A stretch of DNA of 64,000 nt from Sulfobacillus thermosulfidooxidans DSM 9293. GTDB lineage: Bacteria; Bacillota; Sulfobacillia; Sulfobacillales; Sulfobacillaceae. Below, in pieces: positions 1 through 64,000 of this stretch. The translations under genes and the position numbers were made by a program. Numbering within the stretch: position 1 is the stretch's first letter; each line of letters starts with the position of its first letter. The stretch is from positions 915,819 through 979,818 of the forward strand of contig NZ_FWWY01000001.1 in assembly GCF_900176145.1 (NCBI RefSeq), given 5' to 3'. The notes under the pieces were generated by a model. It was not told where the DNA came from and made no database searches. It saw only the letters and a program-made list of their open reading frames with translations.

Positions 1-694
1 GGCTCATGGGATTTTGGGCAAATGAGGTAATCTTGGTCGGGGTGATATACAAAATACGCGTTTCCCCGGGAATGACGTCCTCTTTAACCCCCCATGAGGG
101 CACCCAAAAACTGTGGATGACATCAACGTATTGGTCATAGGTGTGGTACGGGTCATACGAACGCAGCACCAGTTCAACTGGCCGCCCTACGGGTACTTCG
201 AGAAGATCCTGCCCATTTTGGTTGACGGTTTGCACCAGTCCATATTGAGGATAGCTAAAAATCCACTCCCACTGTCGTGCGGTGACATCGACAACCAGCG
301 CGTGCCGATTTTGAGGTGCCGACGGTTGTTCCATCGCAAAGAATTGTTCCGTCGCACTGGTGGTTGGGTGAAGCACAAACAATACATTGACCACAATGCT
401 GCCTAACACCCATATGCCAACAAACCACCGATTGCTCCGCGCCCAGTGTTGTGGCAATTCCGGTTTTTCGCCTTTTTTCACATGAAAGCGGACCATGGTC
501 CAAATGAATGTGAGGACTACAAAGGCAAAAATGGGGATGAGAACCACCAAAATGAAATCGAACGCCTGCTCGACCATCACGCCGATATTGGATGCGGTGT
601 AATAGAGCGGATTGTGATTAATAAGGATTCGGCCAGCCCATTCGCCTATTGCCGATAAGATAATCCACACTATGCCGAAGAGAATACTCTCCAC
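1..694 (-). CDS. coxB: Cytochrome c oxidase subunit II, 3' end beyond window
   Basis: About 231 codons are visible before the gene leaves the window at base 1. Two membrane helices lie near residues 1-20 and 45-70. The first part of the periplasmic cupredoxin domain follows, with the conserved block RQWEWIFSYP and then VIHSFWVPSWGVKEDVIPG, which are subunit II hallmarks. The CuA ligand loop would lie outside the window, so whether CuA is kept cannot be judged. The start is GTG at 694, because an in-frame TGA lies just before it and an AGGAG lies at a good distance; the ATG at 698 is in another frame and soon stops. No signal-peptide or lipobox precedes the first helix. The gene follows the cupredoxin gene by 33 bp on the same strand, so the two are probably one respiratory operon. 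Confidence 0.88.
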   Translation of the reverse strand, partial: MESILFGIVWIILSAIGEWAGRILINHNPLYYTASNIGVMVEQAFDFILVVLIPIFAFVVLTFIWTMVRFHVKKGEKPELPQHWARSNRWFVGIWVLGSIVVNVLFVLHPTTSATEQFFAMEQPSAPQNRHALVVDVTARQWEWIFSYPQYGLVQTVNQNGQDLLEVPVGRPVELVLRSYDPYHTYDQYVDVIHSFWVPSWGVKEDVIPGETRILYITPTKITSFAQNPMS

Positions 695-727
695 TCATGT
701 CACTCCTTTTACTCGCCGACTTCACAA

Positions 728-1366
728 TCACGCCTTAACAATATTGATAATGCCGCGCATACCTGTCCGGTAATGAATGTATTGCTGGACAAAGCACCCA
801 AAGTCCCAAATACCGGGTTTATCCGGAACTTGGAACGACAAAGTCAAACTGCCCCCCGGTTTGAGTGTGGGACTGAAGTCGCCACCCGAGGCGATATTGT
901 ATAGGGATTTCGGCCCTTCATACGTCACAATGGCCTTATTGGGTACGAAGTTATCAATTTTATAAGGATTGCTGAGTGTTACGGGCACGCCATCCCAAAA
1001 GTCTACTTTCCATGCATCGGCCGGCAACTCACCGAACGCTTGAAAGTAAGATTCATTCACATGACGGCCAATAGTCCATTCGTGCCAATGCGTATGGCTC
1101 TGATTTTGGAATGTAACTTCCAAATAATCTCCTACCCGCCATACCATGTAGTTCGGCACATAATAATAATCAAAGGCATATAAATTCACAGCACCTGAGG
1201 TCACAGGCGACCCGAACAGTGACCGAGCCGCTGAGACGATGCCTTGGCGTCCTAACAAGGATACAGTCCCTGCTACGGCAAGCCCTCCAAGTCCCCATAA
1301 AAATTGACGCCGGCTCCAATCGGGGGAACCTTGTTCCGTCAATTCGTTGGGTATACGATCTGCCAT
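728..1366 (-). CDS. Tat-exported blue-copper (cupredoxin) protein
   Basis: A 212-residue protein with a twin-arginine signal (S18-R-R-Q-F-L23 followed by a hydrophobic stretch) and a C-terminal cupredoxin fold. Likely type 1 copper ligands are a His in HTHWHEW (91-95), Cys191, His198 and Met203, from the segment GCFVQQYIHYRTGM. The C-x6-H-x4-M spacing resembles sulfocyanin/nitrosocyanin-type domains more than plastocyanin, but the subfamily is not certain. The start ATG at 1366 is preceded by a GGGGGTG ribosome site. Position 33 bp upstream of coxB suggests it carries electrons to, or is part of, a terminal oxidase on the outer face of the membrane. This role is inferred from context. Confidence 0.8.
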   Translation of the reverse strand: MADRIPNELTEQGSPDWSRRQFLWGLGGLAVAGTVSLLGRQGIVSAARSLFGSPVTSGAVNLYAFDYYYVPNYMVWRVGDYLEVTFQNQSHTHWHEWTIGRHVNESYFQAFGELPADAWKVDFWDGVPVTLSNPYKIDNFVPNKAIVTYEGPKSLYNIASGGDFSPTLKPGGSLTLSFQVPDKPGIWDFGCFVQQYIHYRTGMRGIINIVKA

Positions 1367-1898
1367 GATTTCACCCCCGCATTAAGCCTTGCGATGTTCG
1401 AATTAGAGCCCCGATACTAGTCAAATCGAGTAGACAAAGTTTACATCGCTAGGTATAAAAATACTCACTGAGCGTCATGGTCCACAATCGTGCAATGAGA
1501 GGACACAGTGTCCCCTCAATCGTCGTGCTATTCATCACAAGGGATTAATCCATGCCGTTTATGAGTTCGTGGAGGAGAAAGCAAATCTGTTCAATTTATT
1601 TCATCAAGATGCCTAATCCATAAGACGATCAAGTCAAAGGCGGGAATTAGCCAAGCATATGGGGGAAGCGGCATGAGAATCGTTAGCTTCAAGAACATCG
1701 ACCCGATACCGTTTTTGTCGTTATTCCAAGACCTATGTGATCATCCTCACTGGCTACCAGGGCGCTTTCAGAGCAAGAACCCAGACCGGGTCGTCCAAGA
1801 GAATCTCTTAATCTGCTGAAAAGCTTGAGTTCGCTCTTATAAGGAAAAACGCTCTTGCACTTCACGGAAAATCGTGGCTCGGGCCGCTTCAATCTCCC
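1367..1898. other. Intergenic stretch, no convincing gene
   Basis: This 532-bp stretch lies between the ends of cupredoxin and tilS territory. I see only short open stretches on the plus strand, one of about 43 codons from an ATG at 1674 and one of about 45 codons ending near 1614 without a start. They could be debris of a lost gene, but neither resembles a family I recognise. The part near 1400-1460 probably holds the promoter of the cupredoxin gene; no good -35/-10 pair was found. Confidence 0.4.
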
Positions 1899-3263
1899 TT
1901 ATGCAAAATCATTATCTTGTTGGTATTCAATTGCCGTACACAATTGTCCTGGGGCGCATCTGGCACTTTCTGCACTCATGATGCCCGCAATACCTAGAAT
2001 CTCGTGAACATCTGAGGCAGCGACAATGATAGGCCATGCCAAACGCTTATGGCGAGGAATTTTATAATCCGTAAAAATATCTCCGATTTTCTTGTGATGG
2101 CCCTTCATCCCTAAGGGTTCAATCCGGTCACCCGCCATCCATGGCCTCACAGCGATCTGTGGCCAACGTTCGTTATTGATTTGCACCACATGGGGACGAG
2201 GACCTTGAAATGGCACCGTTTGGATAACTAAGCGGTTATGAGGGCCAAGGTGGACAATTCCTTCCCGAGGCAAAACTTGCGCAGCCCACATGGGCCTTGG
2301 AATAAGTTCCCGTGATGGGGGACGACTAATCCTCCAGCCTTGAATATCGCGTGTGACAACCACACCCTTGGGCCAGTTCGCCCGTCCTTGAATGGCTTCT
2401 TCAATATGATGCCGGTTAAGACGAAGGTTCCATTCGCCTGCAATCATTTCAAAAATATCCGCTTGGACAGCGGGATTGAGTGCTCCAAAGCGATTGGGCA
2501 ACCGTAATGGATTGTCTGCCGTTTTAATATGATGGCTTCGAAGAAAATCCCGGGCTTGTTCATGAATCAGGGCGTACGCTTCTTGAGCGCGGACGGCTAA
2601 GGCCGCTAAGGCCTGTTCAATTTGGGGGTTAAAGCGGCGTTGTAATAAAGGGAGTAAATCCCACCGAATGCGATTGCGCAGAAAATATGTATCCTGATTA
2701 CTCTCATCTTCTCGCCACGCTAAGTCGTTCGCCTGCAAGTATTCTCGCAATACGTCAGGTGAAAAGGATAACAATGGCCGGATAATCATCCCATTTTGTT
2801 CTTTCATTCCCTGTAAGCCTTGCACGCCAGTTCCCATAATCACCCGCATCAGAACGGTTTCGGCCTGGTCACGCTGGTGATGGCCCACAACGATGCGGCT
2901 GTGAATCCCATAGCGCGCCCGGTGTTGTTCTAATACGGCATACCGCTGTCGGCGGGCCGCCATTTCAATCGATTCTCCCGCTTCGGGCACAATGTGAATA
3001 CGTTCGATCGCCACCGATAAGCCAAAGCGTTCCCGCAACGTCTCTTCCACAAAGCGCGCATCTTGAGCAGCTGTCGGTCTTAAACCGTGATCAATATGCA
3101 CTGGATAAAGAATCATGGGCCACTTATCCTTTACGTGAACGAGCAGCGCCATTAATGCCATCGAATCCGCTCCACCACTCACACCTACCACCAATGGCGC
3201 GTTCGGCTTACATAATTTTTGAATCTGCTGTAAAAAAACCTGTTCTAGCTCATGACTGTCCAT
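1899..3263 (-). CDS. tilS: tRNA(Ile)-lysidine synthase
   Basis: Converts cytidine-34 of the CAU-anticodon tRNA(Ile) to lysidine using ATP and lysine, which makes it read AUA. The N-terminal PP-loop ATPase motif SGGADS is at residues 29-34. An HH-x-RD type motif (VVGHHQRDQAETV) and the C-terminal TilS substrate-binding region follow. The length of 454 residues is normal for the long, Bacillus-type form. The start at 3263 has AAAGGA about 9 bases upstream. In Bacillus tilS is followed by hpt and ftsH; here neither is downstream in the window, and an IS200-type gene separates tilS from spoIIE. Confidence 0.95.
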   Translation of the reverse strand: MDSHELEQVFLQQIQKLCKPNAPLVVGVSGGADSMALMALLVHVKDKWPMILYPVHIDHGLRPTAAQDARFVEETLRERFGLSVAIERIHIVPEAGESIEMAARRQRYAVLEQHRARYGIHSRIVVGHHQRDQAETVLMRVIMGTGVQGLQGMKEQNGMIIRPLLSFSPDVLREYLQANDLAWREDESNQDTYFLRNRIRWDLLPLLQRRFNPQIEQALAALAVRAQEAYALIHEQARDFLRSHHIKTADNPLRLPNRFGALNPAVQADIFEMIAGEWNLRLNRHHIEEAIQGRANWPKGVVVTRDIQGWRISRPPSRELIPRPMWAAQVLPREGIVHLGPHNRLVIQTVPFQGPRPHVVQINNERWPQIAVRPWMAGDRIEPLGMKGHHKKIGDIFTDYKIPRHKRLAWPIIVAASDVHEILGIAGIMSAESARCAPGQLCTAIEYQQDNDFA

Positions 3264-3431
3264 ATCGGTGGTCCTTTAACCTTAAAAACTGTAGCCACTT
3301 GTCTTTAGGGCTGGCAGAAGATTTTTGTAACTTATTATTGCTTTACAGGATTAAGAAAGGGGTGACGGCAACTCTTTGACCCCATAACACCCTTGCACAC
3401 GCATGTATGCTCATTATATCATTAGGTCATC

Positions 3432-3854
3432 ATGGACGAAAAAGAAATGAAATCGGCCTCGCTCGTTGTATATTCGCTTCGGTTACATATTGTCTTTGTG
3501 ACCAAATATCGGCGTCCAATTTTGACGCCAGAGCTTCTTCATGCCTTACGTGGGGCTTTCGAAGAAATCCTGAGTGACTGGCGCTGTACCCTAATCGATT
3601 TCGAAGGGGAAGCGGATCACGTGCATCTTTTCATCAGCATCCATCCGGCATTAAATATTTCCACCTTAGTCAATAACCTCAAATCGGCTAGTTCTCGGCG
3701 GATGCGCCATCACTTTGCTGAACACCTGGCCAAATTTTATCAAAAACCGTACTTTTGGCACCGCGCCTATTATGTTGCAAGTGCTGGAGAAGTGTCTTTG
3801 GACACCATTAAACGGTATGTTGAGGCCCAAGGCACCCAAGAAAGAGCACGCTAG
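3432..3854 (+). CDS. tnpA: IS200/IS605-family Y1 transposase TnpA
   Basis: A 140-residue single-strand transposase of the HUH/Y1 class. The HUH motif is DHVHLF (near residue 63), and the catalytic tyrosine is probably the Tyr in IKRYVEAQ near the C-terminus. No tnpB accessory gene accompanies it, so it is an IS200-like solitary tnpA. Possible end hairpins are GGGGT/ACCCC at about 3359-3383 on the left and GGCTAATGCC with a following GCC/GGGC at about 3855-3875 on the right; exact ends cannot be fixed from one copy. It sits on the opposite strand to tilS and spoIIE, in their spacer, and interrupts no gene. Confidence 0.92.
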   Translation: MDEKEMKSASLVVYSLRLHIVFVTKYRRPILTPELLHALRGAFEEILSDWRCTLIDFEGEADHVHLFISIHPALNISTLVNNLKSASSRRMRHHFAEHLAKFYQKPYFWHRAYYVASAGEVSLDTIKRYVEAQGTQERAR

Positions 3855-3931
3855 TGGCTAATGCCTAACGGGCTAAAAGGGCATCTCAAACCATCTGCTA
3901 CTTTCCTTCTTTTCCTTTATCGCCCAGAAAG

Positions 3932-6094
3932 CTAGCGCAGATGACGTAGAGGCCGCGGAGTGAGCCTTTGCCATTCCACAATAGGCGGATCGGGCTCGGT
4001 GACCTCCGTGGTCTTAGGCTTTTGCCCATGAGCCAAGACTTGAATCACCATCACTGCCGCATCATCCCGTCCGTCTTGGTCATGACCCAACATATAACTT
4101 AAAATCGTTTCCGCCATAACTTGTGGCGCAACCACCGGCATTTCTTCCAATAAGCGACGCAATTTTTCTTCGGCCGCTGCATCTTGGATTTCCAAAGTCC
4201 CATCGGTCACCATCACCACAACATCTCCAGGTTCTAGCGTATGATAGATGGGGTCTACGGGCACCTCTTGTAAAATTCCTACCGGAAGACTGTGAGACCG
4301 AATAATTTCCACCCGGCCCTGCCGGCAAAAAAACGTCGGTGCTGCCGCCACTTTGATTAATTCTCCCCCTCGCCCCATGCGGTCCATTAAAAACAAGTCG
4401 AGAGTCGCGAAATGATCCTCTACCGATCTAAGCAATAATGTGGTATTAACCGCTCTAACCGCTAACTTTTGCGAAAACCCGGCTTGCAACAATTGTTCCA
4501 ACAAGGCCATCGCGGTACCACTTTCCCAAGCCGCCCTGGGTCCAACTCCCATCCCATCTGATAAACCAAAAATGACCCGATGTTTAGGAAGTTCTCGCAC
4601 CAAGTCGCTATCTCCACTAATCAGCCCTCCCCGTCTGGGCCGTTTAGCCAATCCCACAGCATAATCCAGTGCGGGGGTTAACTTTTTTACCCCATCTCGT
4701 GCATAAGATGCATCAAAGTCATGGGCCATGTCCTTAATGAGTTCCGCCAGACCCCCTAATTGGCGTTCTGCCAACGCCCGCGACTCTTTGACACGCATGC
4801 GAAAATGGGCCCGCTCTTTTTCCTTGTTTACGTGAATATTAGCAGATTGAATGATCGCCTCCGGGCGAATACAGCGTTTTTGCAGCTCAGGATTCAAATC
4901 GTGTAAGGTTAACAGCTCCTCTTGGCTCGATGAGGTCAAATCTAAAAGAGCTCGGTAAGAGCGATAAAATTCATCTTCCCAGCACGCACGGTACAGGGAG
5001 CATTTTTTACAGACGCCTTGCACGATGGCTTCTACCAAATTCGTCTCCGGCGAAGAATCTTCATCGTCGATTCGAAACGCGTGAGACATTTCTTGCATTA
5101 CGGCGGCAATTTTGTTTAATCGAGCGGGCAAGGTATCCGGCGTGTCCCCGCGCACCAGTAACTCTGCCCAAACCCGCCCCAGATCGACCATAGATCCGGG
5201 TAACAACTGAATCAGTAAAGAGGCCGTTCCCAAGGAAATCCACAATATGCTGAGTTCCTTGGGCAAATTAACCAATACCGCGTAGAGCACAATCCCTAAC
5301 ATTAACCCTAGAGAAGCCAAACGCCAATATCGCGTCGCTAATACCCCAGCAAGAAAGCCGCCCGTAACAAGGATCCCGATTTCGTCGCCGGGACCTGTGC
5401 CGCGGACGGCTAAAGTAAAACCCAATGTGGCTCCGGCCACGGCGCCGCCTCCAGGACCATTTAAGATAGCGGCCGCCAATATTAATACGCCGCCGACCAA
5501 AAGGCTCGGAGCTAAAGGGCCAAACTTCCAGCCTTCCAGCCCAGCAATAAAGGATCCCATAGCAGCTAGACCCATAATTAAGGTGGTTTGATCGCCCTGG
5601 CCCGTATCAATCACCTGAATTTGGCGACCCGCCGCCCAGTATAGCAGCAAGGCGCCTGCGCATATCAGGGCGGTAATAACACTATCAAAGACATTAAGAG
5701 CATGTCCCACTAAAAATAACAGCGCTGTGCCCCCAATTAATAATGGCCACTGCATCCACTGCCAGCCAGCCCGTCGCCAGGGAACAGGCACCGTGATCGC
5801 CAAAGCAGCAACTACTAATGCCGACCAACCATTAATGCCTAAGGCCGTCCCGAGGATACCCCCAATCAGCATAGGTCCAAAGAACCGGCGCCACCGGGGC
5901 CAGACCAGTAATAGGGCAATCCAGAGAAAAGGCGCGGGCCGATGGTAAATCATCGCTTGCCCCAAAACCCAGCCCAGTACCGCCATAACAAATTGCACCC
6001 CGCGAAGCGATAATTTTTCACTATTGTGAGATGGTAACAGCGGTTCTTGTTCGGAACTGACATGCATATCCATTAAGAGAAGACTTCCTGCCAT
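3932..6094 (-). CDS. spoIIE: Stage II sporulation protein E (SpoIIE phosphatase)
   Basis: Membrane PP2C-type serine phosphatase that dephosphorylates SpoIIAA-P, activating SigF in the forespore, and takes part in asymmetric division. The N-terminal 300 residues are a run of membrane helices. A linker with C-x2-C-x3-C type cysteines (VCKKCSLYRAC) follows. The C-terminal phosphatase domain carries FGLSDGMGVGPRA and VVMVTDGTLE, with the metal-binding Asp residues and DGRDDAAVMV at the end. The start ATG at 6094 is chosen because an AAGGAGG lies 8 bases upstream; the frame is open 45 codons further up but without a ribosome site. That gives 720 residues. A near-match to a Spo0A box (TGTCGAG) lies about 95 bp upstream at 6186-6192. 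Confidence 0.95.
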   Translation of the reverse strand: MAGSLLLMDMHVSSEQEPLLPSHNSEKLSLRGVQFVMAVLGWVLGQAMIYHRPAPFLWIALLLVWPRWRRFFGPMLIGGILGTALGINGWSALVVAALAITVPVPWRRAGWQWMQWPLLIGGTALLFLVGHALNVFDSVITALICAGALLLYWAAGRQIQVIDTGQGDQTTLIMGLAAMGSFIAGLEGWKFGPLAPSLLVGGVLILAAAILNGPGGGAVAGATLGFTLAVRGTGPGDEIGILVTGGFLAGVLATRYWRLASLGLMLGIVLYAVLVNLPKELSILWISLGTASLLIQLLPGSMVDLGRVWAELLVRGDTPDTLPARLNKIAAVMQEMSHAFRIDDEDSSPETNLVEAIVQGVCKKCSLYRACWEDEFYRSYRALLDLTSSSQEELLTLHDLNPELQKRCIRPEAIIQSANIHVNKEKERAHFRMRVKESRALAERQLGGLAELIKDMAHDFDASYARDGVKKLTPALDYAVGLAKRPRRGGLISGDSDLVRELPKHRVIFGLSDGMGVGPRAAWESGTAMALLEQLLQAGFSQKLAVRAVNTTLLLRSVEDHFATLDLFLMDRMGRGGELIKVAAAPTFFCRQGRVEIIRSHSLPVGILQEVPVDPIYHTLEPGDVVVMVTDGTLEIQDAAAEEKLRRLLEEMPVVAPQVMAETILSYMLGHDQDGRDDAAVMVIQVLAHGQKPKTTEVTEPDPPIVEWQRLTPRPLRHLR

Positions 6095-6198
6095 GGTGTA
6101 CGCCTCCTTAAACAATTCACGACGAACGATAACAAAAACTCTATGGCATTTTCTGGTAGTTGTTGGCATGGGGATGGAAGAAATTCTCGACACAATGA

Positions 6199-6228
6199 TG
6201 GACCATGTCCAAAATTGGACATGGTCCA
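6199..6228. promoter_or_regulatory. Perfect 14-bp inverted repeat upstream of spoIIE
   Basis: Two 14-base arms (TGGACCATGTCCAA and its exact complement) are separated by two bases. The site is 105 bp upstream of the spoIIE start and 170 bp after the galU stop. There is no U-run on either side, so it is not a standard intrinsic terminator. It could be an operator for a dimeric regulator or an RNA stem in the spoIIE leader. Confidence 0.6.
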
Positions 6229-6397
6229 CAATGTCACGTCACACCAGAACAGGCTGTGGTATGTGGGCTAAAATCGCAGGCAATTCGGGGCATTTCCCAC
6301 ACAGGTCGGCACGACGAAAGTTTCCATACCAGGTCAAGTGGTGGCGAAAAAGCACAGGCAGAAAAGATGTTTTCGTTATACGGTGACTATGCCTTGA

Positions 6398-7291
6398 CTA
6401 TAACGAAGGATCTTCGACTTGTAGTTGGGCGACTAAATTTTTTAAGTAGGCAATAACGTCATCTCGCAGATCATCCCGGTCTAACGCAGCTTCCACCGTG
6501 GCTTTGATAAATCCCAGCTTTTCCCCAACATCAAAGCGCTTGCCTTGATACGGTACCGCAATCAGCTGTCCCTGACGAGCAAGTACATCCAAAGCGTCGG
6601 TCAATTGAATCTCGCCGCCGGCACCGGGATTAATATCTTCTAAAACCGCAAACACAGCCGGATCTAAAATATACCGTCCCATAATGGCTAGAGGCTTCTC
6701 AGGTGCCTCAGAAACGGGAGGTTTTTCGACTAAATGAGACACCTTAAATGTCCCATCAGCGGTCCAGTTTCCGTAAACAATCCCGTAGCGGTTGGCTTCT
6801 TCACGATTGATAGGTTGCACCGCAACAACCGAAAGTTCGGGTCTCCACCGATTCATCAATTGTTTGAGCACAGGGGGATTGGCTTGCATCACGTCATCGC
6901 CCAGTAATACGGCAAACGGTTCTTGCCCGACGTGACGACGAGCCGACAATACGGCGTGTCCCAGCCCCAACGGTTCTTTTTGTCGAATAAAGTGGAGATT
7001 CGCTAAACGCGAGACTCCCATTACCACCTCTAATAAATCTGTCTTCCCCCGCTTGCGAAGAAATTCCTCGAGTTCGGGAGCGCGATCAAAGTGGTCCTCA
7101 ATGCTCCCTTTATCCCGTCCGATTACCACCAAGAGGTCATCAATCCCGGAGGATACCGCTTCTTCAACAATATATTGAATTGTAGGCTTATCGATTAAGG
7201 ACAGCATTTCTTTGGGCTGGGCTTTGGTTGCCGGCAAAAACCGGGTACCTAATCCCGCTGCTGGTATAACCGCTTTTCTGACTGTCATCAT
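6398..7291 (-). CDS. galU: UTP--glucose-1-phosphate uridylyltransferase
   Basis: Makes UDP-glucose from UTP and glucose-1-phosphate for cell-surface polysaccharides. The N-terminal nucleotide-binding signature is AAGLGTRFLPATKAQPKEM (near residues 11-29), followed by DKPTIQYIVEEAV, LGDD, and VEKP. Length 297 matches bacterial GalU. Two ATGs stand in tandem at 7291 and 7288, with GGCAGGA a few bases upstream. It follows manC by about 145 bp on the same strand, so the two sugar-nucleotide genes probably form a unit. An imperfect inverted repeat (CGTTATA/TATAACG, 6375-6404) overlaps the stop. Confidence 0.94.
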   Translation of the reverse strand: MMTVRKAVIPAAGLGTRFLPATKAQPKEMLSLIDKPTIQYIVEEAVSSGIDDLLVVIGRDKGSIEDHFDRAPELEEFLRKRGKTDLLEVVMGVSRLANLHFIRQKEPLGLGHAVLSARRHVGQEPFAVLLGDDVMQANPPVLKQLMNRWRPELSVVAVQPINREEANRYGIVYGNWTADGTFKVSHLVEKPPVSEAPEKPLAIMGRYILDPAVFAVLEDINPGAGGEIQLTDALDVLARQGQLIAVPYQGKRFDVGEKLGFIKATVEAALDRDDLRDDVIAYLKNLVAQLQVEDPSL

Positions 7292-7436
7292 CGTATTCCT
7301 GCCTTTCTGGTTTTAATGCCCGTTCACTCTATCTCTTGCTATCCCTTCTACGTACGTCTTCGACGGTTCCCGTCCCCTATCTCATTCACACCATCAAGAT
7401 TTCATTCTGGTCTGCCATATTCAGCATCCTAGCGGC

Positions 7437-8483
7437 CTACAATAAGTGCTCATGTTGTCCTTCTTTGAGGGCCTGCACCACTTGACGGACATCTTGACTA
7501 CGATCGGGAGATAAGATAAGCACAGCATCTTTGGTAGCCACTACAAACAGGTCCTTCACACCGATAAAAGACACAACGGGACCTTCTGAGATCGCTGTAA
7601 CATTTTGGCTATCCACGAATATTGCGTGACCCTTAGCAGCATTTTGTTCATCGTTACGGGGAAGGTGCCTGGCCAATGCGGCAAAGGTTCCCACATCATC
7701 CCAACCAATATCGGCGGGTAATACATAAACGTTTTTCACTTTTTCCATGATCCCATGATCCACCGACACTTGGGGAAGTTCGGGGAAAATCGTATCGACC
7801 CGATCCGGATGATGAATCAAGGCCATAATTCCTTCATAAAGATCAGGGATTAACATCCTGAGGGCTGTTAAATACTCTTCGGCTTTAAATGCAAACATTC
7901 CAGAATTCCATAAGAAGCGTCCCGATTCCACCATCCCTTGCGCCTCTTCCAAGGGCGGCTTCTCGACGAATCGTTTCACATGCAAGATCCCATGTTCCAC
8001 TTCACTGCCGTGTTCAATATAGCCATAACCAGTTTCCGCATGAGTCGGAATGATCCCGAAGGTGTAAAATCCACCGCGAGCTTCCGCAGATCGCAACGCC
8101 AGATCCGCTAATTTCTGAAAGCGTTTCTGATATTTAATAAGATGGTCCGAAGGTAAAATCAATATCACCGCAGCTGGGTCTTCTTGATAAATTGACGCAG
8201 CGGCCCAGGCAATAGATGGTGCCGTATTTCTTCCCACAGGCTCACCGAGGATATGGGAGGAAGGAACATCAGGAAGATTGGTTTTCACTTTGTCGACATA
8301 ATCTTGACCCGTCACGACCCAGGTATTTTCCGGTCCAATCAGCGAACGAACACGATCCCGGGTGGTACGAATCATACTATGGTTCCCCATTAGCGTCAGA
8401 AATTGCTTAGGATGCATCATGCGGGATAAAGGCCAAAACCGTTCTCCGCGTCCTCCCGCTAAAATTACCAACCATCGTGCCAT
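7437..8483 (-). CDS. manC: Mannose-1-phosphate guanylyltransferase
   Basis: Forms GDP-mannose from GTP and mannose-1-phosphate. The N-terminal signature LAGGRGERFWPLSR is followed by PKQFL, FVEKPP and the WNSGMFAF motif of the nucleotidyltransferase domain. At 348 residues it has the transferase domain only and lacks the C-terminal cupin isomerase of bifunctional ManC/AlgA. The start ATG at 8483 has AAGGAG about 12 bases upstream. GDP-mannose could supply the GT2 enzyme at 52758, but no direct link is visible. Confidence 0.9.
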   Translation of the reverse strand: MARWLVILAGGRGERFWPLSRMMHPKQFLTLMGNHSMIRTTRDRVRSLIGPENTWVVTGQDYVDKVKTNLPDVPSSHILGEPVGRNTAPSIAWAAASIYQEDPAAVILILPSDHLIKYQKRFQKLADLALRSAEARGGFYTFGIIPTHAETGYGYIEHGSEVEHGILHVKRFVEKPPLEEAQGMVESGRFLWNSGMFAFKAEEYLTALRMLIPDLYEGIMALIHHPDRVDTIFPELPQVSVDHGIMEKVKNVYVLPADIGWDDVGTFAALARHLPRNDEQNAAKGHAIFVDSQNVTAISEGPVVSFIGVKDLFVVATKDAVLILSPDRSQDVRQVVQALKEGQHEHLL

Positions 8484-8740
8484 TGTCTTTGTGACTCCTT
8501 ATTTTGTCCAGGCGGGGTAACCCGCCCATTTGTATAAGATAAAGCTCCAGGCGCCCCGAATGCTATTAGTAAATGTAACATATTTATCGAACCCTTCGCG
8601 GGTCCCAAATCCTACCCGCGTTCGAATTGGGCAAACACACTCTTATGGCATAGCAGAGCGACCTATATTTGGTCAACCAGAATCGAATACCTGTTGTACA
8701 GAGTATAATAGACTGAAAAACTTTTACAGGGGCGAGGCTT
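8484..8740. promoter_or_regulatory. Divergent promoter region manC / phoU
   Basis: A 257-bp spacer between divergent manC and phoU. A TATAAT at 8704-8709, about 32 bp before the phoU start, is a likely -10 box. No TTGACA-like -35 is found 17 bp above it, which would fit an activated promoter. No Pho box could be recognised by eye. Confidence 0.4.
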
Positions 8741-9433
8741 ATGTTTGTTAGCAGTTATGACCGTTCACTCGAAGACATTATTCGGCGCGTTAATCACCTG
8801 GCTGATGATGTCTATCAGATGTTAGGCCAAGCCCTTAACTCGCTCTACCAGCAAGATAAAGAGGCTGCCCAGTGGGTTCTTGACCATGATGATTATGTCG
8901 ATGACGAAACCAACGCGATTGAAGAAGATTCCCTGCAATTAATTTCCTTGCAGCAGCCGAGACAAAAAGATCTTCGCATCTTGGCCGCGTCCTTACGTAT
9001 CGTACGCGATTTAGAACGGATTGCGGACTATTCCTGTGATATTGCTGAAGTCACAGAAATTCTCGCCCATAGTCCATACTTTAAACCGTTGATTGACATC
9101 CCCCGTCTTGGCACGATGACGTTAACCATGTTGAAATTAGCGGCGCAAGCGGTCAACAATCATGACATTGCCTTAGCTCATGACGTTTACCACCAAGATG
9201 ATGCGGTCGATGCGTTATATATTCATTTACATGATGAATTGATGGAAGCCATGCGCCAACATCGAGAGGTCGTGGAACAAGCCAGTTATCTCTCGTTAGT
9301 TGCCCGTTATCTGGAACGCATTGCGGACCACGCGGTTAATATTGCAGAAATGACAGTATTTGTAGAAAATGGAGATCGTCGTCCTTTTCGGCGCTCACCC
9401 TTTCCTTCAGGTCATTCTGAAGAACATGATTAA
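8741..9433 (+). CDS. phoU: PhoU phosphate-signalling protein
   Basis: A 230-residue all-helical protein with two PhoU repeats. The characteristic metal-binding segments are RDLERIADYSCDIAE in the first half and RYLERIADHAVNIAEM in the second, each with the E/D-xx-D pattern that binds Fe/Zn clusters. PhoU restrains phosphate uptake and signalling by the Pho histidine kinase; here no pst genes are nearby. Instead it is followed 15 bp later by a Na/Pi transporter that carries its own PhoU-like tail, so it probably controls that transporter. Confidence 0.93.
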   Translation: MFVSSYDRSLEDIIRRVNHLADDVYQMLGQALNSLYQQDKEAAQWVLDHDDYVDDETNAIEEDSLQLISLQQPRQKDLRILAASLRIVRDLERIADYSCDIAEVTEILAHSPYFKPLIDIPRLGTMTLTMLKLAAQAVNNHDIALAHDVYHQDDAVDALYIHLHDELMEAMRQHREVVEQASYLSLVARYLERIADHAVNIAEMTVFVENGDRRPFRRSPFPSGHSEEHD

Positions 9434-9448
9434 TTAAGGAGCACACTC

Positions 9449-11047
9449 ATGACCCAAAGCTGGCTAGCATTATTAGGAGGGATGGCACTTTTTACATTCG
9501 GACTATCCCAAACCAGCGAGAGTCTAAGACGGTTAACCGCGGGTTGGCTTAAATCCTTATTGCTTGTCATGACCAAAAATCCGTTGGGTTCTGTGATTCT
9601 TGGCATTACCACAACCATGCTGGCGGGCTCTTCCAGCGCCATTACGGTAATGGTTGTCAGCTTTGTCAGTGCCGGCCTCTTAGAATTGAGACAAGCTTTA
9701 GAAGTGATATTGGGTGCCGCCATCGGTACCACCTTAACCGTTCAGTTAATCTCTTTTGATTTTATTCGCTATGCACCAATTTTAGTCTTTTTAGGCGTTG
9801 TCATTCTCATCATTCAACGGGGCAAAGAGAATGCATCATTGGGCTCGCTGACGCTTGGTTTTGGCCTTATTTTTTATGGCATGATGGTCATGATCGGCGC
9901 TGTTCATAATTTGTCCGCCGAAGCCGGCGTCAAGAGCGCGCTTAAATTGCTAAATCACAATGCTCTTCTTACGTACTTATTGGTGCTTCTTTTCACAGCA
10001 GTCATTCAAAACTCTGCCACCGTCATCGCCTTGGCGATCACCTTTCGTCTCCATGGGCTGATTTCTTTGCCGACGGGTCTTGTTATCGTTTTTGCAGCCA
10101 ATGTGGGGTCGACCGCTGCAGCCATGTATAGTGCCTGGCTCGGAGGATCCCGTAGTGCCAAGCGTACCGCAACCGCCTACTTTCTCATGAAATTCTCGCT
10201 GTCCCTTTTAGCGTGGGCATCCCTGGGCTTATTCGAACACGTGTTATTGTCGGTGGAAACCGCCCCGGGACGGGTATTGGCTGATGCACATACGCTCTTT
10301 AACATCCTCTTAGCGGTTGTCTTCTTACCGTTTTTAGGCCCTATTGCTCGCCTTATGCAGCGCTGGCTGCCAGACATCCGTCCTAAGCCAATCAGTCCCT
10401 TATTGGACATGGATTTATTAGATGACCCTCATGTGGCCCTTACTCGAGCCGCACAAGAAATTGCGCGAATGGCTCGTATCATTCAAAATCAAATTTTCGA
10501 CAATTTACCAGCTTATCTCGAAATGCCCCGGGAAAGTATCTCCCGCAGCATGCGCCAAGCCGAATCTGACGTCGATCTTTTACACCATGCGATTACCCAT
10601 TATTTGTTCCAATTAGGACAAGTGAGCCATTTGACGGATACCGAGTTAACCAGTCAAGTCCGCTTATTATACCTGGCTAATCATTTGGAACATCTATCGG
10701 ATACGGCCATTAAAGTCATGAATACCCGGGATAAGTTGGTGCGCCGGAATTTTAGTTGGCCTCCTGGATTATGGAATGATACCTTAGCCTTATTAACCCG
10801 GTTAGGTGAACAATACCACCGATTGGCTGACGCCATTTCATTAGACGATGATGAACAAGCCCTCTCGTTAGTCCAGGAAAATCCCGAACTCCTTCGGCAA
10901 GAGGCTAAAATTCGGCTGAATATTCTCACCCATGTGGAGGAATCCCAGTTGCGCTTTACCTCCACATTGCTGGAACTCTCAGACGATCTCTCCTTATTGA
11001 CCAACCGCATTGCCGCCGTGAGTCGGGCGTTATTAGGAATCATTTGA
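9449..11047 (+). CDS. Na+/phosphate cotransporter family protein (NptA/YjbB type)
   Basis: A 532-residue protein. The first 310 residues hold two inverted Na/Pi-cotransporter repeats, with the signatures LAGSSSAITVMVVSFV and TAVIQNSATVIALAITF (the QSS/QNSA motifs of the family). Residues about 340-530 are a cytoplasmic helical PhoU-like domain (two HLEHLSDTAIKV-like helices). The start ATG at 9449 has AAGGAG at 8 bases. Coupling to phoU in one operon supports sodium-driven phosphate import, or export, under PhoU control. Confidence 0.9.
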   Translation: MTQSWLALLGGMALFTFGLSQTSESLRRLTAGWLKSLLLVMTKNPLGSVILGITTTMLAGSSSAITVMVVSFVSAGLLELRQALEVILGAAIGTTLTVQLISFDFIRYAPILVFLGVVILIIQRGKENASLGSLTLGFGLIFYGMMVMIGAVHNLSAEAGVKSALKLLNHNALLTYLLVLLFTAVIQNSATVIALAITFRLHGLISLPTGLVIVFAANVGSTAAAMYSAWLGGSRSAKRTATAYFLMKFSLSLLAWASLGLFEHVLLSVETAPGRVLADAHTLFNILLAVVFLPFLGPIARLMQRWLPDIRPKPISPLLDMDLLDDPHVALTRAAQEIARMARIIQNQIFDNLPAYLEMPRESISRSMRQAESDVDLLHHAITHYLFQLGQVSHLTDTELTSQVRLLYLANHLEHLSDTAIKVMNTRDKLVRRNFSWPPGLWNDTLALLTRLGEQYHRLADAISLDDDEQALSLVQENPELLRQEAKIRLNILTHVEESQLRFTSTLLELSDDLSLLTNRIAAVSRALLGII

Positions 11048-11135
11048 AAAAAGGCCAAGCCAACCTCTATCAACCAATCAACGCGAATCAAGAAATCGAT
11101 GCCGCCGTCCACGAAAGGGTTCAGCCGCATGTTGT

Positions 11136-11477
11136 TTATAAAGTTCGCGCATGATTCTTGAAAATTGTCCAGCTCACTGAAGAACGGTGAGGAAATCCGT
11201 GACGTCGCGGAACTTTTTTATGGCGCGAAACCACCTTTCGCATAAAAGGCCAAAACGCCACAGACCGTAAAACACACAAGGGCCCTTGTGCCCGGTAGGT
11301 GGCATGGAGTAATGTCCGATCTCGCCACATCTCCACGGCACTCCATATACGTTCGATCGTCACAACACCCCATGCCAGGCCAATGATCCCCACCATCAAC
11401 AGGCCCGCAATAAGAACGCCATGAAATATTTGTGTGGTTGAAGGATGAAGAGGCTGCACCATCGCTGTCATATCCAT
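11136..11477 (-). CDS. Small membrane protein of unknown function
   Basis: A 113-residue protein with one clear membrane helix (about residues 17-40, GVLIAGLLMVGIIGLAWGVV) followed by a basic, Arg/His-rich tail. An ATG at 11477 (or GTG at 11480) is preceded by AAAGGA. No family is recognised. It is convergent with the Na/Pi transporter. The basic tail with little predicted structure means the gene call is moderate only. Confidence 0.45.
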   Translation of the reverse strand: MDMTAMVQPLHPSTTQIFHGVLIAGLLMVGIIGLAWGVVTIERIWSAVEMWRDRTLLHATYRAQGPLCVLRSVAFWPFMRKVVSRHKKVPRRHGFPHRSSVSWTIFKNHARTL

Positions 11478-11715
11478 CACATTCCTTTCTCAATGTTAGT
11501 TTAGGATCCTGAGCCACCTCGGTCTATGTCCGATCGACCATTCTTGATGGACCATTTAGACACATTATCATGACAAATGTCGTATGCCAGGTGATTTTCA
11601 TTCCTTCTTTCGAACTACTGCGATCACGACCATATGGGCCATGATCATCAAACTTGATTAATCGTATAATAAGTGCACTTGCAAATAAATTGCATTAATG
11701 TGAAGGAGGATTTCT

Positions 11716-12867
11716 ATGGCACGTATTATCATTGCGGGAAGCGGTTTTGGCGGCCTCACAGCCGCCATGAAACTCAAAAAGCACCTCGATTTATCCCGAC
11801 ATCAGATTACGGTAATCGACCAAAATGCTCAATTTGTGTATCGCCCATCATTGGTGCTCGTGGCCTTTGGTAAAGCCACACCAGAATCGATCACCTTTAA
11901 CTTACCAGAGGTTTATCAGCAATCCGGAATTCAATTTATTCAAGCTTCCATCTCATCGATTGATGGAGACAAGAAAATCGTCGAAACCAGCCAAGGACCG
12001 GTAAACTACGATAAACTGATTGTCGCTCTCGGTGAAAAGCTCGCTTACGAGGAAATCCCAGGATTAAAAGAATACGGCTACAATGTCTGTACGATGAAAT
12101 CCGCCCTCTCCCTAAAACAGGCTTTATCACAATATCAAGGCGGCCCTGTCGTCGTAGGATGGGCGCAAAACGTCCAAACGGGAGGTCCAGCATTTGAAGT
12201 GGCTCTTGAGTTATCGCACTATATCACTCATCACCACCTAACGGGAACCATCCAATTTATTGACCCCCTGCCAAAACTCTGGGCACCTGCTGGACCCAAA
12301 GCCAGCGAGTTCCTCGCAAAAGTCTTTGCCACCCATCACATCAAGCGGCAAGGACCTGTGCAGGTTCGCGCCGTACAAAAAGACCGCGTCATTTTATCCA
12401 ATGGAGAAGAATTGCCTTCTGTCCTCACTATTATCACCCCGCCATTTCGGGGCGAACCTGCCCAACAGACATTAGTGGCGAATAATGCCCGAGGTTGGCT
12501 TGATACGGAAAAAGATATGCAGTCCATTCATTATTCCGATATCTATGTAGTCGGCAGTGCGGTCGCCTTTGAAGGACCCAAACAAGGTCATACCGCCATG
12601 CTGCAAGCAGAGGTCGCGGCGTATAATATCGCTCAAGACTTAGAAAGTGCAACACCCAAACACCGGGAATATGATCACGAAATGAGCTGCGTCTTGGACC
12701 TTGGGGATGGCCAGGGGTTATTCGTGCGCCAATCTTTGTGGTCTAAAGAACACCAGGTGGTACGAGTGGGAAGGGAATGGCCACTCGCTAAGAAAGCGCT
12801 CGCTTTTGCTTTTGTTCGGACACCAGTATTCAAAAAATGGGCCCTATCCATACCTCAACCCAAATAA
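11716..12867 (+). CDS. sqr: Sulfide:quinone oxidoreductase-type flavoprotein
   Basis: A 383-residue FAD-dependent oxidoreductase of the SQR/NDH-2 family. The N-terminal Rossmann motif GSGFGGLTAA is at residues 8-17 and a second GWAQN stretch at about 148. Only two cysteines are present, Cys125 (NVCTMKSA) and Cys325 (MSCVLDLGDG). They align with the two redox cysteines that hold the polysulfide bridge in SQRs, which favours sulfide oxidation over NADH dehydrogenase activity. The C-terminus has a short amphipathic, basic end suited to membrane contact. SD is GAAGGAGG 8 bases before the ATG. A TATAAT at 11665-11670 is a possible -10. A paralogue follows at 13491. Confidence 0.82.
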   Translation: MARIIIAGSGFGGLTAAMKLKKHLDLSRHQITVIDQNAQFVYRPSLVLVAFGKATPESITFNLPEVYQQSGIQFIQASISSIDGDKKIVETSQGPVNYDKLIVALGEKLAYEEIPGLKEYGYNVCTMKSALSLKQALSQYQGGPVVVGWAQNVQTGGPAFEVALELSHYITHHHLTGTIQFIDPLPKLWAPAGPKASEFLAKVFATHHIKRQGPVQVRAVQKDRVILSNGEELPSVLTIITPPFRGEPAQQTLVANNARGWLDTEKDMQSIHYSDIYVVGSAVAFEGPKQGHTAMLQAEVAAYNIAQDLESATPKHREYDHEMSCVLDLGDGQGLFVRQSLWSKEHQVVRVGREWPLAKKALAFAFVRTPVFKKWALSIPQPK

Positions 12868-12879
12868 AAGAAGAGATGC

Positions 12880-12908
12880 GCCGGGACATCAATTAGTCCC
12901 GGCCTTTT
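12880..12908 (+). terminator. Intrinsic terminator of sqr
   Basis: An 8-bp GC-rich stem (GCCGGGAC / GTCCCGGC, loop of 8) followed by five T residues, 13 bp after the sqr stop. It reaches the stop codon of the convergent membrane-protein gene. Confidence 0.85.
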
Positions 12909-13303
12909 TAAAAACCAAAAAATCCTGTCGTCAATCCCCGGCCATACATGGCCATTAAAAACAAATTCAGGCCAAAATATACCCATACCTCGTGAAATCG
13001 TCCGTAGTCTTCGGCCAAGACTTGACGGAGCTGGCGCCCTCTTCCCACGCCTCGTTCTACCATAACCGTCAACAGCGCGACCGCTCCATAAAGCAAATGC
13101 CATTCCACCTTGGGACGTCCTCCCATGAGGTATAAGGTAGTACCAAATATGCCGAGGAGGACGGTATTAATCTGCACATAGGTTTGGTATTTCCAAAAGT
13201 AGTCCGGTAATTCCCGTTGATGACGCCAACGGTAAGCATCAATGGATAAGGCAAGGGCTCCTAAAAATCCTCCTAATGCCGTCGCGATATGCGCAATTAA
13301 CAC
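12908..13303 (-). CDS. Four-helix membrane protein, unknown
   Basis: A 131-residue hydrophobic protein with about four membrane helices and conserved-looking His and Tyr residues (HIATALGG, HLLYGAVALL). No family recognised. It lies between the two SQR-like genes on the opposite strand, so a redox or quinone-related role is only a guess. The GTG at 13303 has no ribosome site. The frame stays open for 20 more codons upstream, past a GAAAGGGGA at about 13334-13342, but no ATG, GTG or TTG follows that site, so the true start is unresolved. Confidence 0.6.
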   Translation of the reverse strand: MLIAHIATALGGFLGALALSIDAYRWRHQRELPDYFWKYQTYVQINTVLLGIFGTTLYLMGGRPKVEWHLLYGAVALLTVMVERGVGRGRQLRQVLAEDYGRFHEVWVYFGLNLFLMAMYGRGLTTGFFGF

Positions 13304-13490
13304 AATGTGATAAATAATGCCCGTGTTGTTCGTCCCCTTTCGGATAATGCTACGACCTTTCCTTCATCATACGTCCAGATCGTCTTTCACGTAAGTTGTT
13401 GGCATCGAATCCAGAAATTGTTGGAGTCAATTTCATTGAACAGGAGATGATACTTCCTAGCATGCAATTGTCTAAAGGAGGTGGGCCGTC

Positions 13491-14760
13491 ATGGCAAAAC
13501 CACACGTTTTGGTACTTGGTTCAAATTTCGCAGGTCTTGGTGCTGCCGCAAAAAGTCCGGGAAATGGCGGGCGATGCCGTAAACATCACTGTTATTGACC
13601 GCAAAACGTATCTGTTATTTGTCCCCAATATTCCTATGGAAGTGTTTGAAAATCGTAATCCCCTTTATTCCATGCATATGCCCCTGATTCCTGCCATGAA
13701 AGAAGATCATATGGATTTCATTCAGGGAGATGTCCAAGGCATCGATGTGGAAACACAAACCGTGGAATTTCTTCCGGTCGAACGGCTCGGAGCCGCAGTC
13801 AATCGCATTCACTATGATTACCTCATCATCGCGGTCGGTGCCCGGTTAGCCTACGACAAAATTGAAGGGTTTCATGAATATGGCCACACGGTCAGCGACA
13901 CCTATTACGGCAATCGTTTGCGTCATTACCTTTATCATGAATATAAGGGAGGGCCTGTCGCCATCGGGTCCGCACGCTTTCACCAGGGAACAAAGACAAG
14001 GGATTTGGTTCCCACGGCCGAAGCAGCCTGTGAAGGTCCTCCTGTAGAGGTCATGTTAACCATGGGAAATTGGCTGCAGTCCCGTAACTTAGGTGGACCC
14101 GACAAAGTGACCGTGTTTACCCCGGCCGAATGGATCGCTGAGGACGCCGGACAAGGCATTGTCCATGCTCTCTTGGCCAAAGCGGGCACGATGGGTTTTC
14201 ATTACCGGAACAATACCCACGATATTACCCGGATTACCAAAGACGGGATTGAATTTGCCAATGGGCCCAGTTTAGACGCTGAACTGAAAATTATCTTTCC
14301 TGACTGGGTTCCCCATGCTTTCATGAAGGATTTGCCCATTTCCGATGACGTTGGATTTGTCATTACCGATATGACCATGCGCAATCCCAAATATCCCAAT
14401 GTGTTTGCGTGTGGGGATGCTGCTGCGGTAACCGTACCCAAATTGGGCATCTTGGCCCATATGGGAGCAGAAGTTGCGGCCCGGCAAATTGCTAAAGATG
14501 TCGGCCTAATGAATAAAGAACTCGCCGATCAACCCATGAAGCCTATCGTCGACTGTATTGGGGATATGGGCAATAACAAAGCCTTCTATATTAGTTCCAA
14601 TACCTGGTATGGCGGCAACCGCGAAGTATTTCGTATGGGTCATGTGCCCTATTTACTCAAAGTCCAGTATAAAGAGATGTTCTTCCGCACCAAAGGCAAA
14701 GTGCCGGATTGGGGCATCCCCGTAGCAGACTTTCTGACGGAAATGCTGACAAAGGGGTGA
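13491..14760 (+). pseudogene. Second SQR-type flavoprotein, frameshifted near the N-terminus
   Basis: Related to the sqr gene upstream (about 422 residues when joined). The correct start is ATG 13491, with AAAGGAGG 8 bases upstream. From it one reads the FAD motif VLGSNFAGLGAAAK, then the frame runs into a stop after 35 codons. The rest of the protein (VREMAGDAVNITVIDRK and on to 14760) is in the next frame. Removing one A from the A5 run at 13550-13554 joins the two parts exactly where the paralogue continues. Cysteines in AACEGPP and VDCIGDMG correspond to the SQR redox pair; FACGDAA is the FAD-binding C-terminal motif. It could be a decayed gene, a sequencing error or a slippage-decoded gene. 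The DUF1641 gene overlaps its stop. Confidence 0.75.
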
Positions 14761-14765
14761 TGGGA

Positions 14766-15289
14766 ATGCCAAATACAGAATTACAGCGCCCGGAGTCCGT
14801 GTTAACGGAAGCGCAATGGCAAGGGCTAGCACAGTTAGGCGATTTGGTGACGGTCCTGACCAAATTATTAGAAGGACCCATGGGGAGTGTTATCACGGGC
14901 TACGCAGCCGAAGCCTCGAGTTTTCTCCCGGCGGAAGCACTTCGACTTTAAAGGAGTTATTAGAATTATTGGCCGAAATGCGGGCGCAAGGCGTCTTTAA
15001 TCAACTGGCCACAGTCGTCGGACTCGCGTCTGAAACCCTAACCCGTGAAAATTTGAATGCCTTTTTCCAAACCGTCTTGGATATGGCGGGAGAGGCTTCC
15101 TTCGCGGAAGTTCTCCGTAATGCCTTCCAAGAGGCGGCCAAAGAATCGGCACAAGACATGCAACATTTAGGCGGGTTGGCAGGCCTCATGCGAGTGATGA
15201 AAGACAAAGATGTCCAGGCTGGATTACGCATGATGGGGATTATGGCTGGAAAAATGGCCCCTCTCCTTCGGTCCCGGGCATCAACCTAA
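14766..15289 (+). pseudogene. DUF1641 protein (SQR partner), frameshifted
   Basis: A helical protein of about 175 residues resembling DUF1641 proteins, which are commonly encoded beside SQR and formate dehydrogenase genes. The N-terminal part (start ATG 14766, or 14760 overlapping the SQR stop) reads through EAQWQGLAQLGDLVTVLTK to AEASSF, then hits a stop at 14951. The remaining two thirds (STLKELLELLAEMRAQGVF to the end) is in another frame. Adding one T to the T4 run at 14921-14924 joins them as AEASSFSPGGSTSTLKELL. The function of DUF1641 is not known; it may help anchor or regulate SQR. Confidence 0.65.
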
Positions 15290-15330
15290 AGTCTCTCGAG
15301 GTGGGAATAAAACCCTCTCATAAATCCAAG

Positions 15331-15356
15331 AAGGGCAGCGATGCTGCCCTTTTTTT
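15331..15356 (+). terminator. Intrinsic terminator of the SQR2-DUF1641 operon
   Basis: Stem AAGGGCAGC / GCTGCCCTT with a 3-base loop, followed by T5. The T-run extends into the spacer before lysC, which is convergent. Confidence 0.9.
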
Positions 15357-15389
15357 GACTCCTCGTCTATCAACACACTTTTTGGATCT

Positions 15390-16619
15390 TTAGTCTTCAA
15401 TCATTTCTGCGGACTTCCCCAAATTGAATTCTTCATGGATAAGACCCAGGGCACGTTCCGCATCACTGCGATCAATGATGCAGGAAATCTTGATTTCTGA
15501 GGTTCCAATCATTTGAATGTTGATGTTCCCGTTGGCCAAGGCCTTAAACACCCGCGCCGCCACCCCCGGACGTCCCAGCATGCCGGAACCAATCGCGGAG
15601 ACTTTCGCCACATGCGTGTCAATGACCAGCGAATGGCCCCCCAGTTGCTGTAAACAGCTCTTCACAATGGGTTCTGCTCGTTTTACATCCTGTTCTTCGA
15701 TAGTAAAGGCAATATCATTTAATTGATTATGGGAAACGGCTTGGATAATGAGTTCGACGTTAATGCCGTGCTTGGCTAATTCGCCAAAAATCAATGCGGC
15801 CACCCCTGGAGCATCTGGGACACCTAAAAGGCCTAATTTCGCAATATGACGGTTTAAAGCCACGGCCGTCACAGGCGGTTTTTCAATACTTTCGCCCTCT
15901 GCGATGACAGTTCCCGGTTCATCACTAAAGGTCGACCGGGCGTAAATCGGCACTTGTTGCCCTTTGGCAAATTCCACGGCTTGAGTCTGTAAGACTTGGG
16001 CCCCTTGACTGGCCAGTTCGAGCATTTCGTCGTAGCTCAACATACCGAGCGGCGAGGCGGAGGGAATAATACGCGGGTCAGCCGTATAGACGCCAGCCAC
16101 ATCCGAATAAATCTCGCAGCGGTCCGCTCCTAAAGCATTCGCGATGGCAATGGCGGTGAGGTCCGATCCTCCCCGACCTAATGTTGCCACATCACCTGAA
16201 CGCGTGACTCCTTGAAATCCGGCCACCACCGGCGTTATGCCGACCGCTAAGGCATTGCGAAGCTCTTTGGGGTCTACTTGTTCGATGCGTGCCTTTCCAT
16301 AATCGTAACTGGTAATAATTCCGGCTTGGCGCCCTGAAAATGATTTGGCCGGAATCCCTAAGTGTTCGAGCGTCATCGCCATCAGGGCACTCGACTGTGT
16401 TTCCCCTGTTGACAATAATTGATCCAATTCCCTGGCGGAGGGCATGGTAGCCAATTTCTCAGCCAGTTCTAACAGCGCATCGGTGTTATCCCCCATGGCC
16501 GATACCACGACAACGACTTGATGTCCCTGTTCTACGGTGTGCTGCACTTTTTTTGCAACATTTTTGATATGGTCAGCCGATTGCAGCGAGCTGCCGCCAT
16601 ATTTTTGCACAATTAGCAT
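15390..16619 (-). CDS. lysC: Aspartate kinase
   Basis: Phosphorylates aspartate in the first step of Lys/Thr/Met and diaminopimelate synthesis. The N-terminal kinase signature VQKYGGSSLQ (about 4-13) is followed by LGRGGSDLTA in the amino-acid kinase domain, and two ACT domains lie in the last 150 residues (GVPDAPGVAALIFGEL and SAIGSGMLGRPGVAARVF). The length of 409 residues is that of the Bacillus LysC type. ATG 16619 is taken as start because the conserved kinase N-terminus begins there; the frame is open 49 codons upstream, but that part is unlike the family. An internal start for a small regulatory subunit, as in Bacillus, is possible but not shown. Confidence 0.94.
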   Translation of the reverse strand: MLIVQKYGGSSLQSADHIKNVAKKVQHTVEQGHQVVVVVSAMGDNTDALLELAEKLATMPSARELDQLLSTGETQSSALMAMTLEHLGIPAKSFSGRQAGIITSYDYGKARIEQVDPKELRNALAVGITPVVAGFQGVTRSGDVATLGRGGSDLTAIAIANALGADRCEIYSDVAGVYTADPRIIPSASPLGMLSYDEMLELASQGAQVLQTQAVEFAKGQQVPIYARSTFSDEPGTVIAEGESIEKPPVTAVALNRHIAKLGLLGVPDAPGVAALIFGELAKHGINVELIIQAVSHNQLNDIAFTIEEQDVKRAEPIVKSCLQQLGGHSLVIDTHVAKVSAIGSGMLGRPGVAARVFKALANGNINIQMIGTSEIKISCIIDRSDAERALGLIHEEFNLGKSAEMIED

Positions 16620-16716
16620 TCTGTTCCCGTCACCCTTTATCAACTTTTCGTCTATAATAACAAAATTAAAGCAAGTTCCCACAAAGTTTGTGAAATTATC
16701 CGCAAGGAGGCTATTT

Positions 16717-17439
16717 GTGCTCACAAGGCCCCTGAATATCAGTTGCGACTTCGACGGCACGCTCATGCAAAATCCGTATTGGCGGCTTCACCTCAAACCG
16801 TGGCTCATATCCTTTAGTCAATCCCATCGCCAGTCATGGGCTCAACTATGGCAACTCATGCGACAAGAAAGTCTCAGCCGGCTCCAAAAGGGTCAATCAA
16901 CCGAAGCCTATGACTGGAAAGATATTGTCCAAACTCTATTTCAGACCCATTTACCCGATCCTGTCGTGCCTCCTCGAGCCCAGGTCCTGCCCTTGGTTTA
17001 TCCCGATGTATGGGATTTCTTGCACTGGTCCGTTTCTTATCCCGTTCGCCTCCATTTGGTCACGAACGGCTTTATGACTAATCAACTCCCCTATCTCAAG
17101 GCGCTCGGATGGGATAAGATATTGGCATCATGGACCGGATCCGAAAGTGGATTCACCAAACCCGATCCCCGGATTTTTGATGGTATACCGGATTTGGATG
17201 TACATATTGGGGATCGTCTGGCCCATGACGTGTTGGGAGCTAAACGGGCATCCATTTTTGCGGTTCACCTGAGGCGTAATGATGTAGGGGAAGAACAAGA
17301 CGGCCTTGACCCCTTATCGCCTGCTCACTATCAGGCTGATCTAACCATCAAGACGCTTAAGGAGATGCCCCAAGCAATAGCGCGACTTCTCCCGAACATC
17401 ATGACACGAAAGGCAGGCTGGTTATGCAAGGAATTCTGA
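16717..17439 (+). CDS. HAD-superfamily hydrolase
   Basis: A 240-residue phosphatase-like protein with the four HAD motifs: CDFDGTL (motif I, about 11-17), LVTNGF (II), GFTKPDPRIF (III, Lys) and HIGDRLAHDVLGAKRA (IV). A large helical cap sits between I and II. The substrate is unknown. The start is GTG 16717, set by an AAGGAGG 6 bases upstream and by the position of motif I. It overlaps the thioesterase gene by 16 bp, so the two are co-translated. Confidence 0.88.
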   Translation: MLTRPLNISCDFDGTLMQNPYWRLHLKPWLISFSQSHRQSWAQLWQLMRQESLSRLQKGQSTEAYDWKDIVQTLFQTHLPDPVVPPRAQVLPLVYPDVWDFLHWSVSYPVRLHLVTNGFMTNQLPYLKALGWDKILASWTGSESGFTKPDPRIFDGIPDLDVHIGDRLAHDVLGAKRASIFAVHLRRNDVGEEQDGLDPLSPAHYQADLTIKTLKEMPQAIARLLPNIMTRKAGWLCKEF

Positions 17440-17873
17440 TAGGCGGCAAACGCTTTGTCCATGAAACGGAAATACGCGTACGATTTTGTGAAACCGATGC
17501 TAATAAACATGTCAGCCAAGTGTCCTATGTCATTTATTTTGAACAAGCCCGCACTGAGTTTATCGACAGTTTAATCGGGGAAGACTTCGACTGGTGGTCC
17601 GAACGCTATTCTTTGGTCTTGGCTAGACAATCCATTAGCTATCTAGCCCCAGCCTATTTTCGCCAAGTGCTGAAAGTCTATACGGGGATTGCATCCATCG
17701 GCCGATCCTCCCTAAATTTATATCATTTGGTTATAGAAAAAGAACACGGCACCTTAATTGCCAATCAAGACAGTACCATCGTATTGATTGATCAGGAAAC
17801 TCAGCGAAGTCATGCCTGGCCAGATAGTTTTCGGGAACGGGTTATCGCTTTATTGAATGATGACGTCTCATAA
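17424..17873 (+). CDS. Acyl-CoA thioesterase, 4HBT/YbgC-like hotdog fold
   Basis: A 149-residue hotdog-fold protein. The motif VRFCETDANKHVSQVSYVIYFEQAR (described at about 19-43) holds the Asp-x-x-x-His and Tyr-Phe-E-x-A-R residues typical of 4-hydroxybenzoyl-CoA-thioesterase/YbgC enzymes. It probably hydrolyses an acyl-CoA; the true substrate is unknown. It follows the HAD gene with overlap. Confidence 0.85.
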   Translation: MQGILIGGKRFVHETEIRVRFCETDANKHVSQVSYVIYFEQARTEFIDSLIGEDFDWWSERYSLVLARQSISYLAPAYFRQVLKVYTGIASIGRSSLNLYHLVIEKEHGTLIANQDSTIVLIDQETQRSHAWPDSFRERVIALLNDDVS

Positions 17874-17911
17874 GTGATGCATAAATGAACGACCAAAGGA
17901 CGGTGACGACG

Positions 17912-18331
17912 ATGCGTATAGGAGCTGTTATTGGCCCCGATCAAAAAACGATTGTCCCCCTGCCGGATGGACCGATCATCCGGGTCCGGGATACCGAGAA
18001 TAACATTACCGAAGACTATCCCAATCCAGCTTACACCGCGGAAACCCACAGGCGCCCGACAGCAGCTAAGGCCCTGGTCGACCACCATGTTGATGTGGTG
18101 CTCACGGTTCCTGGCTCATTTTGCTCCCCCTCCCATAAGATCGCACGCCAAGGGGGCATAGCCTTTTGGCCCGTAGAGTCCGGCAGTACATGGCAAGAGG
18201 TGGGAGCAGAAGGCGAACCACCGCCAGCAGCGGTGATTGATGCGTTACCTCTTTCTGAATTGATGAAACAAAATTTAGCATCCATCAAATACTATTGGAA
18301 CCGGCGCCGGAATTCATCCTCAACCCGTTAA
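17912..18331 (+). CDS. NifX/NifB C-terminal-like domain protein
   Basis: A protein of about 139 residues that resembles the iron-molybdenum-cofactor-binding domain (NifX/NafY/NifB C-terminal type, RNase H-like fold): MRIGAVIGPDQKTIVPLPDGPIIRV, then KALVDHHVDVVLTVPGSFCSPSHKIARQGGIAFWPV. No nitrogenase genes are in the window, so it is likely a stand-alone metal-binding member. The start ATG at 17912 is preferred to 17885 because AAAGGACGGTGA precedes only the former. Its stop overlaps the stop of the convergent PBP2 gene (shared TTAA, 18328-18331). Confidence 0.6.
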   Translation: MRIGAVIGPDQKTIVPLPDGPIIRVRDTENNITEDYPNPAYTAETHRRPTAAKALVDHHVDVVLTVPGSFCSPSHKIARQGGIAFWPVESGSTWQEVGAEGEPPPAAVIDALPLSELMKQNLASIKYYWNRRRNSSSTR

Positions 18332-20274
18332 TATTTCGGCGCCGCGGGTTTTTGATAGCTATAAGGCCACTTCCAGTTCAGGCCAAAGACACTGTCAAAT
18401 AAGGGCTGGGCTTTGGGGTCTTGAATTTTGAAATACTGATCGTAAATAGCTCGCGCCACAAATCCCGAGTCCGCCCCCCAATTTCCTTCGCGGATATAGA
18501 CCAGAATCAAAATTTTGGGATGCGGCATGGGACCATAGGTCAAGAAGAAGGCGTTGTAATTATTTGATTGTCCCACGACCTGAGCCGTTCCTGTCTTCGA
18601 AGCCACCGGCACCGGAAGCCCCGCTAACGCGCCATAACCAGTTCCCGAGACGCCTTTAGCAATGTCGGGATCCTGAGCAGACATATCCATGCCCTGATGG
18701 ACAGCATGCCAGATGGAATAGGGCAAATTAATTTTTCCTTGGACTACCGGGTTAAACTTTTTCACGACTTTGCCCGAAGGCGTGGTAATTTCACTAACCA
18801 AATGTGGCCAGTACAGGGTTCCGCCATTGGCAATAGCGGCATCGGCACGGGCCAAGGCAATTAAGGTGTAGCGCGCAATACCTTGGCCAATCACGGTATT
18901 CAAGTTCCATCCCCACGTCCAAGGGCCTTGCCCCGATGCAGCTAAACGAGCCGGTGTGGGAATTTGACTCGTGATCTCTCCTGGTAAATCAATGTGCGTG
19001 GGTTTATTCAGCAAAAACTTCCGCATCCATTTATCCATGGTATTGATGCCCATATCATAACCCAAGGTGTAGAAAAACACGTCGTCAGACAGTCCCAAGG
19101 CCTGCTCCACATTCAACCAGCCAAAACCGGGCGCATACCAATTGCCAAAAGCCCGGTCTTTAGGAAAATAACCGGGATCATAAATTTCGGTGGTAGGAGT
19201 AATGACGCCGGAAGCTAAGGCAGCCACGGCCATAATCGGTTTAAATACCGATCCCGGTGCAAACCAACCCGAAATGGCCTCGTCAATGAAAGGACTAATG
19301 CCCATTTTGGCTAATGGACTGGAAGTCAACTTAGTATAATAACTACTGTATTCTTTGGGATTTGTCGGCAGTAACTTATTGGGATTATAAGTGGGTAAAC
19401 TCGCCATCGCCAAGATATCGCCATTATTGGGATTCATGGCAATCACGGCACCTTGCACAGCCCCCGCACTATGCGAAAAGCCGACGGTGGAGTGTCGCAT
19501 GGCTTTCATGACATAAGCTAATGAGTTTTGCGCCGTTTCTTCTAGGCGCCAATTAATGGTTAAATGAAGCGTATCCCCTGGCGTCGGACCGGAACGGCTA
19601 AGCAACTTGACAAGCTGCCCTTGCCGATTCACTTCTGCATACTCCCCACCAGCATGCCCATGAAGATATTGATTGTATTCGTATTCCAAACCCGCCGCCC
19701 CGACAATCGAAGTCATGGAAAACCCTTTATTCTTCAGCTGTTGATATTCCTGGGCATTGATGCGCTGGGTATAGCCAATGATATTTCCCATCAAATTGCC
19801 ATAAGGATAATAACGAACCGCAATGGGTTGAATGCGCAAATTGGGCAGTTCATTGATGTTTTCTTCGATATTAGTCATTTCACTGGCCGTAAGCCCCGAA
19901 GTAATAACAACTGGATCGTAAGGCGGTAGCTGAGCAATTTGCTTACTAATCAAGTGACTCAAGTACGTTGGTGACTCGCCTAATTCCTTACCCAACAGGC
20001 TCAATTCAGACGGGGGCATGTTTTGCCCATTGGCGAGGTAATATAGTGTCCAGGACGGTTTGGATGTCGCCACAACTTTTCCGTCCGCAGTCACAATGTT
20101 ACCTCGGGGTGCTGGAATCGGTAGCTTACGCAAGGTATCGGCTTGCGCTAAGGCTTCGTAATGACTTCCTTCTTTGACTTGCAAATACCAAAATCGCGTC
20201 CCCACCACAGCAAAGGATGCGGTGACCACTGCCATAAACACAATGCTGCGATTACGGCTTTGACGATTGATCAT
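18328..20274 (-). CDS. mrdA: Penicillin-binding protein 2 (class B transpeptidase)
   Basis: A 648-residue monofunctional transpeptidase for cell elongation or spore peptidoglycan. A signal-anchor helix is at 10-30, the PBP dimerisation region starts with PIPAPRGNIVT (about 52-62), and the transpeptidase domain has the active-site SVFK (Ser342-Lys345) and KTGTAQ near 545. The second motif reads SDD instead of S-x-N, as in many PBP2/SpoVD-like proteins. The length and the missing PASTA domains favour PBP2 over SpoVD. Start ATG 20274 has GAGGGGG about 10 bases upstream. It is not next to rodA here. Confidence 0.9.
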   Translation of the reverse strand: MINRQSRNRSIVFMAVVTASFAVVGTRFWYLQVKEGSHYEALAQADTLRKLPIPAPRGNIVTADGKVVATSKPSWTLYYLANGQNMPPSELSLLGKELGESPTYLSHLISKQIAQLPPYDPVVITSGLTASEMTNIEENINELPNLRIQPIAVRYYPYGNLMGNIIGYTQRINAQEYQQLKNKGFSMTSIVGAAGLEYEYNQYLHGHAGGEYAEVNRQGQLVKLLSRSGPTPGDTLHLTINWRLEETAQNSLAYVMKAMRHSTVGFSHSAGAVQGAVIAMNPNNGDILAMASLPTYNPNKLLPTNPKEYSSYYTKLTSSPLAKMGISPFIDEAISGWFAPGSVFKPIMAVAALASGVITPTTEIYDPGYFPKDRAFGNWYAPGFGWLNVEQALGLSDDVFFYTLGYDMGINTMDKWMRKFLLNKPTHIDLPGEITSQIPTPARLAASGQGPWTWGWNLNTVIGQGIARYTLIALARADAAIANGGTLYWPHLVSEITTPSGKVVKKFNPVVQGKINLPYSIWHAVHQGMDMSAQDPDIAKGVSGTGYGALAGLPVPVASKTGTAQVVGQSNNYNAFFLTYGPMPHPKILILVYIREGNWGADSGFVARAIYDQYFKIQDPKAQPLFDSVFGLNWKWPYSYQKPAAPKY

Positions 20275-20464
20275 TGATGCATATCCCCCTCATTATCCCT
20301 ATCAATCATAATAAACGGTTTGGTTGTCTTCGGGGAGCTCCATAAAAAATTACCAGCTAGGTTTTTGTAATGGAAAATGGAATGATTTCCAATCTCAAGG
20401 ATAAGAGGGCAAAATGAGAAATCCCTAAAGGAACAAAAAAATAACGCGTTTATCACGCGTATAA

Positions 20465-20553
20465 TGGTGCCGGGAACCGGACTTGAACCGGTACGAGCAT
20501 CCCTGCCCGGAGGATTTTAAGTCCTCTGCGTCTGCCTATTCCGCCATCCCGGC
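20465..20553 (-). tRNA. tRNA-Leu (UAA)
   Basis: An 89-nt type II tRNA. Acceptor stem GCCGGGA / TCCCGGC with encoded CCA, a T-arm with GGTTCAAGTCC, a long variable arm and an anticodon arm GAGGACTTAAAATCCTC that presents UAA. It lies between PBP2 and yabR, matching the tRNA position after yabR in Bacillus. Confidence 0.95.
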
Positions 20554-20564
20554 AAATTATTCAA

Positions 20565-20981
20565 TTAGCGACTAGCGCCTCGACCGCCTCGTTTAGATTC
20601 CGTATTTCTCCGCAAATCCTGTAAACGATCTTCACTATCTTTCATAAACCGTTGCATCTTATCTTCAAAAGATATTTGCGATGAAGCACGTCGCTCACGA
20701 TGACCGGAATCACGTGGCGATGGCGTTTCACGCTGAGCCTTCGGTTGAGCTTGACGAATCGAAAGTGCAATTTTTCCGGAAGGATCCATTGAAAGAACCT
20801 TCACCGTGACTTTGTCACTTTCTTTCAGATAATCTTTGATGTCCTTAACGTATGCATCTGCCACTTCCGAAATGTGAACCAACCCAGTCTTTCCGGTGGG
20901 CAACACAACAAAAGCTCCAAACGGTGCGATACCGCTCACAGTTCCTTCTACGATCTGCCCTACTTCAAGTTCAGACGGCAT
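20565..20981 (-). CDS. yabR: S1-domain RNA-binding protein YabR
   Basis: A 138-residue protein with one S1 domain at residues 5-75 (VGQIVEGTVSGIAPFGAFVVL, KTGLVHISEV) and a charged, Arg-rich, disordered tail. The family (YabR, general stress protein 13) binds RNA or ribosomes. Position between divIC and spoIIE is conserved in Bacillus; here the IS copy and a 14-kb block now separate it from these neighbours. The AGGAGG is 14 bases from the ATG, longer than usual. A consensus promoter lies about 55 bp upstream. Confidence 0.92.
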   Translation of the reverse strand: MPSELEVGQIVEGTVSGIAPFGAFVVLPTGKTGLVHISEVADAYVKDIKDYLKESDKVTVKVLSMDPSGKIALSIRQAQPKAQRETPSPRDSGHRERRASSQISFEDKMQRFMKDSEDRLQDLRRNTESKRGGRGASR

Positions 20982-21035
20982 ACGTCTTATATTATCCTCC
21001 TAAATAAAAGCTCAACTCGCCTCACGACAACGTTA

Positions 21036-21064
21036 ATTATAAAATGCAAGGTCATAACTGTCAA
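21036..21064 (-). promoter_or_regulatory. Consensus SigA promoter of yabR
   Basis: TTGACA (21064-21059) and TATAAT (21041-21036) with a 17-bp spacer, both perfect. The IS end is only 14 bp above the -35, so yabR kept its own promoter after the insertion. Confidence 0.9.
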
Positions 21065-21078
21065 TCGGTAAAAGGTTG

Positions 21079-22798
21079 GAGTTTTTTCCGCTGTAGCCGA
21101 TTTCAGTCAATCTGCGGCGACTCCACAGCCGTTTGTCACGCAGATCCCAGAGGGTGAATGGGCCTCAATTATGGCGGAACAGGATGAATCGACGCCGAAG
21201 CAGCGGCCCGACGGGCCGTTCCGGGATTTCGATGAATGGGGGTGGGGTTCACGACCCCACGAGGCGGCGCATCCGCTCCGGTTGCCGTTGCCGTATCCGC
21301 CCGAGCGCCATCGCCAACATCACGATGAGGGCCAACCCGCAGCGGAGTTGCATTTTCTTTAGCCCCCGAATGGTATGGAGTTCCAACCCGAACGACACAT
21401 CCAACCGACTGTTCACCCGTTCCACCGCCGTGCGATGGGCATACTCGCGCTTCCATTGATAACTGGCCCGGTCCATGGGCGTAAAAATCCGCCGATCGGT
21501 CTGTAAGGGAATGCGCAGGCCCTGGACGACGGGGCAGGTGTCTTGACCCCGGCAGGACACGCCCGCAAAGCGGGCGGGGCACCGCTTTTTGAGACGTTGG
21601 CGCCTGACTTCGAATCCGCCGTTACTCATGGTGTGAACCTGACCCGTGACCGGATCCTGACAAAAGACGTCGCCACGATAATTGTAGGTCACCGTCGAAT
21701 GGCCCGGTAGCACTCGCGTGGCATCCGGGTCCCGCCACATATTCCGGATATCGATCACCGGCTTAATCTGGTAGCTATCCCAGCAGGCGGCGATCAATTT
21801 GGTATCATCATAGCCCCGGTCGGCCGTTAAAAGGACGGCACGGGACAGCAGCACCCCGTGGCGATGGTGCAGATGATCCAACATGGGCATCGCCCGGGTC
21901 ACATCGGACACCGACGCTTTCGTCACCTCCCACGCCACCGGCAATTCGTACGTCGAATCCACCACCAGGTGCAGCTTATACCCGAACCACTTGACCACTT
22001 TGGTCCAGGTAGTCCCGTCCTCATGCACACCGCGGTATTCCTTCCGTCCAAAATCGGCATCGACGTCCCGGCGCCCATCGGCGGTGGGGTTTTTGGCGGG
22101 CCGCACGGCCCGCGACGAGATACCCTTGCTGTCCATGGCCAAGCGCTGACCGAAATTCGGGAGCACGGCGGCGAGGTCATCCACCAGCTGCTCAAACATC
22201 CCGTCCACGGTATCCTGTTCGGCCATCAGACGATGCAGAAATCGGGTGTAGGCCGACGCGGGCGGGACGGCCGCGTTGCGGAACCCGCACAGCATGCGCA
22301 GTTGCGCATTGCGGGCCAGTTCTCGGCGAAGGCTCTCGATGCTGGGGTGTTGGAAAACCACCCCGGCCAACACCGAATTCCACATCGCCCGGACCGGGTA
22401 CGCATTCCGCCCATGCCCACGGGCGGCTTCCAGGTGGGCCATGAGGGTTTCATCCGGGACCGTCTCGAGGACGAGCACGAGGCGTTCGAGGTCGCCTAAT
22501 TCTTCGAGATCTTGCCACGAAAAGAGAGAAAGTTGTGGTATGATAGCCATACGGGAGAGCTCCTTTCGGAAAATTGTGGTTGGTACTTCAATTTTACCAG
22601 AGCTCGGCCCGTTTTTCTTAGGGTTTTGCGGGTTTCGGGGATCGCGGCACGGTGTGCCGCGGGTGGGGTCAAATCGGCCGCCGGCGGCCGACCGGGAACC
22701 GAAAAGCCGCATTCCTCCGTCCATGAATGGGGGAAATTCTTTATGAGCCTCTGCGAATCCCGCGCCCCTCTACGGTTTCAAGACAGCGCAAATGCCTC
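21079..22798 (-). mobile_element. Insertion sequence, 1,720 bp, copy 1
   Basis: Ends were fixed by comparison with the copy at 56804-58523. Imperfect terminal repeats are GAGTTTTTTCCGCTGT and GAGGCATTTGCGCTGT (12 of 16 identical). Flanking direct repeat is GTTG (21075-21078 and 22799-22802). The element is one transposase gene plus about 170 bp on the 3' side and 250 bp on the 5' side. The two copies differ at only two bases that I noticed, so spread was recent. It is inserted between divIC and yabR. Confidence 0.92.
21249..22550 (-). CDS. DDE transposase (IS4/IS5/IS1182-like)
   Basis: A 433-residue transposase. ATG 22550 is taken as start because AAAGGAG lies 9 bases upstream; the open frame goes 58 codons further but that part is untypical. 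An N-terminal DUF772-like domain (VRAMWNSVLAGVVFQHPSIESLRREL) is followed by the DDE core: MDSKG, TADRGYDD and TAVERVNSRLD carry the Asp, Asp and Glu. Several CxxxC-type cysteines (KRCPARFAGVSCRGQDTC) lie before the last motif. The exact IS family is not assigned. Differs from copy 2 by Ala for Thr in RNAYPV. Confidence 0.93.
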   Translation of the reverse strand: MAIIPQLSLFSWQDLEELGDLERLVLVLETVPDETLMAHLEAARGHGRNAYPVRAMWNSVLAGVVFQHPSIESLRRELARNAQLRMLCGFRNAAVPPASAYTRFLHRLMAEQDTVDGMFEQLVDDLAAVLPNFGQRLAMDSKGISSRAVRPAKNPTADGRRDVDADFGRKEYRGVHEDGTTWTKVVKWFGYKLHLVVDSTYELPVAWEVTKASVSDVTRAMPMLDHLHHRHGVLLSRAVLLTADRGYDDTKLIAACWDSYQIKPVIDIRNMWRDPDATRVLPGHSTVTYNYRGDVFCQDPVTGQVHTMSNGGFEVRRQRLKKRCPARFAGVSCRGQDTCPVVQGLRIPLQTDRRIFTPMDRASYQWKREYAHRTAVERVNSRLDVSFGLELHTIRGLKKMQLRCGLALIVMLAMALGRIRQRQPERMRRLVGS

Positions 22799-22852
22799 GT
22801 TGAAAGGCTAGTAATCGTTTAGCAAAAAATGGCTTGCGCGAGTCCTCGGATT

Positions 22853-23134
22853 TTATGGTTGGTTGAGAGCCGGATCAGGAATGGCCATCTTTCCCGTAAT
22901 CATCTTTTTAACCATTACCGGATTTTTTAGTTCTTGAATATCTTGTTGCAGTTTCGCATTTTGTGTTTGCACGGCTTGGATATTATGATTTAACGTCAGT
23001 TCATCATGCCACAAAACCCAAATGTGAATTCCCGATTGAACGGTCCAAAAACTTAAATAACCCAACACAAACACGGTGACAAAGCGCTTCCAATTCCAAC
23101 GTAAGCGTACCCGTTTTTGTCCAGCAATAGCCAC
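22853..23134 (-). CDS. divIC: Cell-division protein DivIC/FtsB
   Basis: A 93-residue bitopic protein: short basic N-terminus, one membrane helix (about 17-37, FVTVFVLGYLSFWTVQSGI), then a coiled coil (LTLNHNIQAVQTQNAKLQQDIQELK). This matches septum-formation initiator DivIC/FtsB, which works with FtsL and DivIB/FtsQ. The GTG start at 23134 overlaps the stop of the upstream HTH gene (TAGTG), and its ribosome site GAGGAGG lies inside that gene, so they are translationally coupled. The gene lies upstream of yabR as in Bacillus, but the IS now sits between. Confidence 0.88.
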   Translation of the reverse strand: MAIAGQKRVRLRWNWKRFVTVFVLGYLSFWTVQSGIHIWVLWHDELTLNHNIQAVQTQNAKLQQDIQELKNPVMVKKMITGKMAIPDPALNQP

Positions 23135-23370
23135 TAAATCTCCTCCTCGTCCTCATCCTCCGCAGCCATAACGCCCAGCGGATCCCCACTAATGACCAGA
23201 ACGACTTGATACCCTTTGGTTTTCGCCCGGTTGTAAAGCGTTGCCACCGTTGCCGGCGACAGACCCAACCGTTTCGCAATGGCCTCACTGGACACTCCTG
23301 TTTCCTTTAAGGCCACCACTTGGCGTTCACGAAATGATAATTTCTCGAGTCCGCGAATTTCAATTTGCAT
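23134..23370 (-). CDS. Small HTH DNA-binding protein
   Basis: A 78-residue protein that is almost entirely a SigA-region-4/LuxR-type helix-turn-helix (LSFRERQVVALKETGVSSEA, then AKRLGLSPATVATLYNRAK), followed by an acidic tail EDEDEEE. It is not in the Bacillus yabQ-divIC interval. It probably regulates its own operon: a pair of perfect 11-bp repeats lies 25-46 bp upstream of its start. Targets are unknown. Confidence 0.78.
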   Translation of the reverse strand: MQIEIRGLEKLSFRERQVVALKETGVSSEAIAKRLGLSPATVATLYNRAKTKGYQVVLVISGDPLGVMAAEDEDEEEI

Positions 23371-23382
23371 AATCTCTCCAAG

Positions 23383-23416
23383 TTATCCACAGGTTGTGTA
23401 CAAACTGTGTACAAAC
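23383..23416. promoter_or_regulatory. DnaA-box-like site and tandem 11-bp repeats
   Basis: TTATCCACA at 23383-23391 is a perfect DnaA-box consensus. It is followed by two abutting copies of TGTGTACAAAC (23395-23405 and 23406-23416), one helical turn apart. The region is the 5' leader or promoter of the small HTH gene and divIC on the minus strand. A repressor or activator site is likely; a replication role is not indicated. Confidence 0.55.
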
Positions 23417-23473
23417 TTATTACAAAATTATGACATGGTTTTTACATTATAAAACAGGCAAGAGGTTTTCGCA

Positions 23474-23926
23474 CTACATTTCGGGGGAATTAGGTGGGGG
23501 CGAAGGAGGCTTTTTTTTCGGGGCCAAAATTTTTTGGTGGGCCGATCGCAGCATATGGTGAAAAGGCGTGATCAATGTGCGAAGAAACCAACGGAAGGGA
23601 AATGTCACATAAAAGACCATGCGCGCCTCAACAAACAAAATCCGTGATATCCAACCAAAGGTTGTCGGGGCAGCCAACCAAACCCATAACCCGTAACCGA
23701 GAGCGATAACCAACAAGCTCCACGCATGAAACACACCCCAATCAGTCCATAAATAAACGACTAAAATCAAAAGAGCCGCTATCACAAACCATAGCCAGTC
23801 CAAAAAATGACCAATGACATTCCAGATGTGCCATTGCGTCCGCATGGCTCCATAAATCGTCGATAACAGCCCTAAACTGATCCCGGCTAACAGCCATGCC
23901 GCAATGGTAAATTCCGGTGACATCAT
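23474..23926 (-). CDS. yabQ: Spore cortex biosynthesis protein YabQ
   Basis: A protein of about 150 residues with four or five membrane helices after the start MMSPEF. YabQ is needed for spore cortex formation, is made under SigE and sits in the forespore outer membrane. The Pro/Lys-rich C-terminal tail (PKKKPPSPPP) is cytoplasmic or intermembrane. Start ATG 23926 (or 23923) has AGGAG about 10 bases upstream; the open frame continues upstream but overlaps yabP. It is directly after yabP, as in Bacillus. Confidence 0.88.
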   Translation of the reverse strand: MMSPEFTIAAWLLAGISLGLLSTIYGAMRTQWHIWNVIGHFLDWLWFVIAALLILVVYLWTDWGVFHAWSLLVIALGYGLWVWLAAPTTFGWISRILFVEARMVFYVTFPFRWFLRTLITPFHHMLRSAHQKILAPKKKPPSPPPNSPEM

Positions 23927-23939
23927 GAAGACATCACTC

Positions 23940-24221
23940 CTAGCGCCATAATCTCGCCCATGTGCCGTCACTTTTGCCAGGCTTTTTACGGGAATAGACG
24001 AGGGAATCAATATCCCCTTCGGCCACAAAACTGCCGGAATCGAGATCCAACTGGTGGATCCGCAAATTATGCCCTTTGATCGTTAAAATGCCCATATCTG
24101 TGGATAACATAATGACGTCGTCGTCAAAGTTTTCTACATGCTGAACGCCTTCGATGGTTAATTGAGTGCGGTTAGTCAAGGTCAAGAGATGTGTGCGAGT
24201 CTTGTCGCGTTTTTCGTCCAT
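23940..24221 (-). CDS. yabP: Sporulation protein YabP
   Basis: A 93-residue YabP/YqfC-family protein. Family-typical segments: HLLTLTNRTQLTIEGVQHVENFDDDVIML and MGILTIKGHNLRIHQLDLDSG. YabP is made in the mother cell with YabQ and is linked to spore-coat or cortex assembly. It precedes yabQ with 13 bp between stop and start, so the two are one operon. Confidence 0.92.
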   Translation of the reverse strand: MDEKRDKTRTHLLTLTNRTQLTIEGVQHVENFDDDVIMLSTDMGILTIKGHNLRIHQLDLDSGSFVAEGDIDSLVYSRKKPGKSDGTWARLWR

Positions 24222-24275
24222 GGCACAGCCCCGCTTTCTTCGATGTCATAGAAGACTATGCCGGAAAAAGGCCCG

Positions 24276-24515
24276 CTAGACCTCATGAAAGAGTTCCGAT
24301 GCGCGGTTGGCCGGAACATTTTCCACAATCTTTTCAATCACGACACGCCTGGTTCCAGACGGCAATTGAATTTCCAATTGGTCGCCCACATGAACTTCGT
24401 AACCGGCCTTGACGATCTTGCCATTGACCGATACCCGCCCACTATCACAGACTTCTTTGGCTAAGGTTCGCCGTTTGATAATCCGGCTAACTTTTAGAAA
24501 CTTATCAATACGCAT
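24276..24515 (-). CDS. rqcP: S4-domain ribosome quality control factor RqcP (YabO)
   Basis: A 79-residue protein that is an S4 RNA-binding domain: MRIDKFLKVSRIIKRRTLAKE, SGRVSVNGKIVKAGYEVHVGD. RqcP works with RqcH to add alanine tails on stalled 60S-like 50S subunits. The start ATG at 24515 follows GGGGTGG. It lies between HU and yabP, the same slot as yabO in Bacillus. Confidence 0.93.
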   Translation of the reverse strand: MRIDKFLKVSRIIKRRTLAKEVCDSGRVSVNGKIVKAGYEVHVGDQLEIQLPSGTRRVVIEKIVENVPANRASELFHEV

Positions 24516-24564
24516 GGAACCACCCCTTAACTTTTTGTCCGTTCTTATTTCTTATCATGCCAGG

Positions 24565-24591
24565 CAAAAAAGCCCTGCGAACAGCAGGGCT
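24565..24591 (-). terminator. Intrinsic terminator after HU gene
   Basis: Stem AGCCCTGC / GCAGGGCT with a 5-base loop, followed on the minus strand by T6. It ends the HU transcript 17 bp after the stop and separates it from rqcP. Confidence 0.92.
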
Positions 24592-24607
24592 CCGTCATAT
24601 ACCACGA

Positions 24608-24883
24608 TTATTTAGCCACGGACTCTTTGAGAGCTTTTCCCGCTTTAAATGCTGGCACTTTGCCTCCCGCAATTTCCAAGGTGTCGCCGGTCCTCGGGTT
24701 CCGCCCAATCCGCGCGGCACGTTCGCGCACTTCAAATGTTCCAAAACCGACCAATGAAACCTTATCCCCTTTGGTTAAGGCCTCTTCAATGGACTCCACC
24801 ATGGCGTTGACTGCACGCTCAGCATCCTTCTTACTCATGCCAGCCCGTTCCGCTACGCTTGATACTAAATCCGCTTTGTTCAC
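24608..24883 (-). CDS. hup: DNA-binding protein HU
   Basis: A 91-residue nucleoid protein with the HU core ([24 protein letters not shown]) and the DNA-binding arm signature [21 protein letters not shown]. The GTG at 24883 is a better start than the ATG at 24889, because the AGGAGGG lies one base from that ATG but 7 from the GTG, and HU usually begins M-N-K. It has its own terminator. Confidence 0.95.
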
Positions 24884-24965
24884 TGCCATCCCTCCTGATC
24901 ATTCACTAAATTTCACTGAGATTCATGCTCGTTATTCGCCAAAAAGAGAAAAAATCCTGTCTCGC

Positions 24966-25814
24966 TTAGGAGAAATTCATGCCATTACTGAAAAACGCCA
25001 ATCGTGTCCATAAGGACCATTCCGCATCCTGATGATACTGACGGCTCACGTCGGCAACGGCCCAGGCCGCATCTGCCAACGTTTCTTCCAGTTTTCCCTC
25101 ACCATTTCCAATATATACCTTAAGGAGTTCGGATACGGCCTCGAAAACGTTACTCGTTGGCAAAATTCCGCGTTTACCAAGACGCCTCGCCCAGACTAAA
25201 CTTGGGTATACCCACTCAGCCGCGTGAGTTCGTGGAGGATCCAGGGTTTTAAGTTGCTCCCACTGGCTAGCGACTGCTGAGGCGGTTGCCCCGTGTTCAT
25301 CCGAAAAGACATGAGGATGCCGCCGAATCAGTTTCGCTACTTGACCGTGAACCACATCGGCTAAGGAAAACGTCTTCGCTATGGCGCTGTGAAACACGAC
25401 TTGCAGCAGGACATCGCCCAATTCGTCTGCCAATCCCGCTTCATCCCCGGCAACAATCGCTTCACTGGCTTCATAGCTTTCATCCAGTAAATAGCGGAGG
25501 AGGGATAAAGGAGTTTGTTCACGGTCCCACGGGCAGCCATCTTCCGCTAATAACCGCGTCATGACATGCTCTAAAGGACCGACGGAGGTCGGATTACCCG
25601 GAAGTTGCAAGCGGTCGCCCGCTTGTAATTGAATCGTTTTGAGATCTTTCCACTCGATTTCCCTGGGCGTTTCACCCTGGGGCAGAAGAAGCGCCCGCGA
25701 ATTGCCAGGAAAATAGGCGCCAAAGCGCACATAGAGATCTTCCCCGTCAAATGGGCCTTCAATAATGAAACGATCTTCTGCGTCACCTGAAGGGCGAAAT
25801 GTCCATTCGGACAA
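24966..25814 (-). CDS. mazG: Nucleoside triphosphate pyrophosphohydrolase MazG
   Basis: Hydrolyses (d)NTPs to the monophosphate and pyrophosphate. The MazG domain (residues about 80-190) has the metal motif DESYEASEAI and 13 residues later LADELGDVLLQVVFHS. A second, weaker MazG-like half fills the C-terminus. The N-terminal 80 residues are unlike the SAM-methyltransferase domain fused to MazG in Bacillus YabN, and I do not recognise them. Start TTG 25814 has AAGGAG 9 bases upstream. It follows the yabM-like gene, as in Bacillus. Confidence 0.9.
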   Translation of the reverse strand: MSEWTFRPSGDAEDRFIIEGPFDGEDLYVRFGAYFPGNSRALLLPQGETPREIEWKDLKTIQLQAGDRLQLPGNPTSVGPLEHVMTRLLAEDGCPWDREQTPLSLLRYLLDESYEASEAIVAGDEAGLADELGDVLLQVVFHSAIAKTFSLADVVHGQVAKLIRRHPHVFSDEHGATASAVASQWEQLKTLDPPRTHAAEWVYPSLVWARRLGKRGILPTSNVFEAVSELLKVYIGNGEGKLEETLADAAWAVADVSRQYHQDAEWSLWTRLAFFSNGMNFS

Positions 25815-25894
25815 CGTTCCAGGCTCCTTTCCTCAAAGCGATATCTCAGTATACCAGGTTATCCCTGACATACCAAAGAATATAGGGTTTTAGC

Positions 25895-27409
25895 CTATTC
25901 TCGCAAGGCCTTTAACACATTTAACTCACCTAAAGCGGCCATTAGCACAAAATAAATGGCGATTCCCACCACAATCGCACTCACGACAGATCCAATAATC
26001 CCTGGGATATGGCAAAATCGCATCCAGGTTTGAATCCCCATCACCATCACAATGGTCCCCACAAAAGGCCACATGGCATCTTTCCAGGGACTCTCTAAGG
26101 GGTGCACAATGTTTGACCAATCTTTCCAGTTCAGCCATGCTGTCACAACGCTTGCCCCCACCGTTCCAATAGCGGCTCCCCGAATGCCCAAGGAGGGCAA
26201 AGGGGTTAACCACCATGTCAAAACGAATTTGGCGAAAGCCCCGAACAGTAAATTTTTCACAGGAATCCATCCGTGTCCACTGGCTTGCAATGATGACCCT
26301 AAGACTTGTTGAATGGCCAAAATAGCACTGCCCACAGCCAATACCTGCAAAGCCCGCATAGCACCGCTTTCTCCATATAAGAGCCGTGTTAGCGGTTTCG
26401 CTAACACAATTAATCCGCCGGCCATCGGTAGCCCTAATAACCAAATCATATGCACCGCCAGATTTACCCGTTTGGCGGCCAGTTGCCGGTCATTTTCTGC
26501 CATAGCTTGGGCAATAGCCGGAACAAGCGATACCGCCAGTGCTGCTCCCACGACCATGGTCAAATTAATTAACGGCATGGCCTCCCCGCTCAACCGCCCA
26601 AATTGGGCCGTGGCTTGACGCAAGCTTAATCCTGTTTTCACCAGCTGTTCGGGCACAAACATAGAATCCGCTAAAAACATCAACGGGAACAAAAGACCTG
26701 ACAAGGACATCGGCATCGCCACCAAAAATAATTGCCGCAACTGGGCCCAGGGAATGGGACGGTATAAAATCCACCGTCTTCTTTTTAACCGCGCTCCCAA
26801 TAAAAAAAGCATGCCGATCATCGCCCCAACTGGGGCCCCCACCGTCGCCCCTGCGGCTGCCCACGCGGTTCCCTTGGGCAACCACATCAAGGCTAAGGGA
26901 AACATCACCGCGACCCGGGAGACTTGTTCCAAGATTTGCGAAATCGCTGTTGGAGCCATCTCTTGATAGCCCTGAAAATATCCCCGCAAACTAGCCTCCG
27001 AGGCCACAAACGCCAAAGCGGGCGCCAAAGCGCGGATGGATAACGTCGCTTCGGGTTCATGAAAAACGTAACGTGCAACCCAAGGTGCCAAAAATTCCAA
27101 CATGATGGCCATCACCAAGCCAATTCCGGAAAGAAAAATTTGAGCCCAAGCCGCTAATTGTTCTGCCGATTTAATATCATGATGCGATAACTTTTCTGCT
27201 GTTTCTTTGGATAATGCTGTGGGGATTCCATTCACAGATACAGCGAGGAGCAGGGCATATAACGGATAGGCCATTTGAAATAGTCCGACGCCGTAGTCCC
27301 CTAATATGCGTGGCAAAAAAATCCGGTAAATGGCTCCAATGGACTTCGAAATCAGAGCACCCAGGGATAGCCAAAAGGCTCCCCGCCACAACGTACTTTT
27401 CTTCATCAC
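25895..27409 (-). CDS. yabM: MOP-family flippase, SpoVB/YabM-like
   Basis: A 504-residue membrane protein with 12-14 helices of the MurJ/SpoVB/RfbX (MOP) superfamily. N-terminal signature: GALISKSIGAIYRIFLPRILGDYGVGLFQMAYP. Relatives flip lipid-linked oligosaccharides such as lipid II; SpoVB acts in cortex synthesis. Synteny before mazG points to the YabM ortholog. The start is GTG 27409 or the following ATG. Confidence 0.88.
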   Translation of the reverse strand: MMKKSTLWRGAFWLSLGALISKSIGAIYRIFLPRILGDYGVGLFQMAYPLYALLLAVSVNGIPTALSKETAEKLSHHDIKSAEQLAAWAQIFLSGIGLVMAIMLEFLAPWVARYVFHEPEATLSIRALAPALAFVASEASLRGYFQGYQEMAPTAISQILEQVSRVAVMFPLALMWLPKGTAWAAAGATVGAPVGAMIGMLFLLGARLKRRRWILYRPIPWAQLRQLFLVAMPMSLSGLLFPLMFLADSMFVPEQLVKTGLSLRQATAQFGRLSGEAMPLINLTMVVGAALAVSLVPAIAQAMAENDRQLAAKRVNLAVHMIWLLGLPMAGGLIVLAKPLTRLLYGESGAMRALQVLAVGSAILAIQQVLGSSLQASGHGWIPVKNLLFGAFAKFVLTWWLTPLPSLGIRGAAIGTVGASVVTAWLNWKDWSNIVHPLESPWKDAMWPFVGTIVMVMGIQTWMRFCHIPGIIGSVVSAIVVGIAIYFVLMAALGELNVLKALRE

Positions 27410-27465
27410 CCAACCACCTAACCTGCGTCATTGCTTCTCATGCAGGATATTCGGTGGGAGATCAT

Positions 27466-27496
27466 AAAAAGAACAAGCTCTTTCGAGCTTGTTCTG
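27466..27496 (-). terminator. Intrinsic terminator after hemL
   Basis: Perfect 11-bp stem (AGAACAAGCTC / GAGCTTGTTCT) with loop GAAA on the minus strand, followed by four T residues. It lies 24 bp past the hemL stop. Confidence 0.9.
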
Positions 27497-27520
27497 AGAC
27501 TTAATCCGATAAACCTCCGA

Positions 27521-28825
27521 TTAACCCCGGGACAGTTCCCGAAAACTCTCCCGGCAGGCTTCGAGCGTTTTGTCAATTTCTTGTCTGGTGTGTGCGGCAG
27601 ACACAAACCACGCTTCAAAACGGCTCGGTGCCAAATAAATGCCCCGTTCCAACATAAGCCGGTGAAAACGTGCAAATTTCACCGGATCAGACATTTTAGC
27701 CGTGGTATAGTCATAAACAGGATTTTCCTGAAAAAACACGGTAAATGCTGATCCTACACGGTTTATGGTAATGGGCTGATCAAATTCCTGAGCGATTTCT
27801 AAAATATTCTCTTCAAGAATCTTGGCAAGCTCCGCCATGCGCTGATAAGGATCCTCGCGTTGCAAGACCTCCAACGTCGCAAGCCCGGCCACCGAAGACA
27901 AGGGATTGCCTGCTAAAGTGCCCGCTTGGAACATGCCGCCCAAAGGGGATACGTACTGCATTACATCATAACGGCCTCCATAGGCCCCTGCCGGTAATCC
28001 TCCGCCAATAATCTTCCCTAACGCGTAGAGATCAGGAATGACTCCGAGCAATGACGCCGCCGACCCATAATGGAAACGGTATGCGGTAATCACTTCATCA
28101 AAGATTAACAGCGCCCCCGCCTTATGGGTTAACTCTTTCATCTGTTGCAGGTAGCCGTCTTTCGGCGGAACAATGCCCATATTGCCCACAATGGGCTCGG
28201 CCAACACACAGGCGACCTGATCCCCGATCTTGGCCAAAGTTTCTTCCAAAATGGCAATATCATTGTAGGGCAAACTGATGACATCCTTCACCACGCCCCA
28301 AGGGACGCCCAGACTATCTTGCGTACCCACGGTTGATGCGCCGGAACCCGCCTTGACTAACATGCCATCACTATGACCGTGATAGGCCCCTTCAAATTTG
28401 ACCACCACAGGTCTCCCGGTAAATGCCCGGGCCAATCGAATAGCCGACATGACCGCTTCGGTACCCGTTGATGTAAACCGCACTTGCTCTAACCCTTCAA
28501 TGCTTGCGACCAACGTTTCTGCCAGTTCAATTTCCTTTGGAGCGGGGGTACCCCATAATGTGCCCTCATCCACATGATCCTTAATCGCTTGCACGACATG
28601 GGAATTCGCATGGCCCAGGACTAACGGTCCAAAAGCGGCAAGATAATCTATATAGCGCCGACCATCAACATCTTCAAAATAGGGGCCCATACCGCGAGCC
28701 ATAACCACGGGGGGATCTCCCCCCACCGCGCGAAATGACCGCGCAGGCGAATTGACCCCACCAGGAATCACTCGTGTGGCCCGTTCAAACCACGCTTGCG
28801 ATTTTTCGCCAACTTCATATGCCAA
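27521..28825 (-). CDS. hemL: Glutamate-1-semialdehyde 2,1-aminomutase
   Basis: A PLP enzyme of C5 heme synthesis that turns glutamate semialdehyde into 5-aminolevulinate. Signatures: VIPGGVNSPARSF near the N-terminus, GTEAVMSAIRLAR, and GKIIGGGLPAGAYGG with the PLP lysine. The TTG at 28825 fits best: it has GGGAGG 8 bases upstream and gives the usual short N-terminus. An ATG at 28873 would add 16 residues but lacks a ribosome site. It stands between spoVT and yabM, where Bacillus has no hem gene, and no other hem gene is present. Confidence 0.93.
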   Translation of the reverse strand: MAYEVGEKSQAWFERATRVIPGGVNSPARSFRAVGGDPPVVMARGMGPYFEDVDGRRYIDYLAAFGPLVLGHANSHVVQAIKDHVDEGTLWGTPAPKEIELAETLVASIEGLEQVRFTSTGTEAVMSAIRLARAFTGRPVVVKFEGAYHGHSDGMLVKAGSGASTVGTQDSLGVPWGVVKDVISLPYNDIAILEETLAKIGDQVACVLAEPIVGNMGIVPPKDGYLQQMKELTHKAGALLIFDEVITAYRFHYGSAASLLGVIPDLYALGKIIGGGLPAGAYGGRYDVMQYVSPLGGMFQAGTLAGNPLSSVAGLATLEVLQREDPYQRMAELAKILEENILEIAQEFDQPITINRVGSAFTVFFQENPVYDYTTAKMSDPVKFARFHRLMLERGIYLAPSRFEAWFVSAAHTRQEIDKTLEACRESFRELSRG

Positions 28826-28997
28826 TCTATCCGCCTCCCAAGCAAATCCTGCCACAAGCCCTGTCTTCATCATGCCGAACCCGAATGCTATGACGCAAGA
28901 CGTTTTTTGGATATCAGCTCATAGCAATCGTTATCTCTAAATGACTTGCGTTTGTATCATAAATCCCTATACTGGAAAAAGGAAAGGCGGACCTGCT

Positions 28998-29573
28998 ATG
29001 AGAAAGCGACAAATTTGGCTTATCTTGTCTGCCGGTGTTGCCATTTTTGTATCAGCGGGGATTATCGGCTATCACCGTCTTCAAGAACCGAAGCAGCAGA
29101 TTTTTGCGGTCACTAATCAAGTCTTACAGGCGGAACTCGCCTTAAATCCCAGAGAATCCTCAAAGCAATTAGCAGTGCTTGACCAGCATCTTGTGACAGG
29201 CAGCCAGGCCGATTTTTTTACTGCATGGCTCTACGATGAAATGCGGTCGCTTGCCGGGCAAAACCCTCCTCGGCTGGTATCCATGCACGTGAACATTGCT
29301 CAAAAAGCTATTTACTCAATGACCCTGTCCCAGGCCATTGTCGATTACCGCCTGACAGTCACTCGCATCTATAAGCCACATGGTCAGGTTAATACCACCG
29401 AAATTGTCACCCTATGGTTAACCAAATCGCCGGATTCTTCTCAAGGGGCGGGGTGGAAAGTTTATGCTATCAACTTTAATTTTGATCCCATTGATTTTCC
29501 AAACAGGCCCGACTCGGAAGGCTATGACACATGGAATCTACAGCCAGCGCCGACGCCACCACATGGTGTGTAG
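28998..29573 (+). CDS. Membrane-anchored or secreted protein, unknown
   Basis: A 191-residue protein with a basic N-terminus and one helix (about 6-24, IWLILSAGVAIFVSAGIIGY), then a mixed alpha/beta extracellular part of NTF2-like look ending in Pro residues. No family recognised. The start ATG 28998 follows GGAAAGG. It stands alone on the plus strand between divergent hemL and convergent spoVT. Confidence 0.65.
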   Translation: MRKRQIWLILSAGVAIFVSAGIIGYHRLQEPKQQIFAVTNQVLQAELALNPRESSKQLAVLDQHLVTGSQADFFTAWLYDEMRSLAGQNPPRLVSMHVNIAQKAIYSMTLSQAIVDYRLTVTRIYKPHGQVNTTEIVTLWLTKSPDSSQGAGWKVYAINFNFDPIDFPNRPDSEGYDTWNLQPAPTPPHGV

Positions 29574-29604
29574 TGATAAGATGCGAGCTAGGACATAGGC
29601 TGCA

Positions 29605-29647
29605 TAAGAAAACCGCAATGATCGGCACGACTCAGCGACCATTGCGG
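29605..29647 (-). terminator. Probable terminator of spoVT
   Basis: On the minus strand CCGCAATGGTCG pairs with CGATCATTGCGG (12 bp with one G-U), loop of 11, followed by TTTTCTT. It lies 47 bp after the spoVT stop. Confidence 0.65.
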
Positions 29648-29693
29648 ACTTCCTACCGGATAAGAGTGGGATGTGGAGGATGACGGGTGAAAA

Positions 29694-30248
29694 TTATTGT
29701 TCCATCTGCTTCGCTAGGAAGCCCGCCGCTGTTTCTGCCAATTTAATCTCCATTTCTCCCATACGTACATCAGGTTCTCGACTACAAATGATGACGGCTC
29801 CGATAGGATCGCCTTCTGAAATAATCGGTGCGATAACTTCCGCAAGGAACTTATCGTCTTCATCATCCCCAATTAAGCTACCCTTCGGTTTGTGATCACC
29901 ACGATTGTAGGCCAGCGTTTTACGTTCTTCCATCGCCTTTTCCACCAGAGCCCCCAAGGGCTTATTCAGGAATTCCTTTTTAGGAGCTCCGGCCACCGCA
30001 ATAACGGCGTCCCGATCCGCAATGAGAGCAATGTGGCCGACCGCCTCATATAACGAATCCGCATATTCTTTGGCGAAATCTCCCAATTCCCCAATCGGTG
30101 AATATTTTTTGAGAATAACCTCTCCATCCCGATCAACAAAAATTTCTAAGGGGTCTCCTTCACGAATCCTTAACGTTCTCCGTATTTCTTTGGGTATCAC
30201 CACCCGACCCAAATCATCTATTCGGCGCACAATGCCGGTAGCTTTCAC
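29694..30248 (-). CDS. spoVT: Stage V sporulation protein T
   Basis: An AbrB-family regulator of forespore genes. The N-terminal AbrB swapped-hairpin domain (GIVRRIDDLGRVVIPKEIRR, GDPLEIFVDRDGEVILKKY) fills residues 1-50, and a GAF-like ligand domain the rest. It normally tunes SigG-dependent transcription. Start GTG 30248 has AAAGGAGG 8 bases upstream. Placement near mfd matches Bacillus. Confidence 0.96.
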   Translation of the reverse strand: MKATGIVRRIDDLGRVVIPKEIRRTLRIREGDPLEIFVDRDGEVILKKYSPIGELGDFAKEYADSLYEAVGHIALIADRDAVIAVAGAPKKEFLNKPLGALVEKAMEERKTLAYNRGDHKPKGSLIGDDEDDKFLAEVIAPIISEGDPIGAVIICSREPDVRMGEMEIKLAETAAGFLAKQMEQ

Positions 30249-30353
30249 TGATGGCCCTCCTTTCGCCTGCGGCCTTTCAGGGGTAGTATATCGACGAACC
30301 GCGGCGTTTATGCATTTTTTCCAGATATACCGGATGGTAGAAAAACCAGCTGA

Positions 30354-31280
30354 CTAAAAAATTCTGACGTGAGCTTGGCGTATGATCGGTTGAGACCAGT
30401 GGTCAAAGACCTGTGTCTTGTGCTGGTTCCACAACTCGGTTCGAATGCCGGCTTCTGTGGTATGATTCAGCGGCAATGGCTTTCCACCTTGCTCCGCTTG
30501 AACTTCGATGATAGCGTAGCCTAAATGCATATGAACTATACCCTCTTGTCCCGGAGAATGGGCACGAAGGAATTGAATGGTGGGAGAGGTGGAATGGGCA
30601 GGAATTGGTACCCATCCCATTTCGCCTCCAGATAGCGCATTTTGGTGATCGATCGAGAATTTTTGGGCCAGTGCCTGAAAGTGTGCGCCGCGTTTATATT
30701 GCTGCATCACACTTTGGGCCAAGCTAGCATTTTTCACCACGATTTCACGCGCTAGGACTTCTTTAGGGGTCAAAAATTGGTCCTGATGGCTATGGTAATA
30801 TTGAGTAATTTCGTTCAGGGAAGGGGCTGGCACATGACTGGTTGCATGATTAAAGGCGGCCAGCAGCCACTCTTGTTGCGTCACATAGTTCTTCAGATCA
30901 GGGGCTGTTAAGTGATAGCGGTTAAGGGCTTGGGTTAAGGTCAGATGCTCACGGTTCAAGACCTGTTGAATCTTGGCTTGGGCTTCACTTTTCGCCATGG
31001 TGGGAGAAAGCCAGTGTTTCTTTTGACTATAATGGACCACGGCCAGTTGATCCGCATACGTTTTGACTTGGTAGGTCTTCCATTGGGGCGAGAAATTAGG
31101 CAGCTTGCCCGTTAACAGCGCATTGGCTCGCAGAACTGCTTGCCACTGCGCATGAGAAATGAGTTGTCCATTGACTTCGGCGACATTAGCCGGATCGGAG
31201 TTTCCGCAAGCTGTCAGTGACGCCAATAACCCCCAACCCAATAGGCCAAAAAAGCCATTAACCGCTTTCCTCTTTTGCAC
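30354..31280 (-). CDS. prsA: PrsA/SurA-like peptidyl-prolyl isomerase lipoprotein
   Basis: An extracytoplasmic foldase. A lipoprotein signal with lipobox LTAC lies near residue 25, then a SurA-N/PrsA-like helical region with ITQYYHSHQDQFLTPKEV and a parvulin domain (GGEMGWVPIPA, GYAIIEV). It assists folding of exported proteins at the outer membrane face. GTG 31280 is the likely start (AAAGGGG 9 bases upstream); a TTG at 31286 is an alternative. It overlaps the 3' end of mfd by 23 bp, so it is co-expressed. Confidence 0.85.
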   Translation of the reverse strand: MQKRKAVNGFFGLLGWGLLASLTACGNSDPANVAEVNGQLISHAQWQAVLRANALLTGKLPNFSPQWKTYQVKTYADQLAVVHYSQKKHWLSPTMAKSEAQAKIQQVLNREHLTLTQALNRYHLTAPDLKNYVTQQEWLLAAFNHATSHVPAPSLNEITQYYHSHQDQFLTPKEVLAREIVVKNASLAQSVMQQYKRGAHFQALAQKFSIDHQNALSGGEMGWVPIPAHSTSPTIQFLRAHSPGQEGIVHMHLGYAIIEVQAEQGGKPLPLNHTTEAGIRTELWNQHKTQVFDHWSQPIIRQAHVRIF

Positions 31281-34200
31281 CAGCAAGAGCCCCTTTCATG
31301 GTGAGGAGCACATCTTCGGCCACGTCTAACGCATGTTCGACGCTGTGCCGAAGTGGCAATTTCACACTCAATTCAGGTGCTTTAGCGGGGGAAGGAATTA
31401 ACCGGCCGGGATAGCGAGCCGCCAATTGCCGGATGACATCCACGCCCATAGGGGTTTCAGGCAAGGTCGTCAAGACGATCCGATCTTTCTTATGGCTTAA
31501 CTGAACAATCTTTAACTCTTTCGCCATAACCCGAACTCTCGATAACTGTAATAAACGCGTCACCTCAACAGGCAACGGGCCGAACCGGTCTTCAATTTCT
31601 TCCGCCAAAGCCTCAATTTCCTCTAAGTTTTTGGCAGAGACCAGCCGTTTATACAGTTCGACTTTGGCGCTGGGAACATTGATATAGAAATCCGGAAGAT
31701 AGGCATCCACAGAAATATCAATTTGCGGTTCAATGTCTGTTTGAACAGCCTCTCCTTTGAGTTCACGTACGGCTTCGGATAACAATTGTGTATATAAATC
31801 GAATCCTACCGAGGCAATAAAGCCATGCTGCTCCGCGCCTAGCAAATTACCCGCACCGCGAATTTCCAAATCACGCAAGGCAATTTGATAGCCCGCCCCG
31901 AGCTCCGTAAATTCTCTAATGGCTTCAAGCCTTTTCTCGGCTTGGGGAGAGAGCACCTTGTCCCGTTTATAGGTAAAGTAGGCATAGGCTAAACGGGCGG
32001 AACGACCAACACGTCCCCGCAATTGATAGAGCTGGGCTAGACCCAGACGGTCGGCGTCCTCGACGATAAGCGTATTAGCATTGGGAATATCCAAACCGGA
32101 TTCAATAATGCTGGTGGCCACCAATATGTCATATTCTTGCTCAATGAAACGGGCCATCACATCTTCGATCCGGGTTTCGTCCATGCGACCGTGCACAACA
32201 CCAATAGCCACATCCGGAAACATTTTTTGCAAGCGAGAAACCGTTTGGTCAATTGCCAAGATTCGGTTTTGGACATAATAAACTTGCCCTCCGCGATCTA
32301 ACTCCCGGCGGATGGCTTCGCGAACGAGATCTTCATCAAATTCCGCCACCACGGTTTCCACCGGAAGACGGTCTAATGGAGGGGTTTCGATAAGACTCAT
32401 ATCCCTAACCCCCACCATCGCCATATGTAGCGTCCTGGGAATCGGGGTAGCGGATAGGGTCAACACATCGATATTTTCCCGTAGTGCTTTGATCCGCTCT
32501 TTATGCGCCACGCCAAAGCGGTGCTCTTCATCCACAATGAGCAAACCTAAGTCGCGAAACTTAACATCTTTGCCTAACAGACGGTGGGTACCAATAATGA
32601 GATCAATTTGCCCTTGGTGTAACCGCTCTAAAATATCCCGCTGCTGTTTTGGCGTCCGAAATCGGCTTAAGACCTCGACCGCAACCGGAAAACCAGAAAA
32701 TCGTGCTTTGGCAGTGGTATAGTGTTGATCCGCTAATAAGGTCGTGGGTACCAAAAACGCCACCTGTTTTCCCGACATAATGGCTTTAAATGCCGCACGA
32801 AAGGCCACTTCTGTTTTGCCGTAGCCGACATCCCCACAAAGCAAGCGATCCATAGGACGGGGACGTTCCATATCTCGTTTAATTTCTTCTATCGACCGCA
32901 TTTGGTCTTCCGTTTCATCATAGCCAAAGGCTGCTTCAAACTCTTGTTGCCATGGCGTGTCGGGAGCAAAACTAAAACCAGGGCGGGATTCCCGAATGGC
33001 ATATAACCGGATCAATTCTTCGGCCATTTGCCGCACGGAAGCCCGCACTTTATCCTTAACTCGGGACCATTCTTGTCCCCCCATTTTAGATAGTTTGGGT
33101 TCTTGGCCTTCAATCCCAATATATTTTTGAATGAGTCCTAATTGATCAGTGGGGACATAGAGAGTATCTTGACCCGCATATTGCACATGCAAATAGTCTT
33201 TATGCTGGTCTTGAATCGTAAGGGTTTTAATGCCCAAATAACGCCCAATTCCGTGGGTGATATGGACTACATAATCTCCGGGATGCAAATCCCCAATTCG
33301 GACCGTTTGCCGACTCTCCCGATTTTTCCTAGGTGTCAGTTTCAGTTCCCGGCCAGATAGCTCGGTTTCTCCCAGTAATGCCAATGACAATTCCGAGAGG
33401 ATAAATCCATGTCCCAATTGGCCCGTCAACAGTCCCACTTCGCCGCGTTCCCCTAAACCCTCCCGGGAACTAATCCCCAGGTCTAAGAGCTGGCGCTGCA
33501 TCACATTCACGGCCTGGACATCGCGCAACACCAATCCTACCCGCATCCGGGATTTGCGAAGGCGAGAAATCTCCGCTTTGAGCAATTCCATTTGTCCATG
33601 AATCCTGGGTGCAGGTCGGCCCGTAAGATTGAGATGAAGATCACTCTCCCGGCGATTATGAGGCATAAGCGACAAGCTGAGCTCGCCATAGCCTTTCAAC
33701 CGGGAAAAGAACTGTTCGTGATCTAAGGTGCCATGCGCTTCTAAAGGGAGGAAATCGCCGCGTTCTAAGTGGCGTTGACGCTCTTCCCGCTCATCAGCAT
33801 CCCTCCCTAACAGGGCCTCCCCAATGCGCGGTAAATCATGATAGATGACTAATGGTTTCGTCGAAAATATCTGGGTAATAGATTTCAAGGAGCCAAATGC
33901 CGGGGCAAAACGCTCGATCCCGGCAAATATGCGCCCTTCTGCTAAATCACCTAGCCATCGTCCAAACCGTTCTTTGGCTTTTTGCGCCTTATCAAATTGA
34001 CCCATAGACTCCAAATTACGGATCAACAACTCGGATTCGTGAGCAATTTGATCAATACCACGCTGGCGCTGTTCAGGAGTTAAAAGGACTTCCGCAGCTG
34101 GTCCAATTTGGGCTTTTTGAATCATCTCTATGGTTTTTTGGGTTGTAACATCAAAAATCCGCAAGGAATCAATCTCATCATCAAACCATTCCATGCGGTA

Positions 34201-34767
34201 AGCGGGGCCGCCGGGTACAAAGACATCAATTAAACCTCCACGCACCGCAAACGTTCCTTGTTCTGTGGCTTCTCCCTCCCGGCGGTAGCCGAGACGATCG
34301 AGCTTTAGCATGACAGCGTCGCGAGGTAATTTTTGGCCCACGGTAACCTCTAAGGGCTCAGCATGTACAGGCAAAATCAGCTGGCGGCAGGCCTCAACGG
34401 AGCCAATCACAATGGCCCGGGGATTATGCGCCGCCTGTGTTAACGCTTCAAGCCGCATCAAGGTCCAGTCATGGCTCTGCGCCTGAACCTCGCCAACGAT
34501 ATAGGGCCTTGGTGGCAACAAATAAATGGGGGCCTCCGGAAGAAATTGGGTCAACTCGGCTTCAAACGCCCGCGCTTCCTGAAAGCCGACGGTGACGATT
34601 AAACACGGTCTCGCAATGTCTTCAGCCACCTTAGCCGTCAAAAAGGACGGCAAAGACCCTGACAACCCAAAAACTTGGGTTGTCTTGCCTTGTTTCAATT
34701 CCTCCACCAAATTGCGATAGGGAGCCAAGTCAGACCACAAGGTTTTAAGCGAACTTAAATCAGCCAT
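31258..34767 (-). CDS. mfd: Transcription-repair coupling factor
   Basis: A 1,169-residue DNA translocase that removes stalled RNA polymerase and recruits UvrA. UvrB-like domains fill the N-terminal third; the RNA-polymerase interaction domain has GDYVVHITHGIGRYLGI; the helicase core has LCGDVGYGKTEVA (Walker A) and LLIVDEEHRFG (DEEH), then the TRG motif and the C-terminal inhibitory domain. ATG 34767 is preferred, with GAAAGGA just upstream; another ATG five codons earlier overlaps that site. Confidence 0.96.
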   Translation of the reverse strand: MADLSSLKTLWSDLAPYRNLVEELKQGKTTQVFGLSGSLPSFLTAKVAEDIARPCLIVTVGFQEARAFEAELTQFLPEAPIYLLPPRPYIVGEVQAQSHDWTLMRLEALTQAAHNPRAIVIGSVEACRQLILPVHAEPLEVTVGQKLPRDAVMLKLDRLGYRREGEATEQGTFAVRGGLIDVFVPGGPAYRMEWFDDEIDSLRIFDVTTQKTIEMIQKAQIGPAAEVLLTPEQRQRGIDQIAHESELLIRNLESMGQFDKAQKAKERFGRWLGDLAEGRIFAGIERFAPAFGSLKSITQIFSTKPLVIYHDLPRIGEALLGRDADEREERQRHLERGDFLPLEAHGTLDHEQFFSRLKGYGELSLSLMPHNRRESDLHLNLTGRPAPRIHGQMELLKAEISRLRKSRMRVGLVLRDVQAVNVMQRQLLDLGISSREGLGERGEVGLLTGQLGHGFILSELSLALLGETELSGRELKLTPRKNRESRQTVRIGDLHPGDYVVHITHGIGRYLGIKTLTIQDQHKDYLHVQYAGQDTLYVPTDQLGLIQKYIGIEGQEPKLSKMGGQEWSRVKDKVRASVRQMAEELIRLYAIRESRPGFSFAPDTPWQQEFEAAFGYDETEDQMRSIEEIKRDMERPRPMDRLLCGDVGYGKTEVAFRAAFKAIMSGKQVAFLVPTTLLADQHYTTAKARFSGFPVAVEVLSRFRTPKQQRDILERLHQGQIDLIIGTHRLLGKDVKFRDLGLLIVDEEHRFGVAHKERIKALRENIDVLTLSATPIPRTLHMAMVGVRDMSLIETPPLDRLPVETVVAEFDEDLVREAIRRELDRGGQVYYVQNRILAIDQTVSRLQKMFPDVAIGVVHGRMDETRIEDVMARFIEQEYDILVATSIIESGLDIPNANTLIVEDADRLGLAQLYQLRGRVGRSARLAYAYFTYKRDKVLSPQAEKRLEAIREFTELGAGYQIALRDLEIRGAGNLLGAEQHGFIASVGFDLYTQLLSEAVRELKGEAVQTDIEPQIDISVDAYLPDFYINVPSAKVELYKRLVSAKNLEEIEALAEEIEDRFGPLPVEVTRLLQLSRVRVMAKELKIVQLSHKKDRIVLTTLPETPMGVDVIRQLAARYPGRLIPSPAKAPELSVKLPLRHSVEHALDVAEDVLLTMKGALAGAKEESG

Positions 34768-34863
34768 CACAAGTCCTTTCATCGGTTAGCATCTGAACTC
34801 ATTTGCACATTTTCGCTCTGTAGGTTCAGGCTTTCGTGCAGAAATGGGTGATCTAACTTTTCC

Positions 34864-35070
34864 CTAGTTATACCATAAGCCTTCATCATAAGGGATGGGC
34901 AGACACCCCTCACATAGGACATTCACTTGCACGTGATCCGGCCCAATATCTTGCAGCATATCGCGTTGCTCAGATGGTGTCAGTTTTGAAAGTCCAAGGA
35001 GGGGGTCGTCCCACGGCCCCCCATATTCGCCAATGATTCGGTGACAATGACGGCAACGGTAAACAACCAT
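34864..35070 (-). CDS. fin: Anti-sigma-F factor Fin
   Basis: A 68-residue zinc protein of the Fin (YabK) family. CRHCH at the N-terminus and CEGC near the end (CxxC pairs) bind zinc. Fin turns off SigF during the switch to SigG in the forespore. AAGGAGG lies 6 bases before the ATG. The place between pth and mfd is conserved in Bacillus. Confidence 0.93.
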   Translation of the reverse strand: MVVYRCRHCHRIIGEYGGPWDDPLLGLSKLTPSEQRDMLQDIGPDHVQVNVLCEGCLPIPYDEGLWYN

Positions 35071-35142
35071 AACGGCCTCCTTGATGTCAGAAGTTACCGT
35101 TAGTGTGTCCCGCGCCCCCTTATGCTACGCAATAGACAAGGG

Positions 35143-35706
35143 CTAGAGGCCATTGAAGCGATTCATCGTATCCGCAATCCCTTTGACCACAGCCCATTCG
35201 CAGGCTTCGGCGACTTCATCTAAAACCCCATCGAGAACTTTCCATTCCTCGCGACTAAACCGGCCAAGCACCCAATCAATGACCTCTACATGTTCGGGCG
35301 GACGGGAAATCCCAATTTTAATGCGGGGAAATTGATCCGTCCCCAACACGTGCGTAATGGATTTCAAACCATTGTGACCGCCACTGGAACCATGGGCCCG
35401 CACCCGGATTTTTCCCAGTGGCAAATCCAAATCATCTGAGATCACCAAAATACTCTGCGCCGGCAGTTTATAGAACTTCGCTAATGCCCCGACCGCCTCG
35501 CCGCTCAGGTTCATAAAGGTTAAGGGCTTTAACAAAATAATATTGCCCCATTTGCTCACCAATCCAAAGCGGTTGCGAACAAAATGGCCTCCCCTGCGCG
35601 CGGCTAAACGGTCCAGTGCCAAGAACCCGGCATTGTGTCGCGTTTTGGCATAATCTAATCCGGGATTTCCTAATCCCACAATGGCACGAATCTCGCTCAT
35701 CATCAT
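35143..35706 (-). CDS. pth: Peptidyl-tRNA hydrolase
   Basis: Releases peptides from peptidyl-tRNA. Signatures IVGLGNPGLDYAKTRHNAGF (Asn, catalytic His), PLTFMNLSGEAV and SGGHNGLKS. Length 187 is standard. The start ATG overlaps the prs stop (ATGA), so it is translationally coupled to prs. Called spoVC in Bacillus. Confidence 0.95.
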   Translation of the reverse strand: MMMSEIRAIVGLGNPGLDYAKTRHNAGFLALDRLAARRGGHFVRNRFGLVSKWGNIILLKPLTFMNLSGEAVGALAKFYKLPAQSILVISDDLDLPLGKIRVRAHGSSGGHNGLKSITHVLGTDQFPRIKIGISRPPEHVEVIDWVLGRFSREEWKVLDGVLDEVAEACEWAVVKGIADTMNRFNGL

Positions 35707-36647
35707 TCAAACAGCTTGGACACCGACAAATCTTCATGCACGCGCATAATGGCTTCAGCCAATAAGGCAGCAACAGAAATCACGGTAGTCCGCGCCATGG
35801 GCTCCTGTAATGGTATCGTATCGGTCACAAAAAATTCCACAATTGATGAATCCCGTAAGACTTGCGGCGCCCTTCCAGAAAATACCGGGTGGGTACAAGC
35901 CGCATACACCGCTCGGGCTCCCAGATCCATGATCGCTTGAGCAGCTTGGGCAATGGTACCGCCGGTATCAATCATGTCATCCACAATGACTACGGTCTTA
36001 TCCCGGACTTTTCCGATCACATTGACAACTTCTGAAACATTAGGTCCAGGACGCCGTTTATCAATAAACCCTAACGGGGCTTCTAAGTATTTAGCCATTT
36101 TCCGTGCCCGGTACACGCCGCCGGCATCTGGGGAAAAGATCATCAAGTTATCTAAATGCTTTTGATGAATGGCTTCAGATAAGATTCGCACCCCTTGTAA
36201 ATTATCCACGGGAATATCAAAAAATCCCTGAATTTGAGGCGCGTGTAAGTCCATGGTTAAAACACGACGAGCTCCCGCGACCGTAATGAGATTCGCGACC
36301 AATTTGGCCGAAATGGGCTCACGGCCCTGTTCTTTGCGATCTTGCCTGGCATACCCATAAAAGGGCACCACAGCTGTGACCCGTCTTGCCGACGCCCGGC
36401 GTGCCGCATCGATCAGAAGCAAGAGCTCCATCAAGTTATCGTTCACCGGATGTGAAGTCGGTTGCACAATAAAAACATCGGTGCCTCGCACATTTTCAAG
36501 AAGGCGGACCCGTATCTCTCCATTAGAAAATCGGCCGACATCGGCCTGTCCCAAGGAGAGCCCCAAATGTGACACAATTTTTTCGGCCAGCGCACGATTC
36601 GCTGTCCCTGTAAAGATCTTGAGTTCTCCTTCCCGTTCAAAGCTCAT
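35703..36647 (-). CDS. prs: Ribose-phosphate pyrophosphokinase
   Basis: Makes PRPP from ribose-5-phosphate and ATP for purine, pyrimidine, His and Trp synthesis. Length 314. Signatures: MDLHAPQIQGFFDIPVDNL, FSPDAGGVYRARKMAK and the PRPP loop TVVIVDDMIDTGGTI. It follows glmU by 41 bp in the conserved glmU-prs order. There is no ctc gene between prs and pth, unlike Bacillus. Confidence 0.96.
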   Translation of the reverse strand: MSFEREGELKIFTGTANRALAEKIVSHLGLSLGQADVGRFSNGEIRVRLLENVRGTDVFIVQPTSHPVNDNLMELLLLIDAARRASARRVTAVVPFYGYARQDRKEQGREPISAKLVANLITVAGARRVLTMDLHAPQIQGFFDIPVDNLQGVRILSEAIHQKHLDNLMIFSPDAGGVYRARKMAKYLEAPLGFIDKRRPGPNVSEVVNVIGKVRDKTVVIVDDMIDTGGTIAQAAQAIMDLGARAVYAACTHPVFSGRAPQVLRDSSIVEFFVTDTIPLQEPMARTTVISVAALLAEAIMRVHEDLSVSKLFE

Positions 36648-36688
36648 TGGAACAACGGTCCCCTTCCTGCATGCCTTTTTACTCCATT

Positions 36689-38059
36689 CTATGATTTTCG
36701 TCGTTGACGTGCCCAGTCGGGCTTGTTTTCCTGCCGGCTACGGGCAATGGCCAAAGCATCCGGTGGTACGTTTTGCGTAATAGTGGATCCCGCCGCGACA
36801 TAGGCACCAGGTCCTACTTCCACGGGCGCTACGAGATTGGCATTACAGCCAATGAAGGCGCCATCCCCAATAAATGTCGGATGTTTGGCTTGCCCATCAT
36901 AATTCACGATGACCGTTCCGGCACCAATATTCACGCCGCCTCCAATAGTCGCATCACCTAAATACGAATGATGCCCGGCTTTACTCCCGGTTCCCACGCG
37001 AGTATTCTTTAACTCGACAAAGTTCCCGATTTTCACATTATGGTCCAAAGAGGTTCCTGGACGCAAATGACTAAATGGTCCGACAGAAGAATGACTGGCT
37101 AACGAACTTTGTTCCACTACGGACCGGTCTACTCTGACCCCATCTCCTAAGCGACTGGAAACAATCGATGTCATCGGCCCGATATGACATTCTCGTCCTA
37201 TCCGAGTTTTTCCCCGCAGAAAGGTCATCGGATAGATGACCGTATCTTGCCCGACCTCAACATCCACATCGACATAAGTCGAAGCCGGATCGACAATCGT
37301 CACGCCCTGGTCAAATAACCGGTTCAAGGTCAATTCCCGGAGATAGGCTTCGGCTTGCGCCAGATCGCGGCGTGTATTAATACCCATCACGCGCGCTGGA
37401 TCAGGCGCCACATACGCTTCGACCCGCTTCCCTGCAGCAATTAAGCGGGCCACGGCATCGGTTAAATATTTTTCATCGTGATGCCACGGCAAGGTATCCA
37501 GTAATTTGGCCAACCCGGTAACAGACCATACCCCAAGACCTGTATTAACCTCATTAATCTGGTAGAGTGCGGGATCACTCATCGCGTCTTTGTCTTCGAC
37601 GATCGCCTTTACCCGATCATCATCTCCCCGCACGATGCGTCCGTAACCTGAGGGGTCCTGAACAATCATACTGACAATCGTGGCGGCGGCCTGTGAATCG
37701 CGGTGAACCTGCAACACTTTTTCGATCAGAGAAGGCGGAACTAACGGGCAATCTGCAACCAGGACGACCACATGATCCACATCAGAATCCATCACCTGAA
37801 GAGCTTGCGCTAACGCATCACCCGTTCCATGCATTTCCGGTTGGCGGACAAATTCCGCCTGCCCTTCCAACACTTCTTCGACGCGGTCAGCTTGGTGACC
37901 CACCACAACCCACGGTTTTCCTAATCCTGCTTCCCGGACGGCCCGCACCACATGCTCGACCATCGGGACACCACCTAATTCATGTAATGCCTTTGCTAAC
38001 CCAGAATGCATCCTGGTGCCGCGCCCTGCGGCCAAAATAACGGCTACCGTCTGCGCCAA
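36689..38059 (-). CDS. glmU: Bifunctional GlmU (GlcN-1-P acetyltransferase / GlcNAc-1-P uridyltransferase)
   Basis: Makes UDP-GlcNAc for peptidoglycan. Residues 1-230 are the pyrophosphorylase domain (LAAGRGTRMHSGLAKALHEL). The C-terminal half is a left-handed beta helix with hexapeptide repeats and the acetyl-CoA site (LKNTRVGTGSKAGHHSYLGD, NIGAGTVIVNYDG). 456 residues is normal. The start is TTG 38059, with GGAGGG 6 bases upstream. Confidence 0.96.
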   Translation of the reverse strand: MAQTVAVILAAGRGTRMHSGLAKALHELGGVPMVEHVVRAVREAGLGKPWVVVGHQADRVEEVLEGQAEFVRQPEMHGTGDALAQALQVMDSDVDHVVVLVADCPLVPPSLIEKVLQVHRDSQAAATIVSMIVQDPSGYGRIVRGDDDRVKAIVEDKDAMSDPALYQINEVNTGLGVWSVTGLAKLLDTLPWHHDEKYLTDAVARLIAAGKRVEAYVAPDPARVMGINTRRDLAQAEAYLRELTLNRLFDQGVTIVDPASTYVDVDVEVGQDTVIYPMTFLRGKTRIGRECHIGPMTSIVSSRLGDGVRVDRSVVEQSSLASHSSVGPFSHLRPGTSLDHNVKIGNFVELKNTRVGTGSKAGHHSYLGDATIGGGVNIGAGTVIVNYDGQAKHPTFIGDGAFIGCNANLVAPVEVGPGAYVAAGSTITQNVPPDALAIARSRQENKPDWARQRRKS

Positions 38060-38149
38060 AACGATCCCTCCGATTCCTGGGGCCTGACGTTCCTCATACC
38101 ATGGTTAGCATACCAAAATTTCGCCGTGGGATGAATGTCTTCCCCTAGC

Positions 38150-38177
38150 AAAAAAGAGTCCGCCTAGAGGCGGACCC
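38150..38177 (-). terminator. Intrinsic terminator of spoVG
   Basis: Stem GGTCCGCC / GGCGGACT around a 4-base loop, followed on the minus strand by T6. It separates spoVG from glmU. Confidence 0.92.
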
Positions 38178-38206
38178 TTAATATCTACAATGGCAATGTC
38201 GATTGG

Positions 38207-38461
38207 TTAAACACCTCCGTGAAAGACCTCTAACACGGCTTTTTGTATCCGCTCCCGAGCTGCTTGCGTAATGGGATGCGCAACATCCCGAAATTCACCA
38301 TCCGGCGTTTTCCGGCTTGGCATCGCCACGAATAGTCCTTTGAGACCTTCTACCACTTTAACATCATGAATGACGAATTCCCCATCCAGGGTCACCGACG
38401 CGACGGCTTTCATCTTTCCCTCAGTTGTCATTCGGCGTAACCGCACATCCGTTATTTCCAC
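38207..38461 (-). CDS. spoVG: RNA-binding regulator SpoVG
   Basis: An 84-residue Spo[35 protein letters not shown] and [21 protein letters not shown] are family hallmarks. It binds nucleic acid and affects septation and sporulation. The GTG at 38461 is the start, set by AAGGAGG 7 bases upstream and by the family N-terminus; the open frame runs 21 codons further upstream. A SigH-like promoter with a Spo0A box lies about 55-90 bp upstream. Confidence 0.95.
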
Positions 38462-38513
38462 GCTGAATCCTCCTTGTAGCCAAGTTAGGTGGCCCGGACA
38501 TCCGGGGATTAAA

Positions 38514-38554
38514 TTATTCGCCATTTATTGCTCGAGATCCTCTATATTGTCGAA
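38514..38554 (-). promoter_or_regulatory. SigH-type promoter and Spo0A box of spoVG
   Basis: On the minus strand AGAGGATCT (38543-38535) and GGCGAATAA (38522-38514), 12 bp apart, fit the SigH consensus. TTCGACA at 38554-38548, directly upstream, is a perfect 0A box. In Bacillus spoVG is a classical SigH gene, so the match makes sense; the 0A box adds possible direct Spo0A control. Confidence 0.7.
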
Positions 38555-38572
38555 ATTTTTGTTGCGAATCTT

Positions 38573-39796
38573 TTAATTCAGAATCTCCACATCGTAGCCA
38601 TCTTCACGCAATTTCGTCACTAATTGTTGGACGTGCTCCACATTGCGTGTTTCCAGTACCATTTGAATGGCGACTTCAGCCGGCGACAGCTGCGGATTCC
38701 ATCGTTCATGCTCGACACGGATGACATTGGCTTTTAATTCCGCAACCCGGCGCAACACCCGGGCCAATTGACCAGGCCTGTCTCCCACGGTTGTTTTGAG
38801 GTGCACTTGACGTCCTTCTTCCACTAACCCTTTTTCAATAATGCGGTTTAATAAGGTGACATCAATATTGCCCCCACTGACGACCACACCCACCGTTCCT
38901 AACCCTAAAGGAATTTTGCCGGCCAACATCGCCGCTAAGCCGACCGCCCCTGCCCCTTCGACCACCAGCTTCGTGCGCTCCAAAAATATCAGAATCGCGC
39001 GAGAAATATCATGTTCGGAAACGGTGACCACATCATCCACATATTGCTCGACCAGTTCAAACGTCAAGTCTCCAGGGCGCTTGACCGCAATCCCGTCCGC
39101 AATCGTTCGCCCTCCATGTGCTTCCACCACGTGATGCTCCTGCCGCGATAGGACAAATGCGGGCACGGAATCGGTTTGAACCCCTATCACCTTGATGCGG
39201 CAGTTTTGCTCTTTCGCCGCTAGCGCCATGCCCGCAATCAACCCACCTCCCCCAACAGGCACAACCAATACATCCAAATGGGGACGCTCATCCAACATTT
39301 CCAGGGCAATCGTTCCTTGGCCCGCAATGATTGCCGGATCATTAAATGCCGGAATCAAGACGCGGCCCGTTTCTTGGGCCACGCGTTCCGCTTCATGATA
39401 GGCATCATCAAAGGTTTCTCCAAAGAGACAAATATCCGCGCCATATCCCCGGGTGGATTCGATTTTCGTTAACGAAGCCCCTTCTGGCATATAAATTAAC
39501 GAGGTCGTGCCAACCAAACCCGCAGCCAGGGCTACACCCTGGGCATGATTGCCCGCCGATGCGGCAATGACACCCCGTTTTAATTCTTCCGGCGTCAATT
39601 GCCGAATGCGGTTGTATGCCCCGCGTAATTTGAAGGATCCCGTACGTTGGAGATTTTCTAATTTAAAAAAAACCCGTGCGCCTAACAGGTCATTGATGTA
39701 GACCGATTCTTGCAGGGGAGTCATGACCGTCACACCTTGCAAGGCTTTGGCCGCTTGTCTAATACTCTCTATTGTTAGCTCTTGACCCACATGCAT
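38573..39796 (-). CDS. ilvA: Threonine ammonia-lyase
   Basis: A PLP enzyme that deaminates threonine to 2-oxobutyrate (isoleucine synthesis, or catabolic TdcB type). Signatures: SFKLRGAYNR with the PLP lysine, AASAGNHAQGVA, VPVGGGGLIAGMA. A C-terminal ACT domain (about 330-407, TTVGDRPGQLARVLRRV) gives feedback control. 407 residues is the one-ACT form. It lies 3 bp after purR and shares its operon. Confidence 0.93.
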   Translation of the reverse strand: MHVGQELTIESIRQAAKALQGVTVMTPLQESVYINDLLGARVFFKLENLQRTGSFKLRGAYNRIRQLTPEELKRGVIAASAGNHAQGVALAAGLVGTTSLIYMPEGASLTKIESTRGYGADICLFGETFDDAYHEAERVAQETGRVLIPAFNDPAIIAGQGTIALEMLDERPHLDVLVVPVGGGGLIAGMALAAKEQNCRIKVIGVQTDSVPAFVLSRQEHHVVEAHGGRTIADGIAVKRPGDLTFELVEQYVDDVVTVSEHDISRAILIFLERTKLVVEGAGAVGLAAMLAGKIPLGLGTVGVVVSGGNIDVTLLNRIIEKGLVEEGRQVHLKTTVGDRPGQLARVLRRVAELKANVIRVEHERWNPQLSPAEVAIQMVLETRNVEHVQQLVTKLREDGYDVEILN

Positions 39797-39799
39797 TCT

Positions 39800-40627
39800 T
39801 TAGTGCTCCTCTCTCATTTCGCATAGCGCATTGGCCCATTCACTCGGCACCACACGAGACGGGGCGTTTTCTTGCCACTCTAATAAACTCCAAAACTTGT
39901 CAACCAGTTTATTGGCTGGCTCGCGTGTCGCCACTAACACGCCGACGCCAACCACCGTGGCCCCAAATTCTCCTAAGAGATCCGATGCCGCCCGTGCCGT
40001 ACCCCCGGCCTTCATAAAGTCATCAACAAACAATACCGAACTACCCGGCTTTAACGCGCGGCGGCTTAAAGACATCGATTGAATCCGCCGGGATGACCCG
40101 GATAAATAGTTTATCGATAAAGCCGACCCTTCCGACAGGCGGCTATCGCGCCGAATTAACACCACTTCAGTGCCTAATGCCCTAGCACAAGCCATGGCCA
40201 AAGGAATCCCTTTAGTTTCCACGGTGGCCACCGAATCGACATGGAGTTTGTTAAATGGCGCAGCCAACAATTCCCCTAACGGATCCACCATAGCGGGATC
40301 AAATAATAAATCGGTCATATAAAGAAAACCATCCGCCGTTAATCGCTCCGGTTCCATTAAACGCTCGGCCCATTGTTGCAAGGAATTTCTGGCCCGCGCC
40401 CGGTCCAAGTTGGGCAAATATATGACGCCCCCTTGCACGCCGACTTGGGTCATCACCCTTCCCCGCCCGGAACTTTCTAAGATACCCTTCACAAACATCA
40501 GATCTTCCGACAGAGTCGATTTTGCGACTTGCAATATTCCGCTCAATTCCGTTAAACTCAGCTGAATACGGGGATGATCAAGCAAATAGCTGGTCAGCAC
40601 AATCAGTCGTTTGTACCGCTCACGCAT
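39800..40627 (-). CDS. purR: Purine operon repressor PurR
   Basis: A PRPP-sensing repressor of purine genes (Bacillus type). An N-terminal winged helix (RLIVLTSYLLDHP, LSLTELSGILQVAKSTLSED) is followed by a phosphoribosyltransferase-like domain with the PRPP loop VLFVDDFMKAGGTARA. The ATG at 40627 lacks a close ribosome site; the AAGGAGG at about 40663 is 36 bases away, so translation may begin at a non-ATG codon upstream. Position near ispE matches Bacillus. Confidence 0.93.
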   Translation of the reverse strand: MRERYKRLIVLTSYLLDHPRIQLSLTELSGILQVAKSTLSEDLMFVKGILESSGRGRVMTQVGVQGGVIYLPNLDRARARNSLQQWAERLMEPERLTADGFLYMTDLLFDPAMVDPLGELLAAPFNKLHVDSVATVETKGIPLAMACARALGTEVVLIRRDSRLSEGSALSINYLSGSSRRIQSMSLSRRALKPGSSVLFVDDFMKAGGTARAASDLLGEFGATVVGVGVLVATREPANKLVDKFWSLLEWQENAPSRVVPSEWANALCEMREEH

Positions 40628-40809
40628 GCGGCTTGGCGATTTAATGTCCGTGATGTTCCCTCCTTCCTTTCCTTTGTCCTTTTTTCTTGTGTTTCTTCTT
40701 TAAAACTTCTTGTCTTGCCCCAAGGTTTTTATGGTTGTACGCGTCTTATGCTTTCTTATGAGACGATTTTAAGAAAGCTACATCGTGATCTGTGATGATT
40801 CAAGATGAT

Positions 40810-41583
40810 TCATGGTACGAGGAAGGAGGTCTGATCGGTTTGGCTCAGCCATTTGTCAGCCAGAACCCAGTCTTCGGGTTTATCAACATCAACCCCCACT
40901 TCCGGATAATCAAATATTAACGCCTTACCGTCCACGTCCAGCAATGTTTTCATTCGCCGTTCGGCATCCACAATGCGAAGATTTCCCATTAACCAACGCG
41001 CCAAGGTCATGAGGCCAATATCTGATGCCAGACGCATCGGCGACTTGCGGTGGCTGAGTAAATCGCGTACCGTCCGATGACTTTTGATTACGGCGTCTTT
41101 TTTGACCATTAACAGGTTCCCTCCCGTAAATGTGCCATCTTTTAACCGCACATAGGTACGGTGGGTATCGGGAAATTTCGCCTCCACCACAGATTTTTCA
41201 ATCACGGGATAGACGACATCGTAGCGGGGATCAGCTTGATCCAAAAAAGCATTCACGATATAACCTGTCAATAAAGGGATATCCGCCGTGGCAATGAGTA
41301 CAGTAGGTTCATCCACCGCATTTAACCCGCTTAGGACATTCTCCAGCATATCGTCATGGACATCGGCCCAGATCACATCGTGCAACCCTAAATGGGGTGG
41401 ACCGACAACGATTATGGGATTCACACGGCCGGAATTGCGCAAGGCTTCCACCACATACTCGACCATGGGACGACCTTGCAATAAAATTTCCGCTTCCCAC
41501 TCTTTATCTGAGATCGTGCGTAATTTACCGTCATTGTGCTGACCCGCCAGCACGATCGCTGGACGTTGGTTCAAGGGATCCAT
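40810..41583 (-). CDS. Nucleotidyltransferase-family protein (MobA-like)
   Basis: A 257-residue protein of the NTP-transferase fold. N-terminal AIVLAGQHNDGKLR is a degenerate form of the LAGG-x-GTR loop; DIPLL (ADIPLLTGYIVNAF) and GVDVDKPEDW fit a MobA/IspD/GlmU-type domain. The substrate is unknown; the changed loop may mean altered chemistry. Such a gene often lies between ispE and purR in clostridia-like genomes. ATG 41583 is the start (GAGGAAAGG upstream). Confidence 0.75.
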   Translation of the reverse strand: MDPLNQRPAIVLAGQHNDGKLRTISDKEWEAEILLQGRPMVEYVVEALRNSGRVNPIIVVGPPHLGLHDVIWADVHDDMLENVLSGLNAVDEPTVLIATADIPLLTGYIVNAFLDQADPRYDVVYPVIEKSVVEAKFPDTHRTYVRLKDGTFTGGNLLMVKKDAVIKSHRTVRDLLSHRKSPMRLASDIGLMTLARWLMGNLRIVDAERRMKTLLDVDGKALIFDYPEVGVDVDKPEDWVLADKWLSQTDQTSFLVP

Positions 41584-41746
41584 CAACCTTTCCTCATCCT
41601 GTTTTCCTTCATCTCGCGGCTCTTCCCATGGAAGATGCCGTCCCTTCGGGTTTATAGACACCACTTGGGAATTGTAGTCATCTTACCGCATAAAGAGAAC
41701 TCTTCACCACCGCTTTGCGCCCTAAACAATTTTTCTCTGGTCTGTC

Positions 41747-42641
41747 CTAAATATTTTCGGGATTTTCGCAAGTCCCAGGCTCCCCAAACTCTGCCACTTC
41801 AATATGACTAAGCCTCGCAAGAGGCTGTTTTTGCAACCGGTGCTTTATAGCCGACGCTTCATCTCTATCGCGCAACAAGGTAAAATACGTCGATCCGCTC
41901 CCCGTCAAAAACCACGGTTTCGAGGTTAAAGAGGTTAAGGTCTCTTTTAGAGATTGTAAAGCCGAATTCACTGTCCATGCCGCAGGTTCTAAGGCGTTAA
42001 ATAGGTTATCGGGTAATATTCCCTGGCGCAATGCCTCCACAATCTCCTCTAACGTATGTCCTGGGCGATGTGCCAAGTTCAGCGCGTCAAAAGCCTCATA
42101 GACGCGCCTGGTTGATAGCCCAAAGTTAGGGCTTACCAAGAGAACATACCAATCACGCAGAGGAGGTAAATGTTCCACTTCTTCTCCGTAACCGCTAGCT
42201 TTCGCGGTTCCCCCCTGAACGAGAAATGGCACGTCCATCCCTAATACGGCTGCGTCTTTGGCAGGTAGAGGTGCGGACATAAACTGTCCTGCCCAACGCA
42301 ATATGCTGGCAGCGTCTGCACTGCCGCCACCAAGTCCTGCTCCCATAGGAATATACTTCCGTACACGAATGTGCACCGTAGGAACCGCTTTATCTAAACT
42401 TCGGACGAGTCTATAGGCCTTGGTCACTAAATTGTCGTGGACGGGTAGGGATACCGGATGCGCAGAAGGTAATCCTGGGCCCTTAAGCATATCGACATGA
42501 TACGCACTCGCTCGCCGAATCTCGATCTGGTCAAAAAACTGGATCGTCTGCATCAAAGAACGGACAGGATGATAGCCTCGTGCATCACGAGGCTCCACCC
42601 ATAATCCTAAATTAATTTTGGCATAGGCTTTTAGCCGCCAT
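41747..42641 (-). CDS. ispE: 4-diphosphocytidyl-2-C-methylerythritol kinase, irregular start
   Basis: The GHMP kinase of the MEP isoprenoid pathway. Motifs: PMGAGLGGGSADAAS (ATP loop) and GSGSTYF near the C-terminus. The conserved N-terminal strand LKAYAKINLGLWVEPRDARGYH is encoded in the same frame from about 42635 down, but no ATG, GTG or TTG precedes it there. The nearest ATG (42641) is one base out of frame: dropping one G would give M-R-L-K-A-Y-A-K-I-N-L. A GTG at 42598 would delete the conserved AKINL strand. So this is either a one-base error or shift at the start, or a rare start codon (for example ACG at 42654, 7 bases after GGAGG). An essential gene like this should be functional. 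Confidence 0.9.
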
Positions 42642-42743
42642 GTATCCGGTTGCGTTAAAATCCCTCCTGGGCTGTACTGCGAGTATCTTACACCAAAGCG
42701 CCAGGGAGCTAAAGATGTCTCAAACCGGCCATTTTTTGGGACG

Positions 42744-45380
42744 TTATGAAACGTCCTCGGTATCTTTCACGGGCTGAAGAACGCGGCACACCGCGTCCTT
42801 AACCGTTTGATAATTTTCAAGCAATACCACGACCAAACTATGGGGGGGTGCGGTCTTTACCGCGTGAATGACGGCCTCCCTTTCTTGGGGAACTGTCATG
42901 AGCTGTCCTGGCTTAAACCCGACTTGTTGAAGGGTACGGGTCATGAATTCGGTCATTTCTCCGGGCTTTCGGCCCCGAAGATCCGCATCTTCCCGAACCA
43001 CAATGTCACCCGAAAACGCAGCAGCCGCCTTGATGGCCTGTTCCAAATCTTGATTGCGTCTATCACCCGGTAATCCCAGCACCGTACGCACATGCCCATA
43101 GCGCAGACGTTTCACAATTTGTCCCAGCGCTTCGAGAGCGGGAGCATTGTGCGCATAATCCAATAACACGTCCACTGCTTCGCCATGAATCAACTCTAAG
43201 CGCCCGGGATTGGCTCCTTGTTCCACCGCAAAATGACTTAAACTTTTGCCCACAAAAGCCGGATCCAGTCCCATCGCAATGGCCGCCGCAGCCGCCGCCA
43301 TAGCATTTTTGACGTTAATTTCTGCCCGCCCATGCCAACTGGCTGGCAGCACCCGGTTTCCGATAATCCGGCGCATTCCATCTTGATCGCGGTAGACAAG
43401 ATATCCATGACTCAGGACTACCGCCCCACGGCCTTCAGCCACTTGCTCAGTAATAAAGGTCTGATCTTTATTTGTCGAAAACCATATAATGCGGTTTGGG
43501 GTTCGCTGGGCCATTTTCACCACATAGGGATCATCGGCATTTAACACCACTGTGCCTCCGGGTCGAACGACATCCACCAGCAACGCTTTCAGATGGGTCA
43601 AATCCTCTAAGGTATCAATCCCATCTTGTCCCAAATGATCCGGTCCAATATTGGTGACCACGGCCACGTCGAGATCGGAAAATCCCAGGCCATAACGGGC
43701 CATGCCTCCCCGGGCCGTTTCTAAAATGGCTACCTCCACCGTCGGATCCCCTAAAACGACTTGGGCCGACCAGGGACCTGTTAAGTCCCCGGACTGCACC
43801 AGATGATTGCCGATCATAATTCCTCCCGTCGACGTCATTCCCACCACCCGACCCGTCTGCCGCCAAATATGCGCCAGCATGCGCGTCACCGTGGTTTTGC
43901 CATTGGTCCCCGTAATCGCGCACACCGGAATACGCCCGTTATGATGGGGAAATAAATGCTGAATAATGGCTTCACCCACTGGACGGCTTTGACCGTGGGA
44001 AGGATAGACATGCATACGAAGACCAGGGACCGCATTGACTTCAATCACCATCCCGCCACTGCTCCTAAGATCCTCGCTCAAATTGGGCGTGACGATATCG
44101 ATCCCCGCAATATCTAACCCAACAATTTGTGCGGTTCTGACCATATCCCATGCTAAGGCCCCAGAAATGTCATCGGTCACATCCACCGCTTCGCCTCCAC
44201 TAGAAAGATTGGCACTTTCCCTTAGCCAAACTTTCTGACCTGGATTTGGAATACTGTGAAGGGTCAAATGTTGGTGGATGAGTGCCATCATGGTTCCTTG
44301 ATCCCGGACAATTGGGCTTAACGGCAACGTGTGATGAAGCCCGCGCAAGGGATTGTGGTTTTCTTGTTCTATCAATTGATCGATGCTGTGGATACCGTCT
44401 CCCGTTACTGAGGGTGGCCACCGCAAGCTGGCAGCAACCACTTTATTTCCGACCACCAAAATCCGGTAGGGCTTTCCTGGCGCCTGCTCTTCAATCATGA
44501 TGGCTCCATCATCACTATGCTCGGCAGCCCATGCATAGGCCCGGGACAATTCATTCGCATCTTGGACATTGAGGCTGACGCCTTGACCTTGATGCCCACG
44601 TTGCGGTTTGACCACCACCGGATATCCCAGTTCCTGTGCCGCCGCTATGGCATCCTCATGGCTCTTCACACTACGGCCTCTCGGCACCATAATGCCGTGG
44701 CGTTGCAACAATTGCTTGGTTAACTCTTTATCCTGACAAACATCTACGGCAATAGCCGACGTCTCATCGCTCAAGGCAGCCATAATGCGTTTTTGATAAA
44801 TTCCTTGGCCTAAGCGCACCATGTTCTCTTGCGTGAGTCGCCAAACCGGAATGTCCCGGGCCTTGGCCGCATTAATAATTGCCCGGGTCGACGGACCCAA
44901 ATGATATTCTCGAATTTGATCAAGAAGGGTAGATAACGCATGTGACCATGCCAAGATCCTCTCCTGATCCCATAACGCCTTGACCCATTGGCTCGCCGCT
45001 TGCAAAGCTAGTCGTCCACCTTCTTCGGTTTCGCTTTCAAACACAATTCGCACACCATCTTGACCAGGAATTTCTCGCGTTTTGCCATAATGACCCTCTT
45101 CGCCGGCTAAATACAAAAATTCCAGAGCCACATGTTCCATCACATGCCCTAAATAAGTGCCTTGTTGAAGACGTGTCACAAACCCCCCGGGCACTCCCAA
45201 CGAACACACATGATCGTGGAGGCCTGGTAGTAGAGTCAAAATCTGAGATACAAAATCTTGCCGTTCACACGTTGGAGTGGATCCATAAGAGCCCAGATGC
45301 ACAATAGCTTCATAGGCACTATGCAAGGTATGGCGATTGGGTCCTGGATAAAATCGCTCAGATGTGATATCAATATTCAC
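42744..45380 (-). CDS. cphA: Cyanophycin synthetase
   Basis: An 878-residue CphA that polymerises Asp and Arg into cyanophycin. Order: N-terminal domain (about 1-160, DITSERFYPGPNRHTL), an ATP-grasp domain (VVVKPQRGHQGQGVSL, about 240) and a Mur-ligase-like domain with ITGTNGKTTVTRM (about 485) and YAHNAPALEAL. The GTG at 45380 is the start, with GAGGAGG 7-8 bases upstream. It overlaps cphB by 11 bp, so the pair is an operon that stores and recovers nitrogen. In Bacillus no cph genes are here. Confidence 0.93.
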   Translation of the reverse strand: MNIDITSERFYPGPNRHTLHSAYEAIVHLGSYGSTPTCERQDFVSQILTLLPGLHDHVCSLGVPGGFVTRLQQGTYLGHVMEHVALEFLYLAGEEGHYGKTREIPGQDGVRIVFESETEEGGRLALQAASQWVKALWDQERILAWSHALSTLLDQIREYHLGPSTRAIINAAKARDIPVWRLTQENMVRLGQGIYQKRIMAALSDETSAIAVDVCQDKELTKQLLQRHGIMVPRGRSVKSHEDAIAAAQELGYPVVVKPQRGHQGQGVSLNVQDANELSRAYAWAAEHSDDGAIMIEEQAPGKPYRILVVGNKVVAASLRWPPSVTGDGIHSIDQLIEQENHNPLRGLHHTLPLSPIVRDQGTMMALIHQHLTLHSIPNPGQKVWLRESANLSSGGEAVDVTDDISGALAWDMVRTAQIVGLDIAGIDIVTPNLSEDLRSSGGMVIEVNAVPGLRMHVYPSHGQSRPVGEAIIQHLFPHHNGRIPVCAITGTNGKTTVTRMLAHIWRQTGRVVGMTSTGGIMIGNHLVQSGDLTGPWSAQVVLGDPTVEVAILETARGGMARYGLGFSDLDVAVVTNIGPDHLGQDGIDTLEDLTHLKALLVDVVRPGGTVVLNADDPYVVKMAQRTPNRIIWFSTNKDQTFITEQVAEGRGAVVLSHGYLVYRDQDGMRRIIGNRVLPASWHGRAEINVKNAMAAAAAAIAMGLDPAFVGKSLSHFAVEQGANPGRLELIHGEAVDVLLDYAHNAPALEALGQIVKRLRYGHVRTVLGLPGDRRNQDLEQAIKAAAAFSGDIVVREDADLRGRKPGEMTEFMTRTLQQVGFKPGQLMTVPQEREAVIHAVKTAPPHSLVVVLLENYQTVKDAVCRVLQPVKDTEDVS

Positions 45381-46200
45381 CGCTGTCCTCCTCCTCGACA
45401 CGCATCGGCTGCCGAGTTTTCAAATGAAATCCGTAACCTTTCGACAATACATGCAGGGTCACATGGGTTATAGAGAGGGGTTGGCCTAAAGGAGTGCTGT
45501 GGACATTACTCTCGCCAATACTCCGTCCGTCAAGAATGCTCACGGTTTGAGATCCCCAGACTTCCAGCCACTCGCGGTCTTGATCCACAAAAATGGCTGT
45601 ATCCTCATCAATGCCCACCCCTAACACCCCGGGATTTTGCGCTAATGCCGCCAAGAGTCGTCCAAGACGCCCGCGCTGGGTAAAATGTTGATCCACCACC
45701 GTATGTGGCCACAATCCCATCCCTGTCGCTAAACGGACAGAACTCTTCGTCGGAATATCGTCCTGCTCTCCCTCGACGATCATCGTTGTCGACATCATGG
45801 CGGCTCCCGCAGACGTTCCAGCAATGATGAGACCTTCACGAAAGGCCTGGTGCAGTGCCATGTCAAATACGGTTCCCCCTAAAAGACTGGTAATCCGTAA
45901 TTGATCGCCCCCCGCAAAAAAGAGAGCCCCGAGCTCTGTCACGCGTTGGTACCAAAAAGGCGCGTTGGCCTCGGCACGTGAGTCAATAATGACCGGCTCG
46001 ACACGAACCATTCCAATGTCCTCAAAAGCGTGTTGATATGTACGAAAGACCTGTTCTTCAAGTTGTGATGCCGTGGTTACCACCCCCACAACATCGCGAC
46101 GGTGGGATTTTTGAATGAGCTTTACAAACTGCAAAAGGATTTCCGGCGTTCTGGTCTTATCTTCTTTTCCGCCAATAATAACAAGCGGGCCGATGTCCAT
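45370..46200 (-). CDS. cphB: Cyanophycinase
   Basis: A 276-residue serine exopeptidase (peptidase S51) that cuts cyanophycin to beta-Asp-Arg. The nucleophile motif GTSAGAAMMS is at about 129-138; FFAGGDQLRI precedes it. It is upstream of cphA and overlaps it. The start ATG has AGGAGG very close (two bases), which may lower initiation. Confidence 0.92.
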   Translation of the reverse strand: MDIGPLVIIGGKEDKTRTPEILLQFVKLIQKSHRRDVVGVVTTASQLEEQVFRTYQHAFEDIGMVRVEPVIIDSRAEANAPFWYQRVTELGALFFAGGDQLRITSLLGGTVFDMALHQAFREGLIIAGTSAGAAMMSTTMIVEGEQDDIPTKSSVRLATGMGLWPHTVVDQHFTQRGRLGRLLAALAQNPGVLGVGIDEDTAIFVDQDREWLEVWGSQTVSILDGRSIGESNVHSTPLGQPLSITHVTLHVLSKGYGFHLKTRQPMRVEEEDSGEY

Positions 46201-46240
46201 TGCCTCCTGTTCCCAAGAACTCGTGTTGAGTATCGCATAA

Positions 46241-46266
46241 AGAAAAAGAACGCCCTAAGGCGTTCT
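46241..46266 (-). terminator. Second intrinsic terminator after veg
   Basis: Stem AGAACGCC / GGCGTTCT, 4-base loop, followed on the minus strand by T5CTTT. It lies between veg and cphB. Confidence 0.88.
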
Positions 46267-46297
46267 CAGTGTGTTCGCATATTCATCGTTTTATACG

Positions 46298-46319
46298 AAA
46301 AAGGTCTCCCAGGGAGACC
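46298..46319 (-). terminator. First intrinsic terminator after veg
   Basis: Stem GGTCTCC / GGAGACC, 3-base loop, followed on the minus strand by T5C. It is 8 bp after the veg stop. With the second stem it makes a tandem terminator, so cphB needs its own promoter. Confidence 0.8.
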
Positions 46320-46326
46320 ACCGTGA

Positions 46327-46590
46327 CTAATTCGACAGAGATTCAGGAAGGATAAGCTCAACCGTTTCAGTTAGCACGTCGGTATAAGAATACGAGACGC
46401 GCCGTTCGCTTTTCTCGGAAAGGTGTTCTTCTTCAATTTTGACGACAAAAATATGGGGATACGTTTTTTCCAGAATACCTTCTTTTTCGTCAACCTTTTT
46501 CCGACCTTTATTGGCTTTCAGTCGAATTTTCTCTCCGACGTGGGATTCGAGTTCTTTTTTTATATCCTCGAGGATACTTTTAGCGGCCAC
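46327..46590 (-). CDS. veg: Veg protein
   Basis: An 87-residue Veg-family protein: ILEDIKKELESHVGEKIRLKANKGRKK and VSYSYTDVLTETVEL. In Bacillus it is strongly expressed and promotes biofilm formation through SinR antagonism. The GTG at 46590 follows GAGGAAGGAAG; the frame is open upstream but the family begins here. Confidence 0.92.
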   Translation of the reverse strand: MAAKSILEDIKKELESHVGEKIRLKANKGRKKVDEKEGILEKTYPHIFVVKIEEEHLSEKSERRVSYSYTDVLTETVELILPESLSN

Positions 46591-47051
46591 ACGCTCACTT
46601 CCTTCCTCAGCTGATGAAGGGCAACGTATAAAGGTTAGCATTTATTTCTATAGGTGTCAAGTTAAAGACATTTATTCTACCAAGTCCATGAAGATCTGGT
46701 CAATACTATTTTTTAAACGATCACGAAAATCAGTGGACAGCTGAACGCCTTTTGACGTCGCTCAATGAGCCAAAGAACATGGGTGATCGGAACACAGATT
46801 GTGATTGGCAAGACAAATTCAGTAGGTCATATGTGGTTATCAATCTTCGCGCCAAGAAAGGATTCAGGCGACATTCAAGAATGGGTCAGGCGCTTTTGAC
46901 CCGAAGCACAATCGCAAGATGATGTCCATCGCCATCATTCAAGCCATCATTGAGGGTAAGACGTTGCAAGAGACAGTGGCTAACAGAGCCAGTTCATTTC
47001 CCGCCCCACTTTGGTAAAAATACCAGCTAGATGAGCGAAGGATTTGCCAGC
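46591..47051. other. Spacer with a possible gene remnant
   Basis: This 460-bp stretch has no intact gene. On the plus strand, about 46845-46996, a frame without start reads FKNGSGAFDPKHNRKMMSIA and on, which looks like coding sequence but is cut at its left side. I do not recognise it. Bacillus has yabG and sspF in this area; neither is seen. Confidence 0.3.
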
Positions 47052-47522
47052 TTATTTCGTATACTTGTCGGCGACTTTGGAGGCTCCAAAAGAAAACGGT
47101 TTAATCGCGGCATGGTATCCGCTTCCGGTAACCATCCCCACAATTTCTCGAATTAAATCTTTGGTCTCCCCTTGCTGCCCGACGTCAATGTGGATTTCCA
47201 CATCCAAATCAGGATGCCCTGATTTCTGCAAAAGGTCGGTCAATTGGGCCGCCACATTTAAGCTTAATGACGTCTCATACATAATCTTTTGCCGCAAGCT
47301 TTTGATAGCTCGACGCTGGGATTTGCTAAAAAAGTATCGTCCCCCTTTTCCGAGACGATGAATGACCACAGCCGTGACAAAAATGGTTTCATGGCGCGTA
47401 TGCGAATCCGATCCAATAATCAGTTTATAGCGTGCATTCGGGGCTTCAGAGATATATCCAAGAATCTCACCAAACATACTTTCGATCGTTAACCGCCCTT
47501 TGGAAGGACTTTCGAAAAGCAT
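47052..47522 (-). CDS. YkuK-family (DUF458) protein, RNase H-like
   Basis: A protein of about 156 residues: YKLIIGSDSHTRHETIFVTAVVIHRLGKGGRYFF matches YkuK/DUF458, an RNase H-like fold of unknown role. ATG 47522 is chosen (GAGGTGA 7 bases upstream). It lies between veg and ksgA and ends near the remnant region. Confidence 0.85.
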   Translation of the reverse strand: MLFESPSKGRLTIESMFGEILGYISEAPNARYKLIIGSDSHTRHETIFVTAVVIHRLGKGGRYFFSKSQRRAIKSLRQKIMYETSLSLNVAAQLTDLLQKSGHPDLDVEIHIDVGQQGETKDLIREIVGMVTGSGYHAAIKPFSFGASKVADKYTK

Positions 47523-47533
47523 GCTCAATCACC

Positions 47534-48418
47534 TCACTTTTTCGCCGCTAGCCTGGCTAATTGAATCCATTCCGACCACGATAACGCCTCGGCTCGTTTT
47601 GCCGGATCAATGCCTCCTTCAGTCAAAATTCTTGCCCACTGTTGCGAATTCCATGACGAGCCTGGAGCCTTGGCTAATGACTGCCGGATCATCTTGCGCC
47701 TATGCAAAAACGCCGCGCGTACCACCCGTTGAAGAGACTCAAAGGGAATCGCCGGTGATGGGATTCGTGTTAATTGTATCACAAATGAATCAACTTCCGG
47801 TGGGGGATAGAATTGTTGCCGGGAGACTTCGCCTAAGCCCCGAATATCTGCGACATAACGCAACAACACGCTAAGCGCAGAGGTCTCTCTTTGTCCCGGT
47901 TCCGCTAACAAACGCACAGCGACCTCTTTTTGGACCATGAACACGGCTTGTTGCCAGGACGATGCATCTTCAAACAATTTAGCCAACAGGGGCGAGGTAA
48001 TGTAATAGGGGAGATTCCCGCAAATGCTCCAGGAGCCTCCCCGTTCATCCGCTAACGATTGCCACGAAATGCTTAAGGCGTCCTGTTCTAGAACCGTTAG
48101 CGTCTTAGGATACACCGAACACAATGTCTGGGAAAGCCAATTTACCCACGTCGGATCCACTTCAATCGCAACGACCGTGAGCCCCCTTTCTAACAGGGCC
48201 CGTGTCAGTCCGCCAGGGCCAGGACCGATTTCCAAGACCCAGTCCGGCCGCGTCTTCAAGATGGCATCCGCAATTAGATCAAATGCTTCTGGCGCAATTA
48301 AAAAGTTTTGGCCTAACCGTTTTTCTGGCCGTACCATGACCGTTGCGAGCACCCGTTGTAGTCCCTGAACCGTTCTGGGATCAATAATATCTGTCGTGTG
48401 AACTGACACCTGCCTCAA
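47534..48418 (-). CDS. rsmA: 16S rRNA dimethyltransferase KsgA
   Basis: Dimethylates A1518 and A1519 of 16S rRNA using SAM. Signatures: KRLGQNFLI, LEIGPGPGGLTRALL (SAM loop) and CGNLPYYITSPLL (NLPY). 294 residues from TTG 48418, or 291 from GTG 48409; neither has a strong ribosome site. It starts right at the stop of the yabE-like gene. The rnmV gene that lies between them in Bacillus is missing. Confidence 0.95.
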   Translation of the reverse strand: MRQVSVHTTDIIDPRTVQGLQRVLATVMVRPEKRLGQNFLIAPEAFDLIADAILKTRPDWVLEIGPGPGGLTRALLERGLTVVAIEVDPTWVNWLSQTLCSVYPKTLTVLEQDALSISWQSLADERGGSWSICGNLPYYITSPLLAKLFEDASSWQQAVFMVQKEVAVRLLAEPGQRETSALSVLLRYVADIRGLGEVSRQQFYPPPEVDSFVIQLTRIPSPAIPFESLQRVVRAAFLHRRKMIRQSLAKAPGSSWNSQQWARILTEGGIDPAKRAEALSWSEWIQLARLAAKK

Positions 48419-49402
48419 TTAATTACCAAGAATATACACTGTTAATGGTCGTACGCCCCACTCAATAGCCTGACTTTGATCATTAAAACACAAGTCAATC
48501 CGGTTTCCCACAATGGCGGAACCCGTATCTTCTGCCACGGCATAGCCATATCCAGGGATATAAAGATGAGTCCCCAAAGGAATCACCGCCGGATCTACGG
48601 CAACAATCCCATAATGCGCGGCGGTTCCCATCGCGGTTAACCCTGTAGACCAAGCCGGATTCGGCCAATATCCCGTACTGACCATATAGAGTTCCCCTGT
48701 AATGGGTAAAGCTTGCCCATTCACCGTTAACGGTTGAGCGGTTCCGTAAGCTATGACTTCTGGTGAGGGGGATTTCATAATTTTCTTGGCAACAACCTTG
48801 CCAGTAAGGGGAGAACCATCTTGGACGAGGTATTGAATGGTGGTCGATTCTACACCCTGCTGTCCATTTTGAAGGACTTGGTGCCGTCCTTTAATAAGAT
48901 TCGGATCAGGACGATAGGTAACAGTAAAAGGCAAACTTGACGTAATCGTTTTCTTGACCAACCACTGGCGAATGACATCGACGGTGCTTCCTGGAGCAAT
49001 GGAAGCCGTGAGCGGTGGTCTAACTTTGTCTAATGGACCGAGTTTGATGCCTAGTGCCGACAAAATACTGCCGACATGATAATCTGTGGTCCAATACTTG
49101 AAATGTCGATGAGCGGTGCGCACCCATACGGGTACAGCTTCCCGAATGGAAATCGCCGTATTCCCATTTTTCTCCACGACCTGCACTTTATCCCGGGAAC
49201 TTAACGGAATATGTGCTTGAGCTAATATGTTCCGAACCTTCGTTTTAAACGTCCATAATTTGATCGATCGATTGCCTGTTGGGCTGAAAACATTGATACT
49301 TACTGGTCGATAATGTGTGCTAGCCAGCCCCGTGCCAATGGCTGTAGCGGCTAAGGCTCCAAATAACCATGGCCGTACCGCTTTTAGAGTCCATGTAGCC
49401 AA
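48419..49402 (-). CDS. yabE: YabE-like cell-wall protein (DUF348-G5-3D)
   Basis: A 327-residue exported protein. N-terminal membrane anchor (about 10-30), one or more DUF348 ubiquitin-like modules (KTKVRNILAQAHIPLSSRDKV, GSILSALGIKLGPLDKV), a G5-like region (TVTYRPDPNLIKGRHQVLQNGQQG) and a C-terminal 3D domain with VDPAVIPLGTHLYIPGYGYAVAEDTG holding the Asp residues of a double-psi barrel. It probably remodels peptidoglycan like Rpf/YabE proteins. The start is TTG 49402, set by AAAGGAGG 7 bases upstream. Confidence 0.9.
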   Translation of the reverse strand: MATWTLKAVRPWLFGALAATAIGTGLASTHYRPVSINVFSPTGNRSIKLWTFKTKVRNILAQAHIPLSSRDKVQVVEKNGNTAISIREAVPVWVRTAHRHFKYWTTDYHVGSILSALGIKLGPLDKVRPPLTASIAPGSTVDVIRQWLVKKTITSSLPFTVTYRPDPNLIKGRHQVLQNGQQGVESTTIQYLVQDGSPLTGKVVAKKIMKSPSPEVIAYGTAQPLTVNGQALPITGELYMVSTGYWPNPAWSTGLTAMGTAAHYGIVAVDPAVIPLGTHLYIPGYGYAVAEDTGSAIVGNRIDLCFNDQSQAIEWGVRPLTVYILGN

Positions 49403-49508
49403 AAGCTGTCCTCCTTTATGATTCTGTTTTGCTCTTCGGCGAGAGTTCACTGATATGCATCAGTGCTCTTCCGCTACCATTCGCCTCCATATCTTCCAAA
49501 AACTGTAA

Positions 49509-50282
49509 TTATCGTCCTAAAACGCGAAACACAGAGAATATATTCGACGCAGTCGCTTCAAATACCTGCTGTGTCGAAAAATTTTTTTGAGCCGCGACCA
49601 CTTCAGCTACGCGAATGACCCGCAGCGGCTCATTCCGGCGCCCTCTCCACGGCACTGGAGATAAGTATGGCGAATCGGTTTCAATGAGCAGGCGGTCCAT
49701 AGGAACCCACTTGACAATATCCCGTAGCCCATGGGCGCTCTTAAAAGAAATCGGTCCGGCAAAAGATAGATAGAACCCTAAATCGAGTAGCGCCCGGGCA
49801 AATTCTGGACTTCCGGTAAAACAATGCAAAATGCCTTGAATGCCTGGTATATCGCGCAAGACCCCAAGAGTGTCTTCCTCCGCTTCTCGGGAATGAACGA
49901 CAATGGGTAAATTCAACGCCCGAGCGAGTTCCGCTTGCTCCCGAAATACTGCGATTTGAACGTCTTTAGGACTGTTCATGTAATGATAGTCGAGGCCAAT
50001 TTCGCCTATACCGATGACAGGCTGTTCCCTCGCCCACGTTTTCAATTGTTCTTTGTCGGCATCCGTAAACGTTTTGGCATCATGCGGGTGCACACCAATT
50101 AGGGCCCAGGTCGCCTCGTGGACCTGGGCAAAACGGATCGCCTGCTCAGAGGACGGCATGTCATAACCGGGGATAATCATCCCCAAGTCTTGTTCACGCG
50201 CCCGCTGATAAACCTCCTCCCGATCGGGGTCAAACGCGGGATCCTGAAGATGACAATGTGAGTCAAATCCTCGCAGGTTCAC
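49509..50282 (-). CDS. tatD: TatD-family metal-dependent DNase
   Basis: A 257-residue TIM-barrel hydrolase. Metal ligands are in FDSHCHLQD (His-x-His), GEIGLDYHY, VVHSREAEEDTL, LHCFTGS and ETDSPYLSP. It may act in 3'-5' DNA or RNA trimming. The GTG start at 50282 overlaps the metG stop by 4 bases (GTGA), so translation is coupled, as in Bacillus metS-yabD. Confidence 0.95.
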   Translation of the reverse strand: MNLRGFDSHCHLQDPAFDPDREEVYQRAREQDLGMIIPGYDMPSSEQAIRFAQVHEATWALIGVHPHDAKTFTDADKEQLKTWAREQPVIGIGEIGLDYHYMNSPKDVQIAVFREQAELARALNLPIVVHSREAEEDTLGVLRDIPGIQGILHCFTGSPEFARALLDLGFYLSFAGPISFKSAHGLRDIVKWVPMDRLLIETDSPYLSPVPWRGRRNEPLRVIRVAEVVAAQKNFSTQQVFEATASNIFSVFRVLGR

Positions 50283-52264
50283 TTGACCCGGGCCCCTTCA
50301 GGCAACTTCACTACAGGCGCAACAAGGCTTAGTTGCCCGTTGTCGGATCCTGCTAACAGCATTCCTTCACTCAAAATGCCCCGCAACTTCACCGGTTTCA
50401 AATTGGCCACCAATACCACTTGTTGTCCGATCAGCTGCTCGGGATTGTAATGTGCCCGAATCCCGGATACAATCGTTCGTTCCCGCAGCCCATCAAATAC
50501 GGTCAATTTCAACAGACGATCGGCGTTAGGTACCACTTCGGCGTGCCGGATAGTCCCCACCCGCAAATCAATCTTTTGAAATTCTTCAATGGTTATTTCA
50601 TTGACCTGTTCAGGAGCATTGTGAGAATCCTGAGCACTCACACCGGTGACACTTGGTGATGCCGACACGACACGTCCTGCCTCCTTATCTTCCTCTGGCT
50701 CACTATATAACTCTAAGCGCGGAAACAACGGATCTCCCCGGTTAATGCGTTCACCGCCTTGCAGCTGGCCAAAAATGGCTTCTTGGTAAGAAACCACGGG
50801 GTGCGTTAGACCCAGTTGCTGCCGAATCTTTTGCGGCGTTTCAATCAAAAACGGCGTTAATAAGACAGAAACGATGCGCAACGTCTCTGCCAAATTATAC
50901 AGCACATTGTCAAGGTCTTCTTTCTGAGCCGGATCCTTGGCTAAATTCCACGGAGCCCGGTCTTCAATATATTTATTGGCGGCATGAATCAACCGGTAGA
51001 TTTGGGTTAAGGCGTCGGAAATCAGAAGTTGTTGCATCGCCTTGTCCACTTCATCAAAAATCTCCGCAGCCAATTTCGCTAAGCTGCGATCGATCTCCTT
51101 GGGCGATGGATGGGGCTCAGGAATTTGCCCTTGGGCGAAACGGTTAATCATCGCGGTCGTCCGGCTTAGCAAGTTCCCTAAATCATTCGCCAAATCCACG
51201 TTAATCCGGAGTCTTAAGGCATCTTCGGTATAACTTCCATCCGCGCCAAAGGGCACTTCCCGCAAAAGATAATAGCGCACGGCATCGACCCCGTACTTCT
51301 TGGTTAAGGCAATAGGATCTACTGCATTACCGCGGGACTTAGACATTTTGGTATCACCAATCAACAACCACCCATGCCCAAAGACCCGTTCGGGTAAGGG
51401 CAAATTTAGTGCCATCAGAATGATAGGCCAAATAATGGTATGAAACCGCACAATTTCTTTGCCAACCAGTTGAACATTGGGGGGCCATGTCCTAGCAAAC
51501 TTGTCGGGATCCTCTAGATAGCCAGCAGCCGTCAAATAATTGACTAGGGCATCAAACCAGACATAAATCACGTGTTCCGGATCATGAGGCACGGGAATGC
51601 CCCAACTCATCCCCGTCCGAGAAATCGACAGATCTTCGAGCCCGCTTTCGAGGAAACTCAGCATCTCATTGCGGCGGCTAGTCGGCTGAATAAAATCGGG
51701 ATGGGACAGAATATATTCAATCATCCGGTCCTGGTAGCGACTCATTTTAAAGAAATAACTATCTTGTTGAACCCGCTCTACCGGCCGTCCACAATCGGGA
51801 CACTTTCCATCGACCAATTTCGATTCGGTCCAAAACGTTTCGTCGGGAAGACAATACCATCCTTCATAGGTCCCCTTATAGATGTCGCCTTGGGCTAGCA
51901 GTTGCTCAAACACATTTTGGACCACCTGGGCATGATCGGGATCGGTAGTGCGAATAAAGCGGTCATAGGAAATGCCTAAGGTTTTCCACAAGGGATCACG
52001 GATAAAACTGACGATGCCATCGACGAATTCTTTAGGTGTTTTTCCCGCTTCTTGAGCCTTTTGCGCAATCTTTTGCCCGTGTTCATCGGTTCCGGTCACA
52101 AACCAAACCGGCTCTCCCTTTAACCGGTGAAAGCGAGCCAATGCATCGGCTGCCACCGTCGTGTAAGCGTGACCGATATGCAAATTATCACTGGGATAAT
52201 AAATGGGCGTTGTTAAATACCAGACCTTCTGCCCGGTCGATCCCTGCTTCTCGCCTGATGTCAT
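50279..52264 (-). CDS. metG: Methionyl-tRNA synthetase
   Basis: A 661-residue class I synthetase. HIGH-type motif is NLHIGHAYT, KMSKS-type is TKMSKSRGNAVD, and a zinc knuckle region has KCPDCGRPV. The C-terminal 110 residues are an OB-fold tRNA-binding domain (IDLRVGTIRHAEVVPNADRL). Start ATG 52264 has GAGGAAGG 8 bases upstream. Expression is controlled by a T-box upstream. Confidence 0.96.
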   Translation of the reverse strand: MTSGEKQGSTGQKVWYLTTPIYYPSDNLHIGHAYTTVAADALARFHRLKGEPVWFVTGTDEHGQKIAQKAQEAGKTPKEFVDGIVSFIRDPLWKTLGISYDRFIRTTDPDHAQVVQNVFEQLLAQGDIYKGTYEGWYCLPDETFWTESKLVDGKCPDCGRPVERVQQDSYFFKMSRYQDRMIEYILSHPDFIQPTSRRNEMLSFLESGLEDLSISRTGMSWGIPVPHDPEHVIYVWFDALVNYLTAAGYLEDPDKFARTWPPNVQLVGKEIVRFHTIIWPIILMALNLPLPERVFGHGWLLIGDTKMSKSRGNAVDPIALTKKYGVDAVRYYLLREVPFGADGSYTEDALRLRINVDLANDLGNLLSRTTAMINRFAQGQIPEPHPSPKEIDRSLAKLAAEIFDEVDKAMQQLLISDALTQIYRLIHAANKYIEDRAPWNLAKDPAQKEDLDNVLYNLAETLRIVSVLLTPFLIETPQKIRQQLGLTHPVVSYQEAIFGQLQGGERINRGDPLFPRLELYSEPEEDKEAGRVVSASPSVTGVSAQDSHNAPEQVNEITIEEFQKIDLRVGTIRHAEVVPNADRLLKLTVFDGLRERTIVSGIRAHYNPEQLIGQQVVLVANLKPVKLRGILSEGMLLAGSDNGQLSLVAPVVKLPEGARVK

Positions 52265-52303
52265 GCTGCACACCTTCCTCATCTGTATTTCACGGGTTTT
52301 CCA

Positions 52304-52524
52304 TAAAAAAATGCCCCACTGTCAAGGGGCGGACGATTGCCGCGGTACCACCCTTGTTCACCATAGGGCCTCTTTGGTCCGTTAACGGAAGACACCGGGA
52401 GTACTACTCAAATTTCGCACTCCTGCTCAAGGGCCATAGCTCAAATCCATCCGGCTGATCTCCCACCCTCATCAGCTCGCTATCATCGGACTTGGGGATT
52501 TGAACGCTCCCTCTCGTTGCAAGT
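52304..52524 (-). promoter_or_regulatory. T-box riboswitch (Met) of metG
   Basis: A leader of about 220 nt that senses uncharged tRNA(Met). The antiterminator T-box AGGGTGGTACCGCGG is at 52354-52340. A competing terminator stem (GCCCC/GGGGC) with T7 lies at 52331-52304. Stem I has a base helix TTCAAATCC / GGATTTGAG; the ATG at 52450-52448, just 5' of its 3' strand, is the likely specifier codon and fits metG. Exact 5' end inferred from the promoter. Confidence 0.92.
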
Positions 52525-52530
52525 TCTTAG

Positions 52531-52559
52531 ATTATAGACCACTTTTTTCCCGTCGTCAA
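52531..52559 (-). promoter_or_regulatory. SigA promoter of metG leader
   Basis: TTGACG (52559-52554) and TATAAT (52536-52531) with a 17-bp spacer. It would start the T-box transcript near 52524. Confidence 0.85.
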
Positions 52560-52757
52560 AATGATTGAATCACCGCGTTTTGGATCCTGTAAAGCGTTTT
52601 TTTGCCACACCGTTCGTGCCGCAACAGATTTTTCCTGGGAAGTGCTGTCGAGACAAAGTCCGAGACGGCACATGCGACCATGGCTGGGACTGCTCTGTTG
52701 AACACCGGATGCTAGCGTAAAGGTAACGAACAATTCCACGAAAGAAAGGGATGCCGG

Positions 52758-53660
52758 GTGAGACACGCGTTAAGAAGTACCCATTCTACCCACTTACGGC
52801 CCACCATTTCGGTCATCATTCCCGCCAAAAACGAAGCCCTCCTTATCGCAGGGACCATGATGACGGTGGCCGAAATCCTTAAAGCTGCTGGTTACGTCTT
52901 TGAAATCATTGTGGTTGATGATATGTCCTGTGACGATACGGTTTCGCAAGCTAAATGGGCCTGTCGCCAATTGCTTTCCGTTCCCTGCCGCATTATTGCC
53001 ACAACCCAGTCATTAGGCAAAGGGTATGCCATTGCCAAGGGGTTTGCCGTAAGCACTGGTGATCTTGTAGCCTTCATGGATGCCGATCTTGAGTATCCTC
53101 CACAGTCTTTGCCCATTATGGCGTCCTTATTGGAAACCTACCCCCATTCCTGTGCAGTTGCCTACCGCACAGAGGATAAACGCCCATGGTTTGAACGGGT
53201 CACGTCAAAAGTCGCCCACCAATTGGCAACGCTCGCTCTTCATCTTCCGGTTTCGGATACGCAAGCGGGTCTGAAAATGTTTCCCGGATGGTTTGCTCGC
53301 CAACATTTATCTTGTCCTCGTCAAACCGGATGGCTTTATGATATCGAAGCCTTATTAGCCGCACAAAACAACGGGCTTCGTATTATTCAAATTCCCGTAA
53401 CACAACAACGCATCCGACCACGGCGCGCGGGAATATGGCAAATGCTTGCGTGCGCGGTGCCGCTCACACAATTAGCCTGGACTCAGTGGCGCCAGTCATG
53501 GTCATCAAAGTTTTCATCGCGGACGTCCCAAAATCCTGCGCCTGCCCTGTCTACTGTCCTTACTTCCCAGAAAGTCACCGAACCAAGCCGCCCGCCTCGT
53601 TCGTTGATCGGTCCCCAGGCTCCTCATGATTCCCGTCCTCATTACGAAAAAATCCCCTAA
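52758..53660 (+). CDS. Family 2 glycosyltransferase (DPM1/polyprenyl-phosphate type)
   Basis: A 300-residue GT-A enzyme: SVIIPAKNEA at the N-terminus, VVDDMSCDDT, GKGYAIAKG and FMDADLEYPP (DxD metal site). No membrane helix is clear, so it is the soluble dolichol-phosphate-mannose-synthase type, which loads a sugar from GDP-Man or UDP-Glc on a polyprenyl phosphate. The C-terminal 60 residues (rich in Ser, Pro, Arg) are unlike the family. Start GTG 52758 follows GAAAGGG. It begins the plus-strand accessory region. Confidence 0.85.
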   Translation: MRHALRSTHSTHLRPTISVIIPAKNEALLIAGTMMTVAEILKAAGYVFEIIVVDDMSCDDTVSQAKWACRQLLSVPCRIIATTQSLGKGYAIAKGFAVSTGDLVAFMDADLEYPPQSLPIMASLLETYPHSCAVAYRTEDKRPWFERVTSKVAHQLATLALHLPVSDTQAGLKMFPGWFARQHLSCPRQTGWLYDIEALLAAQNNGLRIIQIPVTQQRIRPRRAGIWQMLACAVPLTQLAWTQWRQSWSSKFSSRTSQNPAPALSTVLTSQKVTEPSRPPRSLIGPQAPHDSRPHYEKIP

Positions 53661-53678
53661 AGCATGCTGATTGTGTTC

Positions 53679-53927
53679 TCACGTCTTCGGATTGCCCTCC
53701 TGAGATTCCTTCCTGACTCTTTCTTTGATTCTTTCTTTGATTTCTTCTTTGATTCCTTCTTTGATTCCTTCCCTGTTGGCACAAGTCTTAGGGCCTAGCC
53801 ACAGGGTTTTAGCCGTGATGGGCGCAATATCCGCAAAAGAGCCGTACAAATATCCTTCCCATGACGTGTCTCTTAAGCCCAATACCAGAAGATTGTTGCG
53901 AGATATTTGAGACGATGATTGAGACAA
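53679..53927 (-). CDS. Doubtful small ORF with a repetitive tail
   Basis: An 82-codon frame from a TTG without a ribosome site. The first half (LLVLGLRDTSWEGYLYGSFA) has a normal composition; the C-terminal part is a run of I-K-E-x tetrapeptides made by the 12-bp DNA repeat. It may be a real small protein with a variable charged tail, or a chance frame. No family recognised. Confidence 0.25.
   Translation of the reverse strand: MSQSSSQISRNNLLVLGLRDTSWEGYLYGSFADIAPITAKTLWLGPKTCANREGIKEGIKEEIKERIKERVRKESQEGNPKT
53720..53767. repeat. Four tandem 12-bp repeats
   Basis: Units YTTCTTTGATTY at 53720, 53732, 53744 and 53756, with a partial fifth. One strand is pyrimidine-rich. Being a multiple of three, the repeat keeps all frames open. 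Copy number could change by slippage. Confidence 0.9.
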
Positions 53928-53936
53928 TTCTGAGAC
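53908..53936 (+). promoter_or_regulatory. Triple TGAGAC repeat, candidate operator
   Basis: TGAGAC at 53908, 53920 and 53931, spaced 12 and 11 bp, about one DNA turn each. The array lies about 90 bp before the ATPase regulator start. The same half-site as TGTCTCA occurs at 56632-56638, upstream of the facing regulator gene. Confidence 0.45.
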
Positions 53937-54027
53937 ACGGACTAGATCTTTTTGAATTATTGTAAAGTTGCTTCGCTAAGAAAATGACTCTTCATCACTA
54001 ACTCTAGGGAATAGGAGGTGTCATACC

Positions 54028-55881
54028 GTGATAGAGCCATCTTCAACTTTGATGACCAATATGCCCCAAATCTCCATGATAGGGCGCTACAAAGAATGGA
54101 ATGCGCTCAACACCTTAACAGATTTCTCTCACCCCAAACGTCCTATTGTTTATCTCTGGGGGCCTCCCGGCTCCGGAAAATCGCATGTCGCCGAACAATT
54201 CTTCGAACACCAGCGTCTAACCGGGCAGCATGCCCTCTATTCGCAGGCTCGTTTAATCGGCCCCGATGACAAAGACATCACCAGCTATTTGCAACAAGTG
54301 TTTGAGATCGAACCCTCCGAAAAGAAATTTGATTGGTCTCGATTGGCTTTTAAAGCACGAGACTTGATTTGGATTATCGATGACTATGATGCATGGCGGC
54401 GTCATCACGCCTGGTTTTGGACCGTGTTAACCGATATGCGCCATTTCGGTGCCGGCATTGTCTTAACAGGCAAAGAGTCTCCACGCAGGCTTTGGGCGGG
54501 TCAATCGGATAATGTGGTCGAAACTCTTCCTTTACCAGATTTTGATAAGGAAACCATTACGCAGATTTGCCGCCAGTTTGAATTACATGATCCTGAGTTC
54601 GTATCAGAAGCCATTGCCATTTCCCGAGGACGCCCCCGACTCTTATATGCCATTGCCCAAGGTATTAAATCGGTCAAGGATATGCTTCCCCCTAGCACGC
54701 ATTTAAACGCCAATCTTTTTCACACCCAGATGCCGATGTTTTTGATTGAACAGGTGTGTCATCCTGGCTCACGTCGCATGAAATGGCGCGCAGGTCAAGG
54801 GACAAATCAATCCCTAGATTTACTCATGGCGGCCGCATCACTGACTCCTATCTTTACGCGTGACCTACTGAGTCAATTAGTCGGGCCTGCCACGGTCAAT
54901 GAATCATGGGACGCCTTCACGAACTCGCCTTTTCTCGATGTCTTTCACGGGGGATATTTTGGTTTATATCCCGGTCTCAGGCAACGCGTTCGACAAGCGA
55001 CACAACAGGCACGCCCCTGGATCTGGGAACAATGGACCAGGAAAACGGCGCAATACTTTATCCACCTCATTAAGAGCACAGAACACTCTTTTCCCTTTGC
55101 CTGGGAACAGGTCGTAGGTCTTATTCGCTGGAAATTTGGCCACTCAGCTTTTCAAGTTGATGAATGGCAAGGACAACAATGGCGGGTAATTCATGACTTG
55201 TTGTCGGGCGTTCCCGGTGATAACGAAACCTTTTCCGTCTTTGACGATGAAGAAAGATGTTTAGGAACCATGACCATTCGCCGCGACAAGACCGTCCCCA
55301 GGATCATCATTACGGATCTTGTTAGCCATGCGAGTAATCTAGCCGTCATGTTCATGTTGTTCAGTCATGTCATCAAACAATCGAGTGGCTATGGGCAAAT
55401 AATGTGGGCGTTAACACCCGAGCATCCCATGACCGCAGCTTTTCTTGACCTTTTGCATTATCTCGGTTTCATCGACCAATTAGATGGGTCCAAGATTCTC
55501 GACTTTAATAACGTGGATTTAGTCATGTGGCTGACTCAGATTCTACGCTCACCGCAAGGAGATTCAATAGACAATCCCGTGCAAGCGGTTCAGAATGCCT
55601 TGCAGGTTTTATCTTCCGATTCTGAATTACATCAAACCGAACTCTCCCGCTATTGGCGAAGCATTTCCCACAAGGGAACCGTGCGCTCTTGGTTTCTTGA
55701 TGCCCTATCCTCAGCCGATTTGGGTCCTAGCATCGGAGGGCGCACCTTATTGGCGCTGTATTATTTAAAGAAGCAAGGAACTCACGAAGAACTCGCCGAA
55801 CAACTACACTTGTCGCGCGCCACGTATTTTCGTAACCACCGCACCGCATTAGAAAAATTATCCGCCGCCTTATTCCATTAA
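54028..55881 (+). CDS. AAA/STAND-like ATPase regulator with C-terminal HTH
   Basis: A 617-residue protein. Residues 20-210 form an AAA-type ATPase: Walker A GPPGSGKS (45-52), Walker B LIWIIDDYD (about 113-121), then a sensor-like LTGKES. The middle is helical, with a stretch near 430-480 (FDDEERCLGTMTIRRDKTVP, LHYLGFI) that recalls a GNAT fold. The last 40 residues are an HTH (THEELAEQLHLSRATYFRNH). This looks like a signal-integrating transcription regulator of the MalT/STAND kind; targets unknown. Start GTG 54028 has TAGGAGG 9 bases upstream. It ends overlapping the stop of the convergent HTH gene by 4 bp. Confidence 0.7.
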   Translation: MIEPSSTLMTNMPQISMIGRYKEWNALNTLTDFSHPKRPIVYLWGPPGSGKSHVAEQFFEHQRLTGQHALYSQARLIGPDDKDITSYLQQVFEIEPSEKKFDWSRLAFKARDLIWIIDDYDAWRRHHAWFWTVLTDMRHFGAGIVLTGKESPRRLWAGQSDNVVETLPLPDFDKETITQICRQFELHDPEFVSEAIAISRGRPRLLYAIAQGIKSVKDMLPPSTHLNANLFHTQMPMFLIEQVCHPGSRRMKWRAGQGTNQSLDLLMAAASLTPIFTRDLLSQLVGPATVNESWDAFTNSPFLDVFHGGYFGLYPGLRQRVRQATQQARPWIWEQWTRKTAQYFIHLIKSTEHSFPFAWEQVVGLIRWKFGHSAFQVDEWQGQQWRVIHDLLSGVPGDNETFSVFDDEERCLGTMTIRRDKTVPRIIITDLVSHASNLAVMFMLFSHVIKQSSGYGQIMWALTPEHPMTAAFLDLLHYLGFIDQLDGSKILDFNNVDLVMWLTQILRSPQGDSIDNPVQAVQNALQVLSSDSELHQTELSRYWRSISHKGTVRSWFLDALSSADLGPSIGGRTLLALYYLKKQGTHEELAEQLHLSRATYFRNHRTALEKLSAALFH

Positions 55882-56558
55882 CATAAAGGAGATGGCGGCG
55901 GCTTCAAATAGTTGCCTAGGGTTCGGTCAGTCAAGTCGATTAAGGCGCGTTCTCTTGCCTTTCCGAGAACTTCATCAACCGTGAGTTTGATATCGGCCGA
56001 ACCCCATCCAATGGCACAAGGAGTGACCAGGTCTCGTATCCGGGCGAGAACCCCCGGGATTTTTTGATGGCTCACAAACGGCATGAAAATGACCCATTCA
56101 TGCGGCAACCATTGGATGACCAAATCATAATGCCGTAAATGGGTTATTAAATCGAACTCGGAAAACGGTGCCCCTATTTTATCCCGTCTTTCTTCGTGCG
56201 CCGATATTTTAGGGGACATGTCGACGATGTACAGGCATGACCAGGTGCCCAAGGCACGCTGTTTTAATTTTTGAATAGACCGCTCTATCTGGCGTTCTCC
56301 TAGAGAACGTGACATGATCCGGCGACGGTCATCATAGCGCGGCATCACAGAGGGTGAAACCAAGAGAAAAGCCATGGTCCCCTCTTCTGTCATTTTTCGA
56401 AGGATGTCTTGCAAGTCGCGTAAAATCGTTGTCTGAGACATATTCATTGTCGTTGAAAGCGCCTCAAAATCATATCCTTCGCTTAGCAAGCGCAGTAACG
56501 TCCGCTCTTTGACGTCTAATAACATCTCGTGATCAGCTTTTTTCCGGCGTCTTGCCAT
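55878..56558 (-). CDS. HTH protein with degenerate GGDEF-like domain
   Basis: A 226-residue protein. N-terminal LuxR/response-regulator-like HTH (VKERTLLRLLSEGYDFEALS, MNMSQTTILRDLQDIL). From about 105 on the pattern follows a GGDEF domain (LYIVDMSPK, FDLITHLRHYDLVIQWLPHE, IGWGSADI), but the GGDEF loop itself reads LPHEW, so it cannot make c-di-GMP; it may bind a nucleotide or only dimerise. Start ATG 56558 has GAGGAA 6 bases upstream. It faces the ATPase regulator and may work with it. Confidence 0.6.
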   Translation of the reverse strand: MARRRKKADHEMLLDVKERTLLRLLSEGYDFEALSTTMNMSQTTILRDLQDILRKMTEEGTMAFLLVSPSVMPRYDDRRRIMSRSLGERQIERSIQKLKQRALGTWSCLYIVDMSPKISAHEERRDKIGAPFSEFDLITHLRHYDLVIQWLPHEWVIFMPFVSHQKIPGVLARIRDLVTPCAIGWGSADIKLTVDEVLGKARERALIDLTDRTLGNYLKPPPSPLC

Positions 56559-56803
56559 GTGTTCCTCACCCCGAAAAACGATTCGTTACCTCACCCTACC
56601 AACAAGTGTCAACTCAGTCAGTGTCAGTTGTTGTCTCACCCTCTGACTTCCTAGCACATTGTCATATCGAACCCTGCAAGCTCTTTGTTAGCTACCACAA
56701 CGATATCACGTATCATGGACATTCTCTTGGGTTTCTGATGGCCATTGGCTATCGATCTCTGACGATGACAATACGAAGGAGAAGGGAATTATCATCCCCC
56801 CTA

Positions 56804-58523
56804 GAGGCATTTGCGCTGTCTTGAAACCGTAGAGGGGCGCGGGATTCGCAGAGGCTCATAAAGAATTTCCCCCATTCATGGACGGAGGAATGCGGCTTTT
56901 CGGTTCCCGGTCGGCCGCCGGCGGCCGATTTGACCCCACCCGCGGCACACCGTGCCGCGATCCCCGAAACCCGCAAAACCCTAAGAAAAACGGGCCGAGC
57001 TCTGGTAAAATTGAAGTACCAACCACAATTTTCCGAAAGGAGCTCTCCCGTATGGCTATCATACCACAACTTTCTCTCTTTTCGTGGCAAGATCTCGAAG
57101 AATTAGGCGACCTCGAACGCCTCGTGCTCGTCCTCGAGACGGTCCCGGATGAAACCCTCATGGCCCACCTGGAAGCCGCCCGTGGGCATGGGCGGAATAC
57201 GTACCCGGTCCGGGCGATGTGGAATTCGGTGTTGGCCGGGGTGGTTTTCCAACACCCCAGCATCGAGAGCCTTCGCCGAGAACTGGCCCGCAATGCGCAA
57301 CTGCGCATGCTGTGCGGGTTCCGCAACGCGGCCGTCCCGCCCGCGTCGGCCTACACCCGATTTCTGCATCGTCTGATGGCCGAACAGGATACCGTGGACG
57401 GGATGTTTGAGCAGCTGGTGGATGACCTCGCCGCCGTGCTCCCGAATTTCGGTCAGCGCTTGGCCATGGACAGCAAGGGTATCTCGTCGCGGGCCGTGCG
57501 GCCCGCCAAAAACCCCACCGCCGATGGGCGCCGGGACGTCGATGCCGATTTTGGACGGAAGGAATACCGCGGTGTGCATGAGGACGGGACTACCTGGACC
57601 AAAGTGGTCAAGTGGTTCGGGTATAAGCTGCACCTGGTGGTGGATTCGACGTACGAATTGCCGGTGGCGTGGGAGGTGACGAAAGCGTCGGTGTCCGATG
57701 TGACCCGGGCGATGCCCATGTTGGATCATCTGCACCATCGCCACGGGGTGCTGCTGTCCCGTGCCGTCCTTTTAACGGCCGACCGGGGCTATGATGATAC
57801 CAAATTGATCGCCGCCTGCTGGGATAGCTACCAGATTAAGCCGGTGATCGATATCCGGAATATGTGGCGGGACCCGGATGCCACGCGAGTGCTACCGGGC
57901 CATTCGACGGTGACCTACAATTATCGTGGCGACGTCTTTTGTCAGGATCCGGTCACGGGTCAGGTTCACACCATGAGTAACGGCGGATTCGAAGTCAGGC
58001 GCCAACGTCTCAAAAAGCGGTGCCCCGCCCGCTTTGCGGGCGTGTCCTGCCGGGGTCAAGACACCTGCCCCGTCGTCCAGGGCCTGCGCATTCCCTTACA
58101 GACCGATCGGCGGATTTTTACGCCCATGGACCGGGCCAGTTATCAATGGAAGCGCGAGTATGCCCATCGCACGGCGGTGGAACGGGTGAACAGTCGGTTG
58201 GATGTGTCGTTCGGGTTGGAACTCCATACCATTCGGGGGCTAAAGAAAATGCAACTCCGCTGCGGGTTGGCCCTCATCGTGATGTTGGCGATGGCGCTCG
58301 GGCGGATACGGCAACGGCAACCGGAGCGGATGCGCCGCCTCGTGGGGTCGTGAACCCCACCCCCATTCATCGAAATCCCGGAACGGCCCGTCGGGCCGCT
58401 GCTTCGGCGTCGATTCCTCCTGTTCCGCCATAATTGAGGCCCATTCACCCTCTGGGATCTGCGTGACAAACGGCTGTGGAGTCGCCGCAGATTGACTGAA
58501 ATCGGCTACAGCGGAAAAAACTC
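56804..58523 (+). mobile_element. Insertion sequence, 1,720 bp, copy 2
   Basis: The same element as at 21079-22798, in inverted orientation and nearly identical. Flanked by a direct repeat CCCTA (56799-56803 and 58524-58528), one base longer than that of copy 1. Its right end is 15 bp from the TTGACA before the permease gene. Confidence 0.92.
57052..58353 (+). CDS. DDE transposase (second copy)
   Basis: A 433-residue protein, identical to the copy-1 transposase except Thr for Ala in RNTYPV. The DDE residues are intact, so both copies could be active. Start ATG 57052 has AAAGGAG 9 bases upstream. Confidence 0.93.
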   Translation: MAIIPQLSLFSWQDLEELGDLERLVLVLETVPDETLMAHLEAARGHGRNTYPVRAMWNSVLAGVVFQHPSIESLRRELARNAQLRMLCGFRNAAVPPASAYTRFLHRLMAEQDTVDGMFEQLVDDLAAVLPNFGQRLAMDSKGISSRAVRPAKNPTADGRRDVDADFGRKEYRGVHEDGTTWTKVVKWFGYKLHLVVDSTYELPVAWEVTKASVSDVTRAMPMLDHLHHRHGVLLSRAVLLTADRGYDDTKLIAACWDSYQIKPVIDIRNMWRDPDATRVLPGHSTVTYNYRGDVFCQDPVTGQVHTMSNGGFEVRRQRLKKRCPARFAGVSCRGQDTCPVVQGLRIPLQTDRRIFTPMDRASYQWKREYAHRTAVERVNSRLDVSFGLELHTIRGLKKMQLRCGLALIVMLAMALGRIRQRQPERMRRLVGS

Positions 58524-58538
58524 CCCTAAAAAAGTCTG

Positions 58539-58567
58539 TTGACAGGGGACCTGGTATTCATAATGAT
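58539..58567 (+). promoter_or_regulatory. Probable promoter of the permease gene
   Basis: TTGACA at 58539-58544 with AATGAT (spacer 17) or TAATGA (spacer 16) as a weak -10. A better TATAAT at 58590-58595 lacks a -35. The -35 is 15 bp outside the IS end, so it does not come from the IS. Confidence 0.55.
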
Positions 58568-58611
58568 ATATGAGTATTTTGATAGGGATTATAATATAGG
58601 AAGGGTGGATA

Positions 58612-60153
58612 GTGGTGATTATTGCCCTACTAGTTGGTTACATGGGCTTTATCGTATTGTTGGGCAAACACAAGACGGTCACGAGTGTAACGGCCTTTCA
58701 GAATGGTAACCACCAGCTAGGATTTTGGACCATTCTCATTATGGTGACCGCTCTATGGTCTTCTTCCCTGATTGTGGTGGAAATCGATGCCGCCTATCAA
58801 TATGGGGTGAGTGCGCTATGGTATGGCGTCAGCGTGGCTCTGATGTCTGTTCTTGTGTCTTTGCTCATGCCTTGGTTTCACCAACATGCTTATATTTCTA
58901 ATAGTGACCTGTTAGGCCGCACCTTCGGACGGGGGGTCCGCCGTTTAAGCGGAATGGTCATTGGCGGGACTTTTCCCATTTTCGCGCTATCTAATGCGCT
59001 CGCAGCCGCCATATTTCTGCAAACCGCCTTGTCGTGGCCATTATGGCTCAGTTTGAGCGTCACCACCTTATTGTTAATTGTCACCATTCAATTTGCTGGC
59101 ATGCTGTCTTTAGCTCAAATGCAGGGCTTTAATTTGTTTATGGTCATGATCGGTATCGTTTATGCCATCCACACCATGGCGCATCCTCTTCCCCATCCCA
59201 AAATGGTAATGCCTCCCAGGTTTTGGCACCTATGGGGAGTCGGTCACGGAATTGTCGCCGTGTGGTTTGGTATGAACATTTTAAACGTTGTCTGTGCCCA
59301 AGCCGAAATTCAAACGCTAGCGGCGGCCCGTCATATCCGCCATGCCAAGTGGGCAACCTGGCTATCCACTCTTTGGCTTTTGGGAATCATTTTCGTCAGC
59401 ACATGGCTTGGCGTCATGACTCGGCTCTTAACGCCGAATCCGCACATGGATGGACTTAAGGCCTTTTTCCATATTGTGCTGGCCCACAGTTCTCCCTTGT
59501 GGGTGGCCCTCCTTGGTATGTCCATGTGGTCTCTGGCTATCATGTGGTGTGGTCCCTTATTATTTTCCGGCGCCATTAGTGTAACCCACGATGTGATGGG
59601 TCAATTTCACAGTCTTACCTGGCTCCGTATAGGACTCATCGTGGAAGGCGTTATTATGGTCTTATATGGCCTGTGGCGCCCAGGCGAACTGGCTTGGTGG
59701 CGTGTATTCGGCTTGACTCTCCGTAATGCCGCCGTCGTAGGACCCACCTTAGTCGTCCTATTGTGGAAGGATACCTTTCCCCGTAAAGCGGTCCTGCTCG
59801 CCATCGCCAGTGGCATTGGTACGGGACTTGGCTTAAATGCGATCACAGGATTTTCCGCGACCCACTTTGTCTGGGGCATAAATCCCATGTGGTCGGCCGC
59901 CACCATCACCATGGTCGTCCTCGCTACGGCTCGCCTTCTTCATCAACGCCAACTCCTGGGAGCCATCTTGGGCCTAGCCCTGTGGGGACTTTTAACCGTC
60001 TTGTTGATCCGTTATGGTTCGGCTGCGAATCTTTTAGGGATTCTTCTCTTATTTTCGGGGTTGTTATTTATGGGATATGCCTGGCTCTTAACCCGGCGCC
60101 CTGATGCAGAGCTAAAGCTCTACCCCTTGTCAAAATCGGTAGAATCCGACTAA
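58612..60153 (+). CDS. Sodium:solute symporter (SSS)-family permease
   Basis: A 513-residue membrane protein with about 13 helices and the LeuT-type arrangement of the SSS family: TVTSVTAFQNGNHQLGFWTIL at the N-terminus, then NSDLLGRTFGRGVRRLSGM. The substrate is not clear. Start GTG 58612 follows AGGAAGGG. It lies just before the exosortase island with a possible terminator between, so a joint role is not shown. Confidence 0.78.
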   Translation: MVIIALLVGYMGFIVLLGKHKTVTSVTAFQNGNHQLGFWTILIMVTALWSSSLIVVEIDAAYQYGVSALWYGVSVALMSVLVSLLMPWFHQHAYISNSDLLGRTFGRGVRRLSGMVIGGTFPIFALSNALAAAIFLQTALSWPLWLSLSVTTLLLIVTIQFAGMLSLAQMQGFNLFMVMIGIVYAIHTMAHPLPHPKMVMPPRFWHLWGVGHGIVAVWFGMNILNVVCAQAEIQTLAAARHIRHAKWATWLSTLWLLGIIFVSTWLGVMTRLLTPNPHMDGLKAFFHIVLAHSSPLWVALLGMSMWSLAIMWCGPLLFSGAISVTHDVMGQFHSLTWLRIGLIVEGVIMVLYGLWRPGELAWWRVFGLTLRNAAVVGPTLVVLLWKDTFPRKAVLLAIASGIGTGLGLNAITGFSATHFVWGINPMWSAATITMVVLATARLLHQRQLLGAILGLALWGLLTVLLIRYGSAANLLGILLLFSGLLFMGYAWLLTRRPDAELKLYPLSKSVESD

Positions 60154-60165
60154 CACCACAGCGCC

Positions 60166-60187
60166 AACAAAAAATCTCTTTTTTGTT
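60166..60187 (+). terminator. Possible terminator after the permease
   Basis: AACAAAAAA / TTTTTTGTT around a 4-base loop, all A/T, 12 bp after the stop. Weak stem but with built-in T-run; it could act in both directions. Confidence 0.5.
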
Positions 60188-60347
60188 ATTCCCTCATCAC
60201 CATCGCCAGGTCATGATTTTTTGTCAAGAGACTTTCGTGGCACTGGCATTGCGACGCCGGGTGAGACTGACAACATGCCACCCGGCTTCAATAATGGGTA
60301 TAGATTTGGAATAGAGGAGTAGAAGGGAATAGAAAGGAAGACAAATC

Positions 60348-60977
60348 ATGGCATATCGTTGGTGGATGATTCCTCTTAGCATGATCCTTACCGCAGGTCT
60401 TAGCGTCCCGGCATTTGCACAAAGTCCTACACCGATGCTTCCACAGCCGAACCGGCAACACGAAGATTCTCACCAGGCGTTAGTCATCGACTATGTCAAT
60501 GCCTCCCCGTCTGGACATGGACCTGGATCTCAACAGACATGGCAATGGACAATTAAGATCAGCAATGTCAAAACGCCTGAAAGCACCGGATCATCATTTC
60601 TGAAATTTCGGCTGTTAACCCCGAGTCAGCAACAAAACTTTGTCAACAACAATGATATTGGGAGTCGCCTATTTATTTATCCCATTGAGCCCGCTCAAGT
60701 CCATAATGGAACCATTACCGCAACATTCCAAAGTTCAGCACCTAACCCCGGCAATAACCTCATTGATGCTTCTGAATACTTTGACCATTCGTCATCCGGC
60801 GAAGGGACTGGCAGCAGTGTTGAAGTACGCCAAGAATCTCCTGCCGTGTCCATCACGTCACTACCCTATGGACAATTGCCCGAAGTGCCTCTCGCCAGTG
60901 TGCTACCTGCCATGCTGATTGCAGGATTTGGAATATGGATGTATAAACACCGCAGCACAGTTTCTCCTTTATCTTAA
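60348..60977 (+). CDS. Exported protein with PYGQLPEVP C-terminal sorting signal (substrate 1)
   Basis: A 209-residue protein. A Sec signal peptide ends at AFAQS (about 24-25). The body is a beta-rich domain (WTIKISNVKTPESTGSSFLK, NNNDIGSRLFIYPI). The C-terminus has PYGQLPEVP at 173-181, a 17-residue helix (LASVLPAMLIAGFGIWM) and a basic tail (YKHR). This tripartite end is like PEP-CTERM proteins, which exosortases cut and attach. The same signal ends the protein at 62947. AAAGGAAG lies 7 bases before the ATG. The role of the body is unknown. Confidence 0.82.
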   Translation: MAYRWWMIPLSMILTAGLSVPAFAQSPTPMLPQPNRQHEDSHQALVIDYVNASPSGHGPGSQQTWQWTIKISNVKTPESTGSSFLKFRLLTPSQQQNFVNNNDIGSRLFIYPIEPAQVHNGTITATFQSSAPNPGNNLIDASEYFDHSSSGEGTGSSVEVRQESPAVSITSLPYGQLPEVPLASVLPAMLIAGFGIWMYKHRSTVSPLS

Positions 60978-61239
60978 AAACAGAAGACCAGAGCATAAAC
61001 CCCATGATATCCTGCTCTGATCTCCGGTTTCCATGCATGCCCTAATGTGTTACACACAATGAGCCTAAATCCCCTCAACCCGACAGGATAAGATGGCCAG
61101 AGCGTTCAACCCCATTCATTAGTGACGCTTAAATCGTAAATCACCGAATCACGACATCAACACCTCATCATGTCGCACCAGCATAGCCAAAAAACAACGT
61201 ATGACCGATTTTCACTGATGGGAGGACAACAAAAACATC

Positions 61240-62865
61240 ATGACAGGAACTGAGATTCATATCCATCAAAAACATTCTCTCGGCATTCTATGGATATTGT
61301 GGGCTGTCGTTTCAATCTTTCCTCTATTGGCCTATGCCTCTCCTCTATGGCAGAATGTGTTGGCGGATACTCCCATCGCGGATTTGATTTGGATACCGAT
61401 TCTAGCCCTTGGTTGGGCGACTTGGAGTATTTTGACGGGGGACTTCAACCGCCCCGATGACAGTGAATTAAATGGCATTTTAGGGCTCACTTTAGCCGTT
61501 GTTGTGGGTTTAGCCTTAGTATTAGGACCCGTCCGTTGGCCCACCTTCTTTGTCTTTAATCACGGCGGGCTCCTATTATGGCCTTTATGGATATTAGCCA
61601 TGACCTGGATTTTTTGGGGCATCGAAGCCACCCGCAAGGTGGTTGCCCCATTACTCTACTTGGTATTGGTGTGGCCACCGTTTTTTGAAGCCATTGCTAA
61701 TAAGACGCAAACCGTGTTGGTCAGATGGGCTGTTGCTGTTTTAAATGATTTATCCCATCACGTGTCGTGGCTACATTCTGCTCAAATCGCCGGAACCTTT
61801 GGGGTTAATTACCATGGTCAAAATATTTTGGTCGTCGTAGCTGAAGCTTGTAGTGGGGCTGATAGCCTTGTCGGTGCTGCTATTGTGATGCCCGTGATTT
61901 GGTTTATGATACAAGGCGGGATTGGGAAAAAAGCCTTACTAAGTGGTATTGCCTTATTTGGTGCCTTAATCCTCAATTGGATGAGACTCGCCGTCATCGT
62001 TCTTTGTGTCCATATCCTGGGTCCAGCCATTACCTTTCGCTATATCCATCCCGTTCTAGGATTTATTCTGTTTGCGTTATTGGCGGTCCTGTTAGTCACT
62101 CTCTTAAAACCCTTCAATCTTCACATGCCAAAACTTCAGGTATCCTCTACCGTGCGATTTGCTAGCCTGGGACGGGTAAGTGGAGCCCTCGTTGTATCGG
62201 GTATATTGTTTTTCCTTCTTCGTCCCTTATTTACCCTCCCTCAAGGAACATTTGGCAATCCTAGTCCCGTTAAGCAATATCATGTCGCAACTTTTCTTCC
62301 TTCGCTTCCCCAATTTCAAAAGAGTCCTGCCTATTATGCCAATGAATCCTCGGTTTTGGGTCCTCATTCTGCAACCCAAGCCGATCTCTACGTGATGCCT
62401 CGTTCCGGTAAAGCGGCACTCGTCGAAATGTGGAGCACAGCTAGTGCGTCCCGACTCGCTACCTATGGATTTCATGCTTGCTTGTTGTATCATGGCGATA
62501 ACATTCAAGCCTCCCAGTCATTCCAGCTGGTTCCTGGAGTGGTTGCCACAGCCTATGCGGTTAGCCTTCCCCCAAGTACCGTGGGTGGACGGCGTTCTGT
62601 ATATGTGGATATCGAATGGAGCGATGCGGTGAAAACATCTCAGGGCATTCGCTATCAAAGGTGGTCGATTGCCTCGTTTCCAGCGTCTACGCCTAACCCG
62701 ACTAATCTTCATCCCGCCAGACATCTGAAATCCTTGACCGCGATCCAAGCTATGACAGCGCCTGGCACGCAGGGTTTGTGGCCGCGCAGTATTCTCCACA
62801 CCAAAACGATGTTAATCGCATTAGCGGACGAAATGTTTCATGCCAGTTTAAGAAACCATGCATGA
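61240..62865 (+). CDS. Exosortase-family sorting enzyme with extra C-terminal domain
   Basis: A 541-residue protein. Residues 10-300 hold about nine membrane helices with all three exosortase motifs: EACSGADSL (Cys204), NWMR (Arg249) and FRYIHPVLG (His270), the expected Cys-Arg-His catalytic set near the outer face. After a last helix (about 315-335) comes a soluble region of about 200 residues that recalls the EpsI-type domain often fused to exosortases, but I cannot confirm the match. It is expected to cleave substrates at the PYGQLPEVP signal and pass them to an unknown acceptor. The ATG at 61240 has GGGAGGA 14 bases upstream, longer than usual. Flanked by its two probable substrates. Confidence 0.88.
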   Translation: MTGTEIHIHQKHSLGILWILWAVVSIFPLLAYASPLWQNVLADTPIADLIWIPILALGWATWSILTGDFNRPDDSELNGILGLTLAVVVGLALVLGPVRWPTFFVFNHGGLLLWPLWILAMTWIFWGIEATRKVVAPLLYLVLVWPPFFEAIANKTQTVLVRWAVAVLNDLSHHVSWLHSAQIAGTFGVNYHGQNILVVVAEACSGADSLVGAAIVMPVIWFMIQGGIGKKALLSGIALFGALILNWMRLAVIVLCVHILGPAITFRYIHPVLGFILFALLAVLLVTLLKPFNLHMPKLQVSSTVRFASLGRVSGALVVSGILFFLLRPLFTLPQGTFGNPSPVKQYHVATFLPSLPQFQKSPAYYANESSVLGPHSATQADLYVMPRSGKAALVEMWSTASASRLATYGFHACLLYHGDNIQASQSFQLVPGVVATAYAVSLPPSTVGGRRSVYVDIEWSDAVKTSQGIRYQRWSIASFPASTPNPTNLHPARHLKSLTAIQAMTAPGTQGLWPRSILHTKTMLIALADEMFHASLRNHA

Positions 62866-62946
62866 CGGGGCGTGGTGCCCTACCATTCCAAAAATGTTAG
62901 TGCCCGTGAAAATTAGCGAATCATCTTATGAAAGGAAGTCATACCG

Positions 62947-63552
62947 ATGAAAAAATTCTGGAGTCACCGGTTCGGGAAGCCCTTAACCATTTCAGTCGTC
63001 ATCGCGGGCCTTAGTGTCCTTGTGCTAAATCTGGATTCATTATTTCAGCCTGTTCACATTGCGCATCATAGCTCGTCCCTCTCAAACACGAAATATCCCG
63101 TAACAGACCCCGTTTCCAAGGCGTCAACCGATTACCTATCCTTTGTCGTCCCTGAGAAAGACTTCACCATAACAGAACAGGCCCATCAAGGTATTGCCAC
63201 TTGGATAATGCCTGCAAAGCCGCCATTCACTTCAGGAACCGAAGTTGTCTTGTGGGGATGGCCTAATGCGACCTTAGCTACCTACCTTCATCAATCCCCA
63301 CAAATTCTCGGAAAAACCACTGTCAAAAGTGACTCGCGCACCCTAAGCATCATTTTTGCTTTACCAAGGTCATGGCCTTCTGTACATGAAGTCTTTCAAA
63401 TGGTAGTCATCGAGCCCAATCATCCTAACCTGAAGTCGCCACCATATGGACAACTCCCAGAAGTACCGTGGGCAGCGTTATTACCATTCATCGTGCTTGC
63501 CGGATTTGGCTTCAAATTCTATCATGACGGCAAAAAATCCCCATCAGCATGA
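62947..63552 (+). CDS. Exported protein with PYGQLPEVP C-terminal sorting signal (substrate 2)
   Basis: A 201-residue protein with an N-terminal helix (about 12-29) and no clear signal-peptidase site, then a soluble beta-rich part (DYLSFVVPEKDFTITEQAHQ). The C-terminus has PYGQLPEVP at 166-174, a hydrophobic stretch (WAALLPFIVLAGFGFKFY) and a basic tail (HDGKK). Outside the N-terminal helix and this end it has no clear similarity to substrate 1. GAAAGGAAG lies 8 bases before the ATG. It follows the exosortase gene by 81 bp. Confidence 0.82.
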   Translation: MKKFWSHRFGKPLTISVVIAGLSVLVLNLDSLFQPVHIAHHSSSLSNTKYPVTDPVSKASTDYLSFVVPEKDFTITEQAHQGIATWIMPAKPPFTSGTEVVLWGWPNATLATYLHQSPQILGKTTVKSDSRTLSIIFALPRSWPSVHEVFQMVVIEPNHPNLKSPPYGQLPEVPWAALLPFIVLAGFGFKFYHDGKKSPSA

Positions 63553-63627
63553 TGACAGGGAATATCGAGATGCGGCGAATTTGACCAAAATCCACGCGTA
63601 TTGTCTTTTACCGTATCAATTTTTAGA

Positions 63628-63661
63628 AATCCAGGTAGACAGCATTTTATCCACCTGGATT
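63628..63661. terminator. Inverted repeat between convergent genes
   Basis: AATCCAGGT / ACCTGGATT, 9-bp arms with a 16-base loop, between substrate 2 and gnd. No T-run of note follows, so terminator function is uncertain. Confidence 0.4.
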
Positions 63662-63674
63662 CGTAATGTATTCG

Positions 63675-64000
63675 TTATGAGGGATCGTGTTTAATGGCAT
63701 GGCCTCCAAACGCATTGCGCAGGGCTGCAATCACTTGCGCACTATAAGACTCCTCTTGTCGTGATGCAAAACGGGCCATTAAGGACAAGGTAATGACGGG
63801 TGCAGGTACCGATTCCTTAATCGCCTCTTCCACTGTCCAGCGTCCTTCTCCCGAGTCTTCCACGTACCCGCGGATGCCTTTTAAGTCGGGATTGGTCGAA
63901 AATACATTCTCTACGAGCTCCAATAACCACGAGCGCACCACACTCCCGTGATTCCACATATGACTGATAGCTGCCAGGTCTAGCTCAAAGGGACCTTTTT
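63675..64000 (-). CDS. gnd: 6-phosphogluconate dehydrogenase (decarboxylating), 3' part
   Basis: The last 108 residues are present; the 5' part lies beyond the window. Segments FELDLAAISHMWNHGSVVRSW, GYVEDSGEGRWTVEEAIKES and FGGHAIK are typical of the short (about 300-residue) GntZ/YqeC type. It oxidises 6-phosphogluconate to ribulose-5-phosphate. The gene ends convergent to the exosortase island. Confidence 0.93.
   Translation of the reverse strand, partial: KGPFELDLAAISHMWNHGSVVRSWLLELVENVFSTNPDLKGIRGYVEDSGEGRWTVEEAIKESVPAPVITLSLMARFASRQEESYSAQVIAALRNAFGGHAIKHDPS

Follow-up and report, generated by a model that had tools for sequence, protein, structure and literature searches.

Does the exosortase gene that lies between two exported proteins in Sulfobacillus thermosulfidooxidans DSM 9293 represent a sorting system already catalogued, or does it belong to a Gram-positive system with a signal of its own? 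Little is known about the acceptor and chemistry of exosortases, which have been studied mostly in Gram-negative bacteria, whose outer membrane makes matters more complicated; the host considered here, a member of the Bacillota, has a single membrane. In its 2006 description, PEP-CTERM was confined to outer-membrane bacteria and absent from Firmicutes (PMC1569441), and among the bioleaching bacteria compared in a 2017 study, Sulfobacillus included, Leptospirillum alone was credited with a PEP-CTERM exosortase system (PMC5418355). Firmicutes already have a described dedicated exosortase system, formed by XrtG and its Firmicu-CTERM partner (PMC12854382). The analysis of the window, the whole 64,000-nucleotide stretch in which the gene lies, and of related genomes points with a probability of about 85% to a Gram-positive exosortase sorting system that has its own signal class and in which one enzyme serves several substrates. 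This reading is argued from sequence, namely from the enzyme family, its invariant residues, the architecture of the signal, the co-occurrence, adjacency and co-variation of enzyme and signal, and the polysaccharide genes of relatives.

The exosortase locus

Three window ORFs form a unit at 60348-63552 in which the exosortase is flanked by two exported proteins, referred to here as substrates A and B (Table 1). Each substrate starts with a hydrophobic signal sequence and carries near its C-terminus PYGQLPEVP followed by a hydrophobic helix and a basic tail. An earlier note on this DNA had described the three ORFs, and their coordinates and lengths were recovered exactly; the identity of the exosortase, with Cys204, Arg249 and His270 correctly numbered in the expected motifs, and the shared ending of the two exported proteins, on which motif scan, profile and signal sequences agree, also held, and its acidophilic Bacillota host was borne out. 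Neither substrate matches a family in Pfam or NCBIfam, the two profile sets searched. The shared ending exceeds chance: a DNA pattern coding for P-Y-G-Q-L-P is found at only two places in the whole genome (3.86 Mb), from which the reversed pattern is absent, and the tail profile gives both ends very low E-values (Table 1). Upstream of the unit, the window contains a DDE transposase of IS type (PF01609, PF05598; 56878-58353), and the nearest relative, G109, has no such transposase ORF at the corresponding place.

Table 1. Features of the exosortase unit, in window coordinates.
Feature	Position	Strand	Evidence or content
Substrate A ORF, 209 aa	60348..60977	+	ORF call
Substrate A architecture	60348..60977	+	Sec-type signal peptide (MAYRWWMIPLSMILTAGLSVPAFAQ), then soluble region, C-terminal sorting signal
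C-terminal signal of substrate A, ITSLPYGQLPEVPLASVLPAMLIAGFGIWMYKHRSTVSPLS	60852..60974	+	tail profile E = 1.0e-15 (tail is one of the 38 that built the profile), motif scan
Exosortase ORF, 541 aa	61240..62865	+	PF09721 62.4 bits, TIGR04178 41.9 bits
Membrane exosortase domain, residues 24-290	61309..62109	+	PF09721 match 24-290; helical in AlphaFold2 model
Cys204 codon, predicted nucleophile, in EACSGAD	61849..61851	+	position; invariant in 34-sequence alignment
Arg249 codon, in NWMRL	61984..61986	+	position; invariant in 34-sequence alignment
His270 codon, in HPVLG	62047..62049	+	position; invariant in 34-sequence alignment
Enzyme C-terminal beta-rich domain, residues 336-515, conserved YGFxxCLLYHGD	62245..62784	+	model pLDDT 86.6
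Substrate B ORF, 201 aa: N-terminal signal sequence, soluble region, C-terminal sorting signal	62947..63552	+	ORF call
C-terminal signal of substrate B, LKSPPYGQLPEVPWAALLPFIVLAGFGFKFYHDGKKSPSA	63430..63549	+	tail profile E = 2.4e-15 (tail is one of the 38 that built the profile), motif scan

An exosortase outside the curated subfamilies

The enzyme scores above the curated cut-offs of both general exosortase models (62.4 against 25.7 bits for PF09721; 41.9 against 23 bits for TIGR04178). As expected of the superfamily, the Cys, Arg and His residues lie in conserved helices and are invariant across the 34 aligned sequences, and a three-part C-terminal signal on exported proteins co-occurs with the exosortase. 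When the enzyme was compared with the subfamily HMMs, every cut-off was missed: it scores 45 against 105.55 bits for EpsH, 43.5 against 313 for XrtV, 40.4 against 208 for XrtA and 22.3 against 102.75 for XrtG. Thus neither TIGR03109 nor TIGR02602, either of which would assign it to XrtA/EpsH, nor TIGR03110, the XrtG model, is reached, and the enzyme falls well short of exosortases A, V, W and G and of every other curated subfamily.

It could be argued that the locus nonetheless encodes XrtG/Firmicu-CTERM, or another catalogued exosortase system, that scores poorly through divergence. The enzyme does share its superfamily with these systems, the exosortase known from Firmicutes is XrtG, and the XrtA, XrtV and EpsH models match the window enzyme at E around 1e-10 to 1e-12. 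This explanation is nevertheless very improbable, given how far the scores fall under the XrtG, XrtA, XrtV and EpsH cut-offs and that the tails fit none of the curated signal models. Run against the 38 C-terminal signals of the tail profile, these models gave only weak matches to single tails, by 22 model families (best 2.7e-4), the standard PEP-CTERM model not being among those families and the Firmicu-CTERM model TIGR04145 matching none of the 38. Since the same tool recovered a true XrtG/Firmicu-CTERM pair in the genome G369 (locus L181; 207 and 116 bits), a tool failure does not account for the negative XrtG result obtained with the window enzyme. The earlier note had considered a new sorting class likely, which stands insofar as no curated model describes the enzyme or its signal, and was overstated insofar as XrtG and Firmicu-CTERM were already known in Firmicutes. 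A literature search for 'PEVP' together with exosortase found no papers.

The AlphaFold2 model of the exosortase is of good quality, with a mean pLDDT of 83.8, and the C-terminal domain was also modelled alone (Table 1). This domain, for which no Pfam family was found and which is absent from the compact relatives described below, occupies the place that EpsI takes in some exosortases; it is not recognised as EpsI, the model TIGR02914 having no match, fused or adjacent, at the exosortase in this genome. A PDB sequence search gave no match, and fold searches with the whole enzyme and with the C-terminal domain returned no credible solved relative; as rmsd is high and TM-scores are low among the top matches, no resemblance in fold is asserted.

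Pairing of enzyme and tail across genomes

Homologues of the exosortase, about 25 to 88% identical, occur in 33 of the 154 genomes of the class, which outside the named Sulfobacillus species are mostly fragmented metagenome assemblies. A profile built from 38 C-terminal signals was run on all 154 genomes and, at E<1e-6, detected the tail in 35 of them; below this level there is a gap, beyond which lie weak, mostly partial matches. The exosortase is present in 31 of the 35 genomes with the tail and in 2 of the 119 without it (Fisher's test, p about 1e-25, a value that ignores the relatedness of the genomes and thus overstates the pairing). The profile was drawn from exosortase neighbours, a choice that favours co-occurrence; tail matches far from any exosortase, which lie outside its training set, yet have the same genome distribution. 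In an even sample of 399 genomes across the phylum the tail was found in four, all of which have this exosortase, while the six genomes of the sample with other exosortase matches all lack it. ORFs with this type of ending lie near most exosortases of the family: a tail-bearing ORF is on the same locus for 40 of the 43 exosortases examined, at most 300 bp away in 34 of those 40, and most such ORFs encode an N-terminal signal peptide.

The pairing of signal and enzyme proposed by the earlier note is therefore upheld, whereas the refuting case that it named, a signal without exosortase, is seen in four of the 35 genomes, all of them draft assemblies (G044, G093, G121 and G122). In G122 and G044 the tail ORF is close to a contig end and adjoins genes of the same cluster, which leaves G093 and G121 unexplained. 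The reverse situation, an exosortase without the tail, is found only in G089 and G090.

These distributions also bear on the idea that LPEVP is a variant sortase signal, akin to LPXTG, processed by a class A-F sortase encoded elsewhere, with the exosortase doing something else. The tail shares its three-part plan with LPXTG tails, 6 of the 38 signals weakly match an LPXTG model (best E 0.034), the S. thermosulfidooxidans genome has one sortase (G000:C1:1153304), and a sortase is present in all four genomes that have the signal without the exosortase. Ten of the 35 signal genomes, however, have no detectable sortase (PF04203), five of them being at least 93% complete (G045, G046, G102, G103 and G107), and 45 genomes have a sortase and no signal. 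It is the exosortase, not the sortase, that tracks and adjoins the signal. A sortase was on these grounds rejected as the processing enzyme, and the explanation is very improbable.

On several metagenome contigs (L135, L137, L138, L140 and L141) two exosortases of the family lie near each other, most of them with their own adjacent signal-bearing ORF. A contig labelled Alphaproteobacteria (L150, DAHXKW010000079.1) contains the same exosortase and PETPY substrate as a Bacillota contig (L151) and is probably mis-binned.

Signal sub-types and substrates

The tail class, named PEVP-CTERM in this report, has the consensus [LTV]-P-E-x-P, usually with Y or W next and a further proline about six residues on, followed by one hydrophobic helix and R/K residues. 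Within the class, signal and enzyme vary together. Beside compact exosortases (322-347 aa), and likewise beside the two enzymes of the L064/L069 clade, lie substrates with PETPY or PQTPY, and beside long exosortases those with PEVP, PEAP and similar signals. On the enzyme tree, in which the joining of long branches is uncertain, the signal sub-type requires two changes, against four to seven in 500 label shuffles. One genome, G117, has both enzyme types, each beside its own signal type, and thus provides a natural two-enzyme genome in which specificity could be tested.

The earlier note had described the unit as self-contained, with two dedicated substrates. This description has to be abandoned, as the same genome encodes a third protein with the tail, of 244 aa and with a signal peptide, about 490 kb from the exosortase (G000:C1:1472677-1473411). 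It ends in TLPVGQLPEVPYAAGLPALGLAVVLMSWWSRQRYAKVSKIS and matches at E = 1.9e-14 although it lies outside the profile. With three tail matches in this genome and one to seven in the relatives that have the tail, the window pair cannot be regarded as private. Three substrates surround the exosortase of G109, the nearest relative, a genome in which substrate A has a homologue 61% identical and substrate B one 67.5% identical; homologues of the 184-aa substrate of G109 adjoin the exosortase in most relatives of the genus. A remnant of the latter was sought between substrate A and the exosortase of the window and was not found, the sole significant matches being the other two substrates.

Another explanation takes the C-terminal helix for a mere membrane anchor and the flanking proteins for partners of the exosortase, accessory or inhibitory, rather than substrates. 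It would fit their adjacency by itself and the fact that no experimental processing is known, but it is very improbable, the least probable of the explanations considered, since the tail is also on proteins far from the exosortase, with up to seven matches per genome, co-varies with the enzyme type and conserves a PE and prolines that a plain anchor does not need.

Association with polysaccharide genes

The earlier note also implied that the unit is isolated from polysaccharide biology, which the relatives contradict, as in most of them the exosortase sits among exopolysaccharide genes. A membrane GT2 glycosyltransferase with an MshEN-like domain is present in 23 of 37 exosortase neighbourhoods, frequently accompanied by two proteins that weakly resemble PMT and GH79, respectively, and by a GGDEF-EAL protein. 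Compact enzymes are found in a Pel-like cluster (L063, L065, L066 and L067) with weak matches to PelG and GH114, an HD domain protein, a GT2 and an adjacent substrate of the PETPY type. Neither in S. thermosulfidooxidans nor in G109 does the glycosyltransferase lie near the exosortase; in the former it is about 185 kb away (G000:C1:1161880-1163970), adjoined by homologues of the companions. The link to polysaccharide is thus a property of the family, seen in the gene neighbourhoods of relatives, and would extend to the window copy by inference, its own cluster being so distant. The only sortase found in this genome (G000:C1:1153304-1153663; L156) is about 8 kb from this exopolysaccharide glycosyltransferase cluster.

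The MshEN-like domain is fused to the GT2 (L156:8838-11051, L037:11668-13872), and its usual RLGxxL start is degenerate, being absent from the Sulfobacillus versions read. As this start is missing in three of the four copies read, binding of, or control by, c-di-GMP through the domain is doubtful.

Proposed mechanism

In the proposed Gram-positive exosortase system, secreted proteins would cross the membrane by Sec via their N-terminal signal peptide until the C-terminal helix, with its basic tail, halts them in it. On the outside of the membrane, the exosortase would then recognise PExP and cut near this motif, likely using Cys204, Arg249 and His270, after which the protein may be transferred to a surface acceptor, either a lipid or an envelope glycan, or be released. 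A single enzyme is predicted to serve several substrates, three of them in this genome. The site of cleavage, the choice between transfer and release, the acceptor and any tethering to polysaccharide are inferred parts of the model.

The system may usually serve to position proteins that hold extracellular polysaccharide on the cell, a role proposed because in most relatives the enzyme has a membrane glycosyltransferase and further polysaccharide genes as neighbours; for this tethering part alone the odds are about even. A broader and clearly more tentative idea is that an undescribed Gram-positive branch of exosortases exists in the Sulfobacillia and related Bacillota, with at least two sub-types (a long one with PEVPW and a compact one with PETPY beside a Pel-like cluster), which covalently attaches secreted proteins to extracellular polysaccharide or its lipid carrier without an outer membrane. 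If true, a polysaccharide-linked system with multiple substrates in a single-membrane acidophile would mean that the outer membrane is not needed. The system offers small substrates and one enzyme, and may be relevant to biofilm formation on minerals by bioleaching bacteria. Within the genus, biofilm growth has been documented in assays of S. acidophilus DSM 10332 (PMC13226494).

Comparison with known systems

Sortases and their LPXTG signals provide an analogous Gram-positive plan for C-terminal sorting, carried out by an unrelated enzyme family whose presence the tail distribution does not follow. Among exosortases, XrtV is one of the best-scoring subfamilies by E-value, yet the window enzyme remains far from its cut-off, and the XrtV signal has the motif PEPxxWA, which differs from that of PEVP-CTERM. 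The XrtG/Firmicu-CTERM system is similar in that a Gram-positive exosortase adjoins its substrate and glycosyltransferases; however, XrtG has about 190 aa and its substrate domain about 190 residues, whereas the enzyme described here has 541 aa and is accompanied by a short tail on several different substrates.

Also close to the present system is PEP-CTERM/EpsH, i.e., XrtA and its relatives (Haft 2006, PMC1569441), with which it shares a membrane exosortase with C, R and H, substrates that combine a signal peptide, a PE motif, a helix and a basic end, several substrates per genome and a polysaccharide neighbourhood. It differs from PEP-CTERM/EpsH in its Bacillota host, in the use of PE-x-P and a further proline instead of VPEP, in scores far below the XrtA/EpsH cut-offs and in its own C-terminal domain, which is not recognised as EpsI. 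Exosortases beside PE-type tails (IPEPGVW, IPEFP) are also found in other Bacillota, at L178:6354-9550 (G455) and at L179:8770-11828 and L180:4818-9661 (G258), the first being XrtQ-like by score and the other two without subfamily assignment, which suggests that further uncatalogued Gram-positive exosortase systems probably exist.
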